Shown here one piece after another: positions 1 to 64,000 of a stretch of DNA of 64,000 nucleotides. Position 1 is the first letter of the stretch, and each line of letters begins with the position of its first letter. A model generated the notes under the pieces. That model did no database searches. It was not told the origin of the DNA and was given only the letters and a program-made list of their open reading frames with translations. The position numbers and the translations under genes were made by a program. Where the stretch lies: positions 1-64,000 of the forward strand of contig JAHHHB010000025.1 in NCBI GenBank assembly GCA_019359545.1. Reading direction: 5' to 3'. The DNA comes from Desmonostoc geniculatum HA4340-LM1 (GTDB lineage: Bacteria; Cyanobacteriota; Cyanobacteriia; Cyanobacteriales; Nostocaceae).

Positions 1-152
1 GTGCCTTGCTTCCCACATTCTCACATTTAAAGTGGATGTTTGAGTGGTTTATCCGAAACACTACCTTTGATTTTATGTCTCTCCAGATGTACGGAGTTTT
101 TTCAGAAATCAAATCATAGTCCTATATCAGATAATTGCTCATCAATTGATGA

Positions 153-935
153 TTAAAGCTGGGAACTTTGCATCACTACAGTTCCAGTGGGATGAGAGAT
201 ATTTGGGTTTGTCTCCAGCGTCACAATTAACCCAGAAAATTGTGGGTGAGAAAATTCTTGGTACATTTGAGGAGTGAATGGTAATTCCAAGGAAGCAGTT
301 CCCCAAGAATAAGGCTTGACTTCACCACAGGGTAACTTTTCGTTGGCAACAATTGTCCATAAGAAATAGACATGACCAGGGGGTGGGGCGGGAAGATTTT
401 GGAAAACCATTACTGCCTTTTGTTGTTCGGGATTGATGACTATACTTCCGGAACTGTTATTGCTCGATCTGACTGATTTAAAGGTAAACAATCGTGTTTG
501 GGAATTTTGGAGTAGGCTTTTAACGGCTTGGGCTTGAGCAAAATCCTGCTGTAAACCCTGGTTTTCTGCGGTGACAACGCTGAGATTTTGACGTAGCCGA
601 TAGTTATCAACCCCTAAAATTGCCATAAACAGTGCGGCGATGCTACCAGCAATTGTTATCCATCGTCGTGGCATTTGCTTAACCACAGGAGTCTGTGTAG
701 TTGAGTTTTCAGCTTGTGCCAAAATTTTGGGCAGTAAATGAGCTGGTGCTTCTACATCTGTAAAGCCATCTAGCACTTGTCGCAGAACTTCCTGTAAATC
801 CTCAACTTCGCTAATCAGTTCTGGATGTTTATCAAGTAACAACCTAAACTCGTGGGCTTCTTCTGGGGTGAGATTATCCACGACAAAGCCCGCCGCTAAG
901 TTTTTGATATGTTCAGGATCGAAAGATTTATTCAT
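153..935 (-). CDS. Anti-sigma factor, RskA-like, membrane-anchored
   Basis: A 260-residue protein that should hold the ECF sigma factor encoded just upstream inactive at the inner membrane. The N-terminal ~60 residues carry the typical start of this group (AAGFVVDNLTPEEAHEF), there is one membrane segment at about residues 91-108 (WITIAGSIAALFMAILGV), and the C-terminal half (about 145-258) looks like the RskA/anti-sigma-K domain, with VYFLWTIV and LPCGEVKPY. No HxxxCxxC zinc motif is visible, so redox sensing through a ZAS zinc site is not supported. Its start overlaps the end of the sigma gene by 8 bases, so the two are translationally coupled. Identity as an anti-sigma factor is strong from domain order and context; the signal sensed is unknown. 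Confidence 0.85.
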   Translation of the reverse strand: MNKSFDPEHIKNLAAGFVVDNLTPEEAHEFRLLLDKHPELISEVEDLQEVLRQVLDGFTDVEAPAHLLPKILAQAENSTTQTPVVKQMPRRWITIAGSIAALFMAILGVDNYRLRQNLSVVTAENQGLQQDFAQAQAVKSLLQNSQTRLFTFKSVRSSNNSSGSIVINPEQQKAVMVFQNLPAPPPGHVYFLWTIVANEKLPCGEVKPYSWGTASLELPFTPQMYQEFSHPQFSGLIVTLETNPNISHPTGTVVMQSSQL

Positions 936-1530
936 ACATTGATAAATCAGAATCTAGTAAGATGCGCTTGAGCTTTAGTAATCCTTGACGGGTGCAGGTT
1001 TTGACTGTACCCAGAGGTATATCAATTTGTTTTGCAATTTCTGAGTGACTTAATCCTTGGTTGTAAGCCAGTTCGATTACTTGGCGTTGCTTTTCGGGTA
1101 GTTGTGCTAAAGCGTTGTGAATTCGTCCAGATCGCTCGGCAAAACTGGCCTGTTCAATAGGTGTTGGTTCTGGTGTTATTTCATTACTCATCGTTCCCAC
1201 TTTTTCCACAAGTTTGAGTTGTCTAGTCCGAGTGCGAATTTTGTCGATTGCACGCGATCGCGCGATCGTCACCAAATAGCGTACAAAATAGCGACAATCA
1301 GGATTACTAGATGCTTTGCGCCACAGCGTCAGAAAAATTTCTTGAGTCAAGTCTTCGGCTTCTTGAGAGTCAGCTAAAATTTTCAGAGCTAATCCATAAA
1401 CTAAGCGACCATGACGATTGAACAAAACGCTTAATGCCGCAGAATCACCATTTTTAAGTGCCACAAATAAAGCTTCATCTGTAGCATCCTGAAAATCTCT
1501 CGTATTTGATTGGGGAAGTTTAGGCTCCAT
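928..1530 (-). CDS. ECF-type RNA polymerase sigma factor
   Basis: A 200-residue sigma-70 family protein of the extracytoplasmic-function class, with only regions 2 and 4. Region 2 is at about residues 35-100 (LFNRHGRLVYGLALKIL, then EAEDLTQEIFLTLW) and region 4 at about 140-190 (LPEKQRQVIELAYNQGLS, then a helix-turn-helix HSEIAKQIDIPLGTVKT). It directs polymerase to a stress regulon and is probably controlled by the anti-sigma factor whose gene overlaps its 3' end. It is transcribed away from the thioredoxin/CcdA genes that begin at 1879. The start ATG at 1530 gives a normal length for the family. Which sigma group it belongs to cannot be settled here. Confidence 0.92.
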   Translation of the reverse strand: MEPKLPQSNTRDFQDATDEALFVALKNGDSAALSVLFNRHGRLVYGLALKILADSQEAEDLTQEIFLTLWRKASSNPDCRYFVRYLVTIARSRAIDKIRTRTRQLKLVEKVGTMSNEITPEPTPIEQASFAERSGRIHNALAQLPEKQRQVIELAYNQGLSHSEIAKQIDIPLGTVKTCTRQGLLKLKRILLDSDLSMYE

Positions 1531-1652
1531 ACTGTTGCAAAAACAGGTTTAAACCCATAAAGGAGCAAATTAAGGATATACTTTTTTTCATCACCTCTCT
1601 CCCAAACTCAACTCAGTAACTCTTTCCTCAAGACAATGCCATCTATTTTGAT

Positions 1653-1770
1653 GACGACTGGCAAAGCAAATTGGATTGGATGCTTGATTGAGATATGTGT
1701 CAAAGGGCGATCGCTCTAAATTTTCGATCTTAAAAAATCATTTTAAATCCAATCCTGATTTCCAGTCGTC
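1653..1770. repeat. Long imperfect inverted repeat (possible small MITE)
   Basis: Left arm 1653-1680 (GACGACTGG, then GGATTGGA) is matched by the inverse on the right, 1748-1770 (TCCAATCC, then CCAGTCGTC), enclosing about 67 bases. It lies in the shared upstream region of the sigma operon and the thioredoxin genes. It could be a small non-autonomous element or a large hairpin; no target duplication was recognised. Confidence 0.4.
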
Positions 1771-1878
1771 TTATAAACAGATGCGCCACAATTGACCACT
1801 CCAGTATCAGTCTCAGGTCGGCATTGTGGCAGCATATGGCAAATTAAACATTTTCAGTCTGAGAAGAGGAAGAATTTT

Positions 1879-2412
1879 ATGAACAAACATGCGAACTTCT
1901 TGCTCAAAGTTTGTTTGAGTAGCTTGGTTTTTACGGCATCGATGGTAACAATCAACTCAGCTAGTATTTCTGCAACTGAAACACAATCATCAATTACTAA
2001 GTCTGCTCATAAAAATGCCTGTGCAGGTAAAAATCCCTGCGCTGCGAAAGCCAATTCTGTAGGCGGGCCGTTAGCTAAAGAACTTCAGGGTAAACCAGTC
2101 GTGGTGGATGTGTTTGCGACTTGGTGTCCTGGCTGTAAGAATATTGCCCCCACCCTATCCCAATTAAAACAGGAATATTCCGGTAAGGTAAATTTTGTAG
2201 TCTTGGATGTAACCGATAAAGCCAAGCTCAAACAGACCGAAGCAATGGCGCAAAGATTAGGTTTAGGTAAATTTTTGGAAGCTAATAAGAGTAAGACAAG
2301 TACAGTGGCGATCGTTGACCCAGCTACTGGTGACATTTTAGCCCTGTACCAAAATAATTCTAATAAGGCTGACTACACCAAAGTCCTTGAAACCGCTTTG
2401 GCGAAAAAGTAG
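1879..2412 (+). CDS. Secreted thioredoxin-fold protein (TlpA-like), copy 1
   Basis: A 177-residue exported thioredoxin. The chosen ATG has a purine-rich Shine-Dalgarno (AGAGGAAG) before it and gives an N-terminal signal segment (about residues 5-30, LLKVCLSSLVFTASMV); an in-frame start at 1792 would bury that signal. The thioredoxin active site is FATWCPGCKNIAP, so the redox motif is CPGC rather than CGPC. Before the domain sits a cysteine-rich stretch with KNACAGKNPCAAK. It is followed by a close paralogue (2554) and a CcdA/DsbD-type membrane protein (3129), which would supply electrons to periplasmic thioredoxins. Inferred role: periplasmic or lumenal disulfide reduction. Confidence 0.88.
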   Translation: MNKHANFLLKVCLSSLVFTASMVTINSASISATETQSSITKSAHKNACAGKNPCAAKANSVGGPLAKELQGKPVVVDVFATWCPGCKNIAPTLSQLKQEYSGKVNFVVLDVTDKAKLKQTEAMAQRLGLGKFLEANKSKTSTVAIVDPATGDILALYQNNSNKADYTKVLETALAKK

Positions 2413-2553
2413 TTAAATTGTGGCTTGGCCTCATCTTTAGGGGCAAAGCTAGCTTTTGAATTTCAGTGAACTACCCAACACCCATCTGAGTGAAAATGTA
2501 CGCCAAGACTGATTGTGGCAGCATTACACAATTAAAGTATGAAGAGAAACCCA

Positions 2554-3096
2554 ATGTACAAAAACAAATTTTTTCTGAGCCTACTGTGCTTGAGTGGTCT
2601 GGTTTTGACAGTATCATGCAGTCCAACGAAATCAGATAATATTTCTCAAAATCAAGCTCCATCAACTACGAATGTTGCTGTTGCAAATCCCTGTGCAGCT
2701 AAAAACCCTTGTGCTGGTAAAGATGCTGTTAAATTAACCTCTGTAGGAAATCCTCTAGCTCAAGAACTTCAAGGTAAACCTGTATTGGTAGATGTGTTTG
2801 CTACTTGGTGTGCTGGCTGCAAAAATATTGCTCCTACCCTGTCCCAATTGAAACAGGAATATTCTGGTAAGGTCAACTTTGTGGTTTTGGATGTAACAGA
2901 TAAAGCCAAACTTCAAGAGACACAAGCTCAAGCCGAAAAATTAGGCTTGGGGAAATTCTTAGAAGCTAATAAGAGTCAAACAAGTACAGTGGCGATCGTT
3001 GACCCGGCTACTGGCAAAATTTTAACAATCTTCAAAAATAATCCTCACAAGGCTGACTACACCAAAATCCTTGACTCTGCTTTGACGAATATTTAG
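2554..3096 (+). CDS. Thioredoxin-fold lipoprotein (TlpA-like), copy 2
   Basis: A paralogue of the preceding gene (180 residues from this start), sharing most of the thioredoxin domain: FATWCAGCKNIAPTLSQLK in place of CPGC, and the same AIVDPATGKIL region. The N-terminus differs: a hydrophobic stretch ends in LTVSC, a lipobox with Cys about residue 22, so it should be lipid-anchored. A KNPCAGK motif again precedes the fold. The ATG at 2554 has an AAGAGAA upstream like copy 1; ATG 2539 would add five residues. The leader DNA TTGTGGCAGCAT occurs before both copies, showing that the duplication included the upstream region. Confidence 0.88.
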   Translation: MYKNKFFLSLLCLSGLVLTVSCSPTKSDNISQNQAPSTTNVAVANPCAAKNPCAGKDAVKLTSVGNPLAQELQGKPVLVDVFATWCAGCKNIAPTLSQLKQEYSGKVNFVVLDVTDKAKLQETQAQAEKLGLGKFLEANKSQTSTVAIVDPATGKILTIFKNNPHKADYTKILDSALTNI

Positions 3097-3128
3097 TCTC
3101 CATCTCTTCATCACTTAAGGCTAATTTC

Positions 3129-3980
3129 ATGAAACCAATATCTCAGTCGTCAACTGAGCAACCCTCTTCTCGCCGTTTCCAAGTCTCGAAAAAATGGTTA
3201 GTTTACGGTGGATTGGGATTGCTCTCCCTTGTTATAGTTCTGACTTTGGGGCCTGTAATCAGTCATCCGATTGAACGAGTGATTTCCATTGTCGAAAACC
3301 GTTATCAACAGTGGTTTAATCAACAGGACACAGCAAATCCCGTTGTGTTGTTACCTTTAGCGTTTATCGGTGGGGTGCTGGCTAGTATATCTCCCTGTAT
3401 TTTGGCACTTTTACCAGTTAACCTCAGTTACATCGGCACACTAAAAATTAAATCCCGTTGGGATGCTTTTAGTAAGGCGGGTTTGTTTGTGCTGGGAGCA
3501 GTGACGATTTTAAGTCTGTTTGGTTTAGTCTCATCTTTTGCTGGTGCGGTGATGGTGGAGTATCGAGGCTATATCAATATAGTTGTTGGATTGATTATGG
3601 CTGTGATGGGTCTGTGGTTGATGGGTGTGGTAAATTTGCCCCTACCGCAGATGAATGTGAATCTCCCCCAGGCTGGGCCTTATGGAGTGGGTTTGACTTT
3701 TGCTTTAGTGAGTTCTCCTTGTGCTAGTCCGGTGCTGTTTGGTGTACTAGCGGCGGCGGCGGCTACAGGTTCGCAGGTATTGGGGACTTTGACGATGGTT
3801 AGCTATGCACTTGGTTATACTATCTTGATTTTTTTGGCGAGTTTATTTACGGGATTGGCGAAACAGAGTAAGAAGTTGTTGAAACATTCCGAGGGAATTA
3901 TCCGCTTTGGTAGTCTGGCACTGATTCTAACTGGGGCATATTATCTGTTTACCGGTACTCAATGGTTCGTGGGAGGTTAA
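3129..3980 (+). CDS. CcdA/DsbD-family thiol-disulfide transporter membrane protein
   Basis: A 283-residue integral membrane protein with an N-terminal membrane segment (about residues 24-45) and then six hydrophobic segments typical of CcdA/DsbD-beta. The two conserved Cys that carry electrons across the membrane are visible in ASISPCILALLPVNLSYIG (near residue 88) and LVSSPCASPVLFGVLAA (near residue 198). It lies 32 bases after the thioredoxin lipoprotein and ends just before a thioredoxin-reductase remnant, so the original unit was probably cytosolic reductant, membrane carrier and periplasmic thioredoxins. The extra N-terminal segment is unlike the shorter cyanobacterial CcdA of cytochrome c maturation, so I do not give that symbol. 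Confidence 0.87.
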   Translation: MKPISQSSTEQPSSRRFQVSKKWLVYGGLGLLSLVIVLTLGPVISHPIERVISIVENRYQQWFNQQDTANPVVLLPLAFIGGVLASISPCILALLPVNLSYIGTLKIKSRWDAFSKAGLFVLGAVTILSLFGLVSSFAGAVMVEYRGYINIVVGLIMAVMGLWLMGVVNLPLPQMNVNLPQAGPYGVGLTFALVSSPCASPVLFGVLAAAAATGSQVLGTLTMVSYALGYTILIFLASLFTGLAKQSKKLLKHSEGIIRFGSLALILTGAYYLFTGTQWFVGG

Positions 3981-3983
3981 ATC

Positions 3984-4309
3984 ATGGTCGAGGATCTGGT
4001 AATTATTGGTTCTGGCCGGGCTGGTTATACCGCCGCTATCTATGCGGGACGCGCTCAACTGCAACTCAGCTAATCATTGTTAAATTTGTAGCTCCCTACT
4101 GTCCTGCCTGTGAAACACTTAAACCTGTGCTACATCAAATAGCTGAGGAAAACACAGGTAAAGTGCATTTGGTTGAACTTGACATGAGCGAAGAACCTGA
4201 GTTAGCAATTAACTATGGTGTCAGAAGCGCACCAACAGTAATATTAGTTAAACAGCAGCAAACACTAGCACAGATTGCTGGATTGAAACCGAAAAAACAG
4301 TATGCAGAC
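3984..4309 (+). pseudogene. Internally deleted NADPH thioredoxin reductase-thioredoxin fusion
   Basis: From the ATG at 3984, with a GGGAGG ribosome site overlapping the ccdA-like stop, translation gives 29 residues ending at TAA 4071-4073. They match the start of thioredoxin reductase (MVEDLVIIGSGRAGYTAAIY; family consensus GSGPAG). Immediately after, in another frame, a thioredoxin domain begins (LIIVKFVAPYCPACETLKP) and runs through the cis-proline loop GVRSAPT to GLKPKKQYAD. That order, reductase N-terminus then C-terminal thioredoxin, is that of the NTRC-type fusion, so about 290 residues of the reductase have been lost and the frame shifted. The thioredoxin frame stays open to 4438 but has no start of its own except one inside the upstream gene. 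Confidence 0.8.
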
Positions 4310-4344
4310 ACAGATTCAATCTGCACTCTAAAACAGGTGAATAA

Positions 4345-4392
4345 ATGTCTGAAACTTGTTGCTCTGGGGCTAAAAATTCCGGCGTTGTATAA
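4345..4392 (+). CDS. Possible 15-residue Cys-Cys leader peptide
   Basis: A short reading frame with AGGTGA about 5 bases before its ATG encodes a 15-residue peptide beginning MSETCCSGAK, and its TAA ends 2 bases before the ATG of the cysteine-dioxygenase-like gene. Adjacent Cys codons (TGT TGC) in a translationally coupled leader before a cysteine-degrading enzyme invite the idea of cysteine-responsive control. It may also be a chance frame or part of the decayed region upstream. Confidence 0.35.
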   Translation: MSETCCSGAKNSGVV

Positions 4393-4394
4393 TT

Positions 4395-5000
4395 ATGGAA
4401 AGTCAAGATTGGTTAGTGGCAGACGATGGCAAGTATGAAGCCTGGGCAAAGCTGGCGGTTAATTTAGAATTATCCACAAGTCAATATCGGCTGTATCGAT
4501 TTTTAACGGATCTGGAAGATATTCTGCATAAATTTCAGAGCGATCGCTACCGATTGCAAGCGATTTGTCCCTTAGTAAGGCGGTTGTTGACCAGTTCGAC
4601 ATGGTTGCAAGGTGAATATCTTGAACCCGACCCCCAAACAGGTTGGTCAGTACTCACCCTATACGATGAACCTGATTTTCCCTTGACAGTGCAGACAGTT
4701 GCTTGGTTGCCAGGAAGAGTATCGCCCATTCATAATCACGCTACCTGGGGGATTGTAGCACTGATTAGTGGAGAAGAAAAAAATACCCTATGGAGACGGA
4801 CTGATAATCATGGTGGAATTGAGAAAGTCGGCGAAATTATCTTAACTCCAGGAGAAATTATTAGCTTAATGCCAGATGCCATTCATAGTATTGAAGCACT
4901 CGGTGAGGAACCGACTATTAGCTTCAATTTGTATGGCGAAACCAACTACGAACAGCGATTTGAATTCGATCCAGTTGCTGGTACTGCAAAAAACTTTTGA
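4395..5000 (+). CDS. Cysteine dioxygenase-like cupin protein
   Basis: A 201-residue single-domain cupin of the cysteine dioxygenase type I family, which oxidises cysteine thiol to the sulfinate with a mononuclear iron. Iron ligands are visible as the HxH in RVSPIHNHATWGIVALISG (about residues 113-116) and the later His in MPDAIHSIEALG; the fold's GxIxxL segment (ILTPGEIISLMPD) is present. The second half matches well, while the N-terminal 80 residues are lineage-specific. The substrate could be another small thiol such as 3-mercaptopropionate; sequence alone does not decide. It lies next to thiol-redox genes, which fits sulfur metabolism. Confidence 0.8.
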   Translation: MESQDWLVADDGKYEAWAKLAVNLELSTSQYRLYRFLTDLEDILHKFQSDRYRLQAICPLVRRLLTSSTWLQGEYLEPDPQTGWSVLTLYDEPDFPLTVQTVAWLPGRVSPIHNHATWGIVALISGEEKNTLWRRTDNHGGIEKVGEIILTPGEIISLMPDAIHSIEALGEEPTISFNLYGETNYEQRFEFDPVAGTAKNF

Positions 5001-5230
5001 TGTCGCTTTCAGGCAATAAAAATTACTGTTTTTTCCTAAAATCTCACCCTTCGCGTCCTCCAAATCGGAAATAATTACATGAAAACTGCTGTAATTCCCA
5101 AAAAATGACAGTTGATGAAAAATTAAGTTGAACTTAATTCAACAAATACATAACTTTTATGTATCGACTTAAGAGAGGGGAAGTTTTACTGTAATCACAG
5201 TAAACATTATTCACACACAAGAATTGACTT

Positions 5231-5422
5231 ATGCAACTCTCTTATCGCGGTTCTTACTACGAAACCTCCGAAAATATCACTCCACAATTGCCTCAGCGAC
5301 AGGATTTGACAACTGCAAAGTATCGTGGAGTTAGTTACAAGATTACCAAGGGTAAAAGAGCTAAAAATCCACAACCAATTCAACTTAAATATCGCGGTAT
5401 TAACTATATAAGCGGTAGTTGA
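5231..5422 (+). CDS. DUF4278 domain small protein
   Basis: A 63-residue protein in which the YRG motif is repeated: LSYRGSYYE near the start, AKYRGVSYK in the middle and LKYRGINYI at the end. This is the signature of the cyanobacterial DUF4278 family, whose function is unknown. It stands alone, with 230 bases upstream and decayed sequence downstream. No signal peptide or membrane segment is visible. Confidence 0.75.
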   Translation: MQLSYRGSYYETSENITPQLPQRQDLTTAKYRGVSYKITKGKRAKNPQPIQLKYRGINYISGS

Positions 5423-5533
5423 TAATCAATTTTTTCTGCTAAATCAAAACTTAAGCCAACGCCAATAATGTTCGCCATTGAACTGGAAGGACACGATATC
5501 ACTAGATATCGCCAGCAATCTAGCAAAAAAAAG

Positions 5534-5979
5534 CTAACCCACTGCACCCAAAGATTGCAGCGTCAAAATCGTCGCGTCGGTTAACCCTTTGACACCAGCA
5601 ATATTCATCCCCTCATGTGGGTCATCTCACAAAATCGCATTGCTCCCTTGTCAAAGTATCCTCGTCCATTAGCAACAAATAACAGGTAGCGATCGCCTGT
5701 TGCTATATATGAGTCAAGAAATATGTCCTGGGTAGCTGTATAATTACTCCCAGATGCTAGAGGCGTATCCTCTCCTGTATATCGCTCCGTGAGATAGCGA
5801 TCGCTAGAGTCTAAGAACTGGTCATCGGAAATGTAAACTGCGTCATACCAGTAACCTGAGGTAGAAACTGTACCTTGATTTGTGACTGTCCAAGACAGTG
5901 AAAGTGGAATCGTTTCACCCGAATTCAGATACAGTGGAGCTGTCACAGAAGACACTATCAAGTCAATATCTTTCATCAA
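5534..5979 (-). pseudogene. CARDB-domain protein remnant, frameshifted
   Basis: From an ATG at 5979 a 124-residue frame reads as one CARDB-like adhesion domain (LNSGETIPLSLSWTVTNQGT, then YDAVYISDDQFLDSSDRYL) of the type repeated in large secreted cyanobacterial proteins. It breaks off at ANGRGYFDKG and ends at 5605 in unrelated residues. In another frame, 5534 to about 5605 reads GMNIAGVKGLTDATILTLQS and ends at a stop, which looks like the native C-terminal tail of a different or the same protein. I read this as the two ends of a larger gene joined by deletion. No signal peptide is present. Confidence 0.6.
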
Positions 5980-6050
5980 TAATCTCCCAATTGTTTAATA
6001 GATGCTGCTTTTTTCCCACACAAACACCAATCTCCCCGCAAATTGCGGTA

Positions 6051-6197
6051 TCATGTGCAGTGGGATTTTTGAACAGCCCCCTGCTTTACAAAGTCCATGC
6101 CACTATACTTGAGAAAATCTGGAGTTAAGATTGTTGGATTGTGCTGTTTGGCTGCGATCGCAATAGCAATTTCCTGAATATTTAGACTTTGACTCAT
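6051..6197 (-). pseudogene. N-terminal stump of a conserved cyanobacterial protein
   Basis: An ATG at 6197 opens a 48-residue frame beginning MSQSLNIQEIAIAIAAKQ and continuing with HNPTILTPDFLKYSG, which I recognise as the start of a common, uncharacterised Nostocales family. After the Gly the sequence no longer resembles the family and a stop follows at 6051, so only the first ~33 residues remain. Confidence 0.45.
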
Positions 6198-6674
6198 TTA
6201 TTGTTTTTCTCTGTGGAAATTTAATTTTTCATCGGGGGATAGCTGATTAAAAAATCAGCCCACTGTACCTTGCGGCCAGGGCTTGATCGAATAAAAAACC
6301 TTATTTTTGGCAGCTTTGCTCGACTTCAATACTTCGTCAAGTCCTCTACCTATTAATAATTAATCACCAAATAATAATCTCAGTAAAAACTGGCATGATT
6401 ATTGATGATATTCACCTATTTATATAGCATAGCTACTTAATTAATTTATGAATAATCGCTATATGATTATTGATTCTTTTAATAAAGAGCGTTTTAGAAA
6501 ATTCTTCCAAGAAAGATAAAGTTTGAGTAAAGTGGAACTTTCTAAACAACTGGTGATTACCAATTCTATATTTATTCCATTGCAGCAAAATTCTCAGAGG
6601 ATGGTTCAGGTAGCGATCGCATCCACTAGACTTCTTGCATAAATCAAAAAAAAGAACCCCACCCCGCCTCAATT

Positions 6675-6761
6675 GGTGATACGAAGTGGGGCATTGACGC
6701 TTATAAAAATAGTGATGCTGATGCTGTGAGCTTCCAAGCAGGATTGGGCTATCGCTTCTAG
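6675..6761 (+). pseudogene. Possible C-terminal end of an outer-membrane beta-barrel
   Basis: This 28-residue frame (GDTKWGIDAY, then VSFQAGLGYRF and stop) ends in aromatic-rich alternating residues and a terminal Phe, as barrel proteins of the OmpA/opacity type do. No start or upstream homology is visible, so at best it is the last two strands of a lost gene. Chance cannot be excluded. Confidence 0.25.
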
Positions 6762-6867
6762 CGATCGCAACGGCTGATTCGGAGTTTCTTAGCAATGATA
6801 TCTGCCAACTGCGATCGCGCTTCACAGTATCATACAGCCTATTTCAGGTCAATGAAGTACGCGCTTC

Positions 6868-6889
6868 GGGGCACAACATGTTGTGCCCC
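6868..6889. repeat. Perfect 22-bp palindrome (dispersed family)
   Basis: GGGGCACAACA and its exact inverse abut without a spacer. The flanks also form a weak inverse pair (GAAGTAC at 6854 and GTACTTC at 6901). A copy with the same core lies at 15617-15644, and same-design palindromes lie at 16499, 32257 and 59234. Confidence 0.8.
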
Positions 6890-7176
6890 TACAATTATCT
6901 GTACTTCACGCCTGTTGCAATTTGCTGTATCTAAGTGTAGATACTCAGATATAAATATCTTTGTTAACAAGAAAGAATTCAGGAGTCAATCGTCAGAATT
7001 CAGCAATGTTTTCTGTATGACTGGCGGATAGCGCAGCGTAAAGCCTACGGCATAGCTTCGCTTAGAGCGACGCAGGAGCGAGCGTCTGAATAAGTGGTGA
7101 TATCATGTCCGTTGAAAGACTTATAATTTAGATTGACGCACAGACACGGGGACACGGGGACGCGGGGAATAATCAA

Positions 7177-7204
7177 TGACAAATGACAAATGACAAATGA
7201 CAAA
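7177..7204. repeat. Heptamer tandem repeat TGACAAA x4
   Basis: Four exact copies of TGACAAA, just after the stop of trhO, which ends at 7216 on the minus strand. Such heptamer arrays are typical of heterocystous cyanobacteria. Confidence 0.85.
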
Positions 7205-7215
7205 TACCCAACCCA

Positions 7216-8130
7216 TTACCTAAGATCCTGATTTTTGTTAGCAATTTGGCTTTGGTAGTGTCGCCATTTTTCTTGCTGACGCGCTCTTTTCTCGTCGGTT
7301 AGGCTATCGAAACAATAGGCACAGGAGATACCTTGCTCATACTTGGGCGAAACTTTATCTTCCTCAGAAATCGGACGCCCACAACAGAGGCATAATTCAT
7401 AACTTCCTGACTCCAACCCATGATTGACGGCTACCCGTTCATCAAAAACAAAACATTCCCCTTCCCATAAACTTTCTTGGGCTGGAATTTCCTGCAAATA
7501 TTTGAGAATGCCGCCTTTGAGATGATAGACTTCTGCAAAGCCTTGGGCAAGCATAAAGGATGAGGCTTTTTCACAACGAATGCCCCCTGTACAAAATAGA
7601 GCAACTTTTTTGTGTTGCGTTGGGTCGAGGTGGTGGCGTACATAATCGGGAAATTCCCGGAATGACTCAGTTTGGGGATTTTCTGCTCCTTGGAAAGTAC
7701 CGATATTCACCTCATAATCATTGCGCGTGTCAATCACGGTTACTTCCGGATCGGAAATTAAATCATTCCATTCCTGGGGAGTAACATAGGTGCCGACTCG
7801 TTCGTTTGGGTCAATTTCTGGCAACCCTAAAGTGACAATTTCTTGCTTCAACCGCACCTTCATCCGCTCAAAAGGTGGAGTTTGGGTATAAGATTCTTTG
7901 TGTTCTAGATCGGCTAGACGGGAGTCAGAACGCAGAAACCAGAGAACAGAATCAATCGCCTGACGCGAACCTGCGATCGTACCGTTAATTCCTTCTTCTG
8001 CCAGCAAAATTGTTCCTTTGACACCTTGCCCTTGGCAGTAAGATAGCAGAGGTTCTCGTTTATCGGCAAAATCTGGCAGCTTGACGAATTTATATAGTGT
8101 TGCGACGACCTGAATATTTTCTGGCTTCAT
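7216..8130 (-). CDS. trhO: tRNA U34 5-hydroxylation sulfurtransferase-like protein TrhO
   Basis: A 304-residue rhodanese-domain protein of the TrhO/YceA family, which hydroxylates U34 of certain tRNAs with oxygen (the mo5U/ho5U route). The N-terminal ferredoxin-like domain (about 1-95) includes [11 protein letters not shown]. The rhodanese domain (about 120-215) has the active-site loop [15 protein letters not shown], and a Cys-rich C-terminus ([10 protein letters not shown], then GISCAYCFD) is also typical. Length is normal for the cyanobacterial members. It faces tRNA-Ala across a short divergent region. Identity is clear; gene-level function is from the family. Confidence 0.93.
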
Positions 8131-8201
8131 CCCTTTAGTAATTGAACAAGATAAGTTACAATAACAACGGCAAACAAAGTTACTCGCTATTTTAATTTTA
8201 C

Positions 8202-8274
8202 GGGGGTTTAGCTCAGTTGGTAGAGCGCCTGCTTTGCAAGCAGGATGTCAGCGGTTCGAGTCCGCTAACCTCCA
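8202..8274 (+). tRNA. tRNA-Ala, anticodon TGC
   Basis: The 73-base cloverleaf starts GGGGGTT and closes with AACCTCC and discriminator A. The D-arm is GCTC..GAGC, the anticodon stem CCTGC/GCAGG has loop TTTGCAA with TGC at 8235-8237, and the T-arm GCGGTTCGAGTCCGC is perfect. CCA is not encoded. Confidence 0.97.
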
Positions 8275-8277
8275 TTG

Positions 8278-8352
8278 TCACCCAGAGTTAAATACGGGAG
8301 TCTCAGCAGCAACGCAGACATGAGCCATATTTTCATCAACCAAAAAGTTCAA
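8278..8352 (-). pseudogene. Truncated DUF5615/PIN-like toxin start
   Basis: Right after the DUF433 stop, a frame from TTG 8352 reads NFLVDENMAHVC, the start of the DUF5615 PIN-like toxins that follow DUF433 antitoxins (usual form KFLVDENLP). It then loses resemblance and stops at 8278, four bases from the tRNA-Ala gene, so only the first ~10 residues of the toxin survive. Confidence 0.55.
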
Positions 8353-8355
8353 AAC

Positions 8356-8580
8356 TTATTCTCCCAAGGCAATAACTTGAGTTTGCTTGACAAGCTCGGT
8401 AGCATAAGCCAAAGCAGCTTCAACCTGTATTTGGGTAAGTTCGTATTCTTGCATAACTTCTTCTTTGCTCATACCACCTGCAAGGGAACCAATAATGATA
8501 GAGATGGGAACACGAGTGCCAGTGATAACCGGAGTACCGTGGTGAACAGTTGGGTCTACGCTTATGTGTGCTTCAATAAT
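8356..8580 (-). pseudogene. DUF433 antitoxin without a usual start codon
   Basis: The frame reads as a complete DUF433 protein: ISVDPTVHHGTPVITGTRVP, then IIGSLAGGMSKEEVMQEYEL and a stop at 8356. DUF433 proteins are small HTH antitoxins paired with PIN-like toxins. Upstream, the frame is closed by TAG at 8593-8595 and holds no ATG, GTG or TTG between that stop and the conserved region; the codon at the expected place, after AGAGGAAACC, is ATT. Either ATT is used or the start was mutated. With the toxin truncated (8278-8352), loss of the system is the simpler reading. Confidence 0.7.
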
Positions 8581-8719
8581 TTGTGGTTTCCTCTATTTTG
8601 CCGTGAATTCAAGATTCCACGTTTTAATTAGTAATTTTCATAACTGGCATAGGATTGTTATAAAATCGCTGTTAGCTTAAATATTGTACAATCGCTAAAA
8701 ATACAATCTGGAAAGCGAC

Positions 8720-10144
8720 TTGCCTAGATCGATTCAATCTACTCAACCACCACTGAAATTTATTCCTCAACGGTTTAACCCATCGGTACTCCAGATTATT
8801 CGGTGGTTACTCCCAATAGTGCTACGATTCCGGACTCGACCTTGGTTACCAGCTGGTATCGTCGGAATTGAGGCTGAGAATGTTGAGGTATTAGCTGAAC
8901 TTTATCAACAATTCCAGGCTGGAAAAATTCGCTTTTTGTTGGCATTTCGCCACCCAGAGGTGGAAGATCCGCTGTGTATGCTGTATTTGCTTTCGCGGAT
9001 TGTGCCACAGGTTGCACGTCAAAAAAATATCGAGTTGCAATACCCCGTTCACAGCTATTTTCTTTACGATCGCGGTATGACGGTTTGGGCTGGAGACTGG
9101 CTGGGTTGGTTGTTTTCACGGGTGGGGGGTGTGCCGGTTCATCGCGGTAGACGACTAGATCGCCAAGCAATTCAAACAGCGCGGGAGTTGTTTCTTAATG
9201 GCGAACTGCCGATCGCAGTTGCACCAGAAGGCGGTACTAATGGTCATAGTGGCATTGTTAGTCCACTGGAACCTGGTGTTTCCCAAATGGGGTTTTGGTG
9301 TGTCGAAGATTTGCAAAAAGCCAACCGTTCTGAGACAGTTTTAATTGTGCCGATCGCCATTCAATATTCCTATGACAAGCCGCCTTGGTCAAAATTGGAT
9401 TGGCTATTAACTAAATTGGAAGCTGATAGTGGCTTATCTGTAATGGAAACTACTCAAGGCGATGGCGAAGAAATTTATTATCAACGCATCTATCGTCTTG
9501 GTGAATATTTAATTACAAAAATGGAAGAATTTTATCGTCGTTTCTATCATCAAGATATTCCCAAAACCATCTCAATTGATGAATCTGCTAGTCCTAATGA
9601 AGTGTTAATTGCTCGACTCCATCGCCTACTAGATAAGTCTTTAGCAGTTACCGAGCAATATTTTGGAGTTCAACCACAGGGAAATTTCATTGACCGTTGT
9701 CGCCGTTTAGAAGAAGCTGGTTGGAATTATATTTACCGCGAAGATTTACCAGATATTAATAATTTACCACCCCTGAAACGCGGTTTGGCAGATTGGATTG
9801 CCCAAGAAGCAGACTTGCGAATGCGGCACATGCGGATAGTCGAAAGTTTCGTTGCAGTCACCGCAAATTATATTCAAGAAAAGCCCACAGCAGAAAAGTT
9901 TGCGGAAACAACTTTGTTGATTTTTGATATGCTTTCTCGAATTAAAGATACCACACTTCCAGGACGACCTCGTTTAGGTTTGCGGCGGGCAAAAATCACC
10001 GTGGGAGAGCCAATTTCAGTTACTGAACGTTGGGAAAAATGTCAAGGCGATGCCTACGGCGGTAAACTACGCCACGCCACTAGGCAAGCTGCGAGCGAAT
10101 TAACTAAAGATTTGCAAATTGCTTTAGAGAAGATGATTAGTTGA
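8720..10144 (+). CDS. PlsC-type acyltransferase domain protein
   Basis: A 474-residue protein whose first half is a 1-acyl-glycerol-3-phosphate acyltransferase domain: block I is FRHPEVEDPLCM (H-x4-D, catalytic), block II VPVHRGRRLDRQ and block III VAPEGGTNGHSG, followed by VLIVPIAIQY. The remaining ~200 residues are helical and family-specific. It would acylate a lysophospholipid or related acceptor at the membrane, but is longer than the housekeeping PlsC, so the acceptor is uncertain. The start is TTG 8720, with GGAAAG before it; no ATG lies near the conserved N-terminus. The gene after it is a nucleotidyltransferase, 34 bases on, with no functional link seen. Confidence 0.8.
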   Translation: MPRSIQSTQPPLKFIPQRFNPSVLQIIRWLLPIVLRFRTRPWLPAGIVGIEAENVEVLAELYQQFQAGKIRFLLAFRHPEVEDPLCMLYLLSRIVPQVARQKNIELQYPVHSYFLYDRGMTVWAGDWLGWLFSRVGGVPVHRGRRLDRQAIQTARELFLNGELPIAVAPEGGTNGHSGIVSPLEPGVSQMGFWCVEDLQKANRSETVLIVPIAIQYSYDKPPWSKLDWLLTKLEADSGLSVMETTQGDGEEIYYQRIYRLGEYLITKMEEFYRRFYHQDIPKTISIDESASPNEVLIARLHRLLDKSLAVTEQYFGVQPQGNFIDRCRRLEEAGWNYIYREDLPDINNLPPLKRGLADWIAQEADLRMRHMRIVESFVAVTANYIQEKPTAEKFAETTLLIFDMLSRIKDTTLPGRPRLGLRRAKITVGEPISVTERWEKCQGDAYGGKLRHATRQAASELTKDLQIALEKMIS

Positions 10145-10178
10145 TTAAGTTATGCAGAATTATTTGAGGTGATAGCTT

Positions 10179-10472
10179 ATGGGAATTGATGAAATACTCA
10201 AAGGCGATCGTGAAGAAATTCTGAGGATTGCTGCCAAGCATGGAGCATATAATGTGCGAGTGTTCGGTTCAGTTGCTAGAGGCGAAGCAACACCAGATAG
10301 TGATGTAGATTTTTTAGTAGAACTTGAACCACAACGAACTTTATTAAACCAAATTGCTTTAATGCAATCATTGGAAGAGTTGCTAGGGCGCAAGGTAGAT
10401 GTGACTGAACCCGAAACTCTACATGAATGCATTAAAGAAAGAGTGTTAAAAGAAGCTGTGGTTTTACAGTAG
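10179..10472 (+). CDS. Minimal nucleotidyltransferase (MNT-type antitoxin)
   Basis: A 97-residue protein with the polymerase-beta-type motif VRVFGSVARGEATPDSDVDFLVEL, abbreviated here as GSVARG then DSDVD, followed by LLGRKVDVTEPETLHECIKE. This is the MntA group, which AMPylates and silences a HEPN toxin. A GAGGTG ribosome site precedes the ATG. The HEPN partner that normally overlaps the 3' end is missing: after the stop come GAATTCAG repeats and a palindrome. It may therefore be an orphan left after loss of the toxin. Confidence 0.82.
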   Translation: MGIDEILKGDREEILRIAAKHGAYNVRVFGSVARGEATPDSDVDFLVELEPQRTLLNQIALMQSLEELLGRKVDVTEPETLHECIKERVLKEAVVLQ

Positions 10473-10530
10473 AATTCAGAATTCAGAAGTCAGAATTCAG
10501 AATTAGAATAGGCTTTTGCAATCTTTTGTA

Positions 10531-10553
10531 GAGACGGCGATTTATCGCGTCTC
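10531..10553. repeat. Palindromic repeat at a truncation point
   Basis: GAGACGGCGAT and ATCGCGTCTC form a hairpin with one bulged G and a 2-base loop. It sits exactly where the WD40 protein homology begins, preceded by GAATTCAG repeats (10470-10505). Confidence 0.6.
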
Positions 10554-10555
10554 AT

Positions 10556-11836
10556 ACCTTACAGCGTTTTTCATCAAGCGAAGAACTGGGAGATGAACAA
10601 CCATCAGCGTTAATGGTTTTTGGTTTGGAATCAGTTAAAGATATCGATACAGTTCTCACTTCAGCTAACCAAGTACGGGAGGAATTTAGAAAAAATTTTC
10701 CCTTCCCGGTGGTGTTATTAGTTAATGACCAAGTTCTGCAAAAACTGATCAGATTAGCGGCAGATTTCAAGAATTGGTCAACAATAATTCCTACTGCGAT
10801 CGCTACCACTGATTTAATTAAATTAATCAACCAAACTGCTGAGTCCGTTTTTGCCCAAGTTTTAGATGCTGGTGCTGGCAAATTTGTTGATAATTCCGCA
10901 CTCAATCTCGCAATTGGTTCGCCGCACCGCCTGGAACTGGAATCAGCACAAGCTGAACTACAAACACGGGGTGTGAAGTTAGACGCAAAACTAGAAGCCA
11001 GTTTAGAATTTGTTCTCGGTCGAGATGCTGTTTCGATGGAACAGTCACGCCAGCATTATGAACGCAGTCTAACACTTTGGCAGGAGATTTCTCAACTAGA
11101 GCAGCAAGGATGTGTACTGTACAATTTGGGTTTATGGTGGCGTACTTATGCCGTGCAACATTTAACAAAACAGCAACCTGCTTGCTTACAAGCTAAAGAT
11201 TATTATCAAAAATGTCTAGAGGTATTTGAACAAGCAAATCGTCCCGACTTAATAGCAAAATTTATCAATGCTTTAGGAGAAGTACTGCAAAAACATCAAA
11301 AGTTTAAAATTTACAAGACCCTTAAGGTAGAAGATGAGCATAAGGTAGAAGATGGGCATAAAAGCTGGGTTTATAGTGTTAGCTTTTCACATAATGGCAA
11401 AATCATTGCCACAACCAGTAATGATAAAACTGCCATCCTTTGGAAGCAAGACAGTAAAGGTGAGTTTCGCTTCTCCAAAAAATTGAGAGGACATAACGTT
11501 GAAGTCCAAAGTGTAGCCTTTTCATCAGACGATCAAATCATTGCCACTGCCAGTGATGATAAAACGGTAAAACTCTGGAAGCTAGATGGTACTTTTATCA
11601 GAACTCTTAGTGGGCATAGCGCAGAGATATTAAGTGTCAGTTTTTCACCTGATAACAAAACTCTAGCCTTGGGCAGTGCTGATAATACTGTGATTTTGTG
11701 GCATTTGCAGCAGCTAGATTCTCTAGACCAGCTAGATGATTTACTGGCGCATGGCTGTGGTTGGTTACGTGATTATCTGAAGAATAACGCGAATTTGAGC
11801 CAGAGCGATCGCCATCTGTGCGACGATATCAAGTAA
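10556..11836 (+). pseudogene. 5'-truncated WD40 repeat protein
   Basis: The coding frame is open from 10532 to 11836, and family-like sequence begins at once (TLQRFSSSEELGDEQPSAL) before the first ATG at 10613. The middle (about residues 20-200) is the region found before beta-propellers in large cyanobacterial signalling proteins (AFQ-type helical, KDYYQKCLEVFEQANRPDL). Then come only three WD40 blades (WVYSVSFSHNGKIIATTS; VQSVAFSSDDQIIATASDD; ILSVSFSPDNKTLALGSAD) and the usual tail LDDLLAHGCGWLRDYL. The N-terminal effector domain is missing and too few blades remain for a closed propeller, so internal deletion between repeats is also likely. Confidence 0.7.
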
Positions 11837-12075
11837 AACCCAAGCAACGCAAATTTTTCAACGATCATAAGCTAGGTTCAAACGTTTGTTGCAATTATTC
11901 AAACGTTTATATATAACAAATGCTGAAACTGCTACTTTTGTCTTCGATTTCAAAAGTTTGTGGGGGAATTGACTTTTTTGGTCGATTACTTTGTTCTGGT
12001 GTCACATACTCGATTGCGAGATTGATGATATTTTATTTTTGGACAAACTCTTTTATCCCAATTCCGATACAAGCT

Positions 12076-12714
12076 ATGACACTCAATTTATATTTACTGC
12101 GACATGGAGAAACTACTTTTAGTCAAAGTGGTAATTTCTGCGGTAAAACTGATGCGGAGTTGACAAGAGAAGGGATGCAGATGGCAGAGAGTTTTGCCGA
12201 TGTTTATCAAAAATTGAAGTGGGAGGGTGTTTATGTTAGCCCGATGAAGCGCACAATTGCAACTGCCAAGCCATTTTGCGATCGTACCGGCATAAATATG
12301 CAGTTGCGTGACGGACTTAGAGAAGGTAGCTACGGCGAATGGGAAACGTATAGTAAATCGTTTGTCCAAGAGAATTACGCCCAAAACTATTTAAAATGGT
12401 TGACAGAACCCGCTTGGAATGCCCCACTAGGTGGAGAAACTGCGGTAGATATTGCTAACCGTTCTATGCCTGTAATTGCTGAAATTCAAGAAAAACATCC
12501 CCAAGGTAATGTTTTAGTAGTTTCCCATAAAGCCACGATTCGGATTATGCTTTGCAGTTTACTGGGAATTGATTTAGGACGCTATCGCTATCGGGTGAAT
12601 ATTTTGGTCGCGTCGGTAAGTATGGTTAAATTTGATGTGAATGGTCCTTTGCTCGAAATCTTAGGCGATCGCCATCATATACCGGATGATATTCGCTCTC
12701 GTCCGGGAACATAA
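12076..12714 (+). CDS. Histidine phosphatase superfamily protein
   Basis: A 212-residue member of the phosphoglycerate-mutase-like phosphatases. The catalytic motif is LYLLRHGET right at the N-terminus; a second pair, YVSPMKRTIATAKPF (Arg contacts phosphate) and LREGSYGEWE (Glu proton donor), follows; and the second His is in VLVVSHKATIRIML. ATG 12076 puts the RHG at residue 9, as usual; an in-frame start at 11920 would add 52 unrelated residues. Substrate cannot be told. A broken HAD phosphatase follows 17 bases downstream. Confidence 0.88.
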   Translation: MTLNLYLLRHGETTFSQSGNFCGKTDAELTREGMQMAESFADVYQKLKWEGVYVSPMKRTIATAKPFCDRTGINMQLRDGLREGSYGEWETYSKSFVQENYAQNYLKWLTEPAWNAPLGGETAVDIANRSMPVIAEIQEKHPQGNVLVVSHKATIRIMLCSLLGIDLGRYRYRVNILVASVSMVKFDVNGPLLEILGDRHHIPDDIRSRPGT

Positions 12715-12730
12715 TAGTCCCTAATAGTAC

Positions 12731-13308
12731 GCTTATGACTTGGATGTGCCATTTGAAACAGTCAGACCACTCATGGGCATGGGTGGAGATCAACTGATTC
12801 CCAAAGTAGTGCCAGAATTAAATAGTGAGGAAGGAACTGGCAAAGCGATCGCACAACTACGCAAAGAACTATTATTTGACAAATACATACCGCAAATTAC
12901 CGCTGCCAATGGTAGCAGAAAGTTAATATTGAAGATGCAAAAATCGGGATTGCATTTGGTTGTTGCTAGTTCAGCCAGTTCTCAAGAACTCGACACCATG
13001 CTCAAAATTGCCCAAGTAGATGATTTGCTATCGGAAGTCACTACATCCGATGATGCCGAAGCTTCTAAACCTGCTCCTGACATTGTACAAGCCGCTTTAA
13101 ACAAAGGGCAAATGACACCCGATAAAGTAGTGATGCTAGGAGATTCTCCCTATGATATTGAGTCTGCTGGCAAAGCTGGGGTAGGTGTGATTGCTTTGCG
13201 TTGCGGTGGCTTTAGCGATGAACAACTGTCCCAAGCGATCGCAATTTAGACGATCCAGAAGATTTGCTACACCACTATGATTCTTCTATTCTGGGTGCAA
13301 ATGCTTAA
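12731..13308 (+). pseudogene. HAD-superfamily hydrolase remnant
   Basis: Frame 12731-13249 encodes the cap and C-terminal core of a beta-phosphoglucomutase/phosphoglycolate-phosphatase type HAD enzyme: VPFETVRPLMGMGGDQLIPK, motif II VVASSASS, motif III SKPAPDIVQ and motif IV VMLGDSPYDIESA. The N-terminal motif I with the catalytic DxDGT is missing; a TAG lies just upstream of the conserved start. At the other end a one-base shift near 13247 puts the tail (DDPEDLLHHYDSSILGANA, stop at 13306) in another frame. An enzyme lacking the nucleophile would be inactive, so I call this a pseudogene. Confidence 0.78.
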
Positions 13309-13383
13309 ATACTAGAGCGATAGGCATCTCTCAAATTATCTCAAGCGATCGCTACGGCGTAAACTACGCTGTTTCAACACAAC

Positions 13384-13406
13384 TATACACACTTTAGATG
13401 TGTATA
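13384..13406. promoter_or_regulatory. Inverted repeat, likely operator of the MazEF-type pair
   Basis: TATACACA, 7-base spacer, TGTGTATA, centred about 45 bases before the antitoxin ATG. RHH antitoxins usually bind such repeats to repress their own operon. Inference from position and symmetry only. Confidence 0.5.
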
Positions 13407-13439
13407 CTAAGACTGATAGGCAAAATAGAGCGAAAAATT

Positions 13440-13709
13440 ATGCATCGCCGGATTAACATCACCTTGCCACATGAGACAATTGAACTAATCGATCGAGTCA
13501 TTAAAAAAGGCGATTCTCCAGAGGAGACGCTACGCGATCGCAGTCAATTCATCAACGAAGCTGTGCAATATTATATTGCTCAAAAAACCTTAGCCAATCT
13601 TCGAGAACAGTTAAAACAGGGAGCTATTCAACGCGCCGAACGTGATTTGGGTTTAGTTGAAGAGTGGTTTGACTTGGAAGAAGAATTGTGGCACAAAAAC
13701 GAAAAGTAA
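13440..13709 (+). CDS. Ribbon-helix-helix antitoxin (MazE-type)
   Basis: An 89-residue antitoxin with an N-terminal ribbon-helix-helix DNA-binding fold (RRINITLPHETIELIDRV, then RSQFINEAVQYYI) and an acidic C-terminal tail (AERDLGLVEEWFDLEEELW) that would wrap the toxin. ATG 13440 is chosen because the RHH strand begins there; an upstream in-frame start at 13398 lies inside the putative operator. Its 3' end overlaps the toxin gene by 22 bases, which couples their translation. Confidence 0.87.
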   Translation: MHRRINITLPHETIELIDRVIKKGDSPEETLRDRSQFINEAVQYYIAQKTLANLREQLKQGAIQRAERDLGLVEEWFDLEEELWHKNEK

Positions 13710-14059
13710 ACTATCCCAAACGCGGTGAAGTATACTTAGTCAATTTCGATCCAACTATTGGTGCAGAGATTAAAAAAACACGCCCAGCTTTAATCTTGCA
13801 AAATGATGTTTCTAATGAACATAGTCCAATTACAGTTGTAGCTGCTATCACCTCAAAGTTTACAGAACCTTTGTATCCTACCGAAGTGCTGATTAGAGTA
13901 CCAGAAGGTGGTTTAGAGGATGATTCGGTTGTACTTCTCAATCAGATTCGCTCAATTGATAAGCAAAGGCTGATTAAACTTTTGGGAATTCTGCGCCCAG
14001 AAACAATCTTACAGGTAGATAGAGCAATTCAAATCAGCCTTGGTCTAGTGAAACTTTGA
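13688..14059 (+). CDS. MazF/PemK-type mRNA interferase toxin
   Basis: A 123-residue toxin of the PemK/MazF family, which cleaves mRNA at short motifs. The family opening is clear (PKRGEVYLVNFDPTIGAEIK, KTRPALILQND), as are the later strands (ITVVAAITSKF and DSVVLLNQIRSIDKQRL). The start is GTG 13688 inside the antitoxin gene. The catalytic Arg/Thr region is intact, so the pair appears functional, unlike the TA remnants at 8278-8580. Confidence 0.9.
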   Translation: MAQKRKVNYPKRGEVYLVNFDPTIGAEIKKTRPALILQNDVSNEHSPITVVAAITSKFTEPLYPTEVLIRVPEGGLEDDSVVLLNQIRSIDKQRLIKLLGILRPETILQVDRAIQISLGLVKL

Positions 14060-14153
14060 AGCGATGTCTGGCGACAAGCCGCTTTGCGTCTACGCACTTT
14101 CTAGAATTATTTTAGGCGATCGCTTCAAAGTTGAATTCTGAATTCTGCCCTAA

Positions 14154-15521
14154 TTACACACCGACAGGTGTTTTCACCTTTTGCCGCTGACCGGTTGCAA
14201 TTAACCACTTACCGCCAGAAGGACCTAAAGTTATGCCACGACGCATCGGTTTAACTGGATAATTGTCAACTAATGCTAAATTCATTTCTGATAACACCGT
14301 TGCCAATACCAACTTCATTTCAAACATTGCAAACGCCATACCAATACAGGTACGATTACCGCCGCCAAAGGGTAAATATTCATACTGAGAATACTGGCGT
14401 TCTAAGAATCTTTCTGGCTTAAACTGCTTTGGTTCTGGATATAAATCTTCGCGGTGATGCATTAAATATATAGAAGCTGTTAGCAATGTCCCCGGTTGAA
14501 ATTCATAGCCCATAATTTCTATTGGTGTCTTGACTATGCGAGGGATAGTAAGCATGATGATTGGGTAAATCCGGAGTGTTTCTTGGCATACCGCAGTTAG
14601 ATAAGGTAAGCGAGAAACTTCATTCCAATCAGGATTTTCGTTAACATTATCTAACTCGGTTAGTAGCTTTTCTCGTACTTCTGGTAAATGATGAATCCAA
14701 TAAATTGCCCATGTCAAAGCTGAAGCGGTGGTTTCATGACCGGCGACTAACAAAGTCATTAACTCATCGCGCAGCTCAACATCAGTCATGGGTTCGCCAT
14801 TCACGTCACGCGCCGACATCATTAATGAAAGGATATCACTACGAGAAGCATCGGGGCGATCTCTGCGTTCTTGAATCTCGCTGTAAAGGAGTTCGTCAAT
14901 TTGCCGCATTTGAAGCAAAAATTTTCCCCAAGGACTCCAGTTACCCCAATCTACTTGCAGTGCGCGAAGAAATGTTACAGAAGCACGCAAGGGAGAACCG
15001 GATAACTCCAAGACGGAACGCAACAGTCCTTGCAATTTTGTTAAACGTTCTCCTTGATTTAGACCAAATACAGCTTGGAGAATTACTTTCAGGGAGATTT
15101 CCTGCATCGAGTCACGGATAGAAAAAGGTTCGCCAATTTTCCATTTACTGATGACTTCATGAGTGATATTAGTGATAATTTGACCGTAGGCTTTCATGCG
15201 TTCGCCATGAAAAGGCGGCGTCAATAATCGCCGCTGCCGTTGGTGAGATGTACCAGATAGCAATATTAACGAGTTTTCACCCAACAAAGATTTTAAAAGT
15301 TGCGCTGAACCTCTAGCGTCTAGCTGCTCAAGTGGAGCTGTAAAAATCTGCCCAATTGCTTGGGGATTACTAAACAACACAAGTGGGTTATTACCAGTTA
15401 GCTGTAGCGAAAAACATTCGCCATACACCTTTGCAGATGTTTCCATCAGTTTCAAAGGATTAAAAATCCACTGAAGCAACTGTATAAATTTTGGAGTTTG
15501 TGGACTCTCTGGTAGTTTCAT
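14154..15521 (-). CDS. Cytochrome P450 (CYP110-like)
   Basis: A 455-residue P450. The I-helix oxygen-binding motif is VAGHETTASALTWAI, the K-helix ExxR is QETLRIYP, and the heme-thiolate loop is FGGGNRTCIGMAFAMFEMK with the Cys near residue 395. There is no membrane anchor. The N-terminus (LPESPQTPKFIQLLQWIFNPL) and overall motifs fit the CYP110 family of filamentous cyanobacteria, members of which oxidise fatty acids or terpenes. Its own substrate is unknown. It stands alone on the minus strand, 154 bases after an Fe(II)/2-oxoglutarate dioxygenase gene on the same strand. Confidence 0.92.
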   Translation of the reverse strand: MKLPESPQTPKFIQLLQWIFNPLKLMETSAKVYGECFSLQLTGNNPLVLFSNPQAIGQIFTAPLEQLDARGSAQLLKSLLGENSLILLSGTSHQRQRRLLTPPFHGERMKAYGQIITNITHEVISKWKIGEPFSIRDSMQEISLKVILQAVFGLNQGERLTKLQGLLRSVLELSGSPLRASVTFLRALQVDWGNWSPWGKFLLQMRQIDELLYSEIQERRDRPDASRSDILSLMMSARDVNGEPMTDVELRDELMTLLVAGHETTASALTWAIYWIHHLPEVREKLLTELDNVNENPDWNEVSRLPYLTAVCQETLRIYPIIMLTIPRIVKTPIEIMGYEFQPGTLLTASIYLMHHREDLYPEPKQFKPERFLERQYSQYEYLPFGGGNRTCIGMAFAMFEMKLVLATVLSEMNLALVDNYPVKPMRRGITLGPSGGKWLIATGQRQKVKTPVGV

Positions 15522-15616
15522 AACAAATACTCCGATTACTTCTATTTAGACTAACTTAACAGAAGCAAAATGAAGATGTTCTTTTTGAAGAAGAATTCAG
15601 TGAGGTACAAATAATC

Positions 15617-15644
15617 GTAGGGGCACAACATGTTGTGCCCCTAC
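15617..15644. repeat. Perfect 28-bp palindrome (dispersed family)
   Basis: GTAGGGGCACAACA followed at once by its exact inverse ending CCCCTAC. It shares its core with 6868-6889 and lies between the dioxygenase and P450 genes. It may act as a terminator hairpin. Confidence 0.85.
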
Positions 15645-15675
15645 CCGTGTACTTCATTTATCTGAAATACTAAAA

Positions 15676-16344
15676 TTATTCAGTAAGCAAGCTAGGAGAA
15701 GTTAACACAAACACATCCCTACTTCCTTGAGCAGCAATCTCTGGTTTGATGGGAGTGGTGAAGTGAAAAAAATCATGATCGTTGACTAATAAAAGTTCTC
15801 CAGAATTGAGAATTTTACTAAATACAGGCTTTTCTTTTTTTGCAGCATACAAATGTGTTTCTCCACCTTGGATATTATCTCTATCTACTGAGAAAATCCC
15901 AATAAAATCAGTACCATCTTGATGGATACCTTCAGGTGCAGGATTACCTAAATTATCTGGCGAACAAATAGTTCTAATTTGATGAACTCCGATTTCTGCT
16001 TCCGGATGAAGTTTACAAGAATCATAAAATGCTAAGACAAGATGTCTAAAAATATCAAGTTCAATAAGTGCATCTTCTAATTCTGCAAACTCTCTTTTGA
16101 TATCGCCCAATAATGGATTATACTCTTTACTTTGAAATAGGTAGCCATGAGGTAATTTAATTAACTGATCCTCAGCAACTATAAACCGAGATAATCTTCT
16201 CGAACGATAGTTGCCTTTGATGTAAGGATCGATAGGCATATTCCTAAAAAATGGCTTGAAACCTTCTACATTAATTGAATTAACTTTTCTTAAAGTAAAC
16301 AGAAAAGCGTATTCTAATTCCGTTGCTGTCCACACTTTTTGCAT
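15676..16344 (-). CDS. 2-oxoglutarate/Fe(II) dioxygenase family protein
   Basis: A 222-residue protein of the 2OG-Fe dioxygenase family PF10014, which includes free amino-acid hydroxylases such as L-isoleucine dioxygenase. The metal-binding HxD is in PEGIHQDGTDFIGIFSVDR, the distal His in VNDHDFFHFTTPI, and a co-substrate Arg probably in GSRDVFVLT. Conserved FRNMPIDPY and YRSRRLSRF mark the family N-terminus. It would hydroxylate a free amino acid or small molecule in the cytoplasm. It ends 332 residues' worth of intergenic-plus-gene distance before no partner; the only same-strand neighbour is the P450 gene. Confidence 0.82.
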   Translation of the reverse strand: MQKVWTATELEYAFLFTLRKVNSINVEGFKPFFRNMPIDPYIKGNYRSRRLSRFIVAEDQLIKLPHGYLFQSKEYNPLLGDIKREFAELEDALIELDIFRHLVLAFYDSCKLHPEAEIGVHQIRTICSPDNLGNPAPEGIHQDGTDFIGIFSVDRDNIQGGETHLYAAKKEKPVFSKILNSGELLLVNDHDFFHFTTPIKPEIAAQGSRDVFVLTSPSLLTE

Positions 16345-16498
16345 AGGATTTACCTCCTTGCACGTTGAATTTCTCCCGGATTTTTCTTTATGGGAGGCTT
16401 ATGACACCTAGTATATGCTACTTTTTATTAAAGTGTCGTAAATTTGACTACAAAAATTGACAATCTATGATAGAGAAAGCCAAATTCCATCATCGGGT

Positions 16499-16527
16499 GT
16501 AGAGACGTTGCAATGCAACGTCTCTAC
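16499..16527. repeat. 29-bp palindrome (dispersed family)
   Basis: GTAGAGACGTTGCA, one central A, then the exact inverse. It belongs to the same GTAG...CTAC-ended class as 15617 and 32257, in the divergent region before sfsA. Confidence 0.8.
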
Positions 16528-16643
16528 ATCTGTTTGAATAGGGAAAAATTGTGGAGTGTGGGGTATAATATCTGATTCGCCAACAGTTGTTATGAACTGA
16601 AATAATCTAAAATCCAAAATCCAAAATTATAGAAGGTTTGATA

Positions 16644-17369
16644 ATGATTGATTGGCTTTATCGCTACCCGCCTTTGTATCCGGGTATTCTAGTAAAACGC
16701 TACAAGCGGTTTTTTGTAGACGTTCAACTTGCTTCTGGCGAGATAGTGACAGCACACTGTCCGAATACAGGGCCGATGACTGGAGTATCAACTCCTCTAA
16801 GTGCGGTACAGCTTTCTAAAAGTGATAACCCAAACCGCAAGTTGGCTTATACCTTAGAACTAATTCAGGTACATGACAACGAGCCGACTTGGGTAGGTGT
16901 GAATACTGTTTTGCCCAATCGGGTGGTAAAGTTAGCTTTGGCAAAATATCTTTTCCCGGAATTGGGCGAATATAGCCAAATTAAGGGCGAAGTAGTTTAT
17001 GGACTAGATAAAAAAAGTCGGGTGGATTTTTTCTTGACAGGAAGTGACGAGGAACGCCCAATTTATTTAGAAGTGAAAAATACAACTTTTTCTGAGGGAA
17101 GATTAGCTTTATTTCCGGACACGGAAACTACCAGAGGACAAAAGCACTTGCGAGAATTAATGGCGCTGTTGCCTTTAACGCGTGCGGTGATGCTTTATTT
17201 TATCAATCGCAGTGATTGTACAGAATTTTCCCCTGGCGATCGCACTGACCCAGTATATGGTAAATTATTGCGGCAAGCGATCGCTCTTGGTTTAGAAGTG
17301 TTACCTTGCCGTTTTGATATTTCCCCCGAAGGTATCCGTTACTTGGGTTTGGCAAAACTGAAAATTTGA
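16644..17369 (+). CDS. sfsA: Sugar fermentation stimulation protein homologue SfsA
   Basis: A protein of about 241 residues, full length for SfsA. The N-terminal OB-like region (YPGILVKRYKRFFVDVQL, then TAHCPNTGPMTGV) and the nuclease-like core (RVDFFLTG, IYLEVKNTTF, ALFPDTETTRGQKHLRELM) are all present. SfsA proteins are putative DNA-binding or nuclease-fold proteins of unsettled function. ATG 16644 has AGAAGG seven bases before it; an earlier TTG at 16638 would overlap that spacing. A strong hairpin follows the stop. Confidence 0.93.
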   Translation: MIDWLYRYPPLYPGILVKRYKRFFVDVQLASGEIVTAHCPNTGPMTGVSTPLSAVQLSKSDNPNRKLAYTLELIQVHDNEPTWVGVNTVLPNRVVKLALAKYLFPELGEYSQIKGEVVYGLDKKSRVDFFLTGSDEERPIYLEVKNTTFSEGRLALFPDTETTRGQKHLRELMALLPLTRAVMLYFINRSDCTEFSPGDRTDPVYGKLLRQAIALGLEVLPCRFDISPEGIRYLGLAKLKI

Positions 17370-17385
17370 TTCCACTAGTTCAAAC

Positions 17386-17422
17386 AATAAATCCATCTAG
17401 ACAGTATCTAGATGGATTTATT
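17386..17422. terminator. Strong hairpin after sfsA
   Basis: A perfect 16-bp stem (AATAAATCCATCTAGA and its inverse) with a 5-base CAGTA loop, 16 bases after the sfsA stop. There is no long T tract beyond the ATTTATT of the arm. Confidence 0.6.
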
Positions 17423-17519
17423 CGTAGCTGGCTTTTACTAAAAAACGTTCAAACAGTGATGGAGAAGGAACTGATAGATAGTCACCACCCCAAAAATAGC
17501 ATTTGCTATTTCGACCCTC

Positions 17520-17660
17520 CGAATTTTAGATTTTAAATTTTGGATTTTGGATTATTCTTTCGGTTCGAGTAAGCCCCTTGTGGGCGGAATAAATCTAAAA
17601 TCCCCAAGCTGCAACCCAAGAGTGGATGCAGTAAATCTAAAATCTAAAATCCAAAATTGT
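17520..17660. repeat. AATCTAAAATCC-type dispersed repeat cluster
   Basis: Several copies of AAATCTAAAATCC and its inverse (GGATTTTAGATTT-like) surround a stretch reading GTAAGCCCCTTGTGGGC. The same words occur before sfsA (16600-16628) and before csaB (60960-60999), so this is a dispersed intergenic repeat. Confidence 0.6.
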
Positions 17661-17671
17661 TTGACGTTTGC

Positions 17672-18073
17672 TTATGCAGGAATCAAAACTGTATCAATGA
17701 CGTGGATAACGCCGTTATCAGCAGCAACATCTGCGGTTGCAACTTTTGCATCATTTATCTTGACACCGTTAGAAGCATCAATTTTTACATCTGAACCTTC
17801 AACTGTTTTAGCTGTCTTGAGTTTCGCCACATCAGCAGCTAGTACTTTACCTGAGACAACATGATAGGTCAAGATTTTCTTGAGCTTTGGAATATCTTTG
17901 AGTAACGCGTCTACTGTGCCTGCTGGAAGCTTATTAAATGCTGCATCAGTGGGTGCAAAGACGGTGAATGGGCCATCACCTTTTAGTGTATCTATCAGAC
18001 CAGCCGCTTCGATTGCTGCAACTAGTGTCTTGAAAGAACCATTATTAGTGGCAGTGTCAATTATGTTGGCCAT
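17672..18073 (-). CDS. Fasciclin (FAS1) domain protein
   Basis: A 133-residue single FAS1 domain without a signal peptide. The H1 motif [21 protein letters not shown] and the H2-region [14 protein letters not shown] are clear (given in part), with the YHVVSGKV strand between. FAS1 domains mediate adhesion or protein contact; in cyanobacteria short forms like this are common and of unknown role. It is monocistronic. Confidence 0.93.
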
Positions 18074-18358
18074 GTGTTTTACCTAGTTCTGTGTAACCTG
18101 TTACAAATCTAAACTCTCTTATCATAAAATATATCTATCATTAGACGTATCTCGAATCAAATTTTTTATTGATAAGATCAAAGTTTATACATATTTTTAT
18201 ACAAAGAGAGAATTATATATAATCTGGGCGGATGCTTTACAAGCATTCCAGGATGCGTAGTTTACCGCCGCAGACATCGTGCTTTTTTATACAGCGTTAG
18301 AAGCGATCGCTTCTATGGTTCTCGTATTTCAATATTTAGATGCGTTTGCTCTGGTAGT
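18074..18358. other. Intergenic region with HIP1 palindrome
   Basis: No gene is seen. It holds fragments of a dispersed repeat (GGATGCGTAGTTTACCGCCG) and a 16-bp palindrome built around HIP1 (AGAAGCGATCGCTTCT near 18300). It separates the fasciclin gene from the 3' end of the RiPP-like cluster. Confidence 0.5.
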
Positions 18359-19594
18359 TTACCTATATGTACTATTGGTTATGTATCTACTTACCAAGCG
18401 TATTGGTCGGATTAAGTAGTATAAGAAAGAAAGACCAGATGGCAATGGGAAAACTTCTCGGTCTGCTTGATTAGAATTAGTGATTACCAGCCTGGTTGTA
18501 AAACTCAAAAATTGCCACACTAGATAAACACGAACTGGCATTCTGCTAAGTGGGCCATCGATCATCAAGTGTTGAAAAAAAAGTTGAATCAACCGTGGAG
18601 TTTTAACTTCAGTGAAAAGCTGTTTCTGCATTCGTAAAGCATAAATTACAATTGTTGGATCGATTTGGATCTGTTGTTGAATAGCCTGCTTGAGTTGGTC
18701 TGGTAAAGGCGTATTCAGGAGAGTATTAACTATTAACAGACTAATAAAGAATGGTCTTTTAAGTTCCAGACTCTTTACTTTGTGCAATAATTCTTCCCAA
18801 TCTGATGTCTGTTGAATACGCAATAATTCAGCTAAATCGCAAATTTGAGCCAAAGACTCTCTACCTTCATTAACGGCTCTGGCAACTTGTACAGCAAGAA
18901 TAATCAACAAATCATCAAAAGATAAATCGATGATAGATTCACCATTGAGAGATAAAGACCTGCTTCGTTGCCACAAAGTTTCAAAATCAGGAAGTTTAAA
19001 AGGAAAATAAGATAAAGGAGTCAATTCGGTGTGAAGATCCACCACTATTTCTGGTTTTTCGCTATGGACAAAAGTATGTTGCCAACCATAGTAGTCAGCT
19101 TGTAGTTGATATTTTTGAGCAATCAATAATTTTTGAGCTTTGACTATATCCTCTTGTTTTACCAAAATATCTAGATCGCTAAACTGTCTCATCGCTAAGT
19201 TGCCATAAACAGAAGCAGCTAAAACAAGTCCTTTGAAAGCAATTGCCGGAATTTTATTAGCTTCAAAAAGTTTAAGGATTTTAACCAATTCATGACTCAA
19301 AAATAAGTTGCGGCTAGCATTAGCGTGGTAGCGATTCCGCAGCTGAGTTAAAACTGTTTGGGGAATAGCTTCTTTGACAGTGGTATTGAGACTCTGGTAT
19401 AAGAGTGGTATTGTTCCATGATATGTTGCTATTTCTATGAGCAATGTCCAATCTATGTTTTGCTGGAGTAAAGTTTTAATTCGCTTTGCGGTTTCGGAGT
19501 CTATGTCAATTCGGGTACAACACAGAAGTAGCTCAATTTCTGGACGTTTAACCTTTATTGGTAATTGAATAATAGGCTGGTTTAAGGTAATCAT
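18359..19594 (-). CDS. Nucleotidyltransferase family protein of the RiPP-like cluster
   Basis: A 411-residue protein of the uncharacterised nucleotidyltransferase family PF14907. The motif is AFKGLVLAASVYGNLAMRQ followed by FSDLDILVKQEDI, where the D-x-D binds metal, and a later VVDLHTEL supplies the third Asp. Members often occur in lasso-peptide and related RiPP clusters with B1/B2 proteins and HPr-kinase-like proteins. It is the last gene of the minus-strand cluster, 7 bases after the ABC exporter. A role in nucleotidylating the peptide or a sugar is possible but unproven. Confidence 0.85.
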   Translation of the reverse strand: MITLNQPIIQLPIKVKRPEIELLLCCTRIDIDSETAKRIKTLLQQNIDWTLLIEIATYHGTIPLLYQSLNTTVKEAIPQTVLTQLRNRYHANASRNLFLSHELVKILKLFEANKIPAIAFKGLVLAASVYGNLAMRQFSDLDILVKQEDIVKAQKLLIAQKYQLQADYYGWQHTFVHSEKPEIVVDLHTELTPLSYFPFKLPDFETLWQRSRSLSLNGESIIDLSFDDLLIILAVQVARAVNEGRESLAQICDLAELLRIQQTSDWEELLHKVKSLELKRPFFISLLIVNTLLNTPLPDQLKQAIQQQIQIDPTIVIYALRMQKQLFTEVKTPRLIQLFFQHLMIDGPLSRMPVRVYLVWQFLSFTTRLVITNSNQADREVFPLPSGLSFLYYLIRPIRLVSRYITNSTYR

Positions 19595-19601
19595 AAATTA
19601 C

Positions 19602-21419
19602 TCACTTATAGTGTTGGGCTTGCGTTTCAAACAAGTCTGCATAGCTACCACCCAGATTTATCAGTTCCTCGTGAGTGCCGCTTTCCATGATTGAACCGTT
19701 TGCCATTACGTAGATACAGTCAGCCATTTTGACGGTTGATAAGCGATGGCTAATGAGGATAGCAGCTTGATTTTTAATAAGTTGGCGGAAATTCTGAAAC
19801 ACCTCTTCTTCGGCTTTAGGGTCTAAAGCACTAGTTGGTTCGTCCAACACAATTAACTGTGAATCTCGCAAAAATGCTCTGGCTAAAGCAATTTTTTGCC
19901 ACTGACCGATGCTCAATTCTTCCCCTTGTTCAAACAATTTACCTAGTATGGTGTCATAACCTTGAGGTAGCTTACTGATGACATCATCAGCACCGGAACG
20001 ACGGGCAGCAGCGATGATTTTGTCGTGGGCAAATGGCAGATTAATATTTGCTATCGAAATGTTTTCTTTAGCAGTCAGATGATATTTTGTATAATCTTGA
20101 AAAATGACGCTAATTTGACTGCGGAGGGCAGCAATTTCAAATTGGCGTAAATCTATGCCATCAATGGTAATACTTCCAAAAGTGGGATCGTATAAGCGAC
20201 AGAGAAGCTTAATTAAAGTAGTCTTGCCGGAACCGTTTTCTCCTACCAACGCGACAACTTTTCCTGGGCGAATAGTTAGATTAATATCCTCAAGTGCCTG
20301 ACGCTTGGTATTTGCATATTGAAAGCTGACGTGATTAAACACAATGCCATGTTGCATTGGTATGGGAAAAGGTTTTGGATGTAACGGTTCTACAATCTTT
20401 GGTTTCAAATCTAAAAATTCATATAAGTTTGCGAGAAATAGGTTGTCTTCATATAAACCAGACAAACCACCCAAGAGACTTTTTAAGTCGTTTTGTCCCC
20501 GTTGCAATGCTTGGTAATAGAGTACTAAGTCACCAAAACGGATAGTGCCTTGCATGGTTTGATAAATAATGAAACCATAGGCAGCAAAAACTAAAGTTGT
20601 CGCCGTTGCTTGAGCGCCAAGATTAGCTACAGATTGTCTTTTAATCATGGCTATGTTTTCATGGTATAGTTGCGATCGCATACGCATATACCACTCACTA
20701 AAGAAAGAACCCAAATCAAACAAGCGAATTTCTTTAGCGTGTTGTTCTGTAGTCAGTATCCGACTCAAGTACCCTGCTTGGCGTTCTTGGGCTGTCTTTC
20801 GGCGCTGCCAATGATACATGATGCCGGAGTATCTCACCCGCACTGCCAAGGCCGGAATCGCGGCAACAAATAAGATAACTCCTATTGCCCAATGCAATGA
20901 CAGTAGCAACCCCAGCATCGCCACCAAAGAGATACTACTCAAACATAGCCATGCCAAACGATGTAGAATTTGCCCTGGTCGAGAAGGAGCTTCTTTTTGC
21001 GCTCGTTGCAAAGCATCATAATATTCAGAGTTTTCGTAATACTCCAGGTCTACCTCAATTGATTTAGCATGGAGGACGTTTTGCATGTAGTCAGTTAGTT
21101 GCTGAGATTGGGCGGCATACACCAGTTCAGTCAGGGAAGAACACAGGTTAGTTACCAGGGTGATAGCAACAAAGAAGCCAAGCAAAAGTAATACTTGATT
21201 AAAGGCGGCTCCTTTGTCGGCAACATTAACACTGGCGGCTATTGTATCTACGATGAGTTTGGTGAGGTAAAGAGAGAGTAGAGGCAATAAACCTTGAATA
21301 ACCAAAAGTGCAACCAAAGCAATAGTCAAACGAGGACTACTATTCCAAACTAGGCGCAACGCAGGCAGAATGCGTAAGCTTTGCTGGATTTTATATCTTA
21401 AAGTTTTGCCTGCTTTCAT
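19602..21419 (-). CDS. ABC exporter (fused membrane and ATPase domains)
   Basis: A 605-residue half-transporter: membrane segments at roughly residues 25-310 and a nucleotide-binding domain after about 355, with Walker A VALVGENGSGKTTLIKLL, signature ELSIGQWQKIALARAF and Walker B IVLDEPTSALD. It has no N-terminal C39 peptidase, so leader removal must be done by another protein, which fits the B2-type protease encoded just upstream. ATG 21419 lies 4 bases after the B2 stop; an earlier start at 21488 would overlap that gene. It probably exports the mature peptide. Confidence 0.92.
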   Translation of the reverse strand: MKAGKTLRYKIQQSLRILPALRLVWNSSPRLTIALVALLVIQGLLPLLSLYLTKLIVDTIAASVNVADKGAAFNQVLLLLGFFVAITLVTNLCSSLTELVYAAQSQQLTDYMQNVLHAKSIEVDLEYYENSEYYDALQRAQKEAPSRPGQILHRLAWLCLSSISLVAMLGLLLSLHWAIGVILFVAAIPALAVRVRYSGIMYHWQRRKTAQERQAGYLSRILTTEQHAKEIRLFDLGSFFSEWYMRMRSQLYHENIAMIKRQSVANLGAQATATTLVFAAYGFIIYQTMQGTIRFGDLVLYYQALQRGQNDLKSLLGGLSGLYEDNLFLANLYEFLDLKPKIVEPLHPKPFPIPMQHGIVFNHVSFQYANTKRQALEDINLTIRPGKVVALVGENGSGKTTLIKLLCRLYDPTFGSITIDGIDLRQFEIAALRSQISVIFQDYTKYHLTAKENISIANINLPFAHDKIIAAARRSGADDVISKLPQGYDTILGKLFEQGEELSIGQWQKIALARAFLRDSQLIVLDEPTSALDPKAEEEVFQNFRQLIKNQAAILISHRLSTVKMADCIYVMANGSIMESGTHEELINLGGSYADLFETQAQHYK

Positions 21420-21423
21420 ATTT

Positions 21424-21867
21424 TTAAAGATGCTCTTTTGTAAAAGATGCCAGTTGGCTAAAATGAGAAAGGTCTGCAACATCGCCAATTACAACCTGTC
21501 CCTGATTTTCTAACCACGCATGAGCCTTTAACTCTCCTTCTTGACCTTTGGCAACACCAATGCAGAGATTAGATTTATAACCGTGGCGACTCATGAAAAA
21601 CTGGCAAGTCAAGGCACGCGCCAGACACTTGACACCAGGCATATAATGACTGCTCACTTCAACAGCCCAGATGATTTTGTCAATAGAGACGTGGTATTTT
21701 TCTTGGCATTTAGGTTTGGTGTTACTTAGCCTTAATAGAAGTTGATGCAAGGTTTTAAATGACAGCAACCACAAACCTAATCTAACTAATGTCAATACAA
21801 TAAAAGTTTTAATTAAAAGTTGTTTTTTTTGATAATCTAATTTGAGAAACTTAGATAAATGCTTCAT
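21424..21867 (-). CDS. Lasso-peptide B2-type transglutaminase-fold leader protease
   Basis: A 147-residue protein of the lasso peptide biosynthesis B2 family (PF13471). The Cys-His-Asp triad is visible: GVKCLARALTCQFFMSRHG, KAHAWLENQG and VIGDVADLSHF. A hydrophobic N-terminal segment (about 18-38, LLIKTFIVLTLVRLGLWLL) suggests membrane association. In lasso pathways B2 cleaves the leader after recognition by B1; here the B1-like partner is at 27743-28033. It is coupled closely to the exporter downstream. Confidence 0.88.
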   Translation of the reverse strand: MKHLSKFLKLDYQKKQLLIKTFIVLTLVRLGLWLLSFKTLHQLLLRLSNTKPKCQEKYHVSIDKIIWAVEVSSHYMPGVKCLARALTCQFFMSRHGYKSNLCIGVAKGQEGELKAHAWLENQGQVVIGDVADLSHFSQLASFTKEHL

Positions 21868-21902
21868 TTTTACTTAAATATTCAGTTCTTATTTTTTAAA
21901 TT

Positions 21903-22874
21903 TTAAGCAGATAGAGTCAACCGTGGTTTTGAATAATTATCATTTTTTTTCAAAGATGATGCAATAAAAAAATTAATAGCCGACTCTGCTGACCACTGAG
22001 GATGAAAGTCTAAACATGAAGATATCCTGGAAATATCAGCTTGTGAATGTTGAATGTCTCCCAAACGTGGAGAAGCAAAATTAATCTCTGGTTGCCATTG
22101 AGGGAAATGATTTTTGAGGATATCAATCAACTGTACTAAAGAAGTAGATTTTCCAGTTCCTAAGTTGCAAATTAAGGATGAGCCAGGAGTAATATTCGCT
22201 TTTAATGCTTGAGCAAAAGCCTTTACTACATCTTTAACATAAATAAAGTCTCTGGTTTGATTACCATCGCCATAAATAGTAATTGGTAAGCCACGTTGCA
22301 TAATATCAACAAATCGGGAAATTACGCCAGAGTAGCTTGAATTAGGAACTTGTCTAGGGCCAAATACGTTAAAAATTCGTAAGCCAACAAATGAAAAACC
22401 TAGTTGTTTAGCAAACATACTAGCGTATTGTTCACTCACCAGTTTTTGTAAGCCGTAGGGTGACATAGGAGAGGTTTTTTGCTCTTCTGAAATTGGTAAT
22501 TGAGTGAGATTGCCGTATACAGATGCGGAACTGGCAAACACTAACTTAGGAATAGTTAAAGCTTGACACAGTTGAATTACAGCCAGAGTTGCCGAAAGAT
22601 TATTGTGATGAGCTTCTAGAGGGCGAAATAAAGATTCTGTCACTGAGGAAATAGCTGCTAAATGGGCAACACCATCAAATTTTTCTGTAAAATCTTCTGG
22701 TTGACATATCAAAATATCTTTTTGGATAAACGTGAGACGAGGATGTTTCGATAGGTTTTGTAAGCGTCCAGTAGACAGATTATCAACTACAGTGACGCGA
22801 TGACCTTCTGATAATAGTTGTTCTGTAAGATGAGAGCCAATAAATCCGGCTCCGCCAGTCACAAGAAAAATCAT
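21903..22874 (-). CDS. NAD-dependent sugar epimerase/dehydratase
   Basis: A 323-residue extended short-chain dehydrogenase. The Rossmann motif VTGGAGFIGSHL is at the N-terminus, and the catalytic triad is in ASSASVYGN (Ser) and SPYGLQKLVSE (YxxxK). It is of the UDP-glucose 4-epimerase class and would supply an activated sugar. ATG 22874 is chosen because the dinucleotide fold starts there; the frame extends 50 codons upstream into the glycosyltransferase gene. Together with two glycosyltransferases, it suggests that a glycosylation step belongs to this cluster. Confidence 0.9.
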   Translation of the reverse strand: MIFLVTGGAGFIGSHLTEQLLSEGHRVTVVDNLSTGRLQNLSKHPRLTFIQKDILICQPEDFTEKFDGVAHLAAISSVTESLFRPLEAHHNNLSATLAVIQLCQALTIPKLVFASSASVYGNLTQLPISEEQKTSPMSPYGLQKLVSEQYASMFAKQLGFSFVGLRIFNVFGPRQVPNSSYSGVISRFVDIMQRGLPITIYGDGNQTRDFIYVKDVVKAFAQALKANITPGSSLICNLGTGKSTSLVQLIDILKNHFPQWQPEINFASPRLGDIQHSQADISRISSCLDFHPQWSAESAINFFIASSLKKNDNYSKPRLTLSA

Positions 22875-22878
22875 GATC

Positions 22879-23781
22879 TTAAATTTGCTTGGTAGATATA
22901 GATAATTGCAATTCTTCATAATTGGCAGTTTCACCCCGCATTTCTCGGTAACGTTGCAAAACTCCACGGGCTTTGTCAATTTGATTATTTTGAATATAGA
23001 GATGGGCAAGTGTAAGGTAGAAATCATAAAAGCAGGAATCGAGAAAATGAGCAGAGATTTTTAGAAATTCTGGATTGCGCTCAATGACTTTTTCTTTAAC
23101 TCGCAGGTAGCTAACTAGAAATATTTCTTGATTTTTAGAAAGACTATTTGATGAGTTGCGATAACGTGCTAGAGGCTCATTTAAAAAATAAATCGGAAAT
23201 TTTTCAATCAGCCGTAACCATAAATCATAATCTTCACACGACCTCAGAGTCTCATCAAATAATCCCACTTGATTCAAACAGTCTCGACGCACAATAACCG
23301 TCAAAACTGGAATGTAATTATATTGGAAAAGAGTCCATGATACCTGAATATGAGGAGTAGGAAATACTGTATTATACGAATCTAGAAACAAATCTTTTTT
23401 ATCAGAAAAAAAGAATGAATCTGAATAGATTAAACCAAGATGTGGATTTGCTTCCAAGATAGGAATTTGTTTTTCTAACTTCTGAGGTTCCCAGAGGTCA
23501 TCGTCATCTAAAAAAGCGATATACTTTCCTTGAGCAGAGTAAATGCCAGTATTACGAGCCGCAGAAAGTCCTTGATTGGTTTGATGAATCGTGGTGATGC
23601 GATCGCGATCGCTAAATTGAGCCAGCACTTGTGGAGTGTTATCCTGAGAACCATCGTTGATGACGATAATTTCGTAGTCTTCGTAGGTTTGTGCCAGAAC
23701 GCTGTTAATTGCCTGACTGACAAGATGGCCACGCTGATATGTAGGAATAATAACACTGACGGCTGGCTTAAAAGCTTGCAT
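22879..23781 (-). CDS. Family 2 glycosyltransferase
   Basis: A 300-residue GT-A glycosyltransferase. The nucleotide-sugar domain starts SVIIPTYQRGHLVSQAINSV, with DxD-type IAFLDDDDLWEPQKLE and a catalytic-base region LRSCEDYDLWLRL. The C-terminal ~90 residues are helical (LAHLYIQNNQIDKARGVL), TPR-like. ATG 23781 places the fold 9 residues from the start. It is 4 bases before the epimerase gene and 52 after the kinase-like gene. The acceptor may be the RiPP core or a cell-surface glycan. Confidence 0.9.
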   Translation of the reverse strand: MQAFKPAVSVIIPTYQRGHLVSQAINSVLAQTYEDYEIIVINDGSQDNTPQVLAQFSDRDRITTIHQTNQGLSAARNTGIYSAQGKYIAFLDDDDLWEPQKLEKQIPILEANPHLGLIYSDSFFFSDKKDLFLDSYNTVFPTPHIQVSWTLFQYNYIPVLTVIVRRDCLNQVGLFDETLRSCEDYDLWLRLIEKFPIYFLNEPLARYRNSSNSLSKNQEIFLVSYLRVKEKVIERNPEFLKISAHFLDSCFYDFYLTLAHLYIQNNQIDKARGVLQRYREMRGETANYEELQLSISTKQI

Positions 23782-23833
23782 GTTTAAAAATTTGCTTAGT
23801 AAATATAGGCAGATATTCAAATTACTGGTATTG

Positions 23834-24847
23834 CTAAATCAAAGTATGAATCAGGCGTAAGTTTTCTAAAATAACATCATAAATTTGCCCCAAACTTCCC
23901 AAATTATCAGGAAGTAATAACTCCCGCACAGGAACAGTCTTTGCCAACTGACCTAATTCTTGAAACTCTTGTCTACACTGTTGAGAAGTGAGGAAAGCAC
24001 GCCCATAGGAATTGAACATTAGATGCTTCATTGCTTCAGGCAGAGAAAGAGAGTTAATTATAGGTGCTGTGAGATTTGAGTCACGTTCTCCTAATATGTA
24101 CACAGCAAGTAGTGGCAAAGCTTGGGATTGAAACTGCCACTGTTCTCTATCTTTTATTTGCAAATCTAAGAAACGTTTATCTAGACTAGTTGATACTAGT
24201 GATAAATCTTCTATTGAGCCGTGAATGGCATTTACAGAATTAGGCCACAGGCGTAGACGAGGATAAGCAGACTGTACCCAAAACCTTTTTTCATCAAGAA
24301 TAAGTGCGGCAATATCATCTGCCAATACGGAGAATCCACGGCTAGCCAACGCTGCTGCTGTGGTTGATTTACCCGCCCCTGATTGTCCTAAAATGGCAAC
24401 GGCGCTGCCGTCAAACGCAACCACGCTGGCATGAAGACAAGTCACTCCCCGCAGCCGTAACAGATGACCAAGTACACAACCCAGCAGCAAAGATACCGCA
24501 TCTGTAAATAGTGCATCTCTAGACCAAAAACCCCAAACTTGACTACCATCAGGATTCAAGATGAATTCCAAGCAATCAACCCCATCAAAAGAGCGTATTC
24601 TCCAGTAAATACCGTCATCCCGATGCGCTGTCCACAAATGGAAGCCTGTTTGTTGATACCACTCAAGCGGCACATTCCAAAAAGCTTGGTCGAGTAATGG
24701 CGGTTGACTCTGCTGTTCACCAACTAGGTGAATAGCAACATCTATCGGTGCAGAACTGTTAACAGTAACTAACCCTGGGAGCAGTCTATTAATAGACAGG
24801 TTGAGTCCATAAAATTGATAGCAATAATTATCGTTTTTAATCGACAT
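23834..24847 (-). CDS. HPr kinase-like protein of the RiPP-like cluster
   Basis: A 337-residue protein whose C-terminal half resembles HPr serine kinase: P-loop VAILGQSGAGKSTTAAALAS and FSVLADDIAALIL, with HASVVAFDG just before. No HPr substrate system is expected in cyanobacteria. Homologues in lasso clusters (the paeninodin type) phosphorylate a Ser of the precursor peptide. The N-terminal ~150 residues are typical of the RiPP-associated group. It is the first gene downstream of the precursor genes on the same strand, so phosphorylation of the Ser/Thr-rich core is a reasonable inference. Confidence 0.85.
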   Translation of the reverse strand: MSIKNDNYCYQFYGLNLSINRLLPGLVTVNSSAPIDVAIHLVGEQQSQPPLLDQAFWNVPLEWYQQTGFHLWTAHRDDGIYWRIRSFDGVDCLEFILNPDGSQVWGFWSRDALFTDAVSLLLGCVLGHLLRLRGVTCLHASVVAFDGSAVAILGQSGAGKSTTAAALASRGFSVLADDIAALILDEKRFWVQSAYPRLRLWPNSVNAIHGSIEDLSLVSTSLDKRFLDLQIKDREQWQFQSQALPLLAVYILGERDSNLTAPIINSLSLPEAMKHLMFNSYGRAFLTSQQCRQEFQELGQLAKTVPVRELLLPDNLGSLGQIYDVILENLRLIHTLI

Positions 24848-25129
24848 TTAGTTGATCGACAACCTGACGGGGTGAAAATACGATTCGTAACCACTGGCTA
24901 CAGTGGCTACGAGGACATCTAATTCAACTATTGGTTGATATTAGTGTTGTTGTTATAGCGGTTATCGATTTTATGAAAACACTAAATTCCTTACTATACA
25001 AGCATTTTAGTAAAGTTTTTGTATCTCACTTAACTGCACACCGCTATAAAACTTGTTCACTTGATATGAAAAAATGGGAATTTACATGCGTAAAGTTGAT
25101 TAATTTTGTTTGTCTTTTTTTATACTGAT
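24848..25129. other. Spacer between precursor and kinase genes
   Basis: No additional precursor-like frame was found on the minus strand. A hairpin CCACTG-GCTA-CAGTGG at 24891-24906 could attenuate or terminate transcripts reading from the precursor genes, which would favour high precursor expression over the enzymes. Confidence 0.4.
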
Positions 25130-25288
25130 TTATTCAGGAAAAACTCCAGTAGTAGTACTTATGGGGAAGCCGGTGGTAGTGCCAAAACCACCACTACCAC
25201 CGACTTGTTGTGTCAAACCAGATATTTTTCCGTGAGCTTTCAATTCTGGCTCAGAATAGTTCTTTTTCGCGTTTTCAGATTGAGACAT
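25130..25288 (-). CDS. RiPP precursor peptide with lasso-type leader, copy 2
   Basis: A 52-residue peptide. The leader starts MSQSENAKKNYSEPELKAHG and continues KISGLTQQ, which fits the lasso leader rule Y-x2-P-x-L-x3-G-x5-T exactly. The core starts VGGSGGFGTTTG, goes on FPISTTTG and ends VFPE. It has no Cys, and no Asp/Glu near ring positions 7-9; the only acid is the last residue. The ribosome site is AAGGGTT and the first ~45 upstream bases are nearly identical to those of copy 1 (25574-25717). Both sit upstream of a kinase, sugar enzymes, B2 protease and exporter. Confidence 0.85.
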   Translation of the reverse strand: MSQSENAKKNYSEPELKAHGKISGLTQQVGGSGGFGTTTGFPISTTTGVFPE

Positions 25289-25400
25289 TTGAGTAACCCT
25301 TATTTTTTGTGTTTTCCTGATTTGGAATTATTCAAAAGCAATTCAAAATTAATTACTTCTGGCTTTTCTAATTAGAATTAGAATGGTGAATCAAAAATGA

Positions 25401-25541
25401 TTACCAAATCATTCGGTGGTGGGTATGAGTACTACAACTGTACTCATACCCACCACTACTACCGACTTGTTCTGTCAAACCAGATATTTTGCCGTAAGTT
25501 TTTTAAATAAGTCGGGAATTTTTGAAAAGTAAAACTTACAT
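25401..25541 (-). pseudogene. Broken third RiPP precursor copy
   Basis: Between the two intact precursors, one frame reads TYGKISGLTEQVGSSGGYEY, which matches the leader end and core start, but an in-frame TAA precedes it and the N-terminal leader is frameshifted. Upstream, a good GGAGGA ribosome site (25547-25552) is followed by ATG and at once TAA (25536-25541). The tail after the core start is new sequence (ending HHRMIW) formed by a perfect inverted repeat. Confidence 0.7.
25416..25456. repeat. 17-bp inverted repeat in the broken precursor
   Basis: GTGGTGGGTATGAGTAC-type arms at 25416-25432 and 25440-25456 with a 7-base loop TACAACT. The repeat replaces the core-encoding part of the third precursor copy. 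Confidence 0.75.
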
Positions 25542-25573
25542 AATTTTCCTCCAGCGGAAGAAAATGTATTTTA

Positions 25574-25717
25574 TTACGGAAGTCCCGTGATGGGTACGGG
25601 TCTTGTAGTACTAAAACCACCACTACCACCGACTTGTTGTGTAAAACCAGATATTTTGCCGTGAGCTTTTAATTCTGGCTCAGAATATTCCTTTTTTGCG
25701 TTTTCAGATTGAGACAT
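25574..25717 (-). CDS. RiPP precursor peptide with lasso-type leader, copy 1
   Basis: A 47-residue peptide. The leader begins MSQSENAKKEYSEPELKAHG and ends KISGFTQQ, the same as copy 2 apart from N10E and L25F, and fits Y-x2-P-x-L-x3-G-x5-T. The core starts VGGSGGFSTT like copy 2, then diverges to RPVPITGLP. It has no acidic residue at all, so the Asp/Glu-linked lasso ring is not possible. A conserved leader and conserved first eight core residues with variable tail is the usual pattern of duplicated RiPP precursors. It is the first precursor gene in transcription order. Confidence 0.85.
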   Translation of the reverse strand: MSQSENAKKEYSEPELKAHGKISGFTQQVGGSGGFSTTRPVPITGLP

Positions 25718-25741
25718 TTGAGTAACCCTTATTTTTTGTGT

Positions 25742-25923
25742 TTTCCCGATTTGGGATTATCAGATTATAAATATAGTACAATTCTCACGTTGTTATTTTT
25801 ATAAAGTTTGTGTAAAATGTTTGCTATTTTTGCTTATTAAGAATTGCAAATAAAAAACTAATTTTTGTAGATTTTAACCAATAAAAATTATTTACAAAAA
25901 TAATAATTAATAACGTTCGGTTA
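25742..25923. other. AT-rich upstream region of precursor genes
   Basis: No gene is seen; this is the likely promoter region for copy 1 on the minus strand. The CACAAAAAATAAGGGTTACT block just before copy 1 (25718-25745) is repeated almost exactly before copy 2 (25289-25315), showing that duplication included the translation start region. No promoter elements can be assigned with confidence. Confidence 0.4.
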
Positions 25924-26294
25924 AGAGGTTGTTTGAAAAGTGTTTCGTTGTAATCTTGGACACGTTTAGATCCCCCCTAACACCCCTTAAAAAGCAGGTC
26001 CGTTTCATTCGCTAGTCTGTGAGATTTGTCAAGGGGATATTCTCACGCAAAGACGCAAAGGCGCAAAGAAAAACAACATTATTTGGGCTTGAAGACGCAA
26101 AATTTTTTGCCCTAATTGTACGCTTGCCCTAAATTTTGATTTCTTTGACTCTTGCAATTTTAACCATTTTAGGGAATGAAACAGCCCTGCCCTTAAAAAG
26201 GGGGAAACCGGAATCAAAGTCCCCCTTAAAAAGGGGGATTTAGGGGGATCTAGAACGTTTTGCTACAGACAAGAGGACTTTTCAAACATCCTCT
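25924..26294. mobile_element. MITE-like element, 371 bp
   Basis: The ends AGAGGTTGTTTGAAAAGT and ACTTTTCAAACATCCTCT are inverse with one mismatch. There is no transposase frame. The interior holds CGCAAAGACGCAAAGGCGC-type and CCCCCTTAAAAAGGGGG sequences that recur in cyanobacterial intergenic DNA. It splits the B1/glycosyltransferase genes from the precursor genes of the RiPP-like cluster. No clear target duplication was found. Confidence 0.65.
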
Positions 26295-26382
26295 GAGGAT
26301 AATCTACAAGAATACTAGGCGAACTGCTAGAATAACCTAACATTTTCTAGATTTTGTCTGGTTGCATTATATTATCACTTAA

Positions 26383-26436
26383 CTAACCTACTTTTCTACT
26401 TAAGTGAAGCGTATTGTCATATAAATATAATTTCAT
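26383..26436 (-). CDS. Possible 17-residue peptide with a strong ribosome site
   Basis: An optimal Shine-Dalgarno, AGGAGGTG (26443-26450), stands 6 bases before an ATG that opens MKLYLYDNTLHLSRKVG and a stop. It is the best ribosome site in this part of the window, between the glycosyltransferase gene and the MITE. It could be a regulatory leader or the start of a gene cut off by rearrangement. It shows no lasso-type leader. Confidence 0.3.
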   Translation of the reverse strand: MKLYLYDNTLHLSRKVG

Positions 26437-26539
26437 GTTAAACACCTCCTAGAAGATCATTATTTCTTGAATTTTATGGTTAGTTATTTCGTCATTTATA
26501 TTTATAGGGAAGACATAATCAAACTTAATTATGGAAAAT

Positions 26540-27721
26540 TTAGGCAGAGATTAGCTTAGTAGTAGATGCTAAATCTTCATATATTTGAAATAGTCGCTTT
26601 TGTAAATTCGCCTCATCATATTGTTCGACGATCGCTTGCCGTGCTTTTGCAAGATGTGATTCTCTTTCTTGGGGAAGTTGATTGACAACTTTAATCATTG
26701 CCTTTGCCAAAGCTTCTGGGTTTTCAGATTCTACCAAAGTACAAAATTCCTCAATAAAAGTACCTCGGTAAGCTGGCAAATCACAGCTAATTACTGGCCG
26801 TTCGCAGGCAACTGCTTCAATGAGTGTCGAAGGAAAGGCATCACTGGTAGGATAATTGATAATTACATCGGCTAAGTTGTAGCCTGTAGGCATGAAAATA
26901 TAAGGTAGGCCAGGCATCCAGCGCAGGTTGTCTAATAAGCCAAGTTCTTCTGCTTGTTTGCTGATGCTTTCGTAAATAACTACTGCTTCTTCCCCACCGG
27001 CACGCCCTAGCTTTGAAAAGACGAGTACCGTTGGTTTGGTGAATTGGGGAAAAGCCTGTGCATAGGCTGTAAATATCTGCTCATGGTTATATATTTGAGA
27101 CCAACCACGGGGCGAAAGCAGAATTGTGGCTTCTTCATCAATCTTCAAGATTTCCCGTCGCCATTTTGGTAAATCTTTTGTGACTCCAGAGCGAAAATGT
27201 TTAGGGTTTGTCCCTAGAGGAATTAATTCTACCCGTTGTTCAGGGTTCAGTAGTGCTTTAGATTTTTCTATCAAATTGGGTGTTTCTACAATCAGCACAC
27301 CTGTATTCTTAAATACTTGGCTAACCATATCTATATGCTTGCTGGATTCCTTTTCTGGTTGTAGCAAATGATTTAAAAAGCCCCAAGCAGAGACAACAAG
27401 AGGTTTAAGATTTGCTAAGGTACAACAGTAGGCGTGCCAGCCAATGGCGTGAACATGGATAATATCAGGCTGGAATTCGTCTGCAAGCTGACGTAACGGC
27501 TCTGCCATTTCCTCCGCCATTTGGTCTTCATAAGGATAGGTATTAGTATATTTTTCTGCATAGTTTGGCCAAACAGTGGGGAAATAGCGGTAGTTTTTAG
27601 GAGGTTCGGTTTCATAGGGGTCTGCATCACCTAGTAGCCAAACTTCATAACCTGCTTTGACTGCCCAATCTAAGGGTCGTGTCAAGGCAATGCCTCCAGC
27701 ACCAATCATTAGTATACGCAT
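26540..27721 (-). CDS. Family 4-like glycosyltransferase
   Basis: A 393-residue GT-B glycosyltransferase. The N-terminal domain opens MRILMIGAGGIALTRPLDWA; the C-terminal donor domain has ILLSPRGWSQIYNHEQIF and the E-x7-E region SDAFPSTLIEAVACERPVIS. It is encoded 21 bases after the PqqD/B1-like gene on the same strand and so belongs to the same operon. Its acceptor may be the RiPP core or a surface polymer. Length and motifs are complete. Confidence 0.9.
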   Translation of the reverse strand: MRILMIGAGGIALTRPLDWAVKAGYEVWLLGDADPYETEPPKNYRYFPTVWPNYAEKYTNTYPYEDQMAEEMAEPLRQLADEFQPDIIHVHAIGWHAYCCTLANLKPLVVSAWGFLNHLLQPEKESSKHIDMVSQVFKNTGVLIVETPNLIEKSKALLNPEQRVELIPLGTNPKHFRSGVTKDLPKWRREILKIDEEATILLSPRGWSQIYNHEQIFTAYAQAFPQFTKPTVLVFSKLGRAGGEEAVVIYESISKQAEELGLLDNLRWMPGLPYIFMPTGYNLADVIINYPTSDAFPSTLIEAVACERPVISCDLPAYRGTFIEEFCTLVESENPEALAKAMIKVVNQLPQERESHLAKARQAIVEQYDEANLQKRLFQIYEDLASTTKLISA

Positions 27722-27742
27722 GATTTGATTATTTGCTTCAAG

Positions 27743-28033
27743 TTAAGAATCTGTAATTTCCACGAGTCCAGCTTTGACTAGGTTCTCAATAAATTTGAGT
27801 AAGTCTTGTTTTAATTTCTCTGGCTCGACATCATACTCTTTTAGCAAGGTGTCGTAAGCTGTCTGGATAGAATCTGACTCAGTTAGCGTAAAGAACATTT
27901 TTGTCCCAACTTCGTTTTGACTAAAATATTCTTCACTTTGCAGATTCAACAAAACTGACTCCCCTGCTAAGTCTTGAGTCAGAACGGTAGGAGATAAGGA
28001 TACTTTTTTATTTAAGACTATTTGTGTTGTCAT
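27743..28033 (-). CDS. PqqD/lasso B1-type leader-recognition protein
   Basis: A 96-residue protein from ATG 28033 (a start at 28081 would add 16 residues). It has the PqqD-like RRE pattern: strands VSLSPTVLTQDLAGESVLLN, then LQSEEYFSQNEVGTKMFFTL, and helices with EYDVEPEKLKQDLLKFIENL and a final LVKAGLVEI. In lasso pathways such B1 proteins bind the leader through its YxxP motif and present it to the B2 protease. Both precursors here carry that motif. It is the most upstream gene of the minus-strand cluster. Confidence 0.85.
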   Translation of the reverse strand: MTTQIVLNKKVSLSPTVLTQDLAGESVLLNLQSEEYFSQNEVGTKMFFTLTESDSIQTAYDTLLKEYDVEPEKLKQDLLKFIENLVKAGLVEITDS

Positions 28034-28081
28034 TCGTTGCAAGAGGTCATGATTGTAGTTGATTATAAGTTTTTTTGGCAT

Positions 28082-28483
28082 TCTGTAGGTTTTTTACCCC
28101 CCTTAATCCCCCCTTGGAAAGGGGGGAAAAAAGAATCTAGTTCCCTCCCCTTTACAAGGCTCTTCTTGGAATGCAGCGAAGAATTGATCAAGTCGAAGAA
28201 AAAAGAATCTAGTTCCCTCCCCTTTACAAGGGGAGGGTTAGGGTGGGGTAATGCGGTGAGTAATGGTAAGTGAATGAACTCAATATCAGGTCTTGACAAG
28301 GGTTTCACGTTAAGTTGACACCAATGAGCATTGCTGTGCCCCTACGAAAGATGTGGTTCAAATACATGAAAAGTGCTGTAATTATTGGATTAGTATATCC
28401 TACAGCGATCGCCTTAATGAACGCATCGTATAAGTGTCCTATTTTTGACTAGGATCAATGACCTATATAACTATTAATTATTG
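28082..28483. repeat. Intergenic repeats upstream of the RiPP-like cluster
   Basis: A 33-base direct repeat (AAAAAAGAATCTAGTTCCCT-containing) lies at 28127-28159 and 28199-28231, with G/C-run hairpins (CCCCCCTTGGAAAGGGGGG) next to it. Related sequence recurs at 52865-52950. No gene is supported; frames through this region are made of repeats. Confidence 0.7.
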
Positions 28484-29194
28484 TTAGATTTGATAGTCCA
28501 GTGCTAGTAAAACTCTGCCACATTGTTGATTTGCGAGTACGGCTTCCAATATTTTTTTCGGTTGGGGTAAGTTGAGGTTGTTCATTTGTTCGATGAACTG
28601 GTTGCGACTGTATCCAGCAAACCGGGGATTCCAGCGCTTTTCTTCGCCGATGGTGGATACTGTCTGCCCTTGGTAGTCGTGACCGGGATATACTAAGGTG
28701 TCTTCTGGTAATGCGAACAGCTTTTGAGTAACGGCATCATATAATGCTCCTGGGTCGCCGTTTTGGAAGTCGGTACGACCGCAACCCCGAATAAATAAGG
28801 CATCTCCAGTTAACAGATGAGTGTCGTTGACTAAGTATGCCAAGTGGCTGTTAGTATGACCAGGAGTAGCGATCGCTCGAATTTGCACACTTCCCAATTG
28901 CAAGATGTTACCATCGCCAATGTATTGGTCTGCAAAGATAGCCGCTGAATTTTCAGGCACAACACCTAAACAACCTGTTAGTGACCTGAGTCTATCTATG
29001 CCAGTGATGTGGTCGGCATGGATGTGAGTTTCCAGACAGTAGCGCAGAGTCAAATCTAATTGTCGCAAAACTTTTAAATCGCGTTCAACTTGTTCCAATA
29101 CAGAATCAACTAGGATGGCTGTTTTCGTTTCTGGGTCAGCAATCAAGTAAGTATAAGTACTCGTTTCTTTATCGAACAGTTGACGAAATAGCAT
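28484..29194 (-). CDS. MBL-fold persulfide dioxygenase-like protein
   Basis: A 236-residue metallo-beta-lactamase-fold protein of the ETHE1 type, which oxidises glutathione persulfide. Metal ligands: THIHADHITG (HxHxDH), ATPGHTNSHLAYL, LLTGDALFIRGCGRTDF and VYPGHDYQGQT. ATG 29194 has GAGGAA eight bases before it, and MLFRQLFDKETSTYTYLIAD is the usual N-terminus. An in-frame start at 29278 would add residues that overlap the preceding FAD-protein gene. It acts in the cytoplasm in sulfide/persulfide detoxification. Confidence 0.88.
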   Translation of the reverse strand: MLFRQLFDKETSTYTYLIADPETKTAILVDSVLEQVERDLKVLRQLDLTLRYCLETHIHADHITGIDRLRSLTGCLGVVPENSAAIFADQYIGDGNILQLGSVQIRAIATPGHTNSHLAYLVNDTHLLTGDALFIRGCGRTDFQNGDPGALYDAVTQKLFALPEDTLVYPGHDYQGQTVSTIGEEKRWNPRFAGYSRNQFIEQMNNLNLPQPKKILEAVLANQQCGRVLLALDYQI

Positions 29195-29259
29195 AACAGG
29201 TTTCCTCAACGTGAATGATAGGTTTCCTTCCACAGCAGTAGCATGATAATTGAGGGATT

Positions 29260-30105
29260 TCAGTAACTCCTGCGCCAATCTTGCCCTTGACTAAGTGCCG
29301 ATCGCAGTTCTTGACGTACTATATGTAGCAGACCTCGCGCAGTTTTTGGTGCTGTTTCCACATCAATAAATGCGGGACAAGGCATTGTTGATTTGTGGCG
29401 ACAAGGCATTAATCCGTGACGCGAGACAGCGTGGATTTTTCCTTGAAAACCTTGCTGGCGTAAGGCAACTACGGTATCCACCATTGTTAAACCGGTGCCC
29501 ACCAAGAGAATAGCATCCTCTGGATTTAAGTTAGCGATCGCACTACTCGACCAAGCATCTTTGACATATTGCTTGTTTAAACTCGCAATTGGTTTAGGTA
29601 GAATTGCCGGAAAATTCCCCAAAGCCAACACAGCCTTTTGCACATCCAAACACTGACCACTGCTGAGGTATATGATTGTGTTAGAGGATTTTGTTTCAAT
29701 GGCGATCGCTTCATCTATAATTCTTTCTAACTGCACATTCGCCGATGCATTATCCTGTGCTGCTTTTAAAGTCGCCTGGACATAATCCCCATAAACCCGA
29801 CGCGGAACAAAGGTACATGCAGTTACCTGTTGATGTCCGTTGCTGTGCAGCCAGTTGAGAAAGTGATTAGGTTCATCTGGAAATGCACTCATCTTGCCAG
29901 CCGGCACATTTAGCAAATGACAATCCACTGGTGTACCGTAAGCAACTCCTCTTCCCACTTCAGAATTTCGTTCAATTAATTTGATAGTTAATGGCGTAGT
30001 TGCATGACGTAAAAGATTAGCCGCAACCAAAGAACCGCTAAAACCACCACCAATAATTGCAATAGTAACTGGAGAAACTGTTAGGTTAAAAATACTGTTA
30101 TTCAT
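29260..30105 (-). pseudogene. C-terminally truncated FAD/NAD(P)-binding protein
   Basis: From ATG 30105 this encodes 281 residues of the FAD-NAD(P)-binding family (COG4529-like): VTIAIIGGGFSGSLVAANLL binds FAD, VGRGVAYGTPVDCHLLNVPAG is the family marker, and ILLVGTGLTMVDTVVALRQQ is the second Rossmann motif. Family members are usually about 450-480 residues; this one ends abruptly at LRSALSQGQDWRRSY, with the whole C-terminal third missing. Downstream is the start region of the persulfide-dioxygenase-like gene. The two are commonly neighbours, so a deletion between them probably removed the end of this gene. Confidence 0.65.
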
Positions 30106-30670
30106 AAGACGTATGAGTTTAACTTGCCGCTTTCTACTCATCAATTTACGCCAAATAAACTGAAAACTACGCCTCTTGAAACCTGTGAAATGCATGAATT
30201 AGCACAAATAACCACATAGGCACATGAAAAAGGTGGAATTTAATTTCAGCGTCCAATTTCTGAAATTCAGAGAATGGCGATCGCAATCTTATAAAAACGA
30301 CAATCCTTATTTCGTCAGCCTTTGAAACCAATTTTCTAAAATTTATCTGTCTTTTGCATCCCAATCCGATGGAAATACCGTGGTTTTCAATTAACCCTAA
30401 AATCCCCCTGAAAAACCCAGAATTTTACCCCGATAATGTCAAAATTTTATGACACCACTGTTATCCCACCACAACTACACCTAATTTTTGGCATTGCACA
30501 AACAAACAATAAAATTTATCCATTAACTCCTCATTCTCTCTGCGCCTCTGCGCCTCTGCGTGAGATAAATCATCCTTTTTTTGACGAACCGCCTTCGCGC
30601 AGCGTCTCGTAGAGAAGAACGCCAAGGGCGCAGAGAGAAAAAAACAAGTAATCTTTTAGCAAGAAAGCAC
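30106..30670. other. Intergenic region with dispersed repeats
   Basis: No supportable gene. At 30540-30630 there is a repeat-rich stretch (CGCCTCTGCGCCTCTGCG and GCGCAGCGTCTCGTAGAGA) of the kind scattered in Nostoc-type genomes. The in-frame extension of the FAD protein gene to 30195 is not convincing. Confidence 0.5.
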
Positions 30671-32038
30671 TTAAATTACACTCTGACTCCTAACCCCTGT
30701 ACTTTGCTTCAGCGTTACTTTCACCCCAGATGCAGGGCGTAACGTAATAGAAGCTTGGGGAACAATTGGATGATCTGGCACAAGATTTAATTCAAATTTT
30801 TGGGCGATAGTTGCTAATAATAAAACCGCTTCCATCAAAGCAAAACTCTTACCAATACAAATCCGCGGCCCATCACCAAAGGGAAAGTAAACTCCTCTAG
30901 GCAGATTTTTCTCTAAATTATTAGCCCAACGTTCTGGTTTAAATACTTCTGGGTCTTCAAAATAGCGAGGATTGCGATGCATTACCCACTGACTCATAAT
31001 AATCATACAACCTTCCGGCACTTGATAACCATCAATTTCACAATCCTGAGCAGCTTTACGTGCCATGTTATAAACAGGAGGAAATACTCGCATTGTCTCC
31101 TTGAGAACCATATCTGTGTAGCGCAAGTTTGGTAGATCTGCAATGGTAGGAGAACGCCCTCCTAAAACTTGTTGTAATTCTGTTAATAATTGAGTACGTA
31201 CTTCCGGATACTGAGATAAAAGTATCCATGCTCCCGTTAAAGTATTAGATGTAGTTTCATGTCCTGCTAACATTAGAGTTGCGATTTCATCACGCAATTG
31301 GCGATCGCTCATTTGACTGCTATCTTCTTCATCCCTTGCTGCCATTAACATTGAGAGTAAATCTCCGGGATTTTCACCACTAGCACGCCGTTGATTTATC
31401 ATCTCATAAATAGTTTTATCCATCTGCTTGATAGCATTTCTGTAGCGAATATTCTCTGGTCTAGGGAACCATTCCAAAAAGATAAAATTTTGCTGGCGTT
31501 TACTTTCAAACCAATCTGATGTTACATCTAATGCATGGGCAACATCTTGTGCTTGTCCTTCGCTGAGGTCGCGGTTAAATATTGTTTTCATCACAATATT
31601 TAATGTCAAGCGCATCATATCTCGGTGAACATCACGAGTTTCGCCATCTTGCCAAGTATCCAGCATTTGTTCAGTGTAGGCAACCATAATATCGCCATAG
31701 GTAGCAATGCGCTTCTGGTGGAATACAGGTTGTATCAAGCGTCGTTGGCGAAACCAAGAATCTCCTTCGCTAGTGAGAAGTCCTTCACCCAATAAAGTTT
31801 TGAGAGCATGTAAAGAACGACTTTTAACAAATAATTTTGTGTCTTTAAGTACTTGCTCAATATAGTTAGGATTAGTTAACAAACAAGCTGGTGTCAATCC
31901 CAAACGTATAGGTACAATATCACCATATTCATTAGCACACTTCGTTAAAAACCCCAAAGGATCGCGACCAAAATCAAGCAGACTACCCACAATAGAATTT
32001 CCTTCTGGACCGGGTAATTCAAAGATATCTTGAGTCAT
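30671..32038 (-). CDS. Cytochrome P450
   Basis: A 455-residue soluble P450. The N-terminus has LPGPEGNSIVGSLLDFG; the I-helix motif is MLAGHETTSNTLTGAW, ExxR is KETMRVFP, and the heme loop is FPFGDGPRICIGKSFALMEA with Cys near residue 401. It resembles CYP102/CYP4-like fatty-acid hydroxylases more than the CYP110-like protein at 14154, but substrate is unknown. No fused reductase is present, so an external ferredoxin would be needed. It is monocistronic. Confidence 0.92.
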   Translation of the reverse strand: MTQDIFELPGPEGNSIVGSLLDFGRDPLGFLTKCANEYGDIVPIRLGLTPACLLTNPNYIEQVLKDTKLFVKSRSLHALKTLLGEGLLTSEGDSWFRQRRLIQPVFHQKRIATYGDIMVAYTEQMLDTWQDGETRDVHRDMMRLTLNIVMKTIFNRDLSEGQAQDVAHALDVTSDWFESKRQQNFIFLEWFPRPENIRYRNAIKQMDKTIYEMINQRRASGENPGDLLSMLMAARDEEDSSQMSDRQLRDEIATLMLAGHETTSNTLTGAWILLSQYPEVRTQLLTELQQVLGGRSPTIADLPNLRYTDMVLKETMRVFPPVYNMARKAAQDCEIDGYQVPEGCMIIMSQWVMHRNPRYFEDPEVFKPERWANNLEKNLPRGVYFPFGDGPRICIGKSFALMEAVLLLATIAQKFELNLVPDHPIVPQASITLRPASGVKVTLKQSTGVRSQSVI

Positions 32039-32232
32039 GTAGATTTCTCGCCTCGCTGGGTAAGTCCTAACTCAAATCTTGAAAAACCTGTTATCTTATA
32101 ACTTCTATCAAAGGGAAGAATACTCTTTTGAGCAGGTAGTGAGTAGGCAAGAAGCTTTTTTAAGTTTTACCTAGTAGTCTATTGCAAAAGTTTTGAGAGA
32201 TTCGTAGTAAGCACTTTAGTGCTTAAAAAATT

Positions 32233-32323
32233 AGGACTTACGCAAAAGTACACGCTGTAGGGGCAATTCATGAATTGCCCCTACGTGAAAATAAGGGTTT
32301 TGGCTATTGTTTGCGTAAGTCCT
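32233..32323. mobile_element. 91-bp MITE-like element
   Basis: The ends AGGACTTACGCAAA and TTTGCGTAAGTCCT are perfect inverses, and a 28-bp palindrome lies inside (32257-32284). Another end-like sequence (AGGACTTACGCA) lies at 32406-32417. No coding capacity. It resembles non-autonomous elements common in filamentous cyanobacteria. Confidence 0.75.
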
Positions 32324-32433
32324 GAAAATCAAGGACTAAAGTTCTTACTATAAACACCTATGGCCATCAAAATTAATGAGATAGACCACTAACTTGGAAA
32401 AGTTTAGGACTTACGCACAAAACCTCATGCTTA

Positions 32434-33153
32434 CTAAGGTAAACGCAAATCTGCGGCGATCGCGTATAAATAAGGTTGAAAAATCGCCAAATTTTCCAAC
32501 TTATCAAACTTACCTGTTTGCGTATCTGAATCAAAGGCAGTCGTAATTACGTAAAGTTTAGTGCCATCAAAGGCAACATGACCGATATGTTGCTCTTTTA
32601 CTCCACCTTTTTGGTTAAGTCCCGCGAACCCATAGCGGATTCCCTGAAGCTTACCAATTGCTACTGTTTGCACTGGGTAGTCCGAGAAATTAATCTCCCT
32701 TCCATATTTACCCTCACGGTCTTTTGTAAAAGTAGCATACTTGTCTGCGACCCAAGCCTTGAGTGCTGTCAATACCTGAGTTTGGTATTTAGAATTTTGG
32801 TAGTCAGCTTGAGAACCAGTTGGAATACCCGCAGCTACAAGTTTCTTTTGAAAATCCTGAATCTTTTCTAGTGGGTAAACCTTCATCTCCACTGTACCCA
32901 AAATTTCTCCTTTAGATGAAACACATAACAAAGGCGCATTTCCATTACAAGCACCAACTTGCCAGTTAGTTGGTGCAGCAGTATTTCCCAGAATTTTCCG
33001 CCAGATATTTCCCTCATCAGAGTTGGGATGTTTTGCCACAGTGGGGGGATTTGGCGCTTTCTTTGCAGAAAATTGCGGTAAAAAAAATTTTGCTCCCACC
33101 GGGATGAATAACAGCAAAATAAAACCTAGTAGTAAATGATAAAGTCGTAACAT
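32434..33153 (-). CDS. Hypothetical exported protein
   Basis: A 239-residue protein with an N-terminal hydrophobic segment (about residues 4-22, LYHLLLGFILLLFIPVGA) that is either a signal or an anchor, then a Pro/Lys linker and a soluble domain (about 50-239) with WQVGACNGNAPLLCVSSKG, where two Cys could pair. No family recognised. It is on the same strand as, and 65 bases after, the hybrid kinase gene. The likely location is periplasm. Confidence 0.65.
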   Translation of the reverse strand: MLRLYHLLLGFILLLFIPVGAKFFLPQFSAKKAPNPPTVAKHPNSDEGNIWRKILGNTAAPTNWQVGACNGNAPLLCVSSKGEILGTVEMKVYPLEKIQDFQKKLVAAGIPTGSQADYQNSKYQTQVLTALKAWVADKYATFTKDREGKYGREINFSDYPVQTVAIGKLQGIRYGFAGLNQKGGVKEQHIGHVAFDGTKLYVITTAFDSDTQTGKFDKLENLAIFQPYLYAIAADLRLP

Positions 33154-33218
33154 TTTCTTGAAAATCTAAACCCAAAACCAGACGCACTGACAGCATACCA
33201 CCGGCTAAAAGTTCAAAG

Positions 33219-35267
33219 CTATAACTTGCTCAAGACATTGCTAATGGCGTGTAATAATTCATGGAAAGTGTAGGGCTTACGTAAGAATACATTGATGCCA
33301 GCCTCGGTAACTTCAGCAAGTTGGCTATTTGATGTCATGCCACTAATGCCAATAACCTTAACTTGTGTATTCATTTGTTGGAGGATGCGGATAGTGGTTA
33401 ACCCATCCATTGAGGGCATCATCATATCCATCAACACCACACTAATTGCATTTTTGTGTTCTACATACAATGAGATTGCCTCAATGCCATTACTAGCCGT
33501 CAAAGTTTTGTAGTTATGGTCTTCTAGGGAAGTTTTGGTAATTTCTAAGATGGCAGTTTCATCATCTACAATCAGAATCAACTCTCCTTTGCCATTGAGT
33601 AATTCCAATTTCTCTGCTTGCTGCGTTGTTCTTTGTTTGATAGCTGGTAAATAAACCTGGAATTGGGTACCCTTGCCTACCTCGCTCTGCACGTTTACAA
33701 AACCGCCATGTTTTTCGACAATGCCAATCACAGTAGGCAAACCTAGTCCTGTACCTTTGCCTAATTCCTTAGTTGTAAAAAAAGGTTCAAAAATTCGATC
33801 TAAAATCAGCGGCGGAATTCCAAATCCTGTATCTTTGATAGTTATAACTACATATGGGCCTACGTGAGCATCGAAATTCATTTTGACAAAGTTTTGATCG
33901 ACGAAAAGATTTTCTGCACAAATAGATAGTATGCCACCCTTGGGCATTGCATCACGAGCATTGACGCAGAGATTCATTAATACCTGATGTATTTGAGTCG
34001 GATCTGCCAAGATTGTCCAAAGATTTTCCTTGGGTAAATTCTTGCTAATTTTGATCGATTTGGGAAACGTACTATTAATTATTTGTTCAATTTCTAACAG
34101 CAGATATTCAATTTGCAAACAAACGCCCCTGCCTTCAAATCCTCCACGTGCAAACGTCAAAATTTGCTTGACTAAATCAGCTGCACGTTTGGAGTTATCT
34201 TCAAGAAGCTTTAGCAGTTGTTGATTACGTGCATCCAGATTGGGAAGTTTGAGCGCCAACATTTGAGACGAAGACATAATCGGCGTCAATATATTGTTGA
34301 GGTCATGGGCAATACCACTAGCCAGAGTGCCAAGGCTCTCCAAACGCTGGGCGCGGAGAAATTGAGCTTGGAGTTGTTTTTTCTCAGTAATATCGGTGTC
34401 AACAGTGAGGATGGATTTGGGTTGCGCCGCTTCATCACGCATCAGTGTCCAGCGGCTTTCTGTGATAATTTCTTTACCAGATTTCGTAACTTTATGTAAC
34501 TCACCGTGCCATGAGCCAGACTCAATCACATTTTGGAGAGCTACTTTTAGCTGTGGTGAAGTTTTTTTGTATAAAAGCTTCTCAGGGTTTTTACCAATCA
34601 CTTCGTGAGCCTGCCAACCATAGACACGCTCTGCACCTTTGTTCCAGAATAAGATTTGAAATTGGAAATCTTGAACTAATATCGCGTCAGTAGCAATATC
34701 TAGTAAAGCTGCTTGTTCGGAGATTTTTTGTTCCGCCTGCTTGCGCTCGGTGACATCTCTTGCTACACCTTGAGTTTCAGTCACCTGTTCGCGATCGCCT
34801 GTAATTGCGGTAACATTCCATTGAAACCAGCGAATACCTTTAACCGTCAATGCACGTTGCTCATAAACCTTCAAGGAATAAGGTGGAGATCCTAAACTTG
34901 CCATGTTTTCCACCGATTGAGCTAAATCATCTGGATGAAAAAAATTAAATATCGACTGACCGAGCAATTCATCCAACTCTGAGCCGAATGTTTGACACGC
35001 CACTGCGTTAGCAAAAGTCAGCTTTCCCTGCAAATCTGTCCGCACAATCACGTCAGTTTGACTCTCAACCAGCTGACGATAGAGTTTTTCGCTTTGCTGC
35101 AATGCTTCTTCAGCACGTTGGCGTTCGCGTAGCGCAGCTTGCCGTTCACGGATTTCCTGTTGCAAAAGGGCATTCGCACGGGAAAGCTCAGCGGTGCGTT
35201 CTTCAACTCGTATTTCTAAATCTTCCTGAGCTTGACGTAGCAACTTATCTATATGCTGACGTTGCAT
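33219..35267 (-). CDS. Hybrid sensor histidine kinase (PAS-PAS-HisKA-HATPase-REC)
   Basis: A 682-residue cytoplasmic hybrid kinase. An N-terminal coiled coil (1-65, EDLEIRVEERTAELSRAN) is followed by two PAS/PAC domains (about 65-175 and 185-300), a dimerisation domain with phospho-acceptor His in LGTLASGIAHDLNNILTPIM, an ATPase domain (LMNLCVNARDAMPKGG; DTGFGIPP; GKGTGLGLPTV) and a C-terminal receiver with DDE and phospho-Asp in VVLMDMMMPSMDG, then KPY. It lacks a membrane sensor, and the N-terminal part resembles the middle of longer kinases, so a loss of upstream domains is possible. Confidence 0.92.
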   Translation of the reverse strand: MQRQHIDKLLRQAQEDLEIRVEERTAELSRANALLQQEIRERQAALRERQRAEEALQQSEKLYRQLVESQTDVIVRTDLQGKLTFANAVACQTFGSELDELLGQSIFNFFHPDDLAQSVENMASLGSPPYSLKVYEQRALTVKGIRWFQWNVTAITGDREQVTETQGVARDVTERKQAEQKISEQAALLDIATDAILVQDFQFQILFWNKGAERVYGWQAHEVIGKNPEKLLYKKTSPQLKVALQNVIESGSWHGELHKVTKSGKEIITESRWTLMRDEAAQPKSILTVDTDITEKKQLQAQFLRAQRLESLGTLASGIAHDLNNILTPIMSSSQMLALKLPNLDARNQQLLKLLEDNSKRAADLVKQILTFARGGFEGRGVCLQIEYLLLEIEQIINSTFPKSIKISKNLPKENLWTILADPTQIHQVLMNLCVNARDAMPKGGILSICAENLFVDQNFVKMNFDAHVGPYVVITIKDTGFGIPPLILDRIFEPFFTTKELGKGTGLGLPTVIGIVEKHGGFVNVQSEVGKGTQFQVYLPAIKQRTTQQAEKLELLNGKGELILIVDDETAILEITKTSLEDHNYKTLTASNGIEAISLYVEHKNAISVVLMDMMMPSMDGLTTIRILQQMNTQVKVIGISGMTSNSQLAEVTEAGINVFLRKPYTFHELLHAISNVLSKL

Positions 35268-36371
35268 AACATCATGTTGTAGTTGTTGGTTGGTTTTGCT
35301 TTATTGGGCGGTCTGCTTCTTTACCGATTGCTGTAATCACACCAGACAATTATAAATGGTTAGACACGAGTAGAAAAGTTGTCTAAGTCAAGATTAAGAG
35401 CAGTTCCTTTTCCTCCCTCGCAATAAGCAATCCTCTATGTTTCAATTTTAATACCTGAAAGCGTGTTTTACCTAGATTATGGGAATATCAAAATCTTAAG
35501 AGGTATGCTCATTGAACGTGTGTTTCACTCATTGCAGCATAAACCATGATTCGTTACAAGTTGAGAAAACTGCAAATATCTGAAGTTAACATTAGTAAAA
35601 GCTCGGAAATATTGCTGATATAAAGTTTTTTACTCTCTTTTATTCATTAAATGTCAAAATATTAAAATTAAAGTGAATATTTTTACTATCTCTCTGAGAT
35701 TGCACCCACAAGTTTGGCACTAATGTGAATTATTTAGACCAGTTATAGCGAGTCCAAAAAAAATGCCAGAATTCAAGTATATTTGAGTAAGCATAAATCT
35801 TACATTCTACACCTTATGTCCTGTTGCAGTATATCTTTCAACCTTGCCAAACTTTCTTCAATATCTGGACTTTCTGGTTAATTTCAGAGTATTTTGAGAC
35901 TGAAAAAACTGTCATAATACAGAAACTAACTGATAATTTTATACAAAATTAATAAATACTTTCAAAAAATAAAGATTTTGTCAACAGATATTTTTATTCT
36001 TGCGTATAAAAAGAATAAATACTAATATCTCATTCAGGAATAAAACCGAGCTTATACTGAAATTGCCTTATATATAGGCGTAGCAAATTGCTCGGCAAGG
36101 CTAGCAATACGGTTTAGTTAGCCAAAAATCTGGATTTTTGGGGAGTATAAAGTTTGAGATTTACGCCCAATTACGGAGAAGTAATGTCAATCTTAATACT
36201 TGCCAAAATTCTAAAATCTCTAATTTTTTGCGATCGCTTGCAAATAAAGCCTAAAGCATAGTTAAAAAACATATGCATTTTTTGCTATGCAAACTGCGCG
36301 AGTAATTATTCCTAATTCACACAAAATTAGACAATCAAGCATCAACAACAATCTACCTAACAGCAAAAGTA
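35268..36371. other. 1.1-kb AT-rich region without a recognised gene
   Basis: No frame longer than about 60 codons and no tRNA or hairpin of note was found. It is AT-rich with many stops in every frame, between divergent transcription units. It may hold long 5' leaders or an unrecognised small RNA. Confidence 0.4.
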
Positions 36372-37103
36372 ATGGCTACGACTCTTTCTTTAGATACTCA
36401 GGCATCCAAGGAACTGCACCAAGTTTTATTAGAGATAACAACTGCACAGGATTTATCTCTACATCCCTTTGTTCAACGTTTTGCTAAGGGAGAATTTTCA
36501 CAAGACGCAATCCGCCAGTTTGCGATGAAAATGCTACCTGGCTCAAATCGATTCAATATGGCTTTCTTGAAAGTTGCGTCAAAAATGGATAGTTACTACG
36601 CTAGAACCATTATGCTAGAAAATGCCTTTACAGAGCATGGACAACTAAAGCCAGACCTTGCCCATGTGGCGCTTTTTATGCGCTTTATGGAAGGCATTGG
36701 TTGTCCTAAAATTGATGTAAATGCAGACGATGGAGCATTTCTAATTCCAGCATTACGCTTTAAGAAATTTGAGTTTTGTGATGATGAACCTATAGTGCGT
36801 TCCTTAGGGAGATTTGCTGCAATTGAACAAGTTTTACCTGGAATTTTCACCAAATATATTGAAGGGCTTCGCAAAATATTTAAGGGGATTGATGACCATA
36901 CAATTGAATATTTTCATCTCCATTGCCACTTAGATCCAGAACATACAGATGAGTTGATTCAAGTAACCCAACTGTACACCAAGTCAGAAAAAGATGTTGA
37001 ACTCTTTCGTGATGGAGTTCAAGATATGGTTAGATCAATTGCTGATATGTTTTCTTGGATGGATGCAAACCTGGAAAAAGAAGCGTTAGCTTTACGAAGC
37101 TAA
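36372..37103 (+). CDS. Heme-oxygenase-fold, iron-containing redox enzyme family protein
   Basis: A 243-residue all-helical protein of the heme-oxygenase-like diiron oxidase/oxygenase (CADD/PqqC-TenA) superfamily. Possible metal ligands are in ENAFTEHGQ (Glu and His), RFAAIEQVLPG and HLHCHLDPEHTDEL. Such proteins include the Chlamydia-type p-aminobenzoate synthase and N-oxygenases, so the reaction cannot be predicted. It is monocistronic, after a 1.1-kb gap. Confidence 0.75.
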   Translation: MATTLSLDTQASKELHQVLLEITTAQDLSLHPFVQRFAKGEFSQDAIRQFAMKMLPGSNRFNMAFLKVASKMDSYYARTIMLENAFTEHGQLKPDLAHVALFMRFMEGIGCPKIDVNADDGAFLIPALRFKKFEFCDDEPIVRSLGRFAAIEQVLPGIFTKYIEGLRKIFKGIDDHTIEYFHLHCHLDPEHTDELIQVTQLYTKSEKDVELFRDGVQDMVRSIADMFSWMDANLEKEALALRS

Positions 37104-37200
37104 AAAGGGATTGGGGATTGGGGCGGGGAAGTGTGGGAGGTGTGGGAGGACGGGGAAGAAATCTTTCCCCCCTCTCTCCTCACACTCCCCATCTCCCCAC
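37104..37200. repeat. G-rich intergenic repeat
   Basis: GATTGGGGATTGGGG and GTGGGAGGTGTGGGAGG stretches, followed by C-rich inverses CTCACACTCCCC: a large imperfect hairpin after the gene at 36372. It could work as a terminator. Confidence 0.5.
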
Positions 37201-37329
37201 TCCCTACTCCCCGTCATAGTATGTGGTTTTTTGAGATTTTTCCAGTAGAATCGCTGATTGAGAAACGCAATGGTATCTTAGCGTGTTAGTGATCTAATAA
37301 CCCTAGAACTTTAATTTGCGTTTTTACTA

Positions 37330-38376
37330 ATGAAATTCAGCGAAATCTTACACCAATTCGGCAACGCAGCTACGGTTCATAGCTTGAGTGTCAATCCAAA
37401 CCATGACCCAGAAATTACGGGAGTAGCGGCTATTGATGAAGCTACTGATGGTAATCTCAGCTATGTGGAGGGAGCAAAATTTGGATCTTTTATCGGTAAG
37501 ACCAACGCTAGTGCTTTAATTTTGCCCCAAGACGAAAAGTTACAGGCGCTTGCACAAGAACGTGGTGTTGTCTGGCTAAGCACTCCAGAACCGCGACTGT
37601 TATTTGCTAAAGCGATCGCAATTTTTTACCAACCATATCGCCCCGTCCCAGAAATTCATCAGAGTGCTGTGATTCACTCCACGGCTAAAATTGGTAGTGA
37701 TGTTTATATTGGCCCCCATGTTGTCATTGAACAAGGGGTGGAAGTTGGTAACGGTGCAATTATCCATCCGAATGTGGTGGTCTATCCAGATGTCAAAATC
37801 GGCGATCGCACTATCTTACACGCCAATTGCACCATCCACGAACGCACCCAGATTGGTGCAGATTGCGTAATTCACAGTGGCGCTGTTATCGGTGCAGAAG
37901 GCTTTGGTTTTGTTCCTACCCCTACTGGTTGGTTCAAAATGGAACAATCCGGCTATACAGTTTTAGAAGATGGTGTGGTAATCGGCTGCAACAGTGCCGT
38001 TGATCGTCCATCCGTGGGAGAAACACGGGTCGGCCGGAATACAGTAATTGATAACTTAGTGCAAATAGGCCACGGTTGCCAAATAGGTTTTGGTTGTGCA
38101 ATTGCAGGTCAGGCTGGCTTGTCTGGGGGTGTCAAACTGGGGAATCGCGTTATCTTAGCTGGACAAGCAGGAATCGCCAATCAAGTGAAGTTGGGAGATG
38201 GGGCGATCGTATCTGCCCAAACTGGAATTCTCAGTGATGTTGCACCAGGAGAAATTGTCTCAGGAACTCCCGCAATGCCCCATAAAGTGTATCTCAAGGC
38301 ATCTGCTATTTACCATCGCCTGCCAGATATCTATCAATCGTTAAAAGAATTGCAACGTAAACTCAACAATAGCTAG
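37330..38376 (+). CDS. lpxD: UDP-3-O-acyl-glucosamine N-acyltransferase
   Basis: A 348-residue LpxD, full length: an N-terminal uridine-binding domain (about 1-100) and a left-handed beta-helix of hexapeptide repeats (SDVYIGPHVVIEQGVEVGNG and many more) with the active-site His in NLVQIGHGCQIGFG. It transfers 3-hydroxyacyl chains in lipid A synthesis. No other lipid A gene is next to it. Confidence 0.95.
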   Translation: MKFSEILHQFGNAATVHSLSVNPNHDPEITGVAAIDEATDGNLSYVEGAKFGSFIGKTNASALILPQDEKLQALAQERGVVWLSTPEPRLLFAKAIAIFYQPYRPVPEIHQSAVIHSTAKIGSDVYIGPHVVIEQGVEVGNGAIIHPNVVVYPDVKIGDRTILHANCTIHERTQIGADCVIHSGAVIGAEGFGFVPTPTGWFKMEQSGYTVLEDGVVIGCNSAVDRPSVGETRVGRNTVIDNLVQIGHGCQIGFGCAIAGQAGLSGGVKLGNRVILAGQAGIANQVKLGDGAIVSAQTGILSDVAPGEIVSGTPAMPHKVYLKASAIYHRLPDIYQSLKELQRKLNNS

Positions 38377-38381
38377 TATTT

Positions 38382-38476
38382 AGTCATTAGTCATTAGTCA
38401 TTAGTCATTAGTCATTACCCGCATTTCTCACAAGCTTGAGGGAAGGGGCAGAGGGGCAGAGGGGCAGAGGGGCAGA
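38382..38476. repeat. Tandem repeats AGTCATT x5 and GGGGCAGA x4
   Basis: Five exact AGTCATT heptamers (38382-38416), then four exact GGGGCAGA octamers (38445-38476), in the convergent gap after lpxD. A downstream GACTAATGAC-type inverse (38560-38585) could pair with the first array. Confidence 0.85.
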
Positions 38477-38591
38477 GGAGAAAGAACAAGGCACATTGAA
38501 CTCTCCTCTGCTCCCCTGCTCAAGAGCTCCCCTCGCTAATACTTTGCGCTTTGTCTTTTGCTAATGACTAATGACAACTGACAAAGGAGAA

Positions 38592-39500
38592 TTAAAAAAA
38601 GCCCAATTTCTCTAACACTGGCTTTGTAGAAACAACGTGACGTTCTAAACCCAGTTCTTTTGGACTCACTCCAACAGCCAAAGCAATCAACTGGGGTAAA
38701 TGTAACACTGGTAAACCTAGCCTTTGTTCAATTACCTTTTCGACCTCTGGCTGGCGGGAATCTAAATTTAAGTGGCACAGAGGACAAGGTGTAACAATAC
38801 AGTCAGCACCAGATGCCAAGGCGTCCTGAATATGCATCCCCGCCATCTTAAAAGATTGGGTAGTGGCATAACTAGAAAGCGGCCAACCACAACATTGTGT
38901 CCGACCCCGGTAATAAATTGGTGTTGCACCTACCGCCCGAAAAACATTTTCCATTGCTTCTGGGTTGAAAGGGTCGTCATAGGGCATGGACTTTTGAGCG
39001 CGGAGGAGATAACAGCCATAAAAAGCCGCGCATTTTAATCCAGTTAATTTCCGAGTCACACGTTTAGTAATTTCCTCTAAACCGTAATCTGTTACCAAGG
39101 CGTAGAGGAGATGTTTAACGTCAGTACTGCCGCGATAAGGCGAACAGCCTTCTTTATGCAGCAAGCCATTGACTTGTTCAATGTAAGCAGGATTAGTAGT
39201 TTGGCATTCCTTGAGGTGTTCGTTGACGTGACCGATAACACCTTGACAAGTGCTGCAATGGGTAAGCAACGGCAGATTTAATTCTTCTGCTAGGGCAATA
39301 TTTCTGGCGTTGACTGTATCTTCCAGCAGTTGGGAATCTTCTTTAAAGGTGCCGGAACCACAACAAGCAGCTTTTTTCAGTTCAACCAGTTGAATACCTA
39401 GCACTTGAGTGAGGGCTTGAGTTGACTGGTAAAGTTCCCGACATGCACCTTGGGCAACACAGCCAGGAAAGTAAGCGTATTTTAGTGTCTGAGATAGCAT
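38592..39500 (-). CDS. Heterodisulfide reductase subunit B-like CCG-domain protein
   Basis: A 302-residue protein with two CCG (cysteine-rich) domains: FPGCVAQGACRELYQSTQAL with KKAACCGSGTF, and FYGCYLLRAQKS with RTQCCGWPLSSY and VTPCPLCHLNLD. In HdrB these bind noncubane [4Fe-4S] clusters; related subunits occur in succinate:quinone reductases. No HdrA/C or flavoprotein partner is adjacent, as in other cyanobacteria where this gene stands alone. A role in thiol-disulfide or quinone-linked electron transfer is inferred. Confidence 0.88.
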   Translation of the reverse strand: MLSQTLKYAYFPGCVAQGACRELYQSTQALTQVLGIQLVELKKAACCGSGTFKEDSQLLEDTVNARNIALAEELNLPLLTHCSTCQGVIGHVNEHLKECQTTNPAYIEQVNGLLHKEGCSPYRGSTDVKHLLYALVTDYGLEEITKRVTRKLTGLKCAAFYGCYLLRAQKSMPYDDPFNPEAMENVFRAVGATPIYYRGRTQCCGWPLSSYATTQSFKMAGMHIQDALASGADCIVTPCPLCHLNLDSRQPEVEKVIEQRLGLPVLHLPQLIALAVGVSPKELGLERHVVSTKPVLEKLGFF

Positions 39501-39728
39501 ATAACTATAGTTTGGATTAGAGCGATCGCTCTAGACAAAAATCAATCGGAAAACAGAAGCATTTATACGGTGTCGAGAATGGCGTACCACGCCCTACTGC
39601 TCAACTGTCCAAAGAAAACTGAGCGATTCTTTTGAGAAACAGCAAGAGTTTTCTAACAGAAAAACCGTTGGCAGTGTACGGGGGATCGCGCTTGACGATA
39701 AGATGTATATGCTCAAAAAAATGTCTCC

Positions 39729-39734
39729 TATAAT
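39729..39734 (+). promoter_or_regulatory. Candidate -10 element of acpP
   Basis: A perfect TATAAT, 38 bases before the acpP ATG. No good -35 lies 17 bases upstream (TATATG there), so this is only a candidate. Confidence 0.35.
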
Positions 39735-39771
39735 GAGCAGATCCTAGCAATTAGTTGAGGACTTTATATCT

Positions 39772-40026
39772 ATGAGCCAAACAGAACTTTTTGACAAAGT
39801 TAAAAAAATCGTTGCCGAACAACTTAGCGTTGACGAGAAGACCGAAATCAAACCAGAATCCACATTTATGGAAGATTTAGGCGCTGATTCCTTAGATACC
39901 GTTGAATTAGTAATGGCTTTGGAAGAAGAATTTGATATCGAAATTCCCGACGAAGCTGCCGAAGGAATTTTAACGGTTCAAGACGCTGTAAATTACATTA
40001 GCAACAAAGTTGCTACATCAGCTTAG
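39772..40026 (+). CDS. acpP: Acyl carrier protein
   Basis: An 84-residue ACP. The phosphopantetheine attachment Ser is in [20 protein letters not shown], and the helical, acidic composition is normal. It carries acyl chains in type II fatty acid synthesis. fabF follows 122 bases downstream on the same strand, the conserved acpP-fabF order. Confidence 0.98.
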
Positions 40027-40148
40027 TTGGGAGTTGGGGATTGGGGATTGGGGATTGGGAAGATTTTTCTCCCGCACCTAGTCACCAGTACCTAGTTGCT
40101 AATCTCGAATTTTTTGCCTGCTGCCTTTTCGCCACCTTTAACTGAATC

Positions 40149-41399
40149 ATGACAGATTTTACACGTAAACGCGTTGTTGTAACTGGTGTTGGCGCGATTA
40201 CACCTATTGGTAACACAGCAACAGAATATTGGGAAGGATTATTGAGTGGACGCAATGGCATTGACTACATCACATTTTTTGATGCGTCTCGCCATGATTG
40301 CCGCATAGCTGGTGAAGTGAAAAACTTCGATCCACATGATTACTTGGAGCGCAAAGACGCCAAGCGCATGGATCGATTTGCCCAATTTGGGGTTGCAGGA
40401 GCAAAACAAGCTATATCTGACGCGCAGTTAGTTATCAATGACTTAAACGCTCAACAGGTGGGTGTCATGATCGGTTCTGGCGTTGGTGGCATCAAAGTAC
40501 TAGAAGATCAGCAAACTATCTACCTCAACCGCGGACCTGATCGCTGTAGTCCATTCATGATCCCGATGATGATTGCCAATATGGCAGCAGGGCTAACAGC
40601 AATTCACACTGGTGCTAAAGGCCCAAATTCCTGCGCTGTCACAGCCTGCGCCGCTGGCTCTAACGCCATTGGAGATGCTTTTCGCTTAATTCAAGGGGGA
40701 TATGCCCAAGCAATGATTTGCGGCGGCACAGAGGCGGCTGTCACACCATTGTCGGTGGCTGGATTTGCTGCTTGTAAGGCGCTTTCTTTCCGGAATGACG
40801 ACCCAGCTCATGCTTGTCGTCCCTTTGATCGCGATCGCGATGGATTTGTTTTGGGCGAAGGTGCAGGAATTTTAATTCTAGAAGAACTGCAACACGCCAT
40901 TAGTCGCGGCGCTCACATTTATGCCGAAATGATCGGCTATGGTATGACCTGTGACGCTTACCACATCACCTCCCCCGTACCTGGTGGACTAGGCGCAGCT
41001 AGAGCTATAGAACTGTCTCTCAAAGATGCAGGACTAACTCCCGAACAAATCAGCTACATCAATGCCCACGGCACCAGCACCCCAGCCAATGATTCCACTG
41101 AAACTTCAGCCATCAAAAAAGCTCTGGGAGAACATGCCTATAAAGTGGCAATCAGCTCCACCAAATCCATGACAGGCCATCTATTGGGCGGTTCTGGAGG
41201 TATTGAAGCAGTCGCAACAGTACTGGCGATCGCTAATGACCAAATTCCCCCAACAATCAACCTCGAAAATCCCGATCCAGAGTGTGACTTAGATTACGTA
41301 CCAAACTCTAGCCGCGTTCAAAAAGTTGAAGTGGCACTATCCAATTCTTTCGGCTTTGGCGGTCATAATGTCACACTAGCCTTTAAGAAATACCTGTAA
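40149..41399 (+). CDS. fabF: Beta-ketoacyl-ACP synthase II
   Basis: A 416-residue KAS II, which condenses malonyl-ACP with acyl-ACP during chain elongation. The catalytic Cys is in SCAVTACAAGSNAIGDAF, the His residues in INAHGTSTPANDSTE and KSMTGHLLGGSGGIEA, and the glycine-rich end is NSFGFGGHNVTLAF. Complete. It is followed by GAATTCAG-type repeats. Confidence 0.97.
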   Translation: MTDFTRKRVVVTGVGAITPIGNTATEYWEGLLSGRNGIDYITFFDASRHDCRIAGEVKNFDPHDYLERKDAKRMDRFAQFGVAGAKQAISDAQLVINDLNAQQVGVMIGSGVGGIKVLEDQQTIYLNRGPDRCSPFMIPMMIANMAAGLTAIHTGAKGPNSCAVTACAAGSNAIGDAFRLIQGGYAQAMICGGTEAAVTPLSVAGFAACKALSFRNDDPAHACRPFDRDRDGFVLGEGAGILILEELQHAISRGAHIYAEMIGYGMTCDAYHITSPVPGGLGAARAIELSLKDAGLTPEQISYINAHGTSTPANDSTETSAIKKALGEHAYKVAISSTKSMTGHLLGGSGGIEAVATVLAIANDQIPPTINLENPDPECDLDYVPNSSRVQKVEVALSNSFGFGGHNVTLAFKKYL

Positions 41400-41836
41400 A
41401 AAAGTCGGAAGTCGGAAGTCAGAATTCAGAACTCAGAATTCAGAACTCAGAATTCAGAACTCAGAATTTAGGAGTTATTTTTCTCCCCCTGCTCCCTCAT
41501 CTCCCCCTGCCCCCTGCCCCCTGCCACGCCCAGTGCCAAAAGTACCATAGATATCATTCTGATATAAACTAAGCGTTCAGCATGACCCAATTATCAGCTT
41601 GATTTATCACCAGAAACTCCGGAGATCCCGCTTGTCCATCGACAATCGGGAATGGGATGATGAGGATACTGTGGGAAATTTTAATCACTGTTCAGTTATC
41701 ACCGATTCAGTTACCAAACTGATGCGGGCAACTCAAACCCAATAAATAAAAGTGTTAACTGTTAACTGTGAAAAATAACCCCAGAAAGAGTGAGAAGCTC
41801 AAAGAGTGCTAACCCGTCGTTAAAAACAATCATATT
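41400..41836. repeat. Intergenic region with CAGAATT repeats
   Basis: At 41404-41475 there are tandem and alternating GAATTCAGAACTCA copies, then pyrimidine-rich CCCCTGCTCCCTCATC blocks. The remainder (41530-41836) holds no recognisable gene and should include the transketolase promoter. Confidence 0.7.
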
Positions 41837-43849
41837 ATGGCTGTTGCAACCCAATCCCTCGAAGAACTTTGTATTAACTCGATCCGCTTCTTGGCTATTG
41901 ACGCCGTAGAAAAAGCAAAATCGGGACACCCAGGGCTGCCGATGGGCGCGGCTCCCATGGCCTTTGTACTATGGGATCGCTTTTTGCGGTTTAACCCCAA
42001 AAATCCCAAATGGTTTAACCGCGATCGCTTTGTCTTGTCCGCCGGCCATGGCTCGATGTTGCAGTATGCCCTACTTTACCTGGCAGGCTACGATAGCGTC
42101 ACCATTGAAGATATCAAGCAATTCCGTCAATGGGGTTCTAAAACTCCCGGACATCCAGAAAACTTTGAAACCGCAGGTGTGGAAGTCACAACTGGCCCAC
42201 TAGGTCAAGGAATTGCCAATGGAGTCGGTTTGGCGATCGCCGAAGCACACCTCGCCGCAAAATACAATAAAGCCGATGCTAAGATTGTTGACCATTACAC
42301 CTACGTAATTTTGGGTGACGGTTGCAACATGGAAGGCATTTCTGGTGAAGCTTGTTCTTTCGCAGGACACTTGGGATTAGGCAAACTCATCGCTCTGTAC
42401 GACGACAACCACATCTCTATCGACGGTTCCACAGATGTGGCATTCACTGAAGATGTTTCTAAGCGGTTTGAAGCTTACGGTTGGCATGTCCAACACGTTC
42501 AAGAAGGTAATACTGACCTCGAAGGAATTGCTGATGCCATTGAAGCAGCCAAAGCTGTCACCGATAAACCTTCTTTTATTAAGGTAACAACCACCATCGG
42601 TTACGGTTCCCCCAACAAAGCAAACACCGCTGGCGTTCACGGTGCTGCTTTGGGTGGAGACGAAATAGCATTGACACGTAAAAATTTGGGTTGGGAATAC
42701 GAGCCTTTTGTAGTTCCCCAAGACGCCCTCAATCATGCACGTAAAGCTGTTGAACGCGGCGCAGGCTATGAAGCTGAGTGGAATAAAGCATTTGCTGACT
42801 ACAAAGCTAAGTATGCCCAAGAAGCAGCCGAATTTGAACGCTATGTTAGCAGCAAACTACCTGATGGTTGGGATAAAGTACTACCCACTTACACTCCTGA
42901 AGACAAAGGACTGCCAACCCGCAAACACTCGGAAACCTGCCTGAACAAACTAGCAGCAGTTTTACCTGAGTTAATCGGTGGTTCTGCTGACTTGACCCAC
43001 TCCAACCTGACTGAAATCAAGGGCAAAGGCGACTTTCAGAAAGGGCAATACCAAAACCCCAACATCCACTTTGGTGTCCGGGAACACGCTATGGGCGCCA
43101 TCTGTAATGGTATTGCGTTGCACGGTTCGGGATTAATTCCCTACGGTGCTACCTTCTTGATCTTCACAGACTACATGCGTGCTGCCATCCGCTTATCCGC
43201 CCTCTCTCAAGCTGGGGTGATTTGGGTGATGACTCACGACTCCATTGGACAAGGTGAAGATGGCCCAACCCACCAACCCATTGAAACCTTAGCTTCCCTA
43301 CGGGCTATTCCTAACTTGACGGTGATTCGTCCTGCGGATGGAACAGAAACCTCTGGTGCTTATAAGGTGGCGATCGAAAGGGCTAAGGGAAATGCGCCAA
43401 CTTTGTTGGCATTCACCCGTCAAAATGTCCCCAACTTGGCAGGTACTTCCATTGAAGGCGTAACCAAGGGTGGTTACACAGTGGTGGATTCCGACGGTAC
43501 ACCAGAATTGATCCTAATCGGTACTGGTTCAGAATTGAGCCTCGCCGTCACCGCAGCCGAGAAACTCACAGCCGAAGGTAAGAAAGTTCGTGTTGTTTCC
43601 CTACCTGCATGGGATTTGTTTGAAGCCCAGGATGCAGCTTACAAAGAGTCTGTATTGCCGAAAGCTGTCACCAAGCGCTTGGCTGTAGAAGCGGCCTCCA
43701 GTTTCGGTTGGCACAAGTACGTAGGTACTGAAGGCGACGTTGTTAGTATCGATCGCTTTGGTGCTTCCGCGCCAGGTGGTGTTTGTCTAGAGAAGTTTGG
43801 TTTTAGCGTTGATAATGTGTTAGCCAAGGCTAAGCAATTATTGGGTTAA
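41837..43849 (+). CDS. tktA: Transketolase
   Basis: A 670-residue thiamine-diphosphate enzyme of the Calvin cycle and pentose phosphate pathway. Markers: [19 protein letters not shown] near the N-terminus, the ThDP-motif [39 protein letters not shown], and [20 protein letters not shown]. Length and all motifs are complete. It is monocistronic in this window. Confidence 0.98.
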
Positions 43850-44004
43850 TAGCAACAGAATATTCTCAAATTTTTGTGGGGTGGGCATCTTGCCCGCCCT
43901 TTTTTTGTTTTTTAAACGCAGAGGAGCGCCAAGGCAAACGCAGAGGTTCGCTGAGGGGAATTGTTTATAATTGGAGTAATTTAGTAAATCATTGGGAGGA
44001 AGCT

Positions 44005-44280
44005 ATGGAGGAAATTTCGAGGGACAAAGAAGAACTTCTAGCCCGGATTACAAAAATAGTAGAACATTTGATGCAAAAGGATACTAGCTATCAGTATTAC
44101 CTAAATAAAGATAAAGCAATTCAAATGATATTTAAATATTTTTCCGAGAAAGTTTCTATGGAGGAATTAAAAGCTATGTCTGATTTCAAATTAACAGGAT
44201 TTGTTGAGGGACATCTGATGACTTTGTTATTAATTGAAGGGGAAGATGATATAGATATGAAGGCAACAGCTTATGGCTAG
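44005..44280 (+). CDS. Hypothetical small helical protein
   Basis: A 91-residue protein from ATG 44005, which has a good GGGAGGA site 5 bases before it. It is helical and acidic (MEEISRDKEELLARITKIVE; DFKLTGFVEGHLMTLLLIEG). No family recognised with confidence. An upstream in-frame start at 43876 is unlikely, as it would include repeat sequence. The next gene, at 44382, may belong to the same transcript. Confidence 0.6.
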   Translation: MEEISRDKEELLARITKIVEHLMQKDTSYQYYLNKDKAIQMIFKYFSEKVSMEELKAMSDFKLTGFVEGHLMTLLLIEGEDDIDMKATAYG

Positions 44281-44381
44281 ATATGCTAATTTTGTGACCA
44301 GAAGAATGTTTTTTGTTTTACATAATTTAATATCTAGCTTGGAATACTGGTTTACCACTGCTGAAGGTTCGATTTGATGCA

Positions 44382-44810
44382 ATGGTATCGTCTTTTTTAG
44401 GCGAAACTGCAACCAATTTGAGACTTGTATTTATTGACCCAGAAACTTTTGATTTAGATGATTTAAGAACTTCCGAGATAGAAATAATATCTGAGTTAGA
44501 AGATGGATATATTATAGGTGCGTCTGCGGATACTAATTTTACTACACTTCAAGATAAAATAGAAAAATTTTTCAATGAGCAAAAAGGCGGTGGTGTCATT
44601 GCAAAAATATTGAATATTATTGACAAAAATCAACGCCCAGAATTTATTTTGTCTTCAAAATTATTACAGGAATGGGATCAAATAAAGGATGAACAGGTTT
44701 ATATTGTATCGGTCAAGATAGCGGTATCTATTGGCGAATTACTGAACCACCGGAAAGAGGCGCCGAAGCACCAGACTGGTTTTATGTGCCAAATGTCCCG
44801 CCGACTTTAA
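44382..44810 (+). CDS. Hypothetical protein, probably truncated
   Basis: A 142-residue frame. Residues 1-107 look like a real soluble domain (RLVFIDPETFDLDDLR, then GGGVIAKILNIIDKNQRPEF and SSKLLQEWDQIKDEQVYIV); the pattern faintly recalls N-terminal parts of cyanobacterial S8-peptidase-like proteins, but I am not sure. From about 44705 the frame runs out of phase through sequence that codes for a Uma2 protein in another frame, so the last ~35 residues are artificial and the gene is cut. Confidence 0.5.
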   Translation: MVSSFLGETATNLRLVFIDPETFDLDDLRTSEIEIISELEDGYIIGASADTNFTTLQDKIEKFFNEQKGGGVIAKILNIIDKNQRPEFILSSKLLQEWDQIKDEQVYIVSVKIAVSIGELLNHRKEAPKHQTGFMCQMSRRL

Positions 44811-45241
44811 ATGGTCAAGTACGCCGTTCTTATGTACTGTGGCAAGAATACGTTGCGCCGCTGATTGTTTTGGAATTTGTCTCTGGGAATGGTGACGAAG
44901 AACGAGACAAAACACCAATTACAGGTAAGTTTTGGGTTTATGAGCAAGCAATTAGAGTTCCCTTCTATGGCATTTATGAAGTGAAGAAAGCCAGTGTCGA
45001 GGTGTATCAATTGCTCAGAGGTGAATATCAGCTAATACCTGCCAACGATCGCGGACATTATCCGATTGATTCAATAGGTGTAGAATTGGGAATCTGGCAA
45101 GGTCGCTATCAAAATCTAGAATTACCTTGGCTGCGCTGGTGGGATAATCAAGGTAATTTGCTACAGACAGGATGGGAGCGATCGGAACGCTTGGCTGCTA
45201 AGCTCAGAGAATTAAATATTAACCCTGACGAGTTAGCTTAA
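44711..45241 (+). pseudogene. 5'-truncated Uma2-family endonuclease-like protein
   Basis: Family sequence begins at 44711 without a start codon (GQDSGIYWRITEPPERGAEA, then PDWFYVPNVPP) and continues to the stop at 45241 with VLWQEYVAPLIVLEFVSGNG, KFWVYEQAIRVPFYGIYEV and LPWLRWWDNQG. Uma2 proteins have a PD-(D/E)xK-like fold and are very numerous in filamentous cyanobacteria. The first ~50 residues are lost at the junction with the preceding gene. A GTG at 44786 could start a shorter product, which would lack the first part of the fold. Confidence 0.7.
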
Positions 45242-45575
45242 CTATTTTGCCAACTATCTTTAGATAGATACGGTAAACACTACGCGGTTTAGCATCACAA
45301 ATCAAACTTTCATGTCCCGAAAACCCTAATACATATTTTATATATTTTGTCAATATGTAGTCGCCAGAATGAGCGAATAAATAGCCAAGGCCTTCTCTAG
45401 ACTGAATATAACTTCATGCTTTGAGTAGAAGTAATTATGACTTTGTAAATGTCATGATGTATGTGTTCTCAAACAATAAATAGTTGCTGTTGTGCAAACG
45501 AAAAAATCAGATTTTGTCTGACCCCAGTAACTTTGAACTCTATTCAATTGTTTGATGTTTTGAGAAGGTAAAATA
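45242..45575. other. Intergenic region, nothing recognised
   Basis: No gene, tRNA or strong hairpin seen. GAGAAGG at 45561-45567 is the ribosome site of the next gene. Confidence 0.4.
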
Positions 45576-45974
45576 ATGAATACAATCCTAAAACGCACAC
45601 TTTTACCAAGCCTCATGGCTGCAAGCTTAGCTGGTGTTACTCTAGTACCCGCTAAACCGGCTGCTGCTGACGATCAAGTACTACGCGATATCGGTATTGG
45701 GGCTGCTACCAATGTGGTAACCGGGGCTATTAGGGGAAATGGTAGTTTCTTAGGTAATGCTGTTAAAGGCGGTGCCACTGGTGCAGCCGTGAACGGTGCA
45801 AATGGACTCAGAGGCGATCGCCGTCACCGCAACGCTGGTCAAGATATCGGTGTTGGTGCGGGCGCTAGCGCATTGACTGGTGTAATTACTGGCGATCGCA
45901 AAGATACCCTTGGCAATGCTATTGATGGCGCAGCCGTAGGTGGAGCAATCCATCTCCTCACCAATGGCAAATAA
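45576..45974 (+). CDS. Exported glycine-zipper-like protein
   Basis: A 132-residue protein with a signal peptide (about 1-31, ending PAKPAAADD) and a Gly/Ala-rich mature part with two similar halves: RDIGIGAATNVVTGAIRGNG and QDIGVGAGASALTGVITGDR. Such internal duplication and regular glycines resemble glycine-zipper outer-membrane or periplasmic proteins. GAGAAGG precedes the ATG. Function unknown. Confidence 0.75.
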   Translation: MNTILKRTLLPSLMAASLAGVTLVPAKPAAADDQVLRDIGIGAATNVVTGAIRGNGSFLGNAVKGGATGAAVNGANGLRGDRRHRNAGQDIGVGAGASALTGVITGDRKDTLGNAIDGAAVGGAIHLLTNGK

Positions 45975-46017
45975 ACCTTAGGAACTTATTCCTTCCCTAA
46001 TTTATCTTCTTTTAGGA

Positions 46018-46180
46018 TGAGTAGATCCAACCCCCCTTTCCTACTAGGAAAGGGGGGTTGGCGGATTACATTTACAGCAGATTCAAACTTAGTAAAGTAC
46101 ACTATCTAGATCTCAAAGCTAGGTAGAAAACCTATTCTAATTCTGAATTCTGAATTCTGACTCCTGAATTCTGCTGCATA
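46018..46180. repeat. Hairpin and GAATTC-type repeats
   Basis: An AACCCCCCTTTCC / GGAAAGGGGGGTT hairpin at 46030-46060, just after the glycine-zipper gene, could terminate its transcript. AATTCTGAATTCTGA repeats follow at 46140-46175. Confidence 0.6.
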
Positions 46181-46214
46181 TGACTATCAAGTTCAAATAA
46201 CTTAATAGTAAAAT

Positions 46215-46403
46215 CTAGCCCTTTAATGCCTTTCTAAAGTTTCGACGATAGGATTGGTTAGTAATAAACAAAGCTGGCCATAGCAAAGATAAACCAATGC
46301 GATTGGTCAAAGTTGGATTAAAATTAGTCCGTCCAAACCCATTCCAAAACTTCCAAACGCCGCCTACATAAACCACTACTAAGACAAAAACAATAAAGTT
46401 CAT
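46215..46403 (-). CDS. Hypothetical small membrane protein
   Basis: A 62-residue protein with an N-terminal membrane segment (FIVFVLVVVYVGGVW) and a second hydrophobic stretch (IGLSLLWPALFI), then a basic tail (SYRRNFRKALKG). The ATG at 46403 has GGAG nine bases upstream; earlier in-frame starts at 46409 and 46412 are closer to the site than usual. No family named. Confidence 0.6.
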   Translation of the reverse strand: MNFIVFVLVVVYVGGVWKFWNGFGRTNFNPTLTNRIGLSLLWPALFITNQSYRRNFRKALKG

Positions 46404-46596
46404 TCTCATCAACTCCGTTAGTAACTGACAAAATTTAAATTAAGTTTTACCACACGAGGTAAGTAGTTCATAACCAACATCGGTAAGGTATGAATAAACT
46501 CCTGAGTCTGTGACATCTAAGTTAATTAACGACACATTCTCCTATTCCAGTGTAAAGTAGCCTCAGCCATCACAGCTAGTTGTCGATAGTGGCAAG

Positions 46597-46803
46597 CTAG
46601 TCTAACGATGTAAAAGCTTGATTTTTGGGTGTTTTAGCGGTACATTCTCCTTGTAGGACAATCAAGCCTTTAGTTTCCAAAACAGAACAGCCCTGTAAAA
46701 CGCCTAAGAGAGCAGGATTAGTTCCTTGTTGTAGCTTTAATGAAATATCTTCTGCTATGGACTGGCGTAATCTGCTTGATAACTTCAAAATTCTGTAGTG
46801 CAT
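46597..46803 (-). CDS. Hypothetical small protein
   Basis: A 68-residue frame starting MHYRILKLSSRLRQSIAEDI, immediately after (5 bases) the large membrane protein gene on the same strand. The hydrophobic pattern with two Cys (VLQGCSVLETKGLIVLQGEC) looks like a folded domain, but I recognise no family. Operon position supports it being real. Confidence 0.45.
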   Translation of the reverse strand: MHYRILKLSSRLRQSIAEDISLKLQQGTNPALLGVLQGCSVLETKGLIVLQGECTAKTPKNQAFTSLD

Positions 46804-46808
46804 TATTC

Positions 46809-48353
46809 TTATGCTTCATCTACCCAATAAAGATAATATCGTTCACTATCCACCCAGTTTCTCTGAAAATCTTTAATCGGAACAATCTTCAAATCGTTGC
46901 GGTTGACATTAAGTTTTTGATTTAAAATCAGCAAAATTTTCTTTTCCTCATCTTGATTTTTCAATAGAGAATTAATTTGGCTTAATATCTGAACTTGTTC
47001 AACATCTTGACGACCTTTGTTAAATAGGGTGAAGCTTCCCATTTTTTGAAGCTCAGGATAGTAAAACTTTCGGTTCAGATAACCTGATAAAGGAGCCATA
47101 TTCGCATCTCTACTGGCAACAATAAACTCATTATCTAACCCAGCTTTTTGAATATATTGAGCCGTTTCCCGACTTGCAGAAAATGGTAGAACTAAATCTC
47201 TGGAAAAACTATAAATACCGCCCAAAAAGTGGACATAAAGAATTAACATCAAAGCCAGATGATGCCATTTTTGAACAAATGCAATTGAATTTGGGCGAAG
47301 AGAAAACTTATTGAATAAAACTAGAGAATCTTGATAATAACTTCCCAGCCATAAAGCCGCTATCAGAATTAGATAGAAATGTCCAAAATGTCGAGGCATA
47401 CCTGTAAATCTCAAGTATGTAAACGCAAATATTATACAATTTCCTATAATGTATAAAAATAAAGCGACTGGCTTTTTAGATAATTTAATGAAGGTTAAAA
47501 TTGCAATAAATAAAGTAATTATCGCACAAATAATTAAATCTAACCATTTTTTATGTTGAGGAATAATTAATAAATAACTACCAAATATCCTACCTATGCT
47601 TCTCAAGAAATGCCGGAAATCTAATTGCATTACCCAGCCATTATTTAACCCGCCATAAAGATAACTATCTGTTGGAGGAGTAATAATATAAATGGATAAA
47701 ATAAAAGATAAGATGATAATTAGAGTACTTAAAAATAAATCATATTTTTGACTTTGATTAAAATACTGTTTGCGATGTTCACTATCAAAACAAAATTCAG
47801 CTAGCAAAGTTAATACTAAAGAAAATGATACCAATAAACCATAAGCACTACTATTTGCTAGTAAGCCCAATAAAATTGCCAAATAAGCATAAGTTATTTT
47901 TCTGGATGAGAAAATTGTGCAGAATGCAAAAACAAACAACACACTAAAGGCATAGTTTCGAGAAATTAAAAGATATTCGTAAAAAGTAAAGTAACCAAAG
48001 CAAAATAGAAACTTTTGTTGATATTTAAAAGGGCTATATAAGCAAAAAAGAGTAATTGAAACAACAGTAATTGCCCAATGAAAAATTTGCATAATAATAG
48101 GATTGTCAACTATTTTCCTCAGAATTCCCAGGGAAAAATACCATAGAATAGGATGACCTTCATAACGAATATTTGCAATTAAATCCCCAAAAGATTCACT
48201 GTCTCTGACAATAAGCCAGGGATTTAGTTCATCTCGCCACATCGAATGGTTGAGAATACCTATTAAACCAAGAATAGAGAAAATAATTATAATAAACCAA
48301 GGAGAATGAAAAGGTAATCTTGAAGTATAATTGATGATTTGTTTGTTTAACAT
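46809..48353 (-). CDS. Multi-pass membrane glycosyltransferase-like protein (GT-C type)
   Basis: A 514-residue protein with about 10-12 membrane segments. The first loop has SMWRDELNPWLIVRDSESFG and ANIRYEGHPILWY, which recalls the acidic catalytic loop and E-G-H-P motif of GT-C/ArnT/PMT-like transferases that use lipid-linked sugars. The C-terminal ~120 residues form a soluble domain. No family number can be given. Codon use is AT-rich compared with neighbours, which may mark acquired surface-glycan genes. Confidence 0.7.
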   Translation of the reverse strand: MLNKQIINYTSRLPFHSPWFIIIIFSILGLIGILNHSMWRDELNPWLIVRDSESFGDLIANIRYEGHPILWYFSLGILRKIVDNPIIMQIFHWAITVVSITLFCLYSPFKYQQKFLFCFGYFTFYEYLLISRNYAFSVLFVFAFCTIFSSRKITYAYLAILLGLLANSSAYGLLVSFSLVLTLLAEFCFDSEHRKQYFNQSQKYDLFLSTLIIILSFILSIYIITPPTDSYLYGGLNNGWVMQLDFRHFLRSIGRIFGSYLLIIPQHKKWLDLIICAIITLFIAILTFIKLSKKPVALFLYIIGNCIIFAFTYLRFTGMPRHFGHFYLILIAALWLGSYYQDSLVLFNKFSLRPNSIAFVQKWHHLALMLILYVHFLGGIYSFSRDLVLPFSASRETAQYIQKAGLDNEFIVASRDANMAPLSGYLNRKFYYPELQKMGSFTLFNKGRQDVEQVQILSQINSLLKNQDEEKKILLILNQKLNVNRNDLKIVPIKDFQRNWVDSERYYLYWVDEA

Positions 48354-48670
48354 TGTTAATGCAAAATGAAATTTATAAAGAATAAGTTACGAGTGAGGAT
48401 TCAGCATTAATTGGAGTCTAAATGAGTGATAGAGTAGCTATTTGCCGTGTCCGTGAGCGTCTGAAATATTGGTTTAAAATCTTGTCCCTTGTGGGCAAAA
48501 AAAATTAAACATTATTGCTTATTAAAACTCTATCCATTTATGGGTAGGTATTCTAAATTTATAATTTTTAAGTAGGTAGACATAATAAAACGTAAAATTT
48601 AAATGAATGAAATGATTTAACTGAGCAGATTTTACTTTCTGCCTCCCAACTCCTGAATTATGACTCATTT
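48354..48670. other. Intergenic region, nothing recognised
   Basis: AT-rich with no supportable gene or strong repeat; the minus-strand frame overlapping 48522-48734 runs into the following gene and has no family features. Confidence 0.4.
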
Positions 48671-49273
48671 CTACTGATAATTTTCTGGCATACTCACTGG
48701 TGACAAACCAGCGATCGCTCTTAAGTTTTGGCAACGAATCAATTCGGTAAAATTTAAACTGGAACGCCCTTCAATTTTGGCCACCGCTTCAATTGCAGAT
48801 AACAAGTGCTGTGCTGCTTCAACTTCTGAATAACCGCGCCGTTGTGCTACCCGAATTGCTGCTGTATCAGCGTTTAACTCTGACTCTTGAGATTTATTAG
48901 TCCGCCAGATGCGAACAAAGGCGATCGCACTTAACCCCACAGCTACGGCTACACCCACCACATCTGATTGCGCTGCTTCCAATACTCCACCCAACAACCC
49001 CACCAGCACTACACCTTGATAAATGTCGGGTTTAAACCACTTCACACCCGTCAACCAGCTAACCACCTGCAACAGCAGTAAGTCTCGTTGTGGCTTTGTC
49101 AGGCGACGCCACAAATCGAAATTAATGTATATTGGTCGCGCCTGATTCCAGGGTTGAGGAAAGGAGGCGTCAATTACTTTTGCTTGCTCCGGCTTGCTAA
49201 CAATTTTTGTTGTCATCCGACCAGAAGCAGGCATCACATCTAATAAACGGCGAATTTCAACATTTGGCTCCAT
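48671..49273 (-). CDS. DUF3318 cyanobacterial membrane protein
   Basis: A 200-residue protein of the cyanobacterial DUF3318 family: EIRRLLDVMPASGRM at the N-terminus, FDLWRRLTKPQRDLLLLQVV, two central hydrophobic segments (about 92-130) and ELNADTAAIRVAQRRGYSEV with ARHLLS-like helices after. The D-x-x-A-xx-V arrangement after the membrane part recalls M48-type peptidase relatives, but no HExxH is seen. Function unknown. Confidence 0.82.
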   Translation of the reverse strand: MEPNVEIRRLLDVMPASGRMTTKIVSKPEQAKVIDASFPQPWNQARPIYINFDLWRRLTKPQRDLLLLQVVSWLTGVKWFKPDIYQGVVLVGLLGGVLEAAQSDVVGVAVAVGLSAIAFVRIWRTNKSQESELNADTAAIRVAQRRGYSEVEAAQHLLSAIEAVAKIEGRSSLNFTELIRCQNLRAIAGLSPVSMPENYQ

Positions 49274-49691
49274 AATTTTAATTATTAGCCATAATGTGCA
49301 TACTGACTAGTTCCTAAAATATTGAATTTCTCAGAATTGAGAATAGTAGGACGGGCAAGATGCCCATACCACAAAAATAATCTAGATTTGTGGGGTGGGC
49401 GTCTACCCTGACCTGAAAACTGGTGGAAGATATGAAAAAGATAAACTTTTTGTGTTAGTCTTTGATTTGTAATGTCTTGTTAATACTCTTAAAAAATAAG
49501 TGTTCTATTGTTGAAAGCTTCTATAGATTCAGACATATCAATAGGATAGACAAACTCTTAAGAATATTGATTCACTCATTTTACAGTGTTTTTCAGATTG
49601 AACTACACTACTCCCCAACGCCACTTGCTCCACTTGGGGAAACCCCAAGACCGCAGTGGCTCCTCCCTATTCCCTACTCCCTGTCCTAATC
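49274..49691. other. Intergenic region with short repeats
   Basis: Copies of the GGGTGGGC / GCCCACCC class word surround 49345-49415 (GGACGGGCAAGATGCCCAT and GGGGTGGGCGTCTACCC). No gene is supported. The region includes a CTCCCTATTCCCTACTCCC stretch just before 49692. Confidence 0.45.
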
Positions 49692-49952
49692 ATGGACGCT
49701 TTTGCTCCCCTTGCACCTGAATGGACAAATAAGGCAATACATGCCTACAAGTTTTGCTGTCCTAGTTGCTCCTCAAGTAGCCTCGAAGCTGAAAAAGTTT
49801 GGTTAAATCGGCGATCGCCTGTGCTTACAGAAGACCGTCGTCGTAAATGGCAAGAGTTCTATTCTTGTCACTGTGGTTGTGTGTGGTGGGCTTGGAGTAG
49901 CGATCGCCGCCCAAAGGATCTATCCAATCAGCCAGATCATAATCCTACATAG
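49692..49952 (+). CDS. Hypothetical protein with zinc-ribbon-like cysteines
   Basis: An 86-residue protein with two Cys pairs, KFCCPSCSSSS and YSCHCGCVWWAW, spaced as a zinc ribbon (CxxC ... CxC). The middle is basic (LNRRSPVLTEDRRRKWQEFY). It could bind nucleic acid. No family recognised. It ends just before a bidirectional terminator shared with the porin gene. Confidence 0.6.
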   Translation: MDAFAPLAPEWTNKAIHAYKFCCPSCSSSSLEAEKVWLNRRSPVLTEDRRRKWQEFYSCHCGCVWWAWSSDRRPKDLSNQPDHNPT

Positions 49953-49970
49953 CCAATTTTTTCCCCAACA

Positions 49971-50004
49971 AAACAAAACCCCACCTTGAGGCGGGGTTTT
50001 GTTT
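49971..50004. terminator. Bidirectional rho-independent terminator
   Basis: AAACAAAACCCCACC, loop TTGA, GGCGGGGTTTTGTTT: one A-C mismatch, T-runs on both sides. It lies between the convergent genes at 49692 and 50021. Confidence 0.85.
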
Positions 50005-50020
50005 ATCTAATTCTGAGATT

Positions 50021-51670
50021 TTAGAAGGAGAAAGTAGTACGCAAAGTACCTACATAAATGGTGTCATTGTTATTGTTGTGATCCGGATTGAAGATCACTA
50101 ACAAGCCAGGGGTAATAGCAATGTTATCGCTGACCTGGAACCGATAAAGCGCTTCTGCATGATATGCGGTATCAAGATCTTCAATAGTTCCACCAACACC
50201 ATCAGCAACATTACTGTCAGTTACTCTGGGTGATTGACCAAAGATAAACCCAAGCAAGTTACCTTCTCTGCCAAAGTCCTTGAGAGCGAGGCTAGCAGCC
50301 CAGTAGAACACATCCGTACTGTTACCAGCAGCTACGTTAGTACCAGCTGTTCTAGCTTCAATGTCGCTGAAACCAGCCCAACCGGCAATAGCCAACTTAG
50401 CACTCGGTTTAAATGTAACTTCTACACCATAGTGGTTGGATTCAGTGCGAGCGCCTTCAAATGCATCATTGGCTAGGAAACTGCCAGTGTTACCAAATAT
50501 GGCATCTCCTCCAGTCACATAACTGCGAGCGTAGGTCAGACCAACACCAATCGCTGGATTTGGTTGAAAACTTAATTGACCGAAGATAGTGCTATCACCA
50601 TTGAACAGCCCATTACTAGCGCTAGGATCTGAAGCATTTGGGGCTAAGTAGGCACCAGTCAAACTGATGACACCTTTAGGATTGAAAGTAACAGTCAAAC
50701 CAGCGCCATCAGCACCTTGGCGATAGATGGGGCTAAAACGTCCGTAGCGAGAAATAGCACCTCTACCAGAACTAGCAAAGTCAGGGTTAAAGTTATTGAC
50801 GTTTTCGTACAATTCAGCGCCAGTAGCATCAACTTTTACGCGTATTGCATCACCAAAGTCAAAAGCATAGTTAACCTTATCGATTTCAACGCTGTTACCA
50901 CTATCGCCAGTATTTTCTTCAAAACCCAAGCGGGTCATGTTGGTACCGGTTTGCCCACTATTGTTGACAATGTTGCCGGAATTCAACCGGATTTGCAATC
51001 GGTCTGTACCAGTGAAACTGCTGTACAAGTTCAAACGAACGCGGTTAGCAAAAGTGGTGTTGCTTTCTAGGTCGGGGTTATCGTCATCTTCACCTGCACC
51101 CACGACGGCTTGTGTATCACCAAAAGCCTGAGTTACATTAAAGATTGCTTCCCCAACTAACTTGGTAGTAGTGGAGAATTGATTGGCTTCTAATTCAGCA
51201 GTACGGGCTTCTAAGGAATCTACACGACCGCGCAGAGTTGCTAATTCAGCAGAAAATTCTTCTTGTAAGCGCTGTAGGGTAGCCAAGTCTTGTTTGCTTA
51301 CCAAATCAGCGGTAGCTGTAGCAATCAGTTCGTTAACTCGGTCTAAACAAGCATTCAAGCCTGCGGCAAATTCATAACGGGTTAAAGCACGGTTACCGCG
51401 ATAAGTTGAGTTGGGGTAACCTGCAATACAGCCGTAGCGCTCAACCAAGGATTGTAAAGCTTGGAATGCCCAATCTGTGGGCTGCACATCGGAAAACTGA
51501 GAAACAGATGTTACTTGATCGATGTTGTTAGACTCTTGAGCTTGAGATAACTGGGCAACATTTGTTATCTTTTCGTTAACTTCACCAGCTAAGGCGCTGT
51601 TCGCAGCTACAAATGTAGCAGCTAGAACAACGGGACTAACCTTAATCAAATTCCAGAATTGTTTTGTCAT
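50021..51670 (-). CDS. SLH/OprB-domain outer-membrane porin (iron-uptake porin family)
   Basis: A protein of 549 residues: signal peptide (about 1-27, ending AANSALA), an SLH domain at about 55-110 (FSDVQPTDWAFQALQSLVER, then YGCIAGYPNSTYRGNRALTR), a coiled coil (about 125-165, EFSAELATLRGRVDSLEART) and an OprB-type beta-barrel to the terminal Phe (LRTTFSF). The SLH domain anchors it to peptidoglycan-linked polymer. This is the major cyanobacterial porin class, sometimes linked to iron uptake. ATG 51670 begins the signal peptide; GTG 51688 would add six residues. Confidence 0.92.
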   Translation of the reverse strand: MTKQFWNLIKVSPVVLAATFVAANSALAGEVNEKITNVAQLSQAQESNNIDQVTSVSQFSDVQPTDWAFQALQSLVERYGCIAGYPNSTYRGNRALTRYEFAAGLNACLDRVNELIATATADLVSKQDLATLQRLQEEFSAELATLRGRVDSLEARTAELEANQFSTTTKLVGEAIFNVTQAFGDTQAVVGAGEDDDNPDLESNTTFANRVRLNLYSSFTGTDRLQIRLNSGNIVNNSGQTGTNMTRLGFEENTGDSGNSVEIDKVNYAFDFGDAIRVKVDATGAELYENVNNFNPDFASSGRGAISRYGRFSPIYRQGADGAGLTVTFNPKGVISLTGAYLAPNASDPSASNGLFNGDSTIFGQLSFQPNPAIGVGLTYARSYVTGGDAIFGNTGSFLANDAFEGARTESNHYGVEVTFKPSAKLAIAGWAGFSDIEARTAGTNVAAGNSTDVFYWAASLALKDFGREGNLLGFIFGQSPRVTDSNVADGVGGTIEDLDTAYHAEALYRFQVSDNIAITPGLLVIFNPDHNNNNDTIYVGTLRTTFSF

Positions 51671-51833
51671 GTTCTTACTTTCACTCACACCTACTAATCC
51701 AAGGGTAGTAAAGTGCTTAAAACACTTTACTTTTGGGTTATTTCACACATAATCACAGCACCGATTATACCTTATGTCCTGTGATTAATACAAGCAAATT
51801 AATATACTGCTCAATTAAAATTGCTAAATTAAT

Positions 51834-52427
51834 TTATTTTAGTAACCGCAAAATAATGCGACGCTTATGACGTAAAATCGCTTCTTCTTCCTCGAACTGC
51901 TGTAGAAGTCGTGTAACTGTAACTCGTGTAGTGTTTAAGACTTCTGCAATATCCTGATGGGTAATATTGAGATCGATTAGCTTGCCTTTATCTATATCAC
52001 GTCCAAATTTTTCGCTTAACCACAGCAAAAATTGCCATAAACGTAAGGAAATTGGTTTACGATGCACTATGCTCAATAAATCTTCAGTTTGTTGAATGTG
52101 AGACAATAAAGCGTCAACATATTGATGCCACAAGTGAGCAGGCACAATGCTGACTTCTACAGCTGTGAGACATTCGATCTGATATGGTCTAATTCTAGAT
52201 AAAGGATAGCCAATCAGATCTCCTACTCCCCAATAACCGAGAGTGATGAATGTTCCGTCTTCGCCCCAAGTTAGGGTACGAACTGCTCCATGTTCAATGC
52301 GCCAAAGTATATCATTCCGAAGCGGAATTACTTCCCGACGGGTAAATAAGTGTTGTGATACCTGTCCTTCTACAGCAGAATTGTTTGACAGCCGAGAATA
52401 GTTTGGAGTGGAAATTGTGGAATACAT
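51834..52427 (-). CDS. Crp/Fnr-family transcription regulator
   Basis: A 197-residue regulator: an N-terminal cyclic-nucleotide-binding-like beta-roll (about 20-115, RIEHGAVRTLTWGEDGTFIT and YWGVGDLIGYPL) and a C-terminal winged helix-turn-helix (NITHQDIAEVLNTTRVTVTR). The PRL-type cAMP motif (FGE..AR.A) is absent, so cAMP binding is doubtful. ATG 52427 is chosen over a start 6 codons earlier. It is transcribed in the same direction as the porin gene, 163 bases upstream of it, and might control it. Confidence 0.88.
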   Translation of the reverse strand: MYSTISTPNYSRLSNNSAVEGQVSQHLFTRREVIPLRNDILWRIEHGAVRTLTWGEDGTFITLGYWGVGDLIGYPLSRIRPYQIECLTAVEVSIVPAHLWHQYVDALLSHIQQTEDLLSIVHRKPISLRLWQFLLWLSEKFGRDIDKGKLIDLNITHQDIAEVLNTTRVTVTRLLQQFEEEEAILRHKRRIILRLLK

Positions 52428-53068
52428 AATCAACCGTAGCCACACGGACTATGAGAGAATATTGCTGCTTAAATTACTAAAAAAAACTAATATTTTATAT
52501 ATTAAATATTTATCTATCCTGAGATTTCAACAACTAGCAGCTAAATCAAAACCTTCTCATGGGAGTAGCTTTTGGTTCGAGCCATCTATTACTGAGATAA
52601 CAGTAAATTGTTTAGCTGTTTATCCGTTACTTTAATGGCGCAAGTTTAAGAAAAGGTAAGCTTTTTGTAAAATGTTTAGTTAACTTAATTTTTTGGTGTT
52701 TTCTTAAAACTTATACCATTTCTCCCTTTCGTGAGGTAAAAGGTAGTTACCAATCAATCCTGAGTCACCCCACCCTGGCTTTACTGACGCAAAACCTCCC
52801 CTGCCCTTTGAAAGGCTACCGTGTAGACACAAGTTATCGAATCACTATCAGTCCTCGAATTACCCCACCCTAACCCTCCCCTTATAAAGGGGAGGGAACT
52901 AGATTTCCTGTTTCCCCCCAATATATCGGGGGGATTAAGGGGGGTAATTCAATTTGTGTGTACACCTTAGGCTTTGAAAGGGGAAGGGATTGAGGGGTGG
53001 GGGTAGAACGTTTGTGGGACAAAGGTTTGAGCTTAAGTTGAGACCAATGGATGTATTACTGAATTTGA
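52428..53068. repeat. Intergenic region with G/C-run repeats
   Basis: No gene. 52862-52950 contains ACCCCACCCTAACCCTCCCC and TAAAGGGGAGGGAACTAGAT, the inverted form of the repeat at 28127-28240, and a CCCCCC-AATATATC-GGGGGG hairpin at 52914-52934. Confidence 0.65.
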
Positions 53069-53737
53069 TTAAGAGCGTTGACCAGTGACGATATATGCTA
53101 CCCTTTGACCGATATTAGTGGCATGATCTGCCATGCGTTCAAGACAACGAATCGCCAGTGCCAACAGTACAATTGGCTCAACGACGCCTGGTACATCACG
53201 TTGTTGGGCTAAAGTCTGATAAACGCGATCGTAGGCATCGTCTACAGTATCATCTAAGTGCTTTAAACCCCGCCCACCGGCTTCATCAAAATCTGCCAAA
53301 GCCACTAAGCTAGTTGCTAACATTGCCTGGGCGTGACGGGACATGACTTCAATATCTGGTAAAGACGTGTGAGGCGCATAAGGAAAGATTTTAATCGCAA
53401 TCTCAGCTAAATCCTTAGCATAATCACCAATGCGCTCTAAATCCCGCACTAGCTGCATAAAAGCACTCAAGCAACGCAAATCTTGTGGCGTAGGGGATTG
53501 CAGCGTCATAATCGCTGTACAGTCTGACTCTATTTGTCTATAAAAGCGATCGATTTTTTTATCTAATCGGGGAAGTTCCTCAGCTGCTGCTAGGTTACGA
53601 GCAAATAACGCTTGGTGGCTGAGGCGAAATGATTGTTCCACCAAAGCTCCCATGCGTAATACATCCCGTTCTAAACGCCTAATACCGCGTGCCAGTTGGG
53701 GTCTCTGAGAATTGGGACTGTAACGGACAGCTTTCAC
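53069..53737 (-). CDS. phoU: Phosphate signalling regulator PhoU
   Basis: A 222-residue PhoU with two three-helix-bundle repeats. The metal/phosphate motifs are ERIGDYAKDLAEIA and ERMADHATNIGQRV (ExxxD...). PhoU (SphU in cyanobacteria) holds the Pho two-component system off when phosphate is plentiful. The sensor sphS and regulator sphR lie upstream on the same strand. A 211-base gap with GAATTCAG repeats separates it from sphS. Confidence 0.95.
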   Translation of the reverse strand: MKAVRYSPNSQRPQLARGIRRLERDVLRMGALVEQSFRLSHQALFARNLAAAEELPRLDKKIDRFYRQIESDCTAIMTLQSPTPQDLRCLSAFMQLVRDLERIGDYAKDLAEIAIKIFPYAPHTSLPDIEVMSRHAQAMLATSLVALADFDEAGGRGLKHLDDTVDDAYDRVYQTLAQQRDVPGVVEPIVLLALAIRCLERMADHATNIGQRVAYIVTGQRS

Positions 53738-53948
53738 ACTTGTAATCTCAAACGTGAAGATATTTTTAACAAGAAAGAATTCAGGAGTCAGGAGTCAGAA
53801 TTCAGAATTAGTTCTGTGTGACTGGTGGATGAATAAACGGTGGAACACTCGCGCGTAATTTTCAATTTGGTGGTCTACAGTTGGTGGTGGGTCTGAATCC
53901 CCCACTAAAAGATTGCTGAATTCTGTATTCTGTATTCTGTATTCTTCT

Positions 53949-55274
53949 TCAACTATAGTCTTGGCTTAGGGAGTTTGCCATGACTTGAGGAAATTGAATT
54001 TGCATCCACGCCCCACCAGTTTCTGGATGGTTCATTGCTTTAATTGAACCACCATGAGCGAGAAGAATTTGTTGAACGATCGCTAAACCTAAGCCATTGC
54101 CAACAATCGCCCCTATAGAATTATTATCCTGGGGGGAATGGGTTCTGGCTTTATCTCCCCGATAAAATCGCTCAAAAACATGGGGCAAATCTGCTTGGGA
54201 AAAGCCTACTCCCGAATCAATAAGATTTATTTCGAGGGATGAAGAACCAGCATTGCCGCCATTATTATTCGTTGATAGGATTTTCGCCTGGACGTGAATG
54301 GAAGTAGAAGGAAGACTATACTTAATGCTGTTGTCCAGTAAGTTAAGAAAAACCTGGTATATCCGGGCTTGATCTGCCTTAATCCAAAGATTTTCTGGCC
54401 CAGAATAATTCAGAGACAGATCTTGGCGCTGTGCTAATGGTTCTAGGGTTTCCCAAACAGATGCAATTAGCGATCGCAATTCCACAGCTTCGGCTTGCAA
54501 TTGCATGTTCGGGTTTGCTTCCATTTGGGTGAGTTCTAACCAGCTTTGCACCAAACTAATCAGCCGGTCAACTTCTTGCATGAGGCGGTTAACCCAGCGA
54601 TTTAAAGGCGGTTCCAAGCGGTTTTGTAAAGTTTCCACAACCAAGCGAATGGAAGTCAAGGGCGTTCTGAGTTCGTGTGCTAAATCAGAAAAAGAGCGAT
54701 CGCGTGCTTGATTTATATCCAATAGGGGTTGACGATTTTCTAAAAATACGCTTACTTGTCCATTGGGTAAAGGCAAGCTACACGCCCGCAAAGTCAAAGA
54801 TTTGATTGTCGGTATCTCTGCGGCATTATCACAAGATGGGTGAAATACCCACTCCTTCGTCTGTGGTTTTTGCCAATCACGAGTTTTTTCAATTAAATGA
54901 TCGAGTTCATAAGACCGTACCAACTCCAACAACAAGCGCACCTGTCCTGGTTGCCACCTTTGCAAATTTAAAATTTCCTGCGCCTGCTGATTGCACCACA
55001 ACAGTTGATTTTCTTCATCCACCTGCAAATATCCTATTGGTGCAAATTCCAGCAGGTCTTGGTAAGTTTGCAGCGACTGTTGCAAATCTTGTCGCTGCTG
55101 CCTTAAAAGCATAATTTCCTGCCGTAACCCAGGAATCAGCGGCAGTCCCAGTTTGTCAGAATGCGAGGTTAACGGTTGGAATACGCGTCTCAGGTAGCGG
55201 TTAAGTTGAACCTGTTGCCAAACCCAAAACCCAATGCCTACCGCTAAACCTAGAAAAAATCCCAATAAGAGCAT
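53949..55274 (-). CDS. sphS: Phosphate-sensing histidine kinase SphS
   Basis: A 441-residue PhoR-like kinase: one N-terminal membrane segment (about 1-20), coiled coil, a PAS domain (about 70-180, FAPIGYLQVDEENQLLWCNQ), HisKA with phospho-acceptor in SFSDLAHELRTPLTSIRLVV, and ATPase motifs NLLDNSIKYS, LIDSGVGFS and GNGLGLAIVQQIL. The PAS-plus-membrane-helix arrangement matches cyanobacterial SphS. It is transcribed after sphR (gap 53 bases) as a two-component operon. Confidence 0.93.
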   Translation of the reverse strand: MLLLGFFLGLAVGIGFWVWQQVQLNRYLRRVFQPLTSHSDKLGLPLIPGLRQEIMLLRQQRQDLQQSLQTYQDLLEFAPIGYLQVDEENQLLWCNQQAQEILNLQRWQPGQVRLLLELVRSYELDHLIEKTRDWQKPQTKEWVFHPSCDNAAEIPTIKSLTLRACSLPLPNGQVSVFLENRQPLLDINQARDRSFSDLAHELRTPLTSIRLVVETLQNRLEPPLNRWVNRLMQEVDRLISLVQSWLELTQMEANPNMQLQAEAVELRSLIASVWETLEPLAQRQDLSLNYSGPENLWIKADQARIYQVFLNLLDNSIKYSLPSTSIHVQAKILSTNNNGGNAGSSSLEINLIDSGVGFSQADLPHVFERFYRGDKARTHSPQDNNSIGAIVGNGLGLAIVQQILLAHGGSIKAMNHPETGGAWMQIQFPQVMANSLSQDYS

Positions 55275-55327
55275 TTGAGTCGTTAGTTTTTTTGTGATTA
55301 CTCAAAACTAACAACTATCTAAACTAA

Positions 55328-56080
55328 TTATCCAAACCTATAGCCAAAACCTCTTACAGTCACAATATATTCGGGATGGCTGGGGTCTTGCTCTAATTTT
55401 TCGCGCAACCAACGGATGTGAACGTCTACGGTTTTGCTATCCCCAACAAAATCTGGACCCCAAACCTGGTCTAGCAATTGTTCCCGTGACCACACCCGAC
55501 GGGCGTAACTCATAAACAGTTCCAGCAGGCGAAACTCTTTCGGAGAAAGACTCACCTCTTGACCGCGAACCAGCACGCGACATTCTTGAGGATTTAAGGT
55601 CACATCCTTGAATTTTAATACTGGTAGTTGTGGCAAATTACTTAAGCGTTGACGTCGCAGTAAAGCCCGACAACGAGCCACTAACTCGCGCATACTGAAG
55701 GGTTTGGTTAGGTAGTCATCTGCTCCTACTTCTAACCCCAAAACACGATCGGTTTCGCTGCCCTTAGCACTGAGCATTAAAATCGGTACTGGGTTTCCTT
55801 GGTGACGTAGTAAACGGCAAATATCTAAACCATTGATCTGAGGCAGCATCAAATCAAGGATGATTAAGTCAAAGGGAAGTTCCCCTGAGTTGGTTTCAAA
55901 ACTTTTGAGATACTCTACAGCAGACCGCCCATCGGGGGCAGTTATCACCCCGTAACCCTCCTCTTCCAGGGCTACAGCGAGCATTTCCTGGATTAATTCT
56001 TCATCTTCTACTACCAAAATCCGGCTGGTTTGCCCAATGTCCGTTCTGGCAGAATACTTGGTCGATTCAGTGGTATACAT
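55328..56080 (-). CDS. sphR: Phosphate response regulator SphR (PhoB type)
   Basis: A 250-residue OmpR/PhoB-type regulator: receiver (about 18-140) with EDEE, phospho-Asp in LIILDLMLPQINGLD, KPF switch Lys, and a C-terminal winged helix (ECRVLVRGQEVSLSPKEFRL; VDVHIRWLREKLEQDPSHPE). It activates genes for phosphate starvation. ATG 56080 is preferred over GTG 56089. No Pho box was recognised in its own promoter. Confidence 0.93.
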   Translation of the reverse strand: MYTTESTKYSARTDIGQTSRILVVEDEELIQEMLAVALEEEGYGVITAPDGRSAVEYLKSFETNSGELPFDLIILDLMLPQINGLDICRLLRHQGNPVPILMLSAKGSETDRVLGLEVGADDYLTKPFSMRELVARCRALLRRQRLSNLPQLPVLKFKDVTLNPQECRVLVRGQEVSLSPKEFRLLELFMSYARRVWSREQLLDQVWGPDFVGDSKTVDVHIRWLREKLEQDPSHPEYIVTVRGFGYRFG

Positions 56081-56549
56081 TGATATCACAAGAGTCTAGG
56101 ACTGTCCTTGTATCAATTAGGATGATCACATCTATTATCTAACCTGAGTGCAACCGCGCTTCTACTAGAGTTAATTCTTTTAGATTTCCTTTACAAAAGG
56201 TTACATATGTCACAGCGCCCTATTAAGAATTATAAAACGCTGTGGCTCAAAGCTGCCAATAGTCTTTTTAGTGAAATATCTGAAATTTTCTCTTGACAAG
56301 GGCAAATTGGGCTGGTTATATTTATTAGTACAAAAATACTATAGCAACCCAAAGGGAAAAATATACTGAGGAAAACAGAAAGACACAACTGTGGATAACT
56401 CGTACTGTCCTCAGTATCGGATGTTGATTATTTCAGTGTTTACACTGCACTATAAATATGATGTAAAGGCTACTCTGATGTCTGCATAGGGTAGTCATTG
56501 GTATGGCTTGCTACCCGATAAATTATTGCCTATTGAACGGAGTTGGAAT
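56081..56549. other. Divergent intergenic region
   Basis: Between sphR (leftward) and the coiled-coil gene (rightward). No gene seen. AT-rich with no strong hairpin; it should contain promoters in both directions. CGGAG at 56538-56542 is the ribosome site of the next gene. Confidence 0.4.
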
Positions 56550-57530
56550 ATGACTACAGTTGGGGTCAAGGACAGCAAACAACAACTAATGCAAGCATTT
56601 CAACAAATTCTTATCCAAAGGAAAAAGCTGGAATTTAAAATAGCAACCAAACAAGAAGAAGCAGAAAAGGCCAAAAGCCAAGAAATTCTGCAAGCAGCTT
56701 CGACATATACAGTTGATAGTATTGTCAAAGGCTTAGCAGATTTACAATTAGAGTTTGGCAGTATTCTCAATGGATTATCTGAAAAACTAGCTCAGGAAAA
56801 CTCCAAGTTAGATGAACTCAATCAAGCAATAGAAATTGAAACTCAACGTCTACAAGAACTTCAGCAAATTAGAGTTGTCGCTGATACTCTAGATATTTTA
56901 AGTCAAGAACATCAAGAAAAACTCAAAACCCTAGAACAAGATACTATTAGCAAAAAGGAAGCTTTAGAGAAAGAAGTTACAGTCAGGCGGAAAGAATGGC
57001 AAAAAGAGCAAGCAGAGTATGAAGAAAAACTCCAAGCATATAATGATTTATTAGCCAAAGACCGCCAGCAAGAAGAAGAAGAATATCAATATAAATTAGA
57101 AACAACTCGTAAGCTGAATACAGACAGTTACGAAGCAATTAAGCGTCAACAAGAAAGGGAAATACAAGAAAATTCTCAAAAGAAAGAGAAAGATTGGACT
57201 GAACGAGAAAAAATACTCACTCAACATCAACCGCTATTTGCGGATTATCAACAAAAAGTGGCCACATTTCCTAATGAACTAGAAGAAGCCGTTAAGAAAG
57301 CCAGAGAAGAAGCAATTAAAGAAACCAGCCAAAAAGCTAAAATTGAGGCTGATTTATTTGAGAAAGAATGGGAATCTACAAAACAGAGTTACGAATTAAA
57401 AATTCAATCTCTGGAAGAAACAATCAAAAAACAAACTGAGCAAATAGAAGGTATTTCTACTCAATTGCAAACTGCATTAAAACAAGCGCAAGATTTAGCT
57501 ATGAGGGCTTTTGGTAGTTCTAGTCCCTAA
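56550..57530 (+). CDS. Coiled-coil protein, paralogue 1
   Basis: A 326-residue protein from ATG 56550 (GGAG upstream), almost entirely alpha-helical: heptad-rich Glu/Lys/Gln segments over residues 20-320, with a central region (LADLQLEFGSILNGLSEKLA) and a conserved end (LQTALKQAQDLAMRAF). No signal or membrane segment. It shares this layout and many residues with the next gene, so they are a tandem duplication. Coiled-coil proteins of this kind can form filaments in cyanobacteria, but assignment to a named one is not possible. Confidence 0.75.
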   Translation: MTTVGVKDSKQQLMQAFQQILIQRKKLEFKIATKQEEAEKAKSQEILQAASTYTVDSIVKGLADLQLEFGSILNGLSEKLAQENSKLDELNQAIEIETQRLQELQQIRVVADTLDILSQEHQEKLKTLEQDTISKKEALEKEVTVRRKEWQKEQAEYEEKLQAYNDLLAKDRQQEEEEYQYKLETTRKLNTDSYEAIKRQQEREIQENSQKKEKDWTEREKILTQHQPLFADYQQKVATFPNELEEAVKKAREEAIKETSQKAKIEADLFEKEWESTKQSYELKIQSLEETIKKQTEQIEGISTQLQTALKQAQDLAMRAFGSSSP

Positions 57531-57596
57531 TAGTTATTAGTCTGTAGCGTCTTAATTATTTTGAATTTTCAATTCCTGAAGAGGAGGTTTGTTGTA

Positions 57597-58673
57597 GTGG
57601 TGAAAAAACCGACTGAGAAGAATACTAAAGTAGAAATTCTTCAGGCGTATGAGGAGTTAGCTAAAGAACAAGCAGCGCTAAAATCGCAACTCGATAAAGT
57701 TGCTAAAGAAAGCCAGCCTGTAACGAAAGAACAGCCTAAAATAGAACAAAAAACACCTATGAATCAGCTTTCTAGTGTCCAACAAAAGATGAATAATACA
57801 ATTGAAAGCTTAGCTAAAATTCAATTAGGTTTTGGTAGCGCTGCTAATGAATTATCCGAACAATTGACAACCAAGGCTTCTAAATTAGAAGAAATCAGGC
57901 AAACTTTAGAGGAAGAAATTCAACAATTAAAACAGTTGCATAATTTAGAAATTTCTGATGATATCTTGGATACTCTTATCCAAGCGTATGAAGATAATTC
58001 TAAAGCTTATCAAGATGAGTATAGCCAGCGTTCTGAAGTGTTATTGCAAGAAATTCTAGATCAAAGAAATACTTGGGGAAAAGAACAAGAAGAACATCAA
58101 CGAGCGATAAAAGAACGGAATGAAAGCCTGAACAAAACTCGCCAACGCGATGCATCAGAGTATAAGTATAATTTGGAACTCCAGCGGCAACTAGATAGTG
58201 GTGAATACGAACAAGGGCAGAAAGTATTATATAAACAACTAGAGGAATTACTCCAAGAAATAGAAAAACAGTGGGCCGAACGGGAGAAAGCAATTTCTGA
58301 ACGAGAAAAACAATTTGAAGAATTGAAGGCTAAGGTAGAGGCTTTTCCGAAAGAAAAAGAAGCAGCCATCAAAAAAGCTACAGAAGAAGGCAAAGGCATC
58401 GCCCACTACCAAGCTAAGGTCAAATCAGATTTATACTCTAAAGAAGTAGAAGGGCAAAAGCGCTTTTATGAACAAAGACTGCAATCTCTAGAACAGACGA
58501 TTACTAATCAAGATACACGTATTCAAAATCTTTCTAAACAACTCGAATCTGCCCTGAAACAAGTTCAAGATTTGGCAGTTAAAGCTATTGAAGGTACTTC
58601 CAATGTGAATTCATATCAGGCAATGAAAGAAATAGCTTTAGAACAGGCAAAGAGTCAAGTGAAAAATAAATAA
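57597..58673 (+). CDS. Coiled-coil protein, paralogue 2
   Basis: A protein of 358 residues from GTG 57597, which has GAGGAGG nine bases upstream; the in-frame TTG at 57561 lies before that site. It is Lys/Gln/Glu-rich coiled coil, similar to paralogue 1: AKIQLGFGSAANELSEQLT, QQLDSG-type linker, EKQWAEREKAISEREKQFEE, FPKEKEAAIKKA and LESALKQVQDLAVKAIEG. A 66-base gap separates the two genes, so they are likely cotranscribed and may hetero-oligomerise. Confidence 0.75.
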   Translation: MVKKPTEKNTKVEILQAYEELAKEQAALKSQLDKVAKESQPVTKEQPKIEQKTPMNQLSSVQQKMNNTIESLAKIQLGFGSAANELSEQLTTKASKLEEIRQTLEEEIQQLKQLHNLEISDDILDTLIQAYEDNSKAYQDEYSQRSEVLLQEILDQRNTWGKEQEEHQRAIKERNESLNKTRQRDASEYKYNLELQRQLDSGEYEQGQKVLYKQLEELLQEIEKQWAEREKAISEREKQFEELKAKVEAFPKEKEAAIKKATEEGKGIAHYQAKVKSDLYSKEVEGQKRFYEQRLQSLEQTITNQDTRIQNLSKQLESALKQVQDLAVKAIEGTSNVNSYQAMKEIALEQAKSQVKNK

Positions 58674-58842
58674 GCAAGAATTCACAATTCAGAATCCAGA
58701 ATAATTTGAAGAAATTTAAGAAGCTATGACACTCTGGATTTTTTAGTCATTCTGGATTCTGAGGACTAACGCCTTTATCCTTAGATAATTTATGTGTAGA
58801 GGTTTAATAAATTTAAGTCTCTACAACAAATTTTCACAGTTT

Positions 58843-58962
58843 TTATTCGGTTTTCTTTGGTTTCTTGATGTCTGGAGGTGGTTGTAGTTTCTTATTTTTC
58901 TTTGTTCCATTAGCCTGTGTTTGATTAAATGCTTGATGAGAATTTTGCTCTTGACTAGACAT
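58843..58962 (-). CDS. Possible small basic protein
   Basis: A 39-residue frame, MSSQEQNSHQAFNQTQANG then a Lys/Pro-rich tail (KKNKKLQPPPDIKKPKK). No clear ribosome site, but the composition is protein-like and the frame ends cleanly. It lies in a 640-base gap between convergent genes. Confidence 0.35.
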   Translation of the reverse strand: MSSQEQNSHQAFNQTQANGTKKNKKLQPPPDIKKPKKTE

Positions 58963-59233
58963 AATACTAAATTTTGAATTCTACTACTATTTTATCTACA
59001 TTACGGGTATTGTCGATTACAGAAATCTACGAGAAAAAATTTAAGTTTAAATAAAAATAGATAAATTATAAGCTATGATTTATATTTTTATAAAAACTAT
59101 AAATATTGATTATGTAACTATTTAGTTAGTAAGAATACATGATTTTGAGTAAAATTTATAACAAAACAAGTCGCTGTAAGAAGAAATTTTAATGACTTAT
59201 AGCAGATTGCAACTTTGTGAGGTACAGATAACT

Positions 59234-59261
59234 GTAAGGGCGAACGGCCGTTCGCCCCTAC
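59234..59261. repeat. 28-bp near-perfect palindrome (dispersed family)
   Basis: GTAAGGGCGAACG, central GC, then the inverse ending CCCCTAC, with one mismatch. Same end sequence and size as 15617-15644 and 32257-32284; here just downstream of hisA. Confidence 0.8.
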
Positions 59262-59311
59262 GATGGGATGTTTTTTTGATTGGAAGTCCCTAAAGTCTTA
59301 GTAAAAAAATA

Positions 59312-60085
59312 TCAAGCGAAGCTAGAAAAACCTAAATTGGGCGGTATATCCTGAATCCGTCCAGGACCGATCGCTTGTAATGCTTCTTTGAGTAAAATAT
59401 CCCCAGTATACAAGGCACGTCCGACAATCACACCAGTCACACCTTGTGGTTCTAACGCCAGCAAACTCAACAAATCGGTAACAGAACTCACCCCGCCAGA
59501 AGCAATTACTGGTATGGAAATTGCACCAGCTATTTCTCGCAAAGCTTCTAAATTCGGCCCTATCAATGTACCATCACGGTGTATATCTGTATAAATAATA
59601 GCTGCTGCCCCCAATTCTTGCATTGTGACAGCGAGTTGGGTTGCTAAAACTTCCGAGGTTTCTAACCAACCGCGAGTAGCTACGCGGCCATCGCGGGCGT
59701 CAATACCGATAATAATTTGTTCGGGAAATTCTTGGCAGAGTTCTTGTACTAGTTGCGGTTGTTCTACGGCGACGGTGCCGAGAATTGCCCATTGTACGCC
59801 TAGATTAAACACTTGTTGCACACTGGTGCGATCGCGCAATCCTCCACCAATTTCAATGGGCACCGATACCACTTGAGCGATCACTTCAATTGCCTGGAGA
59901 TTTACTACTTTACCTGCTTTGGCACCATCTAAATCAACTATATGCAGTCTGGTGGCACCTTCATCTACCCACTGTTTAGCAACATCAGCCGGGTTTTCGC
60001 TAAAAACTTGCGAGCGATCGTAGTCTCCTTGATACAGTCGCACACAACGACCCTCTAGTAAATCTATTGCTGGAATTACATCCAT
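59312..60085 (-). CDS. hisA: Phosphoribosylformimino-AICAR ribotide isomerase
   Basis: A 257-residue TIM-barrel enzyme of histidine biosynthesis. The catalytic Asp8 equivalent is in [20 protein letters not shown]; further markers are [39 protein letters not shown] and [16 protein letters not shown]. Full length; both half-barrel phosphate-binding sites are visible. It is not beside other his genes here. Confidence 0.97.
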
Positions 60086-60124
60086 TTACTTGTCCTCATA
60101 CTCAATGCGGTAGATGTAGATAAT

Positions 60125-60180
60125 GGGGCATGGGGCATGGGGCATGGGGCATGGGGCATTGGGCATTGGGCATTGGGCAC
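60125..60180. repeat. GGGGCAT heptamer array
   Basis: Five GGGGCAT copies followed by TGGGCAT variants, between hisA and the DUF3593 gene. Confidence 0.85.
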
Positions 60181-60231
60181 TGGTCATTCTCCGCGTCCCC
60201 GCGTCCCCCCATCTCCCCATCTCCCCATTCC

Positions 60232-60525
60232 CTACTCCCTATTTTTCAATTCCTTGATTGCTTGCCGAAAACCCAACACAATCAAGATGTTCGTCAGCGT
60301 CAAAAATACTTCTGCACCACCGTGTAACCAATCTACATTGGCTAGAGACTTGCCATAATGCAATTGGGCATAAATTCCTGCGGGAATGGTGACGAAAACG
60401 AATACAAGAGTACCGTAAAATCCATATAGCGCTAAACGCGGCATTTGTGGACTGCGGCTGATAAACCACAAGAAACCCAAATAGGGAAACAGTGAAAGCG
60501 CAAACAGGGTTTCTTTAGAGATCAT
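60232..60525 (-). CDS. DUF3593 cyanobacterial/plastid membrane protein
   Basis: A 97-residue protein with three membrane segments (LFALSLFPYLGFLWFI; LYGFYGTLVFVFVTIPAGIY; ILIVLGFRQAI after WLHGGAEVFLTLTN). It matches DUF3593, found in cyanobacteria and plants. Its start overlaps the stop of the DUF2499 gene by 4 bases (ATGA), so both are coupled. The function of the pair is unknown; wide conservation suggests a thylakoid or plastid-type membrane role. Confidence 0.85.
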   Translation of the reverse strand: MISKETLFALSLFPYLGFLWFISRSPQMPRLALYGFYGTLVFVFVTIPAGIYAQLHYGKSLANVDWLHGGAEVFLTLTNILIVLGFRQAIKELKNRE

Positions 60526-60857
60526 TGCTTTGATTTAATAGGTTGGGGTGCAACAGCTTTACTAGACTTCGTGGAACGCCAAATCAAAAACGCCGCTGCC
60601 CAAACTGTAAAATTACCAACTAAGGTCATGGTAGCTTGAAGCGTTACCAGCCATTCCAGAGATTCGGCGTTGTCGAAATAATGCCAGGTACAAGCACACA
60701 TGGCACTAACCAAAGCTGGTAACATGGCAATGGATAATGCCCACCAATTGCGGTTACCAGTGAGTTCGCCATAAGTCCAAATCAACCAAATGGCAATAAT
60801 CCACTCAATAACGCTAGAAATATGAATAATCCAGGTGGGAATTGAAAGAACGTGCAT
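60522..60857 (-). CDS. DUF2499 cyanobacterial/plastid membrane protein
   Basis: A 111-residue protein with three membrane segments and the marker MHVLSIPTWIIHISSVIEWI and MLPALVSAMCACTWHYFDN; matches DUF2499. Always, as far as known, next to or fused with DUF3593 in cyanobacteria. The 4-base overlap with DUF3593 indicates a two-gene operon. A heptamer array lies directly upstream. Confidence 0.87.
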   Translation of the reverse strand: MHVLSIPTWIIHISSVIEWIIAIWLIWTYGELTGNRNWWALSIAMLPALVSAMCACTWHYFDNAESLEWLVTLQATMTLVGNFTVWAAAFLIWRSTKSSKAVAPQPIKSKQ

Positions 60858-60863
60858 AGAAGT

Positions 60864-60949
60864 GGGGAGTGGGGAGTGGGGAGTTAGGAGTTAGGAGTTA
60901 GGAGTGGGGAGTTAGGAGTTAGGAGTTAGGAGTTAGGAGTTAGGAGTTC
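60864..60949. repeat. GGGGAGT/TAGGAGT heptamer array
   Basis: Three exact GGGGAGT, then about nine TAGGAGT/GGGGAGT heptamers, filling the gap between divergent genes DUF2499 and csaB. Confidence 0.9.
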
Positions 60950-60999
60950 TGAATTCTCAATAAAATTCAAAATCTAAAATTCAAAATCTAAAATCCAAA

Positions 61000-62046
61000 A
61001 TGGCAAAGATGCGGGCGTTATTGTCTGGATATTACGGTAAGGGTAATGGTGGTGACGAAGCTTTGTTGGCAACGCTTTTGCAAATGTTACCACCTGATGT
61101 GACGCCTGTGGTGCTTTCGGGTAATCCAGAGGAAACCCGCGATCGCTACAATGTAGAAACCCACAATCGCATGGCTATTTTACCTGTTATCCAAGCTTTA
61201 CGCTCTTGCGATGCCTTGATTTGGGGTGGTGGGAGTCTGATTCAAGACGTTACCAGTATTATTAGCCCATTTTATTATGGCGGACTGATGTCATTGGCAC
61301 AGAATTTGGGTTTGAAAACTGTAGCTTGGGCACAGGGTATCGGCCCTTTGGTGCGTCCCCAAACTCGCTTCTTAGCAAGGCAAACTTTTAGAAATTGTAC
61401 CAAAGTCAGCGTCCGCGATCGCGCCAGTGCTGCTTTATTATCTGATTGGCAAATTCCTTGTATCATAGCTCCTGACCCTGTTTGGGCATTGGAATCTAAA
61501 CCAGTACCAGGACTTTGGGATTTACCGGCGCCCAGAGTTGCGGTAACGTTGCGATCGCATCCCCAACTTACAGCAGCACGTTTAGATAATTTGACTCGTG
61601 CTTTGGTGGATTTCCAAAAAGCCACCCAAGCGTTTATTTTACTGCTGCCATTCCAAAAAAGTGAAGATTTAAGTATTGCCCAAGCTATTCAACCCCATCT
61701 TAAAGATGTTAGCCAGATTTTGTCTCTGGAAGATCCGCAACTTTTAAAAGGTGTGTTTCGCGGTGTCGAAATGGCAATTGGTATGCGCCTACACAGTTTA
61801 ATTATGGCTGCTGCTGAAGGTTGTCGCTGTTTTGCTCTCAGTTACGATCCTAAGGTAAATCGTCTCATGGAAGAATTGGCAATACCTGGCTGGGATTTAG
61901 CAATTTTACCAGATGACCCCAATTTGATTAGTCTAACTTGGATGGAGCATTATGCTAATGGCGATCCGTTATCACCTGAGCAAATACAATCTTTAGTGGA
62001 TCGTGCCTTAATGCATCGTGAAGTTTTGTACGATTCATTAACCTGA
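61000..62046 (+). CDS. csaB: Polysaccharide pyruvyl transferase CsaB
   Basis: A 348-residue protein of the CsaB family, which adds pyruvyl ketal to a cell-wall-linked polysaccharide; in SLH-protein organisms this ketal is the SLH binding site. N-terminal LLSGYYGKGNGGDEALLATL, central WGGGSLIQDVTS, and C-terminal MAIGMRLHSLIMAAAEGCRC are typical. It fits functionally with the SLH-domain porin at 50021, though they are not linked. No signal peptide. Confidence 0.93.
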   Translation: MAKMRALLSGYYGKGNGGDEALLATLLQMLPPDVTPVVLSGNPEETRDRYNVETHNRMAILPVIQALRSCDALIWGGGSLIQDVTSIISPFYYGGLMSLAQNLGLKTVAWAQGIGPLVRPQTRFLARQTFRNCTKVSVRDRASAALLSDWQIPCIIAPDPVWALESKPVPGLWDLPAPRVAVTLRSHPQLTAARLDNLTRALVDFQKATQAFILLLPFQKSEDLSIAQAIQPHLKDVSQILSLEDPQLLKGVFRGVEMAIGMRLHSLIMAAAEGCRCFALSYDPKVNRLMEELAIPGWDLAILPDDPNLISLTWMEHYANGDPLSPEQIQSLVDRALMHREVLYDSLT

Positions 62047-62118
62047 CTAAAAGTCAACTGATTTTAGATTTTAATGACCCTATAATCAAGACCACACTAG
62101 CGCGTACATTTTATTGAT

Positions 62119-62433
62119 ATGAAACAGGTATCCCATCGACGACAGACCCGCATTCTACAAGCATCATTAGCACCTGAAGAAGTACGTAACCGTAAAAAAC
62201 AACGCGATCGTCTTGCTATGCGGTGTCGTGCTATTTTCGAGCGCTTACATCCAACTTTGATCGAAACACATTACAACTGGCATATTGCCATCGATCCTGA
62301 AACACAACAGTACCTTATTGACCCAACGCTCTTGGGAATAATGCAAAAAATCCACGATACTTACGGCAACATCAACAAAGTCAAAGTTACCATATTCAGA
62401 CTCAACGACACGGGAACCTGCGGCAGTTTATGA
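62119..62433 (+). CDS. Hypothetical protein paired with a retropepsin-like gene
   Basis: A 104-residue protein, basic at the N-terminus (HRRQTRILQASLAPEEVRNR), with DxxTQQYLIDPTLLGI in the second half. Its stop overlaps the next gene's start by 4 bases (ATGA). The family is known only as a partner of small aspartic-protease-like proteins in cyanobacteria. Two-gene, overlapping layout and small size recall toxin-antitoxin pairs, but nothing else shows this. Confidence 0.65.
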   Translation: MKQVSHRRQTRILQASLAPEEVRNRKKQRDRLAMRCRAIFERLHPTLIETHYNWHIAIDPETQQYLIDPTLLGIMQKIHDTYGNINKVKVTIFRLNDTGTCGSL

Positions 62434-62825
62434 TTGCAGGTTCATTTGGCGATAATGGCGAGTTATTATTTGAAATTCAGCTTGTTGCTGCTAATGATGA
62501 GAAATTTTCCGTTGAAGCTTTACTCGATACTGGGTTTACAGATGGGTGGTTAGCTATTAATAGTCAAGACTTGGAAGTATTAGGGTGGTCATTGATGGCC
62601 GCACAAATTGAAATGCGAACAGCACGAGGGGAAGCACGATTCGATATTTATGAAGGTAAATTAATCATAGATGGAACTGAAGTCATAATCCCTGTCCATG
62701 TTGGAGATGAAATTCCTGATACCATAATCGGTTCATTGTGGCTGGACACTATGCAGCTGATCGTTAATAAACCAAAAGGAATATTAACCCTTGAAATGGT
62801 AGATAGCATTAACACTATCCTGTGA
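62430..62825 (+). CDS. Retropepsin-like (clan AA) aspartic protease
   Basis: A 131-residue protein with one retropepsin-like domain. The catalytic D-T-G is in VEALLDTGFTDGWLAIN, and the second hydrophobic-Gly loop is IPDTIIGSLWLDTMQLIV. Such domains act as dimers. It overlaps the preceding gene by 4 bases. A cellular role is unknown. Confidence 0.8.
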   Translation: MIAGSFGDNGELLFEIQLVAANDEKFSVEALLDTGFTDGWLAINSQDLEVLGWSLMAAQIEMRTARGEARFDIYEGKLIIDGTEVIIPVHVGDEIPDTIIGSLWLDTMQLIVNKPKGILTLEMVDSINTIL

Positions 62826-62837
62826 TGAGAATATAGA

Positions 62838-63617
62838 CTACTGACTCATTTTACCGCTGACAATCCCTGACCATTGAACTTTTTTTTCTTGTTCGCGGCG
62901 GTAAGAAAAGAAATGTTCTGGGGTTTGGAAAGTACAATAAGGAGCGATCGCAATTTTTTCTGCACTAATTCCCAAGTTTTCCAGTTGTAAGGCATTTACT
63001 CGCCGGACATCAAGTTTTACCTTTCCTGGATTGGGGTCTTCTAATAAAGGTGAATTCGGCAAATTTTGTAATGCTTGGACAATTTTTTGGTCGTCGTTAT
63101 ATGGTATAATGCTGGCTCCGATTTCGGCAGCTACCTCTAAAGAAACTTGGTAAACTTCACCAGCGATCGCTGGCCCCATCGCAATACGTAAATCATGAAG
63201 TTTGCTGCCTTGGGATTGTAAGCGGGCGATCGCTTGGGGGACAATCTTCTTGGCAGTACCCCGCCATCCGGCGTGTATTGCTGCCACTTGTGCGGTTTTC
63301 ACATCGCCAATTAGCACGGGTGTACAATCTGCACTAGCGACCCAGACAGCTTGTAGAGGCTGTTCGCTAATTAAACCATCTGCCGATGCTAAACCATCCT
63401 CAAGAGTGCTGGTAGCAACTTCTTGGGGGGTGAGAACAGTATTGCCATGTACCTGCTTTAAGCGATAGACTGATGCCTCTGGTTGCAGTATTAGTGTCAG
63501 GTCTTGTGGCGATCGCGGCCAAAACTGCCCAGTAAAGAAACCGTGATGCCAATTTTCCAGAATACTGCAAGTCAAATAAGGCAGTCCTTCCCAATTGCGC
63601 CAGTGCCAAGTGTGCAT
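62838..63617 (-). CDS. pgeF: Peptidoglycan editing factor / purine nucleoside phosphorylase YfiH
   Basis: A 259-residue multicopper-oxidase-fold-like YfiH/PgeF protein. Metal-binding His/Cys lie in LKQVHGNTVLTPQE, VWVASADCTPVLIGD and AAIHAGWRGTAKKIV. The family includes adenosine/purine phosphorylases and a peptidoglycan editing factor. ATG 63617 gives MHTWHWRNWEGLPYLTC; TTG 63623 adds two residues. It ends 12 bases after the convergent protease gene. Confidence 0.9.
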   Translation of the reverse strand: MHTWHWRNWEGLPYLTCSILENWHHGFFTGQFWPRSPQDLTLILQPEASVYRLKQVHGNTVLTPQEVATSTLEDGLASADGLISEQPLQAVWVASADCTPVLIGDVKTAQVAAIHAGWRGTAKKIVPQAIARLQSQGSKLHDLRIAMGPAIAGEVYQVSLEVAAEIGASIIPYNDDQKIVQALQNLPNSPLLEDPNPGKVKLDVRRVNALQLENLGISAEKIAIAPYCTFQTPEHFFSYRREQEKKVQWSGIVSGKMSQ

Positions 63618-63667
63618 CTTCAACCAAACCTAAACAGAAAATCACTCATCAGCCAATTAATGCTAAC

Positions 63668-64000
63668 TTGAACAATGCAATTTGGGTTACTGCTGTGGGA
63701 TTAGATCTGCAAAATTTAGAAGCAGCCTTGCAAGCAGGGCGCAAGTATCCATATTTACCATTTTCCCTGCATTTTTTGGAAAGTGTCTCCTCAACCAACC
63801 AAACCCTCTGGAACATGCTCAACCTTGGGGCTAATTCAGGAACAGTAGTAATTGCAACATCACAAACTGCTGGACGCGGACAATGGGGACGCCAATGGAT
63901 TTCTCCAGTTGGGGGATTGTATCTTTCGCTGGCAATTTCTTTCGACCAGAAAATAGAAGCTACTGAGAGTTACCAGCTAACTTTCGCTAGTGCTTGGGGG
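63668..64000 (+). CDS. birA: Biotin-[acetyl-CoA-carboxylase] ligase, 5' part
   Basis: The frame to the window end encodes 111 residues of a BirA-type ligase: LPFSLHFLESVSSTNQTLWN, and the biotin/ATP-binding loop TSQTAGRGQWGRQWISPVGG followed by LYLSLAISF. No N-terminal HTH, so it is a ligase without repressor function. The start is uncertain: no ATG is in frame, and TTG 63668 is the best candidate. The gene continues beyond the window. Confidence 0.88.
   Translation, partial: MNNAIWVTAVGLDLQNLEAALQAGRKYPYLPFSLHFLESVSSTNQTLWNMLNLGANSGTVVIATSQTAGRGQWGRQWISPVGGLYLSLAISFDQKIEATESYQLTFASAWG

Follow-up and report, generated by a model that had tools for sequence, protein, structure and literature searches.

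A putatively lasso-derived RiPP cluster without a lasso cyclase in Nostoc-like cyanobacteria

Positions 18359-28033 on the minus strand of a 64,000-nucleotide stretch of Desmonostoc geniculatum HA4340-LM1 DNA (the window) encode a RiPP cluster in which no lasso cyclase was found. We propose, with a probability of roughly 0.6, that it is a lasso-derived cluster from which the cyclase and the acceptor acid of the core were lost, and that, owing to these losses, it makes linear peptides that are phosphorylated and glycosylated. The cyclase-less gene set of Nostoc-like cyanobacteria thus probably makes short, unthreaded peptides bearing phosphate and sugar. The original prediction for this region named a PqqD/B1-like protein, a B2 protease, an HPr-kinase-like protein, a PF14907 nucleotidyltransferase, an ABC exporter, two glycosyltransferases and an epimerase, and every one of these genes was found there in the list of open reading frames and by Pfam and NCBIfam models.

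All genes described here lie on the minus strand. B1, a PqqD-type RiPP recognition element of 96 amino acids (27743..28033), begins at a conserved ATG at 28033 and not at the longer reading frame start at 28081, because a stop codon lies just upstream in the relative L070. It scores 51.1 bits with PqqD (cut-off 23.4) and 52.1 bits with lasso_PqqD_Bac, below the cut-off of 80, and among PDB chains it matches TbiB1 (5v1u). The GT4-type glycosyltransferase (26540..27721; Glycos_transf_1 50.8 bits) has homologues at the equivalent location in the loci of the relatives. Two precursor peptides are present as open reading frames, precursor 2 at 25574..25717 (leader ending in GKISGFTQ, core QVGGSGGFSTTRPVPITGLP) and precursor 1 at 25130..25288 (leader ending in GKISGLTQ, core QVGGSGGFGTTTGFPISTTTGVFPE), and a decayed third copy, GKISGLTEQVGSSGGYEYSC, is seen in translation only at 25434..25493. 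One RNA fold upstream of the precursors is unremarkable and another, between the decayed copy and precursor 1, has a z value of -3.5; a promoter scan gave a result at chance level. The HPr-kinase-like kinase of 337 amino acids (23834..24847) scores 30.9 bits with Hpr_kinase_C, just below the cut-off of 33.3. The GT2-type glycosyltransferase (22879..23820; Glycos_transf_2 129 bits) is 79-96% identical to those of six relatives. The reading frame of the NAD-dependent sugar-nucleotide epimerase (21903..22874; Epimerase 201 bits) extends to 23027, the domain beginning at about 22874. It is followed by the putative B2 leader peptidase (21424..21867; lasso_biosyn_B2 114.3 bits, cut-off 33), the MsbA-like ABC exporter (19602..21488; ABC_tran 119 bits), which probably truly starts at about 21422, overlapping B2, and a PF14907 nucleotidyltransferase-like protein comparable to PsmN and LppN (18359..19594; 194 bits, cut-off 31.2), whose DLD motif is invariant in all eight aligned sequences. 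The top NCBIfam model for the exporter, MsbA_lipidA (289 bits), is below its cut-off, as are all 25 models listed, and the predicted absence of a C39 peptidase domain holds among the 25 Pfam families listed out of 29. Comparison with solved structures, at the thresholds applied, turned up nothing related to GT4, the nucleotidyltransferase or B2.

The family leader, YSEPELKAHGKISG[LF]T, fits the pattern Y-x2-P-x-L-x3-G-x5-T that had been proposed from the window alone, and a Y-x2-P-x-L leader with a penultimate Thr, found together with discrete B1 and B2 proteins, is of the lasso type. Precursor 1 scores 25.6 bits with the lasso_cyano model (cut-off 33), and neither of the two window precursors nor one relative matches any NCBIfam model above cut-off. 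The calculated [M+H]+ values of the free window cores are 2402.151 and 1928.024, which pyroglutamate would shift by -17.027, each phosphate by +79.966 and each hexose by +162.053. Across 13 genomes, with one to four precursors each, the family comprises 30 precursors and 27 distinct cores, usually of the form [QA]VGGSGGFxTT with a Thr/Pro-rich tail. Ser5 is present in 26 of 26 full-length cores, and Phe8, Thr10 and Thr11 are also invariant in the position table, from which the core of G324, the sole one without QVGG, was excluded. Cys and Lys are absent from all 27 cores.

These cores were compared with those of cyclase-linked loci, where “cyclase-linked” means a match to a profile that was grown from one cyclase and may take in divergent or asparagine-synthetase-like genes. 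Among 129 listed B2 places, 101 were examined (the window and 100 others, the 28 weakest being left out), and 62 of these loci contain a cyclase by our profile. Controls were cores of 12 residues or more, from precursors with a Met start and a penultimate Thr in the leader, that lie no further than 3 kb from a cyclase; there were 89 from 52 loci, 87 of them distinct. An acid at core positions 7-9 is found in 1/27 family cores against 70/87 controls, a count that reflects one or few events and not 27, because the family cores are a single lineage. Cores without any Asp or Glu number 16/27 in the family and 0/87 among controls, and a C-terminal Ser, the known lasso phosphosite, occurs in 0/27 and 17/87, respectively. 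The suggestion that the cores have no acceptor acid therefore stands for both window precursors but not for the family as a whole, given Asp9 in a precursor of G465 (L178:11283-11462). The idea that Phe8 replaced an ancestral Asp8 was dropped, since position 9 varies (Gly, Ser, Ala or Asp) and the acid of related loci is found at various places from position 7 on.

In B2, Cys and His are invariant in all 13 family sequences and in all 62 cyclase-linked ones. The usual Asp column, which we take to lie 12 residues after the His as in McjB, is occupied by Gly in 7/7 family and 44/62 cyclase-linked sequences, and where the window protein has a neighbouring Asp, 5 of 13 relatives carry Asn or His. 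Of the Cys-His-Asp set first assigned to this protein, Cys and His are thus retained, and Asp as a conserved third residue was rejected.

The absence of a cyclase extends beyond the cluster. None was seen in the stretches examined of the 13 family loci (G324 and G470 being on broken contigs), and the cut-off of the lasso cyclase model NF033535 is exceeded in one of the 13 genomes, G229, where the gene lies inside a separate, complete lasso cluster; in the other 12 the top score is at most 243 bits against a cut-off of 525. The search called for by the original prediction, of the gene set against a cyclase, thus gave the set in 13 genomes and a cyclase over cut-off in one, and co-occurrence with a cyclase elsewhere, named beforehand as evidence to the contrary, is confined to that genome and to its own lasso cluster. 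None of the four PF00733 asparagine-synthetase-like genes in the window's genome scores as a lasso cyclase; two of them, on contig C81, adjoin what by eye is a PLP decarboxylase gene. Six sub-cut-off proteins from three family genomes all score higher as asparagine-synthetase-type enzymes, while three divergent cyclases of related loci score higher as cyclases in the same classification; the near-misses of the remaining nine genomes were judged from score alone. Full-length near-misses in G246 and G464 were rejected as cyclases, as they score as asparagine-synthetase-type and have no adjoining B1, B2 or precursor match; other GT2-type genes are seen in L186. Elsewhere in the order, some genomes do hold lone B1-B2 pairs distant from any cyclase, and together with the genuine cyclase of G229 and the one Asp9 core they would fit a lasso peptide closed by a cyclase that is encoded elsewhere or unrecognised. 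We consider this very improbable, because 12 of the 13 genomes have no such enzyme over cut-off and 16 of the 27 cores offer no acid for a ring. The 13 genomes are useful hosts, 12 of them being free of a lasso cyclase over cut-off.

The set forms a discrete family. The kinase scores above 740 bits in 13 of 217 genomes of the taxonomic family to which the window belongs, the next score being 254, and the block from B1 to the nucleotidyltransferase recurs in these 13 genomes, so that the gene set is more than a chance assembly. The carriers include Nostoc calcicola FACHB-3891 (locus L169) and N. linckia z4 (locus L168), with cores unlike those of the window. B2 is present in 13/13 and B1 in 12/13, lying beyond the contig end in G324; the epimerase is near full length in 10/13, a remnant in G229 and G094 and missing in G419. 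Within the 101 loci, GT4 is found in six family loci only, and the seventh, L068, ends at a contig end. The flanks, where compared, are common only to the window and G361. When plasmids were searched for the kinase, eight weak partial matches came up, and no host among them is a cyanobacterium by name.

The substitution ratios indicate that the cluster is under purifying selection. dN/dS is 0.11-0.28 for the kinase, B1 (0.15 against L070), GT4, GT2, exporter and nucleotidyltransferase in one or two genome pairs, and 0.077 for leader plus core head (21 segments from 11 genomes, covering a conserved stretch of our choosing and without the G324 core). For B2, three comparisons gave 0.63, 0.61 and 0.33, two of them high. 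This weaker constraint, the dead precursor copy adjoining live ones and the damaged or missing epimerase in three of 13 genomes are what a decaying lasso cluster, its cyclase and function gone, might display; the low ratios of six genes and of the precursors, and the retention of the set with precursors in 13 genomes, make decay hardly credible. Selection would rather have kept B1/B2 leader handling after the defining reaction of lasso peptides had gone.

The ancestry of the kit points to cyanobacterial lasso loci. His139, Lys160, Asp177 and Asp178 of the kinase are intact, and HKDD is invariant in 7/7. In the kinase tree, rooted at the midpoint only and with the long-branch row L145 at the root, the family is a single clade within a 21-row group (support 100/99) whose other 14 rows are cyclase-linked by profile. 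Among those 14, 13 have an NF033535 match of at least 292 bits in the locus, one alone over the curated cut-off; for the tree row L146 the best match of the genome is weaker (E 6.6e-56). B2 also nests among cyanobacterial lasso loci, and B1 groups with them loosely. On these trees, the family kinase is descended from lasso kinases and cyanobacterial lasso loci are the source of the kit. As the kinase nests among cyclase-linked ones, the cluster probably goes back to a lasso ancestor whose cyclase and acceptor acid have since disappeared.

For the maturation we propose the following, with every chemical step, the order of steps and the sites of phosphate and sugar as inferred only. B1 would bind the YxxPxL leader, the HprK-like kinase would transfer one or more phosphates to the invariant Ser5, B2 would cut the leader after GLTQ or GLTE, the PF14907 protein and GT4/GT2 would add sugars to phospho-Ser, to Thr10-Thr11 or to the Thr/Pro tail, and the MsbA-like ABC protein would export the product. 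The Ser5 step has an analogy in linear polyphosphorylated peptides (LPPs), described by Popov et al. 2026 (PMC13381572) as a cyclase-less, lasso-related phosphopeptide class of Bacillota, where the kinase phosphorylates core Ser3 of a linear peptide. PsmK and PsmN are described as phosphorylating and hexosylating a Ser (PMC9266682). Thr phosphorylation and the action of the nucleotidyltransferase are weak guesses, since LppK did not phosphorylate the S3T variant and deletion of LppN gave no detectable change (PMC13381572). The peptide might instead serve mainly as primer or anchor of a secreted glycan, with kinase and nucleotidyltransferase making a phosphate-linked sugar, GT4 and GT2 extending it and the MsbA-like protein flipping the peptide with its glycan. 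Two glycosyltransferases kept alongside the precursors, a third glycosyltransferase-like reading frame (by eye) in L069 and L073, the MsbA-like exporter and the frequent location of LPP clusters in capsule loci (PMC13381572) would suit such a role. We regard it as doubtful, because core tails are too variable for a common anchor and, overlapping antisense frames aside, no gene beyond the shared set is common to more than two of seven compared loci.

The linear phosphoglycopeptides proposed here can be set beside four known systems. Cyanobacterial lasso loci typically have the order B1-B2-cyclase-precursor-HprK-ABC-NTase; in comparison, the family has GT4, GT2 and the epimerase instead of the cyclase, and its B1 and B2 are apart. 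Kinase, nucleotidyltransferase and exporter alone mark no new class, as they are common in such loci with a cyclase. Iterative glycosylation of a lasso peptide has reportedly been found in one study. Calling lasso clusters by B1/B2 would, we infer, lead genome-mining tools to misname clusters such as this one. The phosphorylated and glycosylated lasso peptides paeninodin and pseudomycoidin have the HprK-like kinase in common with the family, pseudomycoidin also the nucleotidyltransferase-like protein, and paeninodin is matured with B1, B2 and C (PMC9266682); the family differs from both by the missing cyclase, the acceptor acid in one of 27 cores and the lack of a C-terminal Ser. Glycocins likewise combine a glycosyltransferase with a small precursor and possibly an O-glycan, but they are defined by two nested disulfides (PMC9266682), which the Cys-free family cores with their B1/B2 leader handling do not offer.

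A further counterpart is found in the LPPs, which (PMC13381572) share a discrete RRE, an HprK-like kinase, a PF14907-type NTP transferase, an MsbA-like exporter, a YxxP leader, a Ser near the core N-terminus and the lack of a macrolactam cyclase. The family could accordingly be a cyanobacterial branch of the LPPs in the strict sense with the leader peptidase swapped. This is unlikely: the same paper calls LPPs restricted to Bacillota, with RREs in a clade of their own, an SpI-type signal peptidase in place of B2 and a leader motif, YxxPxVLxHQxIxFETxxS, that YSEPELKAHGKISGLT does not fit. The family is further set apart by its pair of conserved glycosyltransferases and, in most cases, an epimerase, and TIGR02228, the archaeal-type signal peptidase model, is unmatched in the window's genome although 8 of 14 control genomes match it, four over cut-off. 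The grouping of the kinase with cyanobacterial lasso kinases, in trees without LPP sequences, points to a separate origin. With B2, two glycosyltransferases and no archaeal-type signal peptidase, the cluster would work like an LPP system without being one as defined. The original idea of a different product class that reuses B1/B2 thus agrees with the absent cyclase and acid, the invariant Ser and Thr and the retained kinase, nucleotidyltransferase and glycosyltransferases, but a phosphopeptide class of this kind has already been published with the LPPs; for cyanobacteria, a search of the literature, as far as accessible, gave no report of a B2 cluster that lacks a cyclase. The chances are about even that Nostoc-like cyanobacteria hold a separate lasso-born RiPP class in which the cyclase and the acceptor acid disappeared together, B2 is reused to release a linear peptide and the ring is replaced by phosphate and a dedicated glycan on the VGGSGGFxTT head, convergent with the LPPs of Bacillota. 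How the set of kinase, nucleotidyltransferase and glycosyltransferases acts by itself becomes a testable question and, if the proposal is true, linear phosphoglycopeptides arise repeatedly from lasso kits.

The genes named in the original prediction were all found at 18359–28033 on the minus strand, in the transcription order B1 (a PqqD-type RRE), GT4, precursor, a dead precursor copy, precursor, HprK-like kinase, GT2, epimerase, B2 (the leader peptidase), ABC exporter and PF14907 nucleotidyltransferase (NTase). Profile matches were PqqD for B1 (51.1 bits), lasso_biosyn_B2 for B2 (114.3 bits), PF14907 for the NTase (194 bits), Glycos_transf_2 for GT2 (129 bits), Glycos_transf_1 for GT4 (50.8 bits), Epimerase for the epimerase (201 bits) and Hpr_kinase_C for the kinase (30.9 bits, under the cut-off of 33.3). 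The precursors matched NCBIfam lasso_cyano over leader and first core residues at 25.6 and 24.3 bits, under the cut-off of 33. Elsewhere in the window (1792–4438), two tandem thioredoxin-like genes precede a DsbD/CcdA-like gene and a further thioredoxin-like ORF, as judged by eye.

The kinase group is discrete, because 13 of 217 genomes of the window's taxonomic family score above 740 bits with the kinase profile and the next score is 254. These 13 genomes, called the family here, include Nostoc linckia z4, N. calcicola FACHB-3891, N. paludosum FACHB-159, Nostoc sp. ATCC 43529 and FACHB-973, Desmonostoc muscorum FACHB-395, D. vinosum, Cylindrospermum sp. FACHB-282 and an uncultured cyanobacterium. 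The B1-to-NTase block is common to the seven loci compared, one of which (L068) is cut by a contig end, while the flanks, with L068 set aside as incomplete, are common to the window and genome G361 only; the cluster's limits follow from this. The remaining family loci have the same gene order. B2 is present in 13/13 genomes, B1 is lost off a contig end in G324, and three of the 13 have a degraded epimerase or none; NTase and ABC exporter are both distant versions in G246, as is the NTase in G094.

A lasso macrolactam cyclase elsewhere in the genome, named in the original prediction as evidence against a non-lasso product, was found over the cut-off in one of the 13 family genomes, G229, as part of L107, a complete lasso cluster of its own; the other 12 have none over the cut-off. 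The window's genome (7.36 Mb, 99.9% complete) has a single B2 gene. Of the five PF00733 matches in this genome, four are real genes, and none lies on the cluster's contig. As lasso cyclase (NF033535, cut-off 525) none of the four exceeds 230 bits, and each scores higher as asparagine synthetase. At another locus of this genome (C81:5000–24000), two asparagine-synthetase-like genes flank a gene resembling, by eye, a PLP decarboxylase, and similar paired matches are present in several relatives.

The family's 30 precursors (1–4 per genome) give 27 distinct cores. The 26 full-length ones share the head [QA]VG[GS]S[GR]GF[GSAD]TT, with Val2, Gly3, Ser5, Gly7, Phe8, Thr10 and Thr11 invariant, and a highly variable tail (26% Thr, 18% Pro); the 27th (G324) lacks its first residues and reads SGSGGFGTT.... 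An acid at positions 7–9 occurs in 1/27 family cores versus 70/87 cores from cyclase-linked loci, cores without any acid number 16/27 versus 0/87 and a C-terminal Ser is found in 0/27 versus 17/87, counts which represent few events since the family is one lineage, so that a Fisher p-value overstates independence. Cyclase linkage was scored with our own profile, grown from one cyclase, which may include divergent or asparagine-synthetase-like genes. The one exception, a G465 copy (L178:11283–11462, minus strand; QVGGSGGFDTT...), carries Asp9, which may be an ancestral state or a back-mutation. Leader and core head (21 segments, 11 genomes) gave pS 0.26, pN 0.024 and dN/dS 0.077; the small genes are therefore under selection as protein.

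We read the cluster as lasso-derived and as probably making a linear, phosphorylated and glycosylated peptide. Among 388 genomes of the order, B2 was matched in 105 and a cyclase over the cut-off in 46. Of the best 101 of 129 listed B2 loci, 62 have a cyclase by our profile within the stretch and 39 have none; B1, B2 and kinase occur together in 13 of the 39, among them the seven family loci that fall in this sample (B1 of L068 being lost to the contig end). The usual order in lasso loci of this sample is B1-B2-cyclase-precursor-kinase-ABC-NTase. The kinase tree (73 rows, rooted at the midpoint, with L145 as a single very long row) puts the seven family rows in a clade of their own (100/100), whose sister is a set of four cyclase-linked rows. 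Both lie inside a 21-row group (100/99), and the 14 rows of that group outside the family are, by our profile, all cyclase-linked. Thirteen of these 14 loci match NF033535 at 292–663 bits, mostly under the cut-off of 525, with a weaker match in L146; three divergent cyclases comparable to these have higher scores as cyclase than as asparagine synthetase. Six further loci carry the next-best kinases, with a cyclase in L180, L181, L184 and L185 and none within the stretch fetched in L182 and L183. In quick trees, the family B2 falls inside a cyclase-linked set differing from the kinase's relatives, and B1 within a mixed group. Judged from these trees, the cluster is thus probably a mosaic of lasso parts that lost the cyclase. 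The kinase tree requires at least six changes of cyclase state, some loci without cyclase lying at contig ends, so that the cyclase was probably lost more than once.

In L180, L184, L087 and L149, lasso loci whose kinases are close to the family's, the cores end in Ser (NNYAS, NLYAS, IYVS, VYAS), as do phosphorylated lasso peptides; the cyclases of these loci score under the NCBIfam cut-off. L181, L183 and L185 have leaders ending LRKHGKVNDTT, family-like by eye, then cores with a Phe-Asp pair, which may mark the former site of the acceptor acid.

The chemical steps, each of which we infer, would include leader removal after the penultimate Thr by B1 and B2. Cys and His of B2 are invariant; the third residue is Gly, as in 44/62 cyclase-linked B2s, and so marks no defect that sets the family apart. 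The kinase residues H139, K160, D177 and D178, all invariant, were equated by position in motifs with the His-Lys-Asp-Asp set reported as essential in lasso kinases that target a C-terminal Ser (PMC9266682). The kinase of the linear polyphosphorylated peptides (LPP) is described as targeting Ser3 in the core of a linear peptide, with no action on Thr (PMC13381572). Given this precedent, the lack of a C-terminal Ser and the fact that Ser5 is the only Ser invariant across the full-length cores, the family kinase is predicted to phosphorylate Ser5. In pseudomycoidin, the nucleotidyltransferase-like PsmN is reported to put hexoses on phospho-Ser (PMC9266682). GT4 and GT2 are additions to the kit, kept in the family; a GT4 search of the best 101 of 129 B2 loci matched only six family loci, the seventh being cut by a contig end.

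Several points count against this reading. B2 is under weaker constraint (dN/dS 0.63, 0.33, 0.61), one core retains Asp9, and deletion of LppN in LPP expression is reported to have no visible effect (PMC13381572). Linkage alone proves little, because lone B1-B2 pairs occur elsewhere in the order apart from any cyclase; the acid-free cores are a stronger argument than the missing linked cyclase. Seven such pairs (L137, L148, L159, L162, L163, L164, L166), all in genomes of group f29, lie away from any cyclase, kinase or convincing precursor, and each genome has a cyclase-like match of 253–318 bits elsewhere, under the cut-off.

Other cyclase-less sets were seen. L076 (G055:C91) and L081 (G242:C42, a 7.3 kb contig) hold B1, B2, two precursors, HprK and NTase, with cores of only 8–12 residues (e.g. 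VPSGVPTTEVP, ALSQVVDN), possibly a second linear product type. L079 (G173:C223) and L080 (G247:C1250) have lasso-type leaders and long (GGR)n-like cores adjoining B1-B2, L079 also HprK, ABC and NTase, and neither has a cyclase within the stretch. According to RRE-Finder, almost 8,000 proteins were retrieved as lasso-type RREs, yet co-occurrence with peptidase and cyclase was noted for only about 4,000 (PMC7470986); cyclase-less clusters of this sort may therefore be widespread, though that study judged many of these proteins to be false positives.

The closest known class is LPP, described for Bacillota in a paper of May 2026 (PMC13381572). Its definition there takes in an SpI-type leader peptidase, an RRE, an HprK-like kinase, an NTP transferase and an MsbA-like transporter, with no cyclase. 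The family matches the RRE, kinase, NTP transferase, transporter and absent cyclase, whereas a search of the window's genome gave no match to an SpI-type peptidase, the leader motif differs and B2 is kept. The family would work like LPP, yet is not LPP as defined, and its origin was probably separate.
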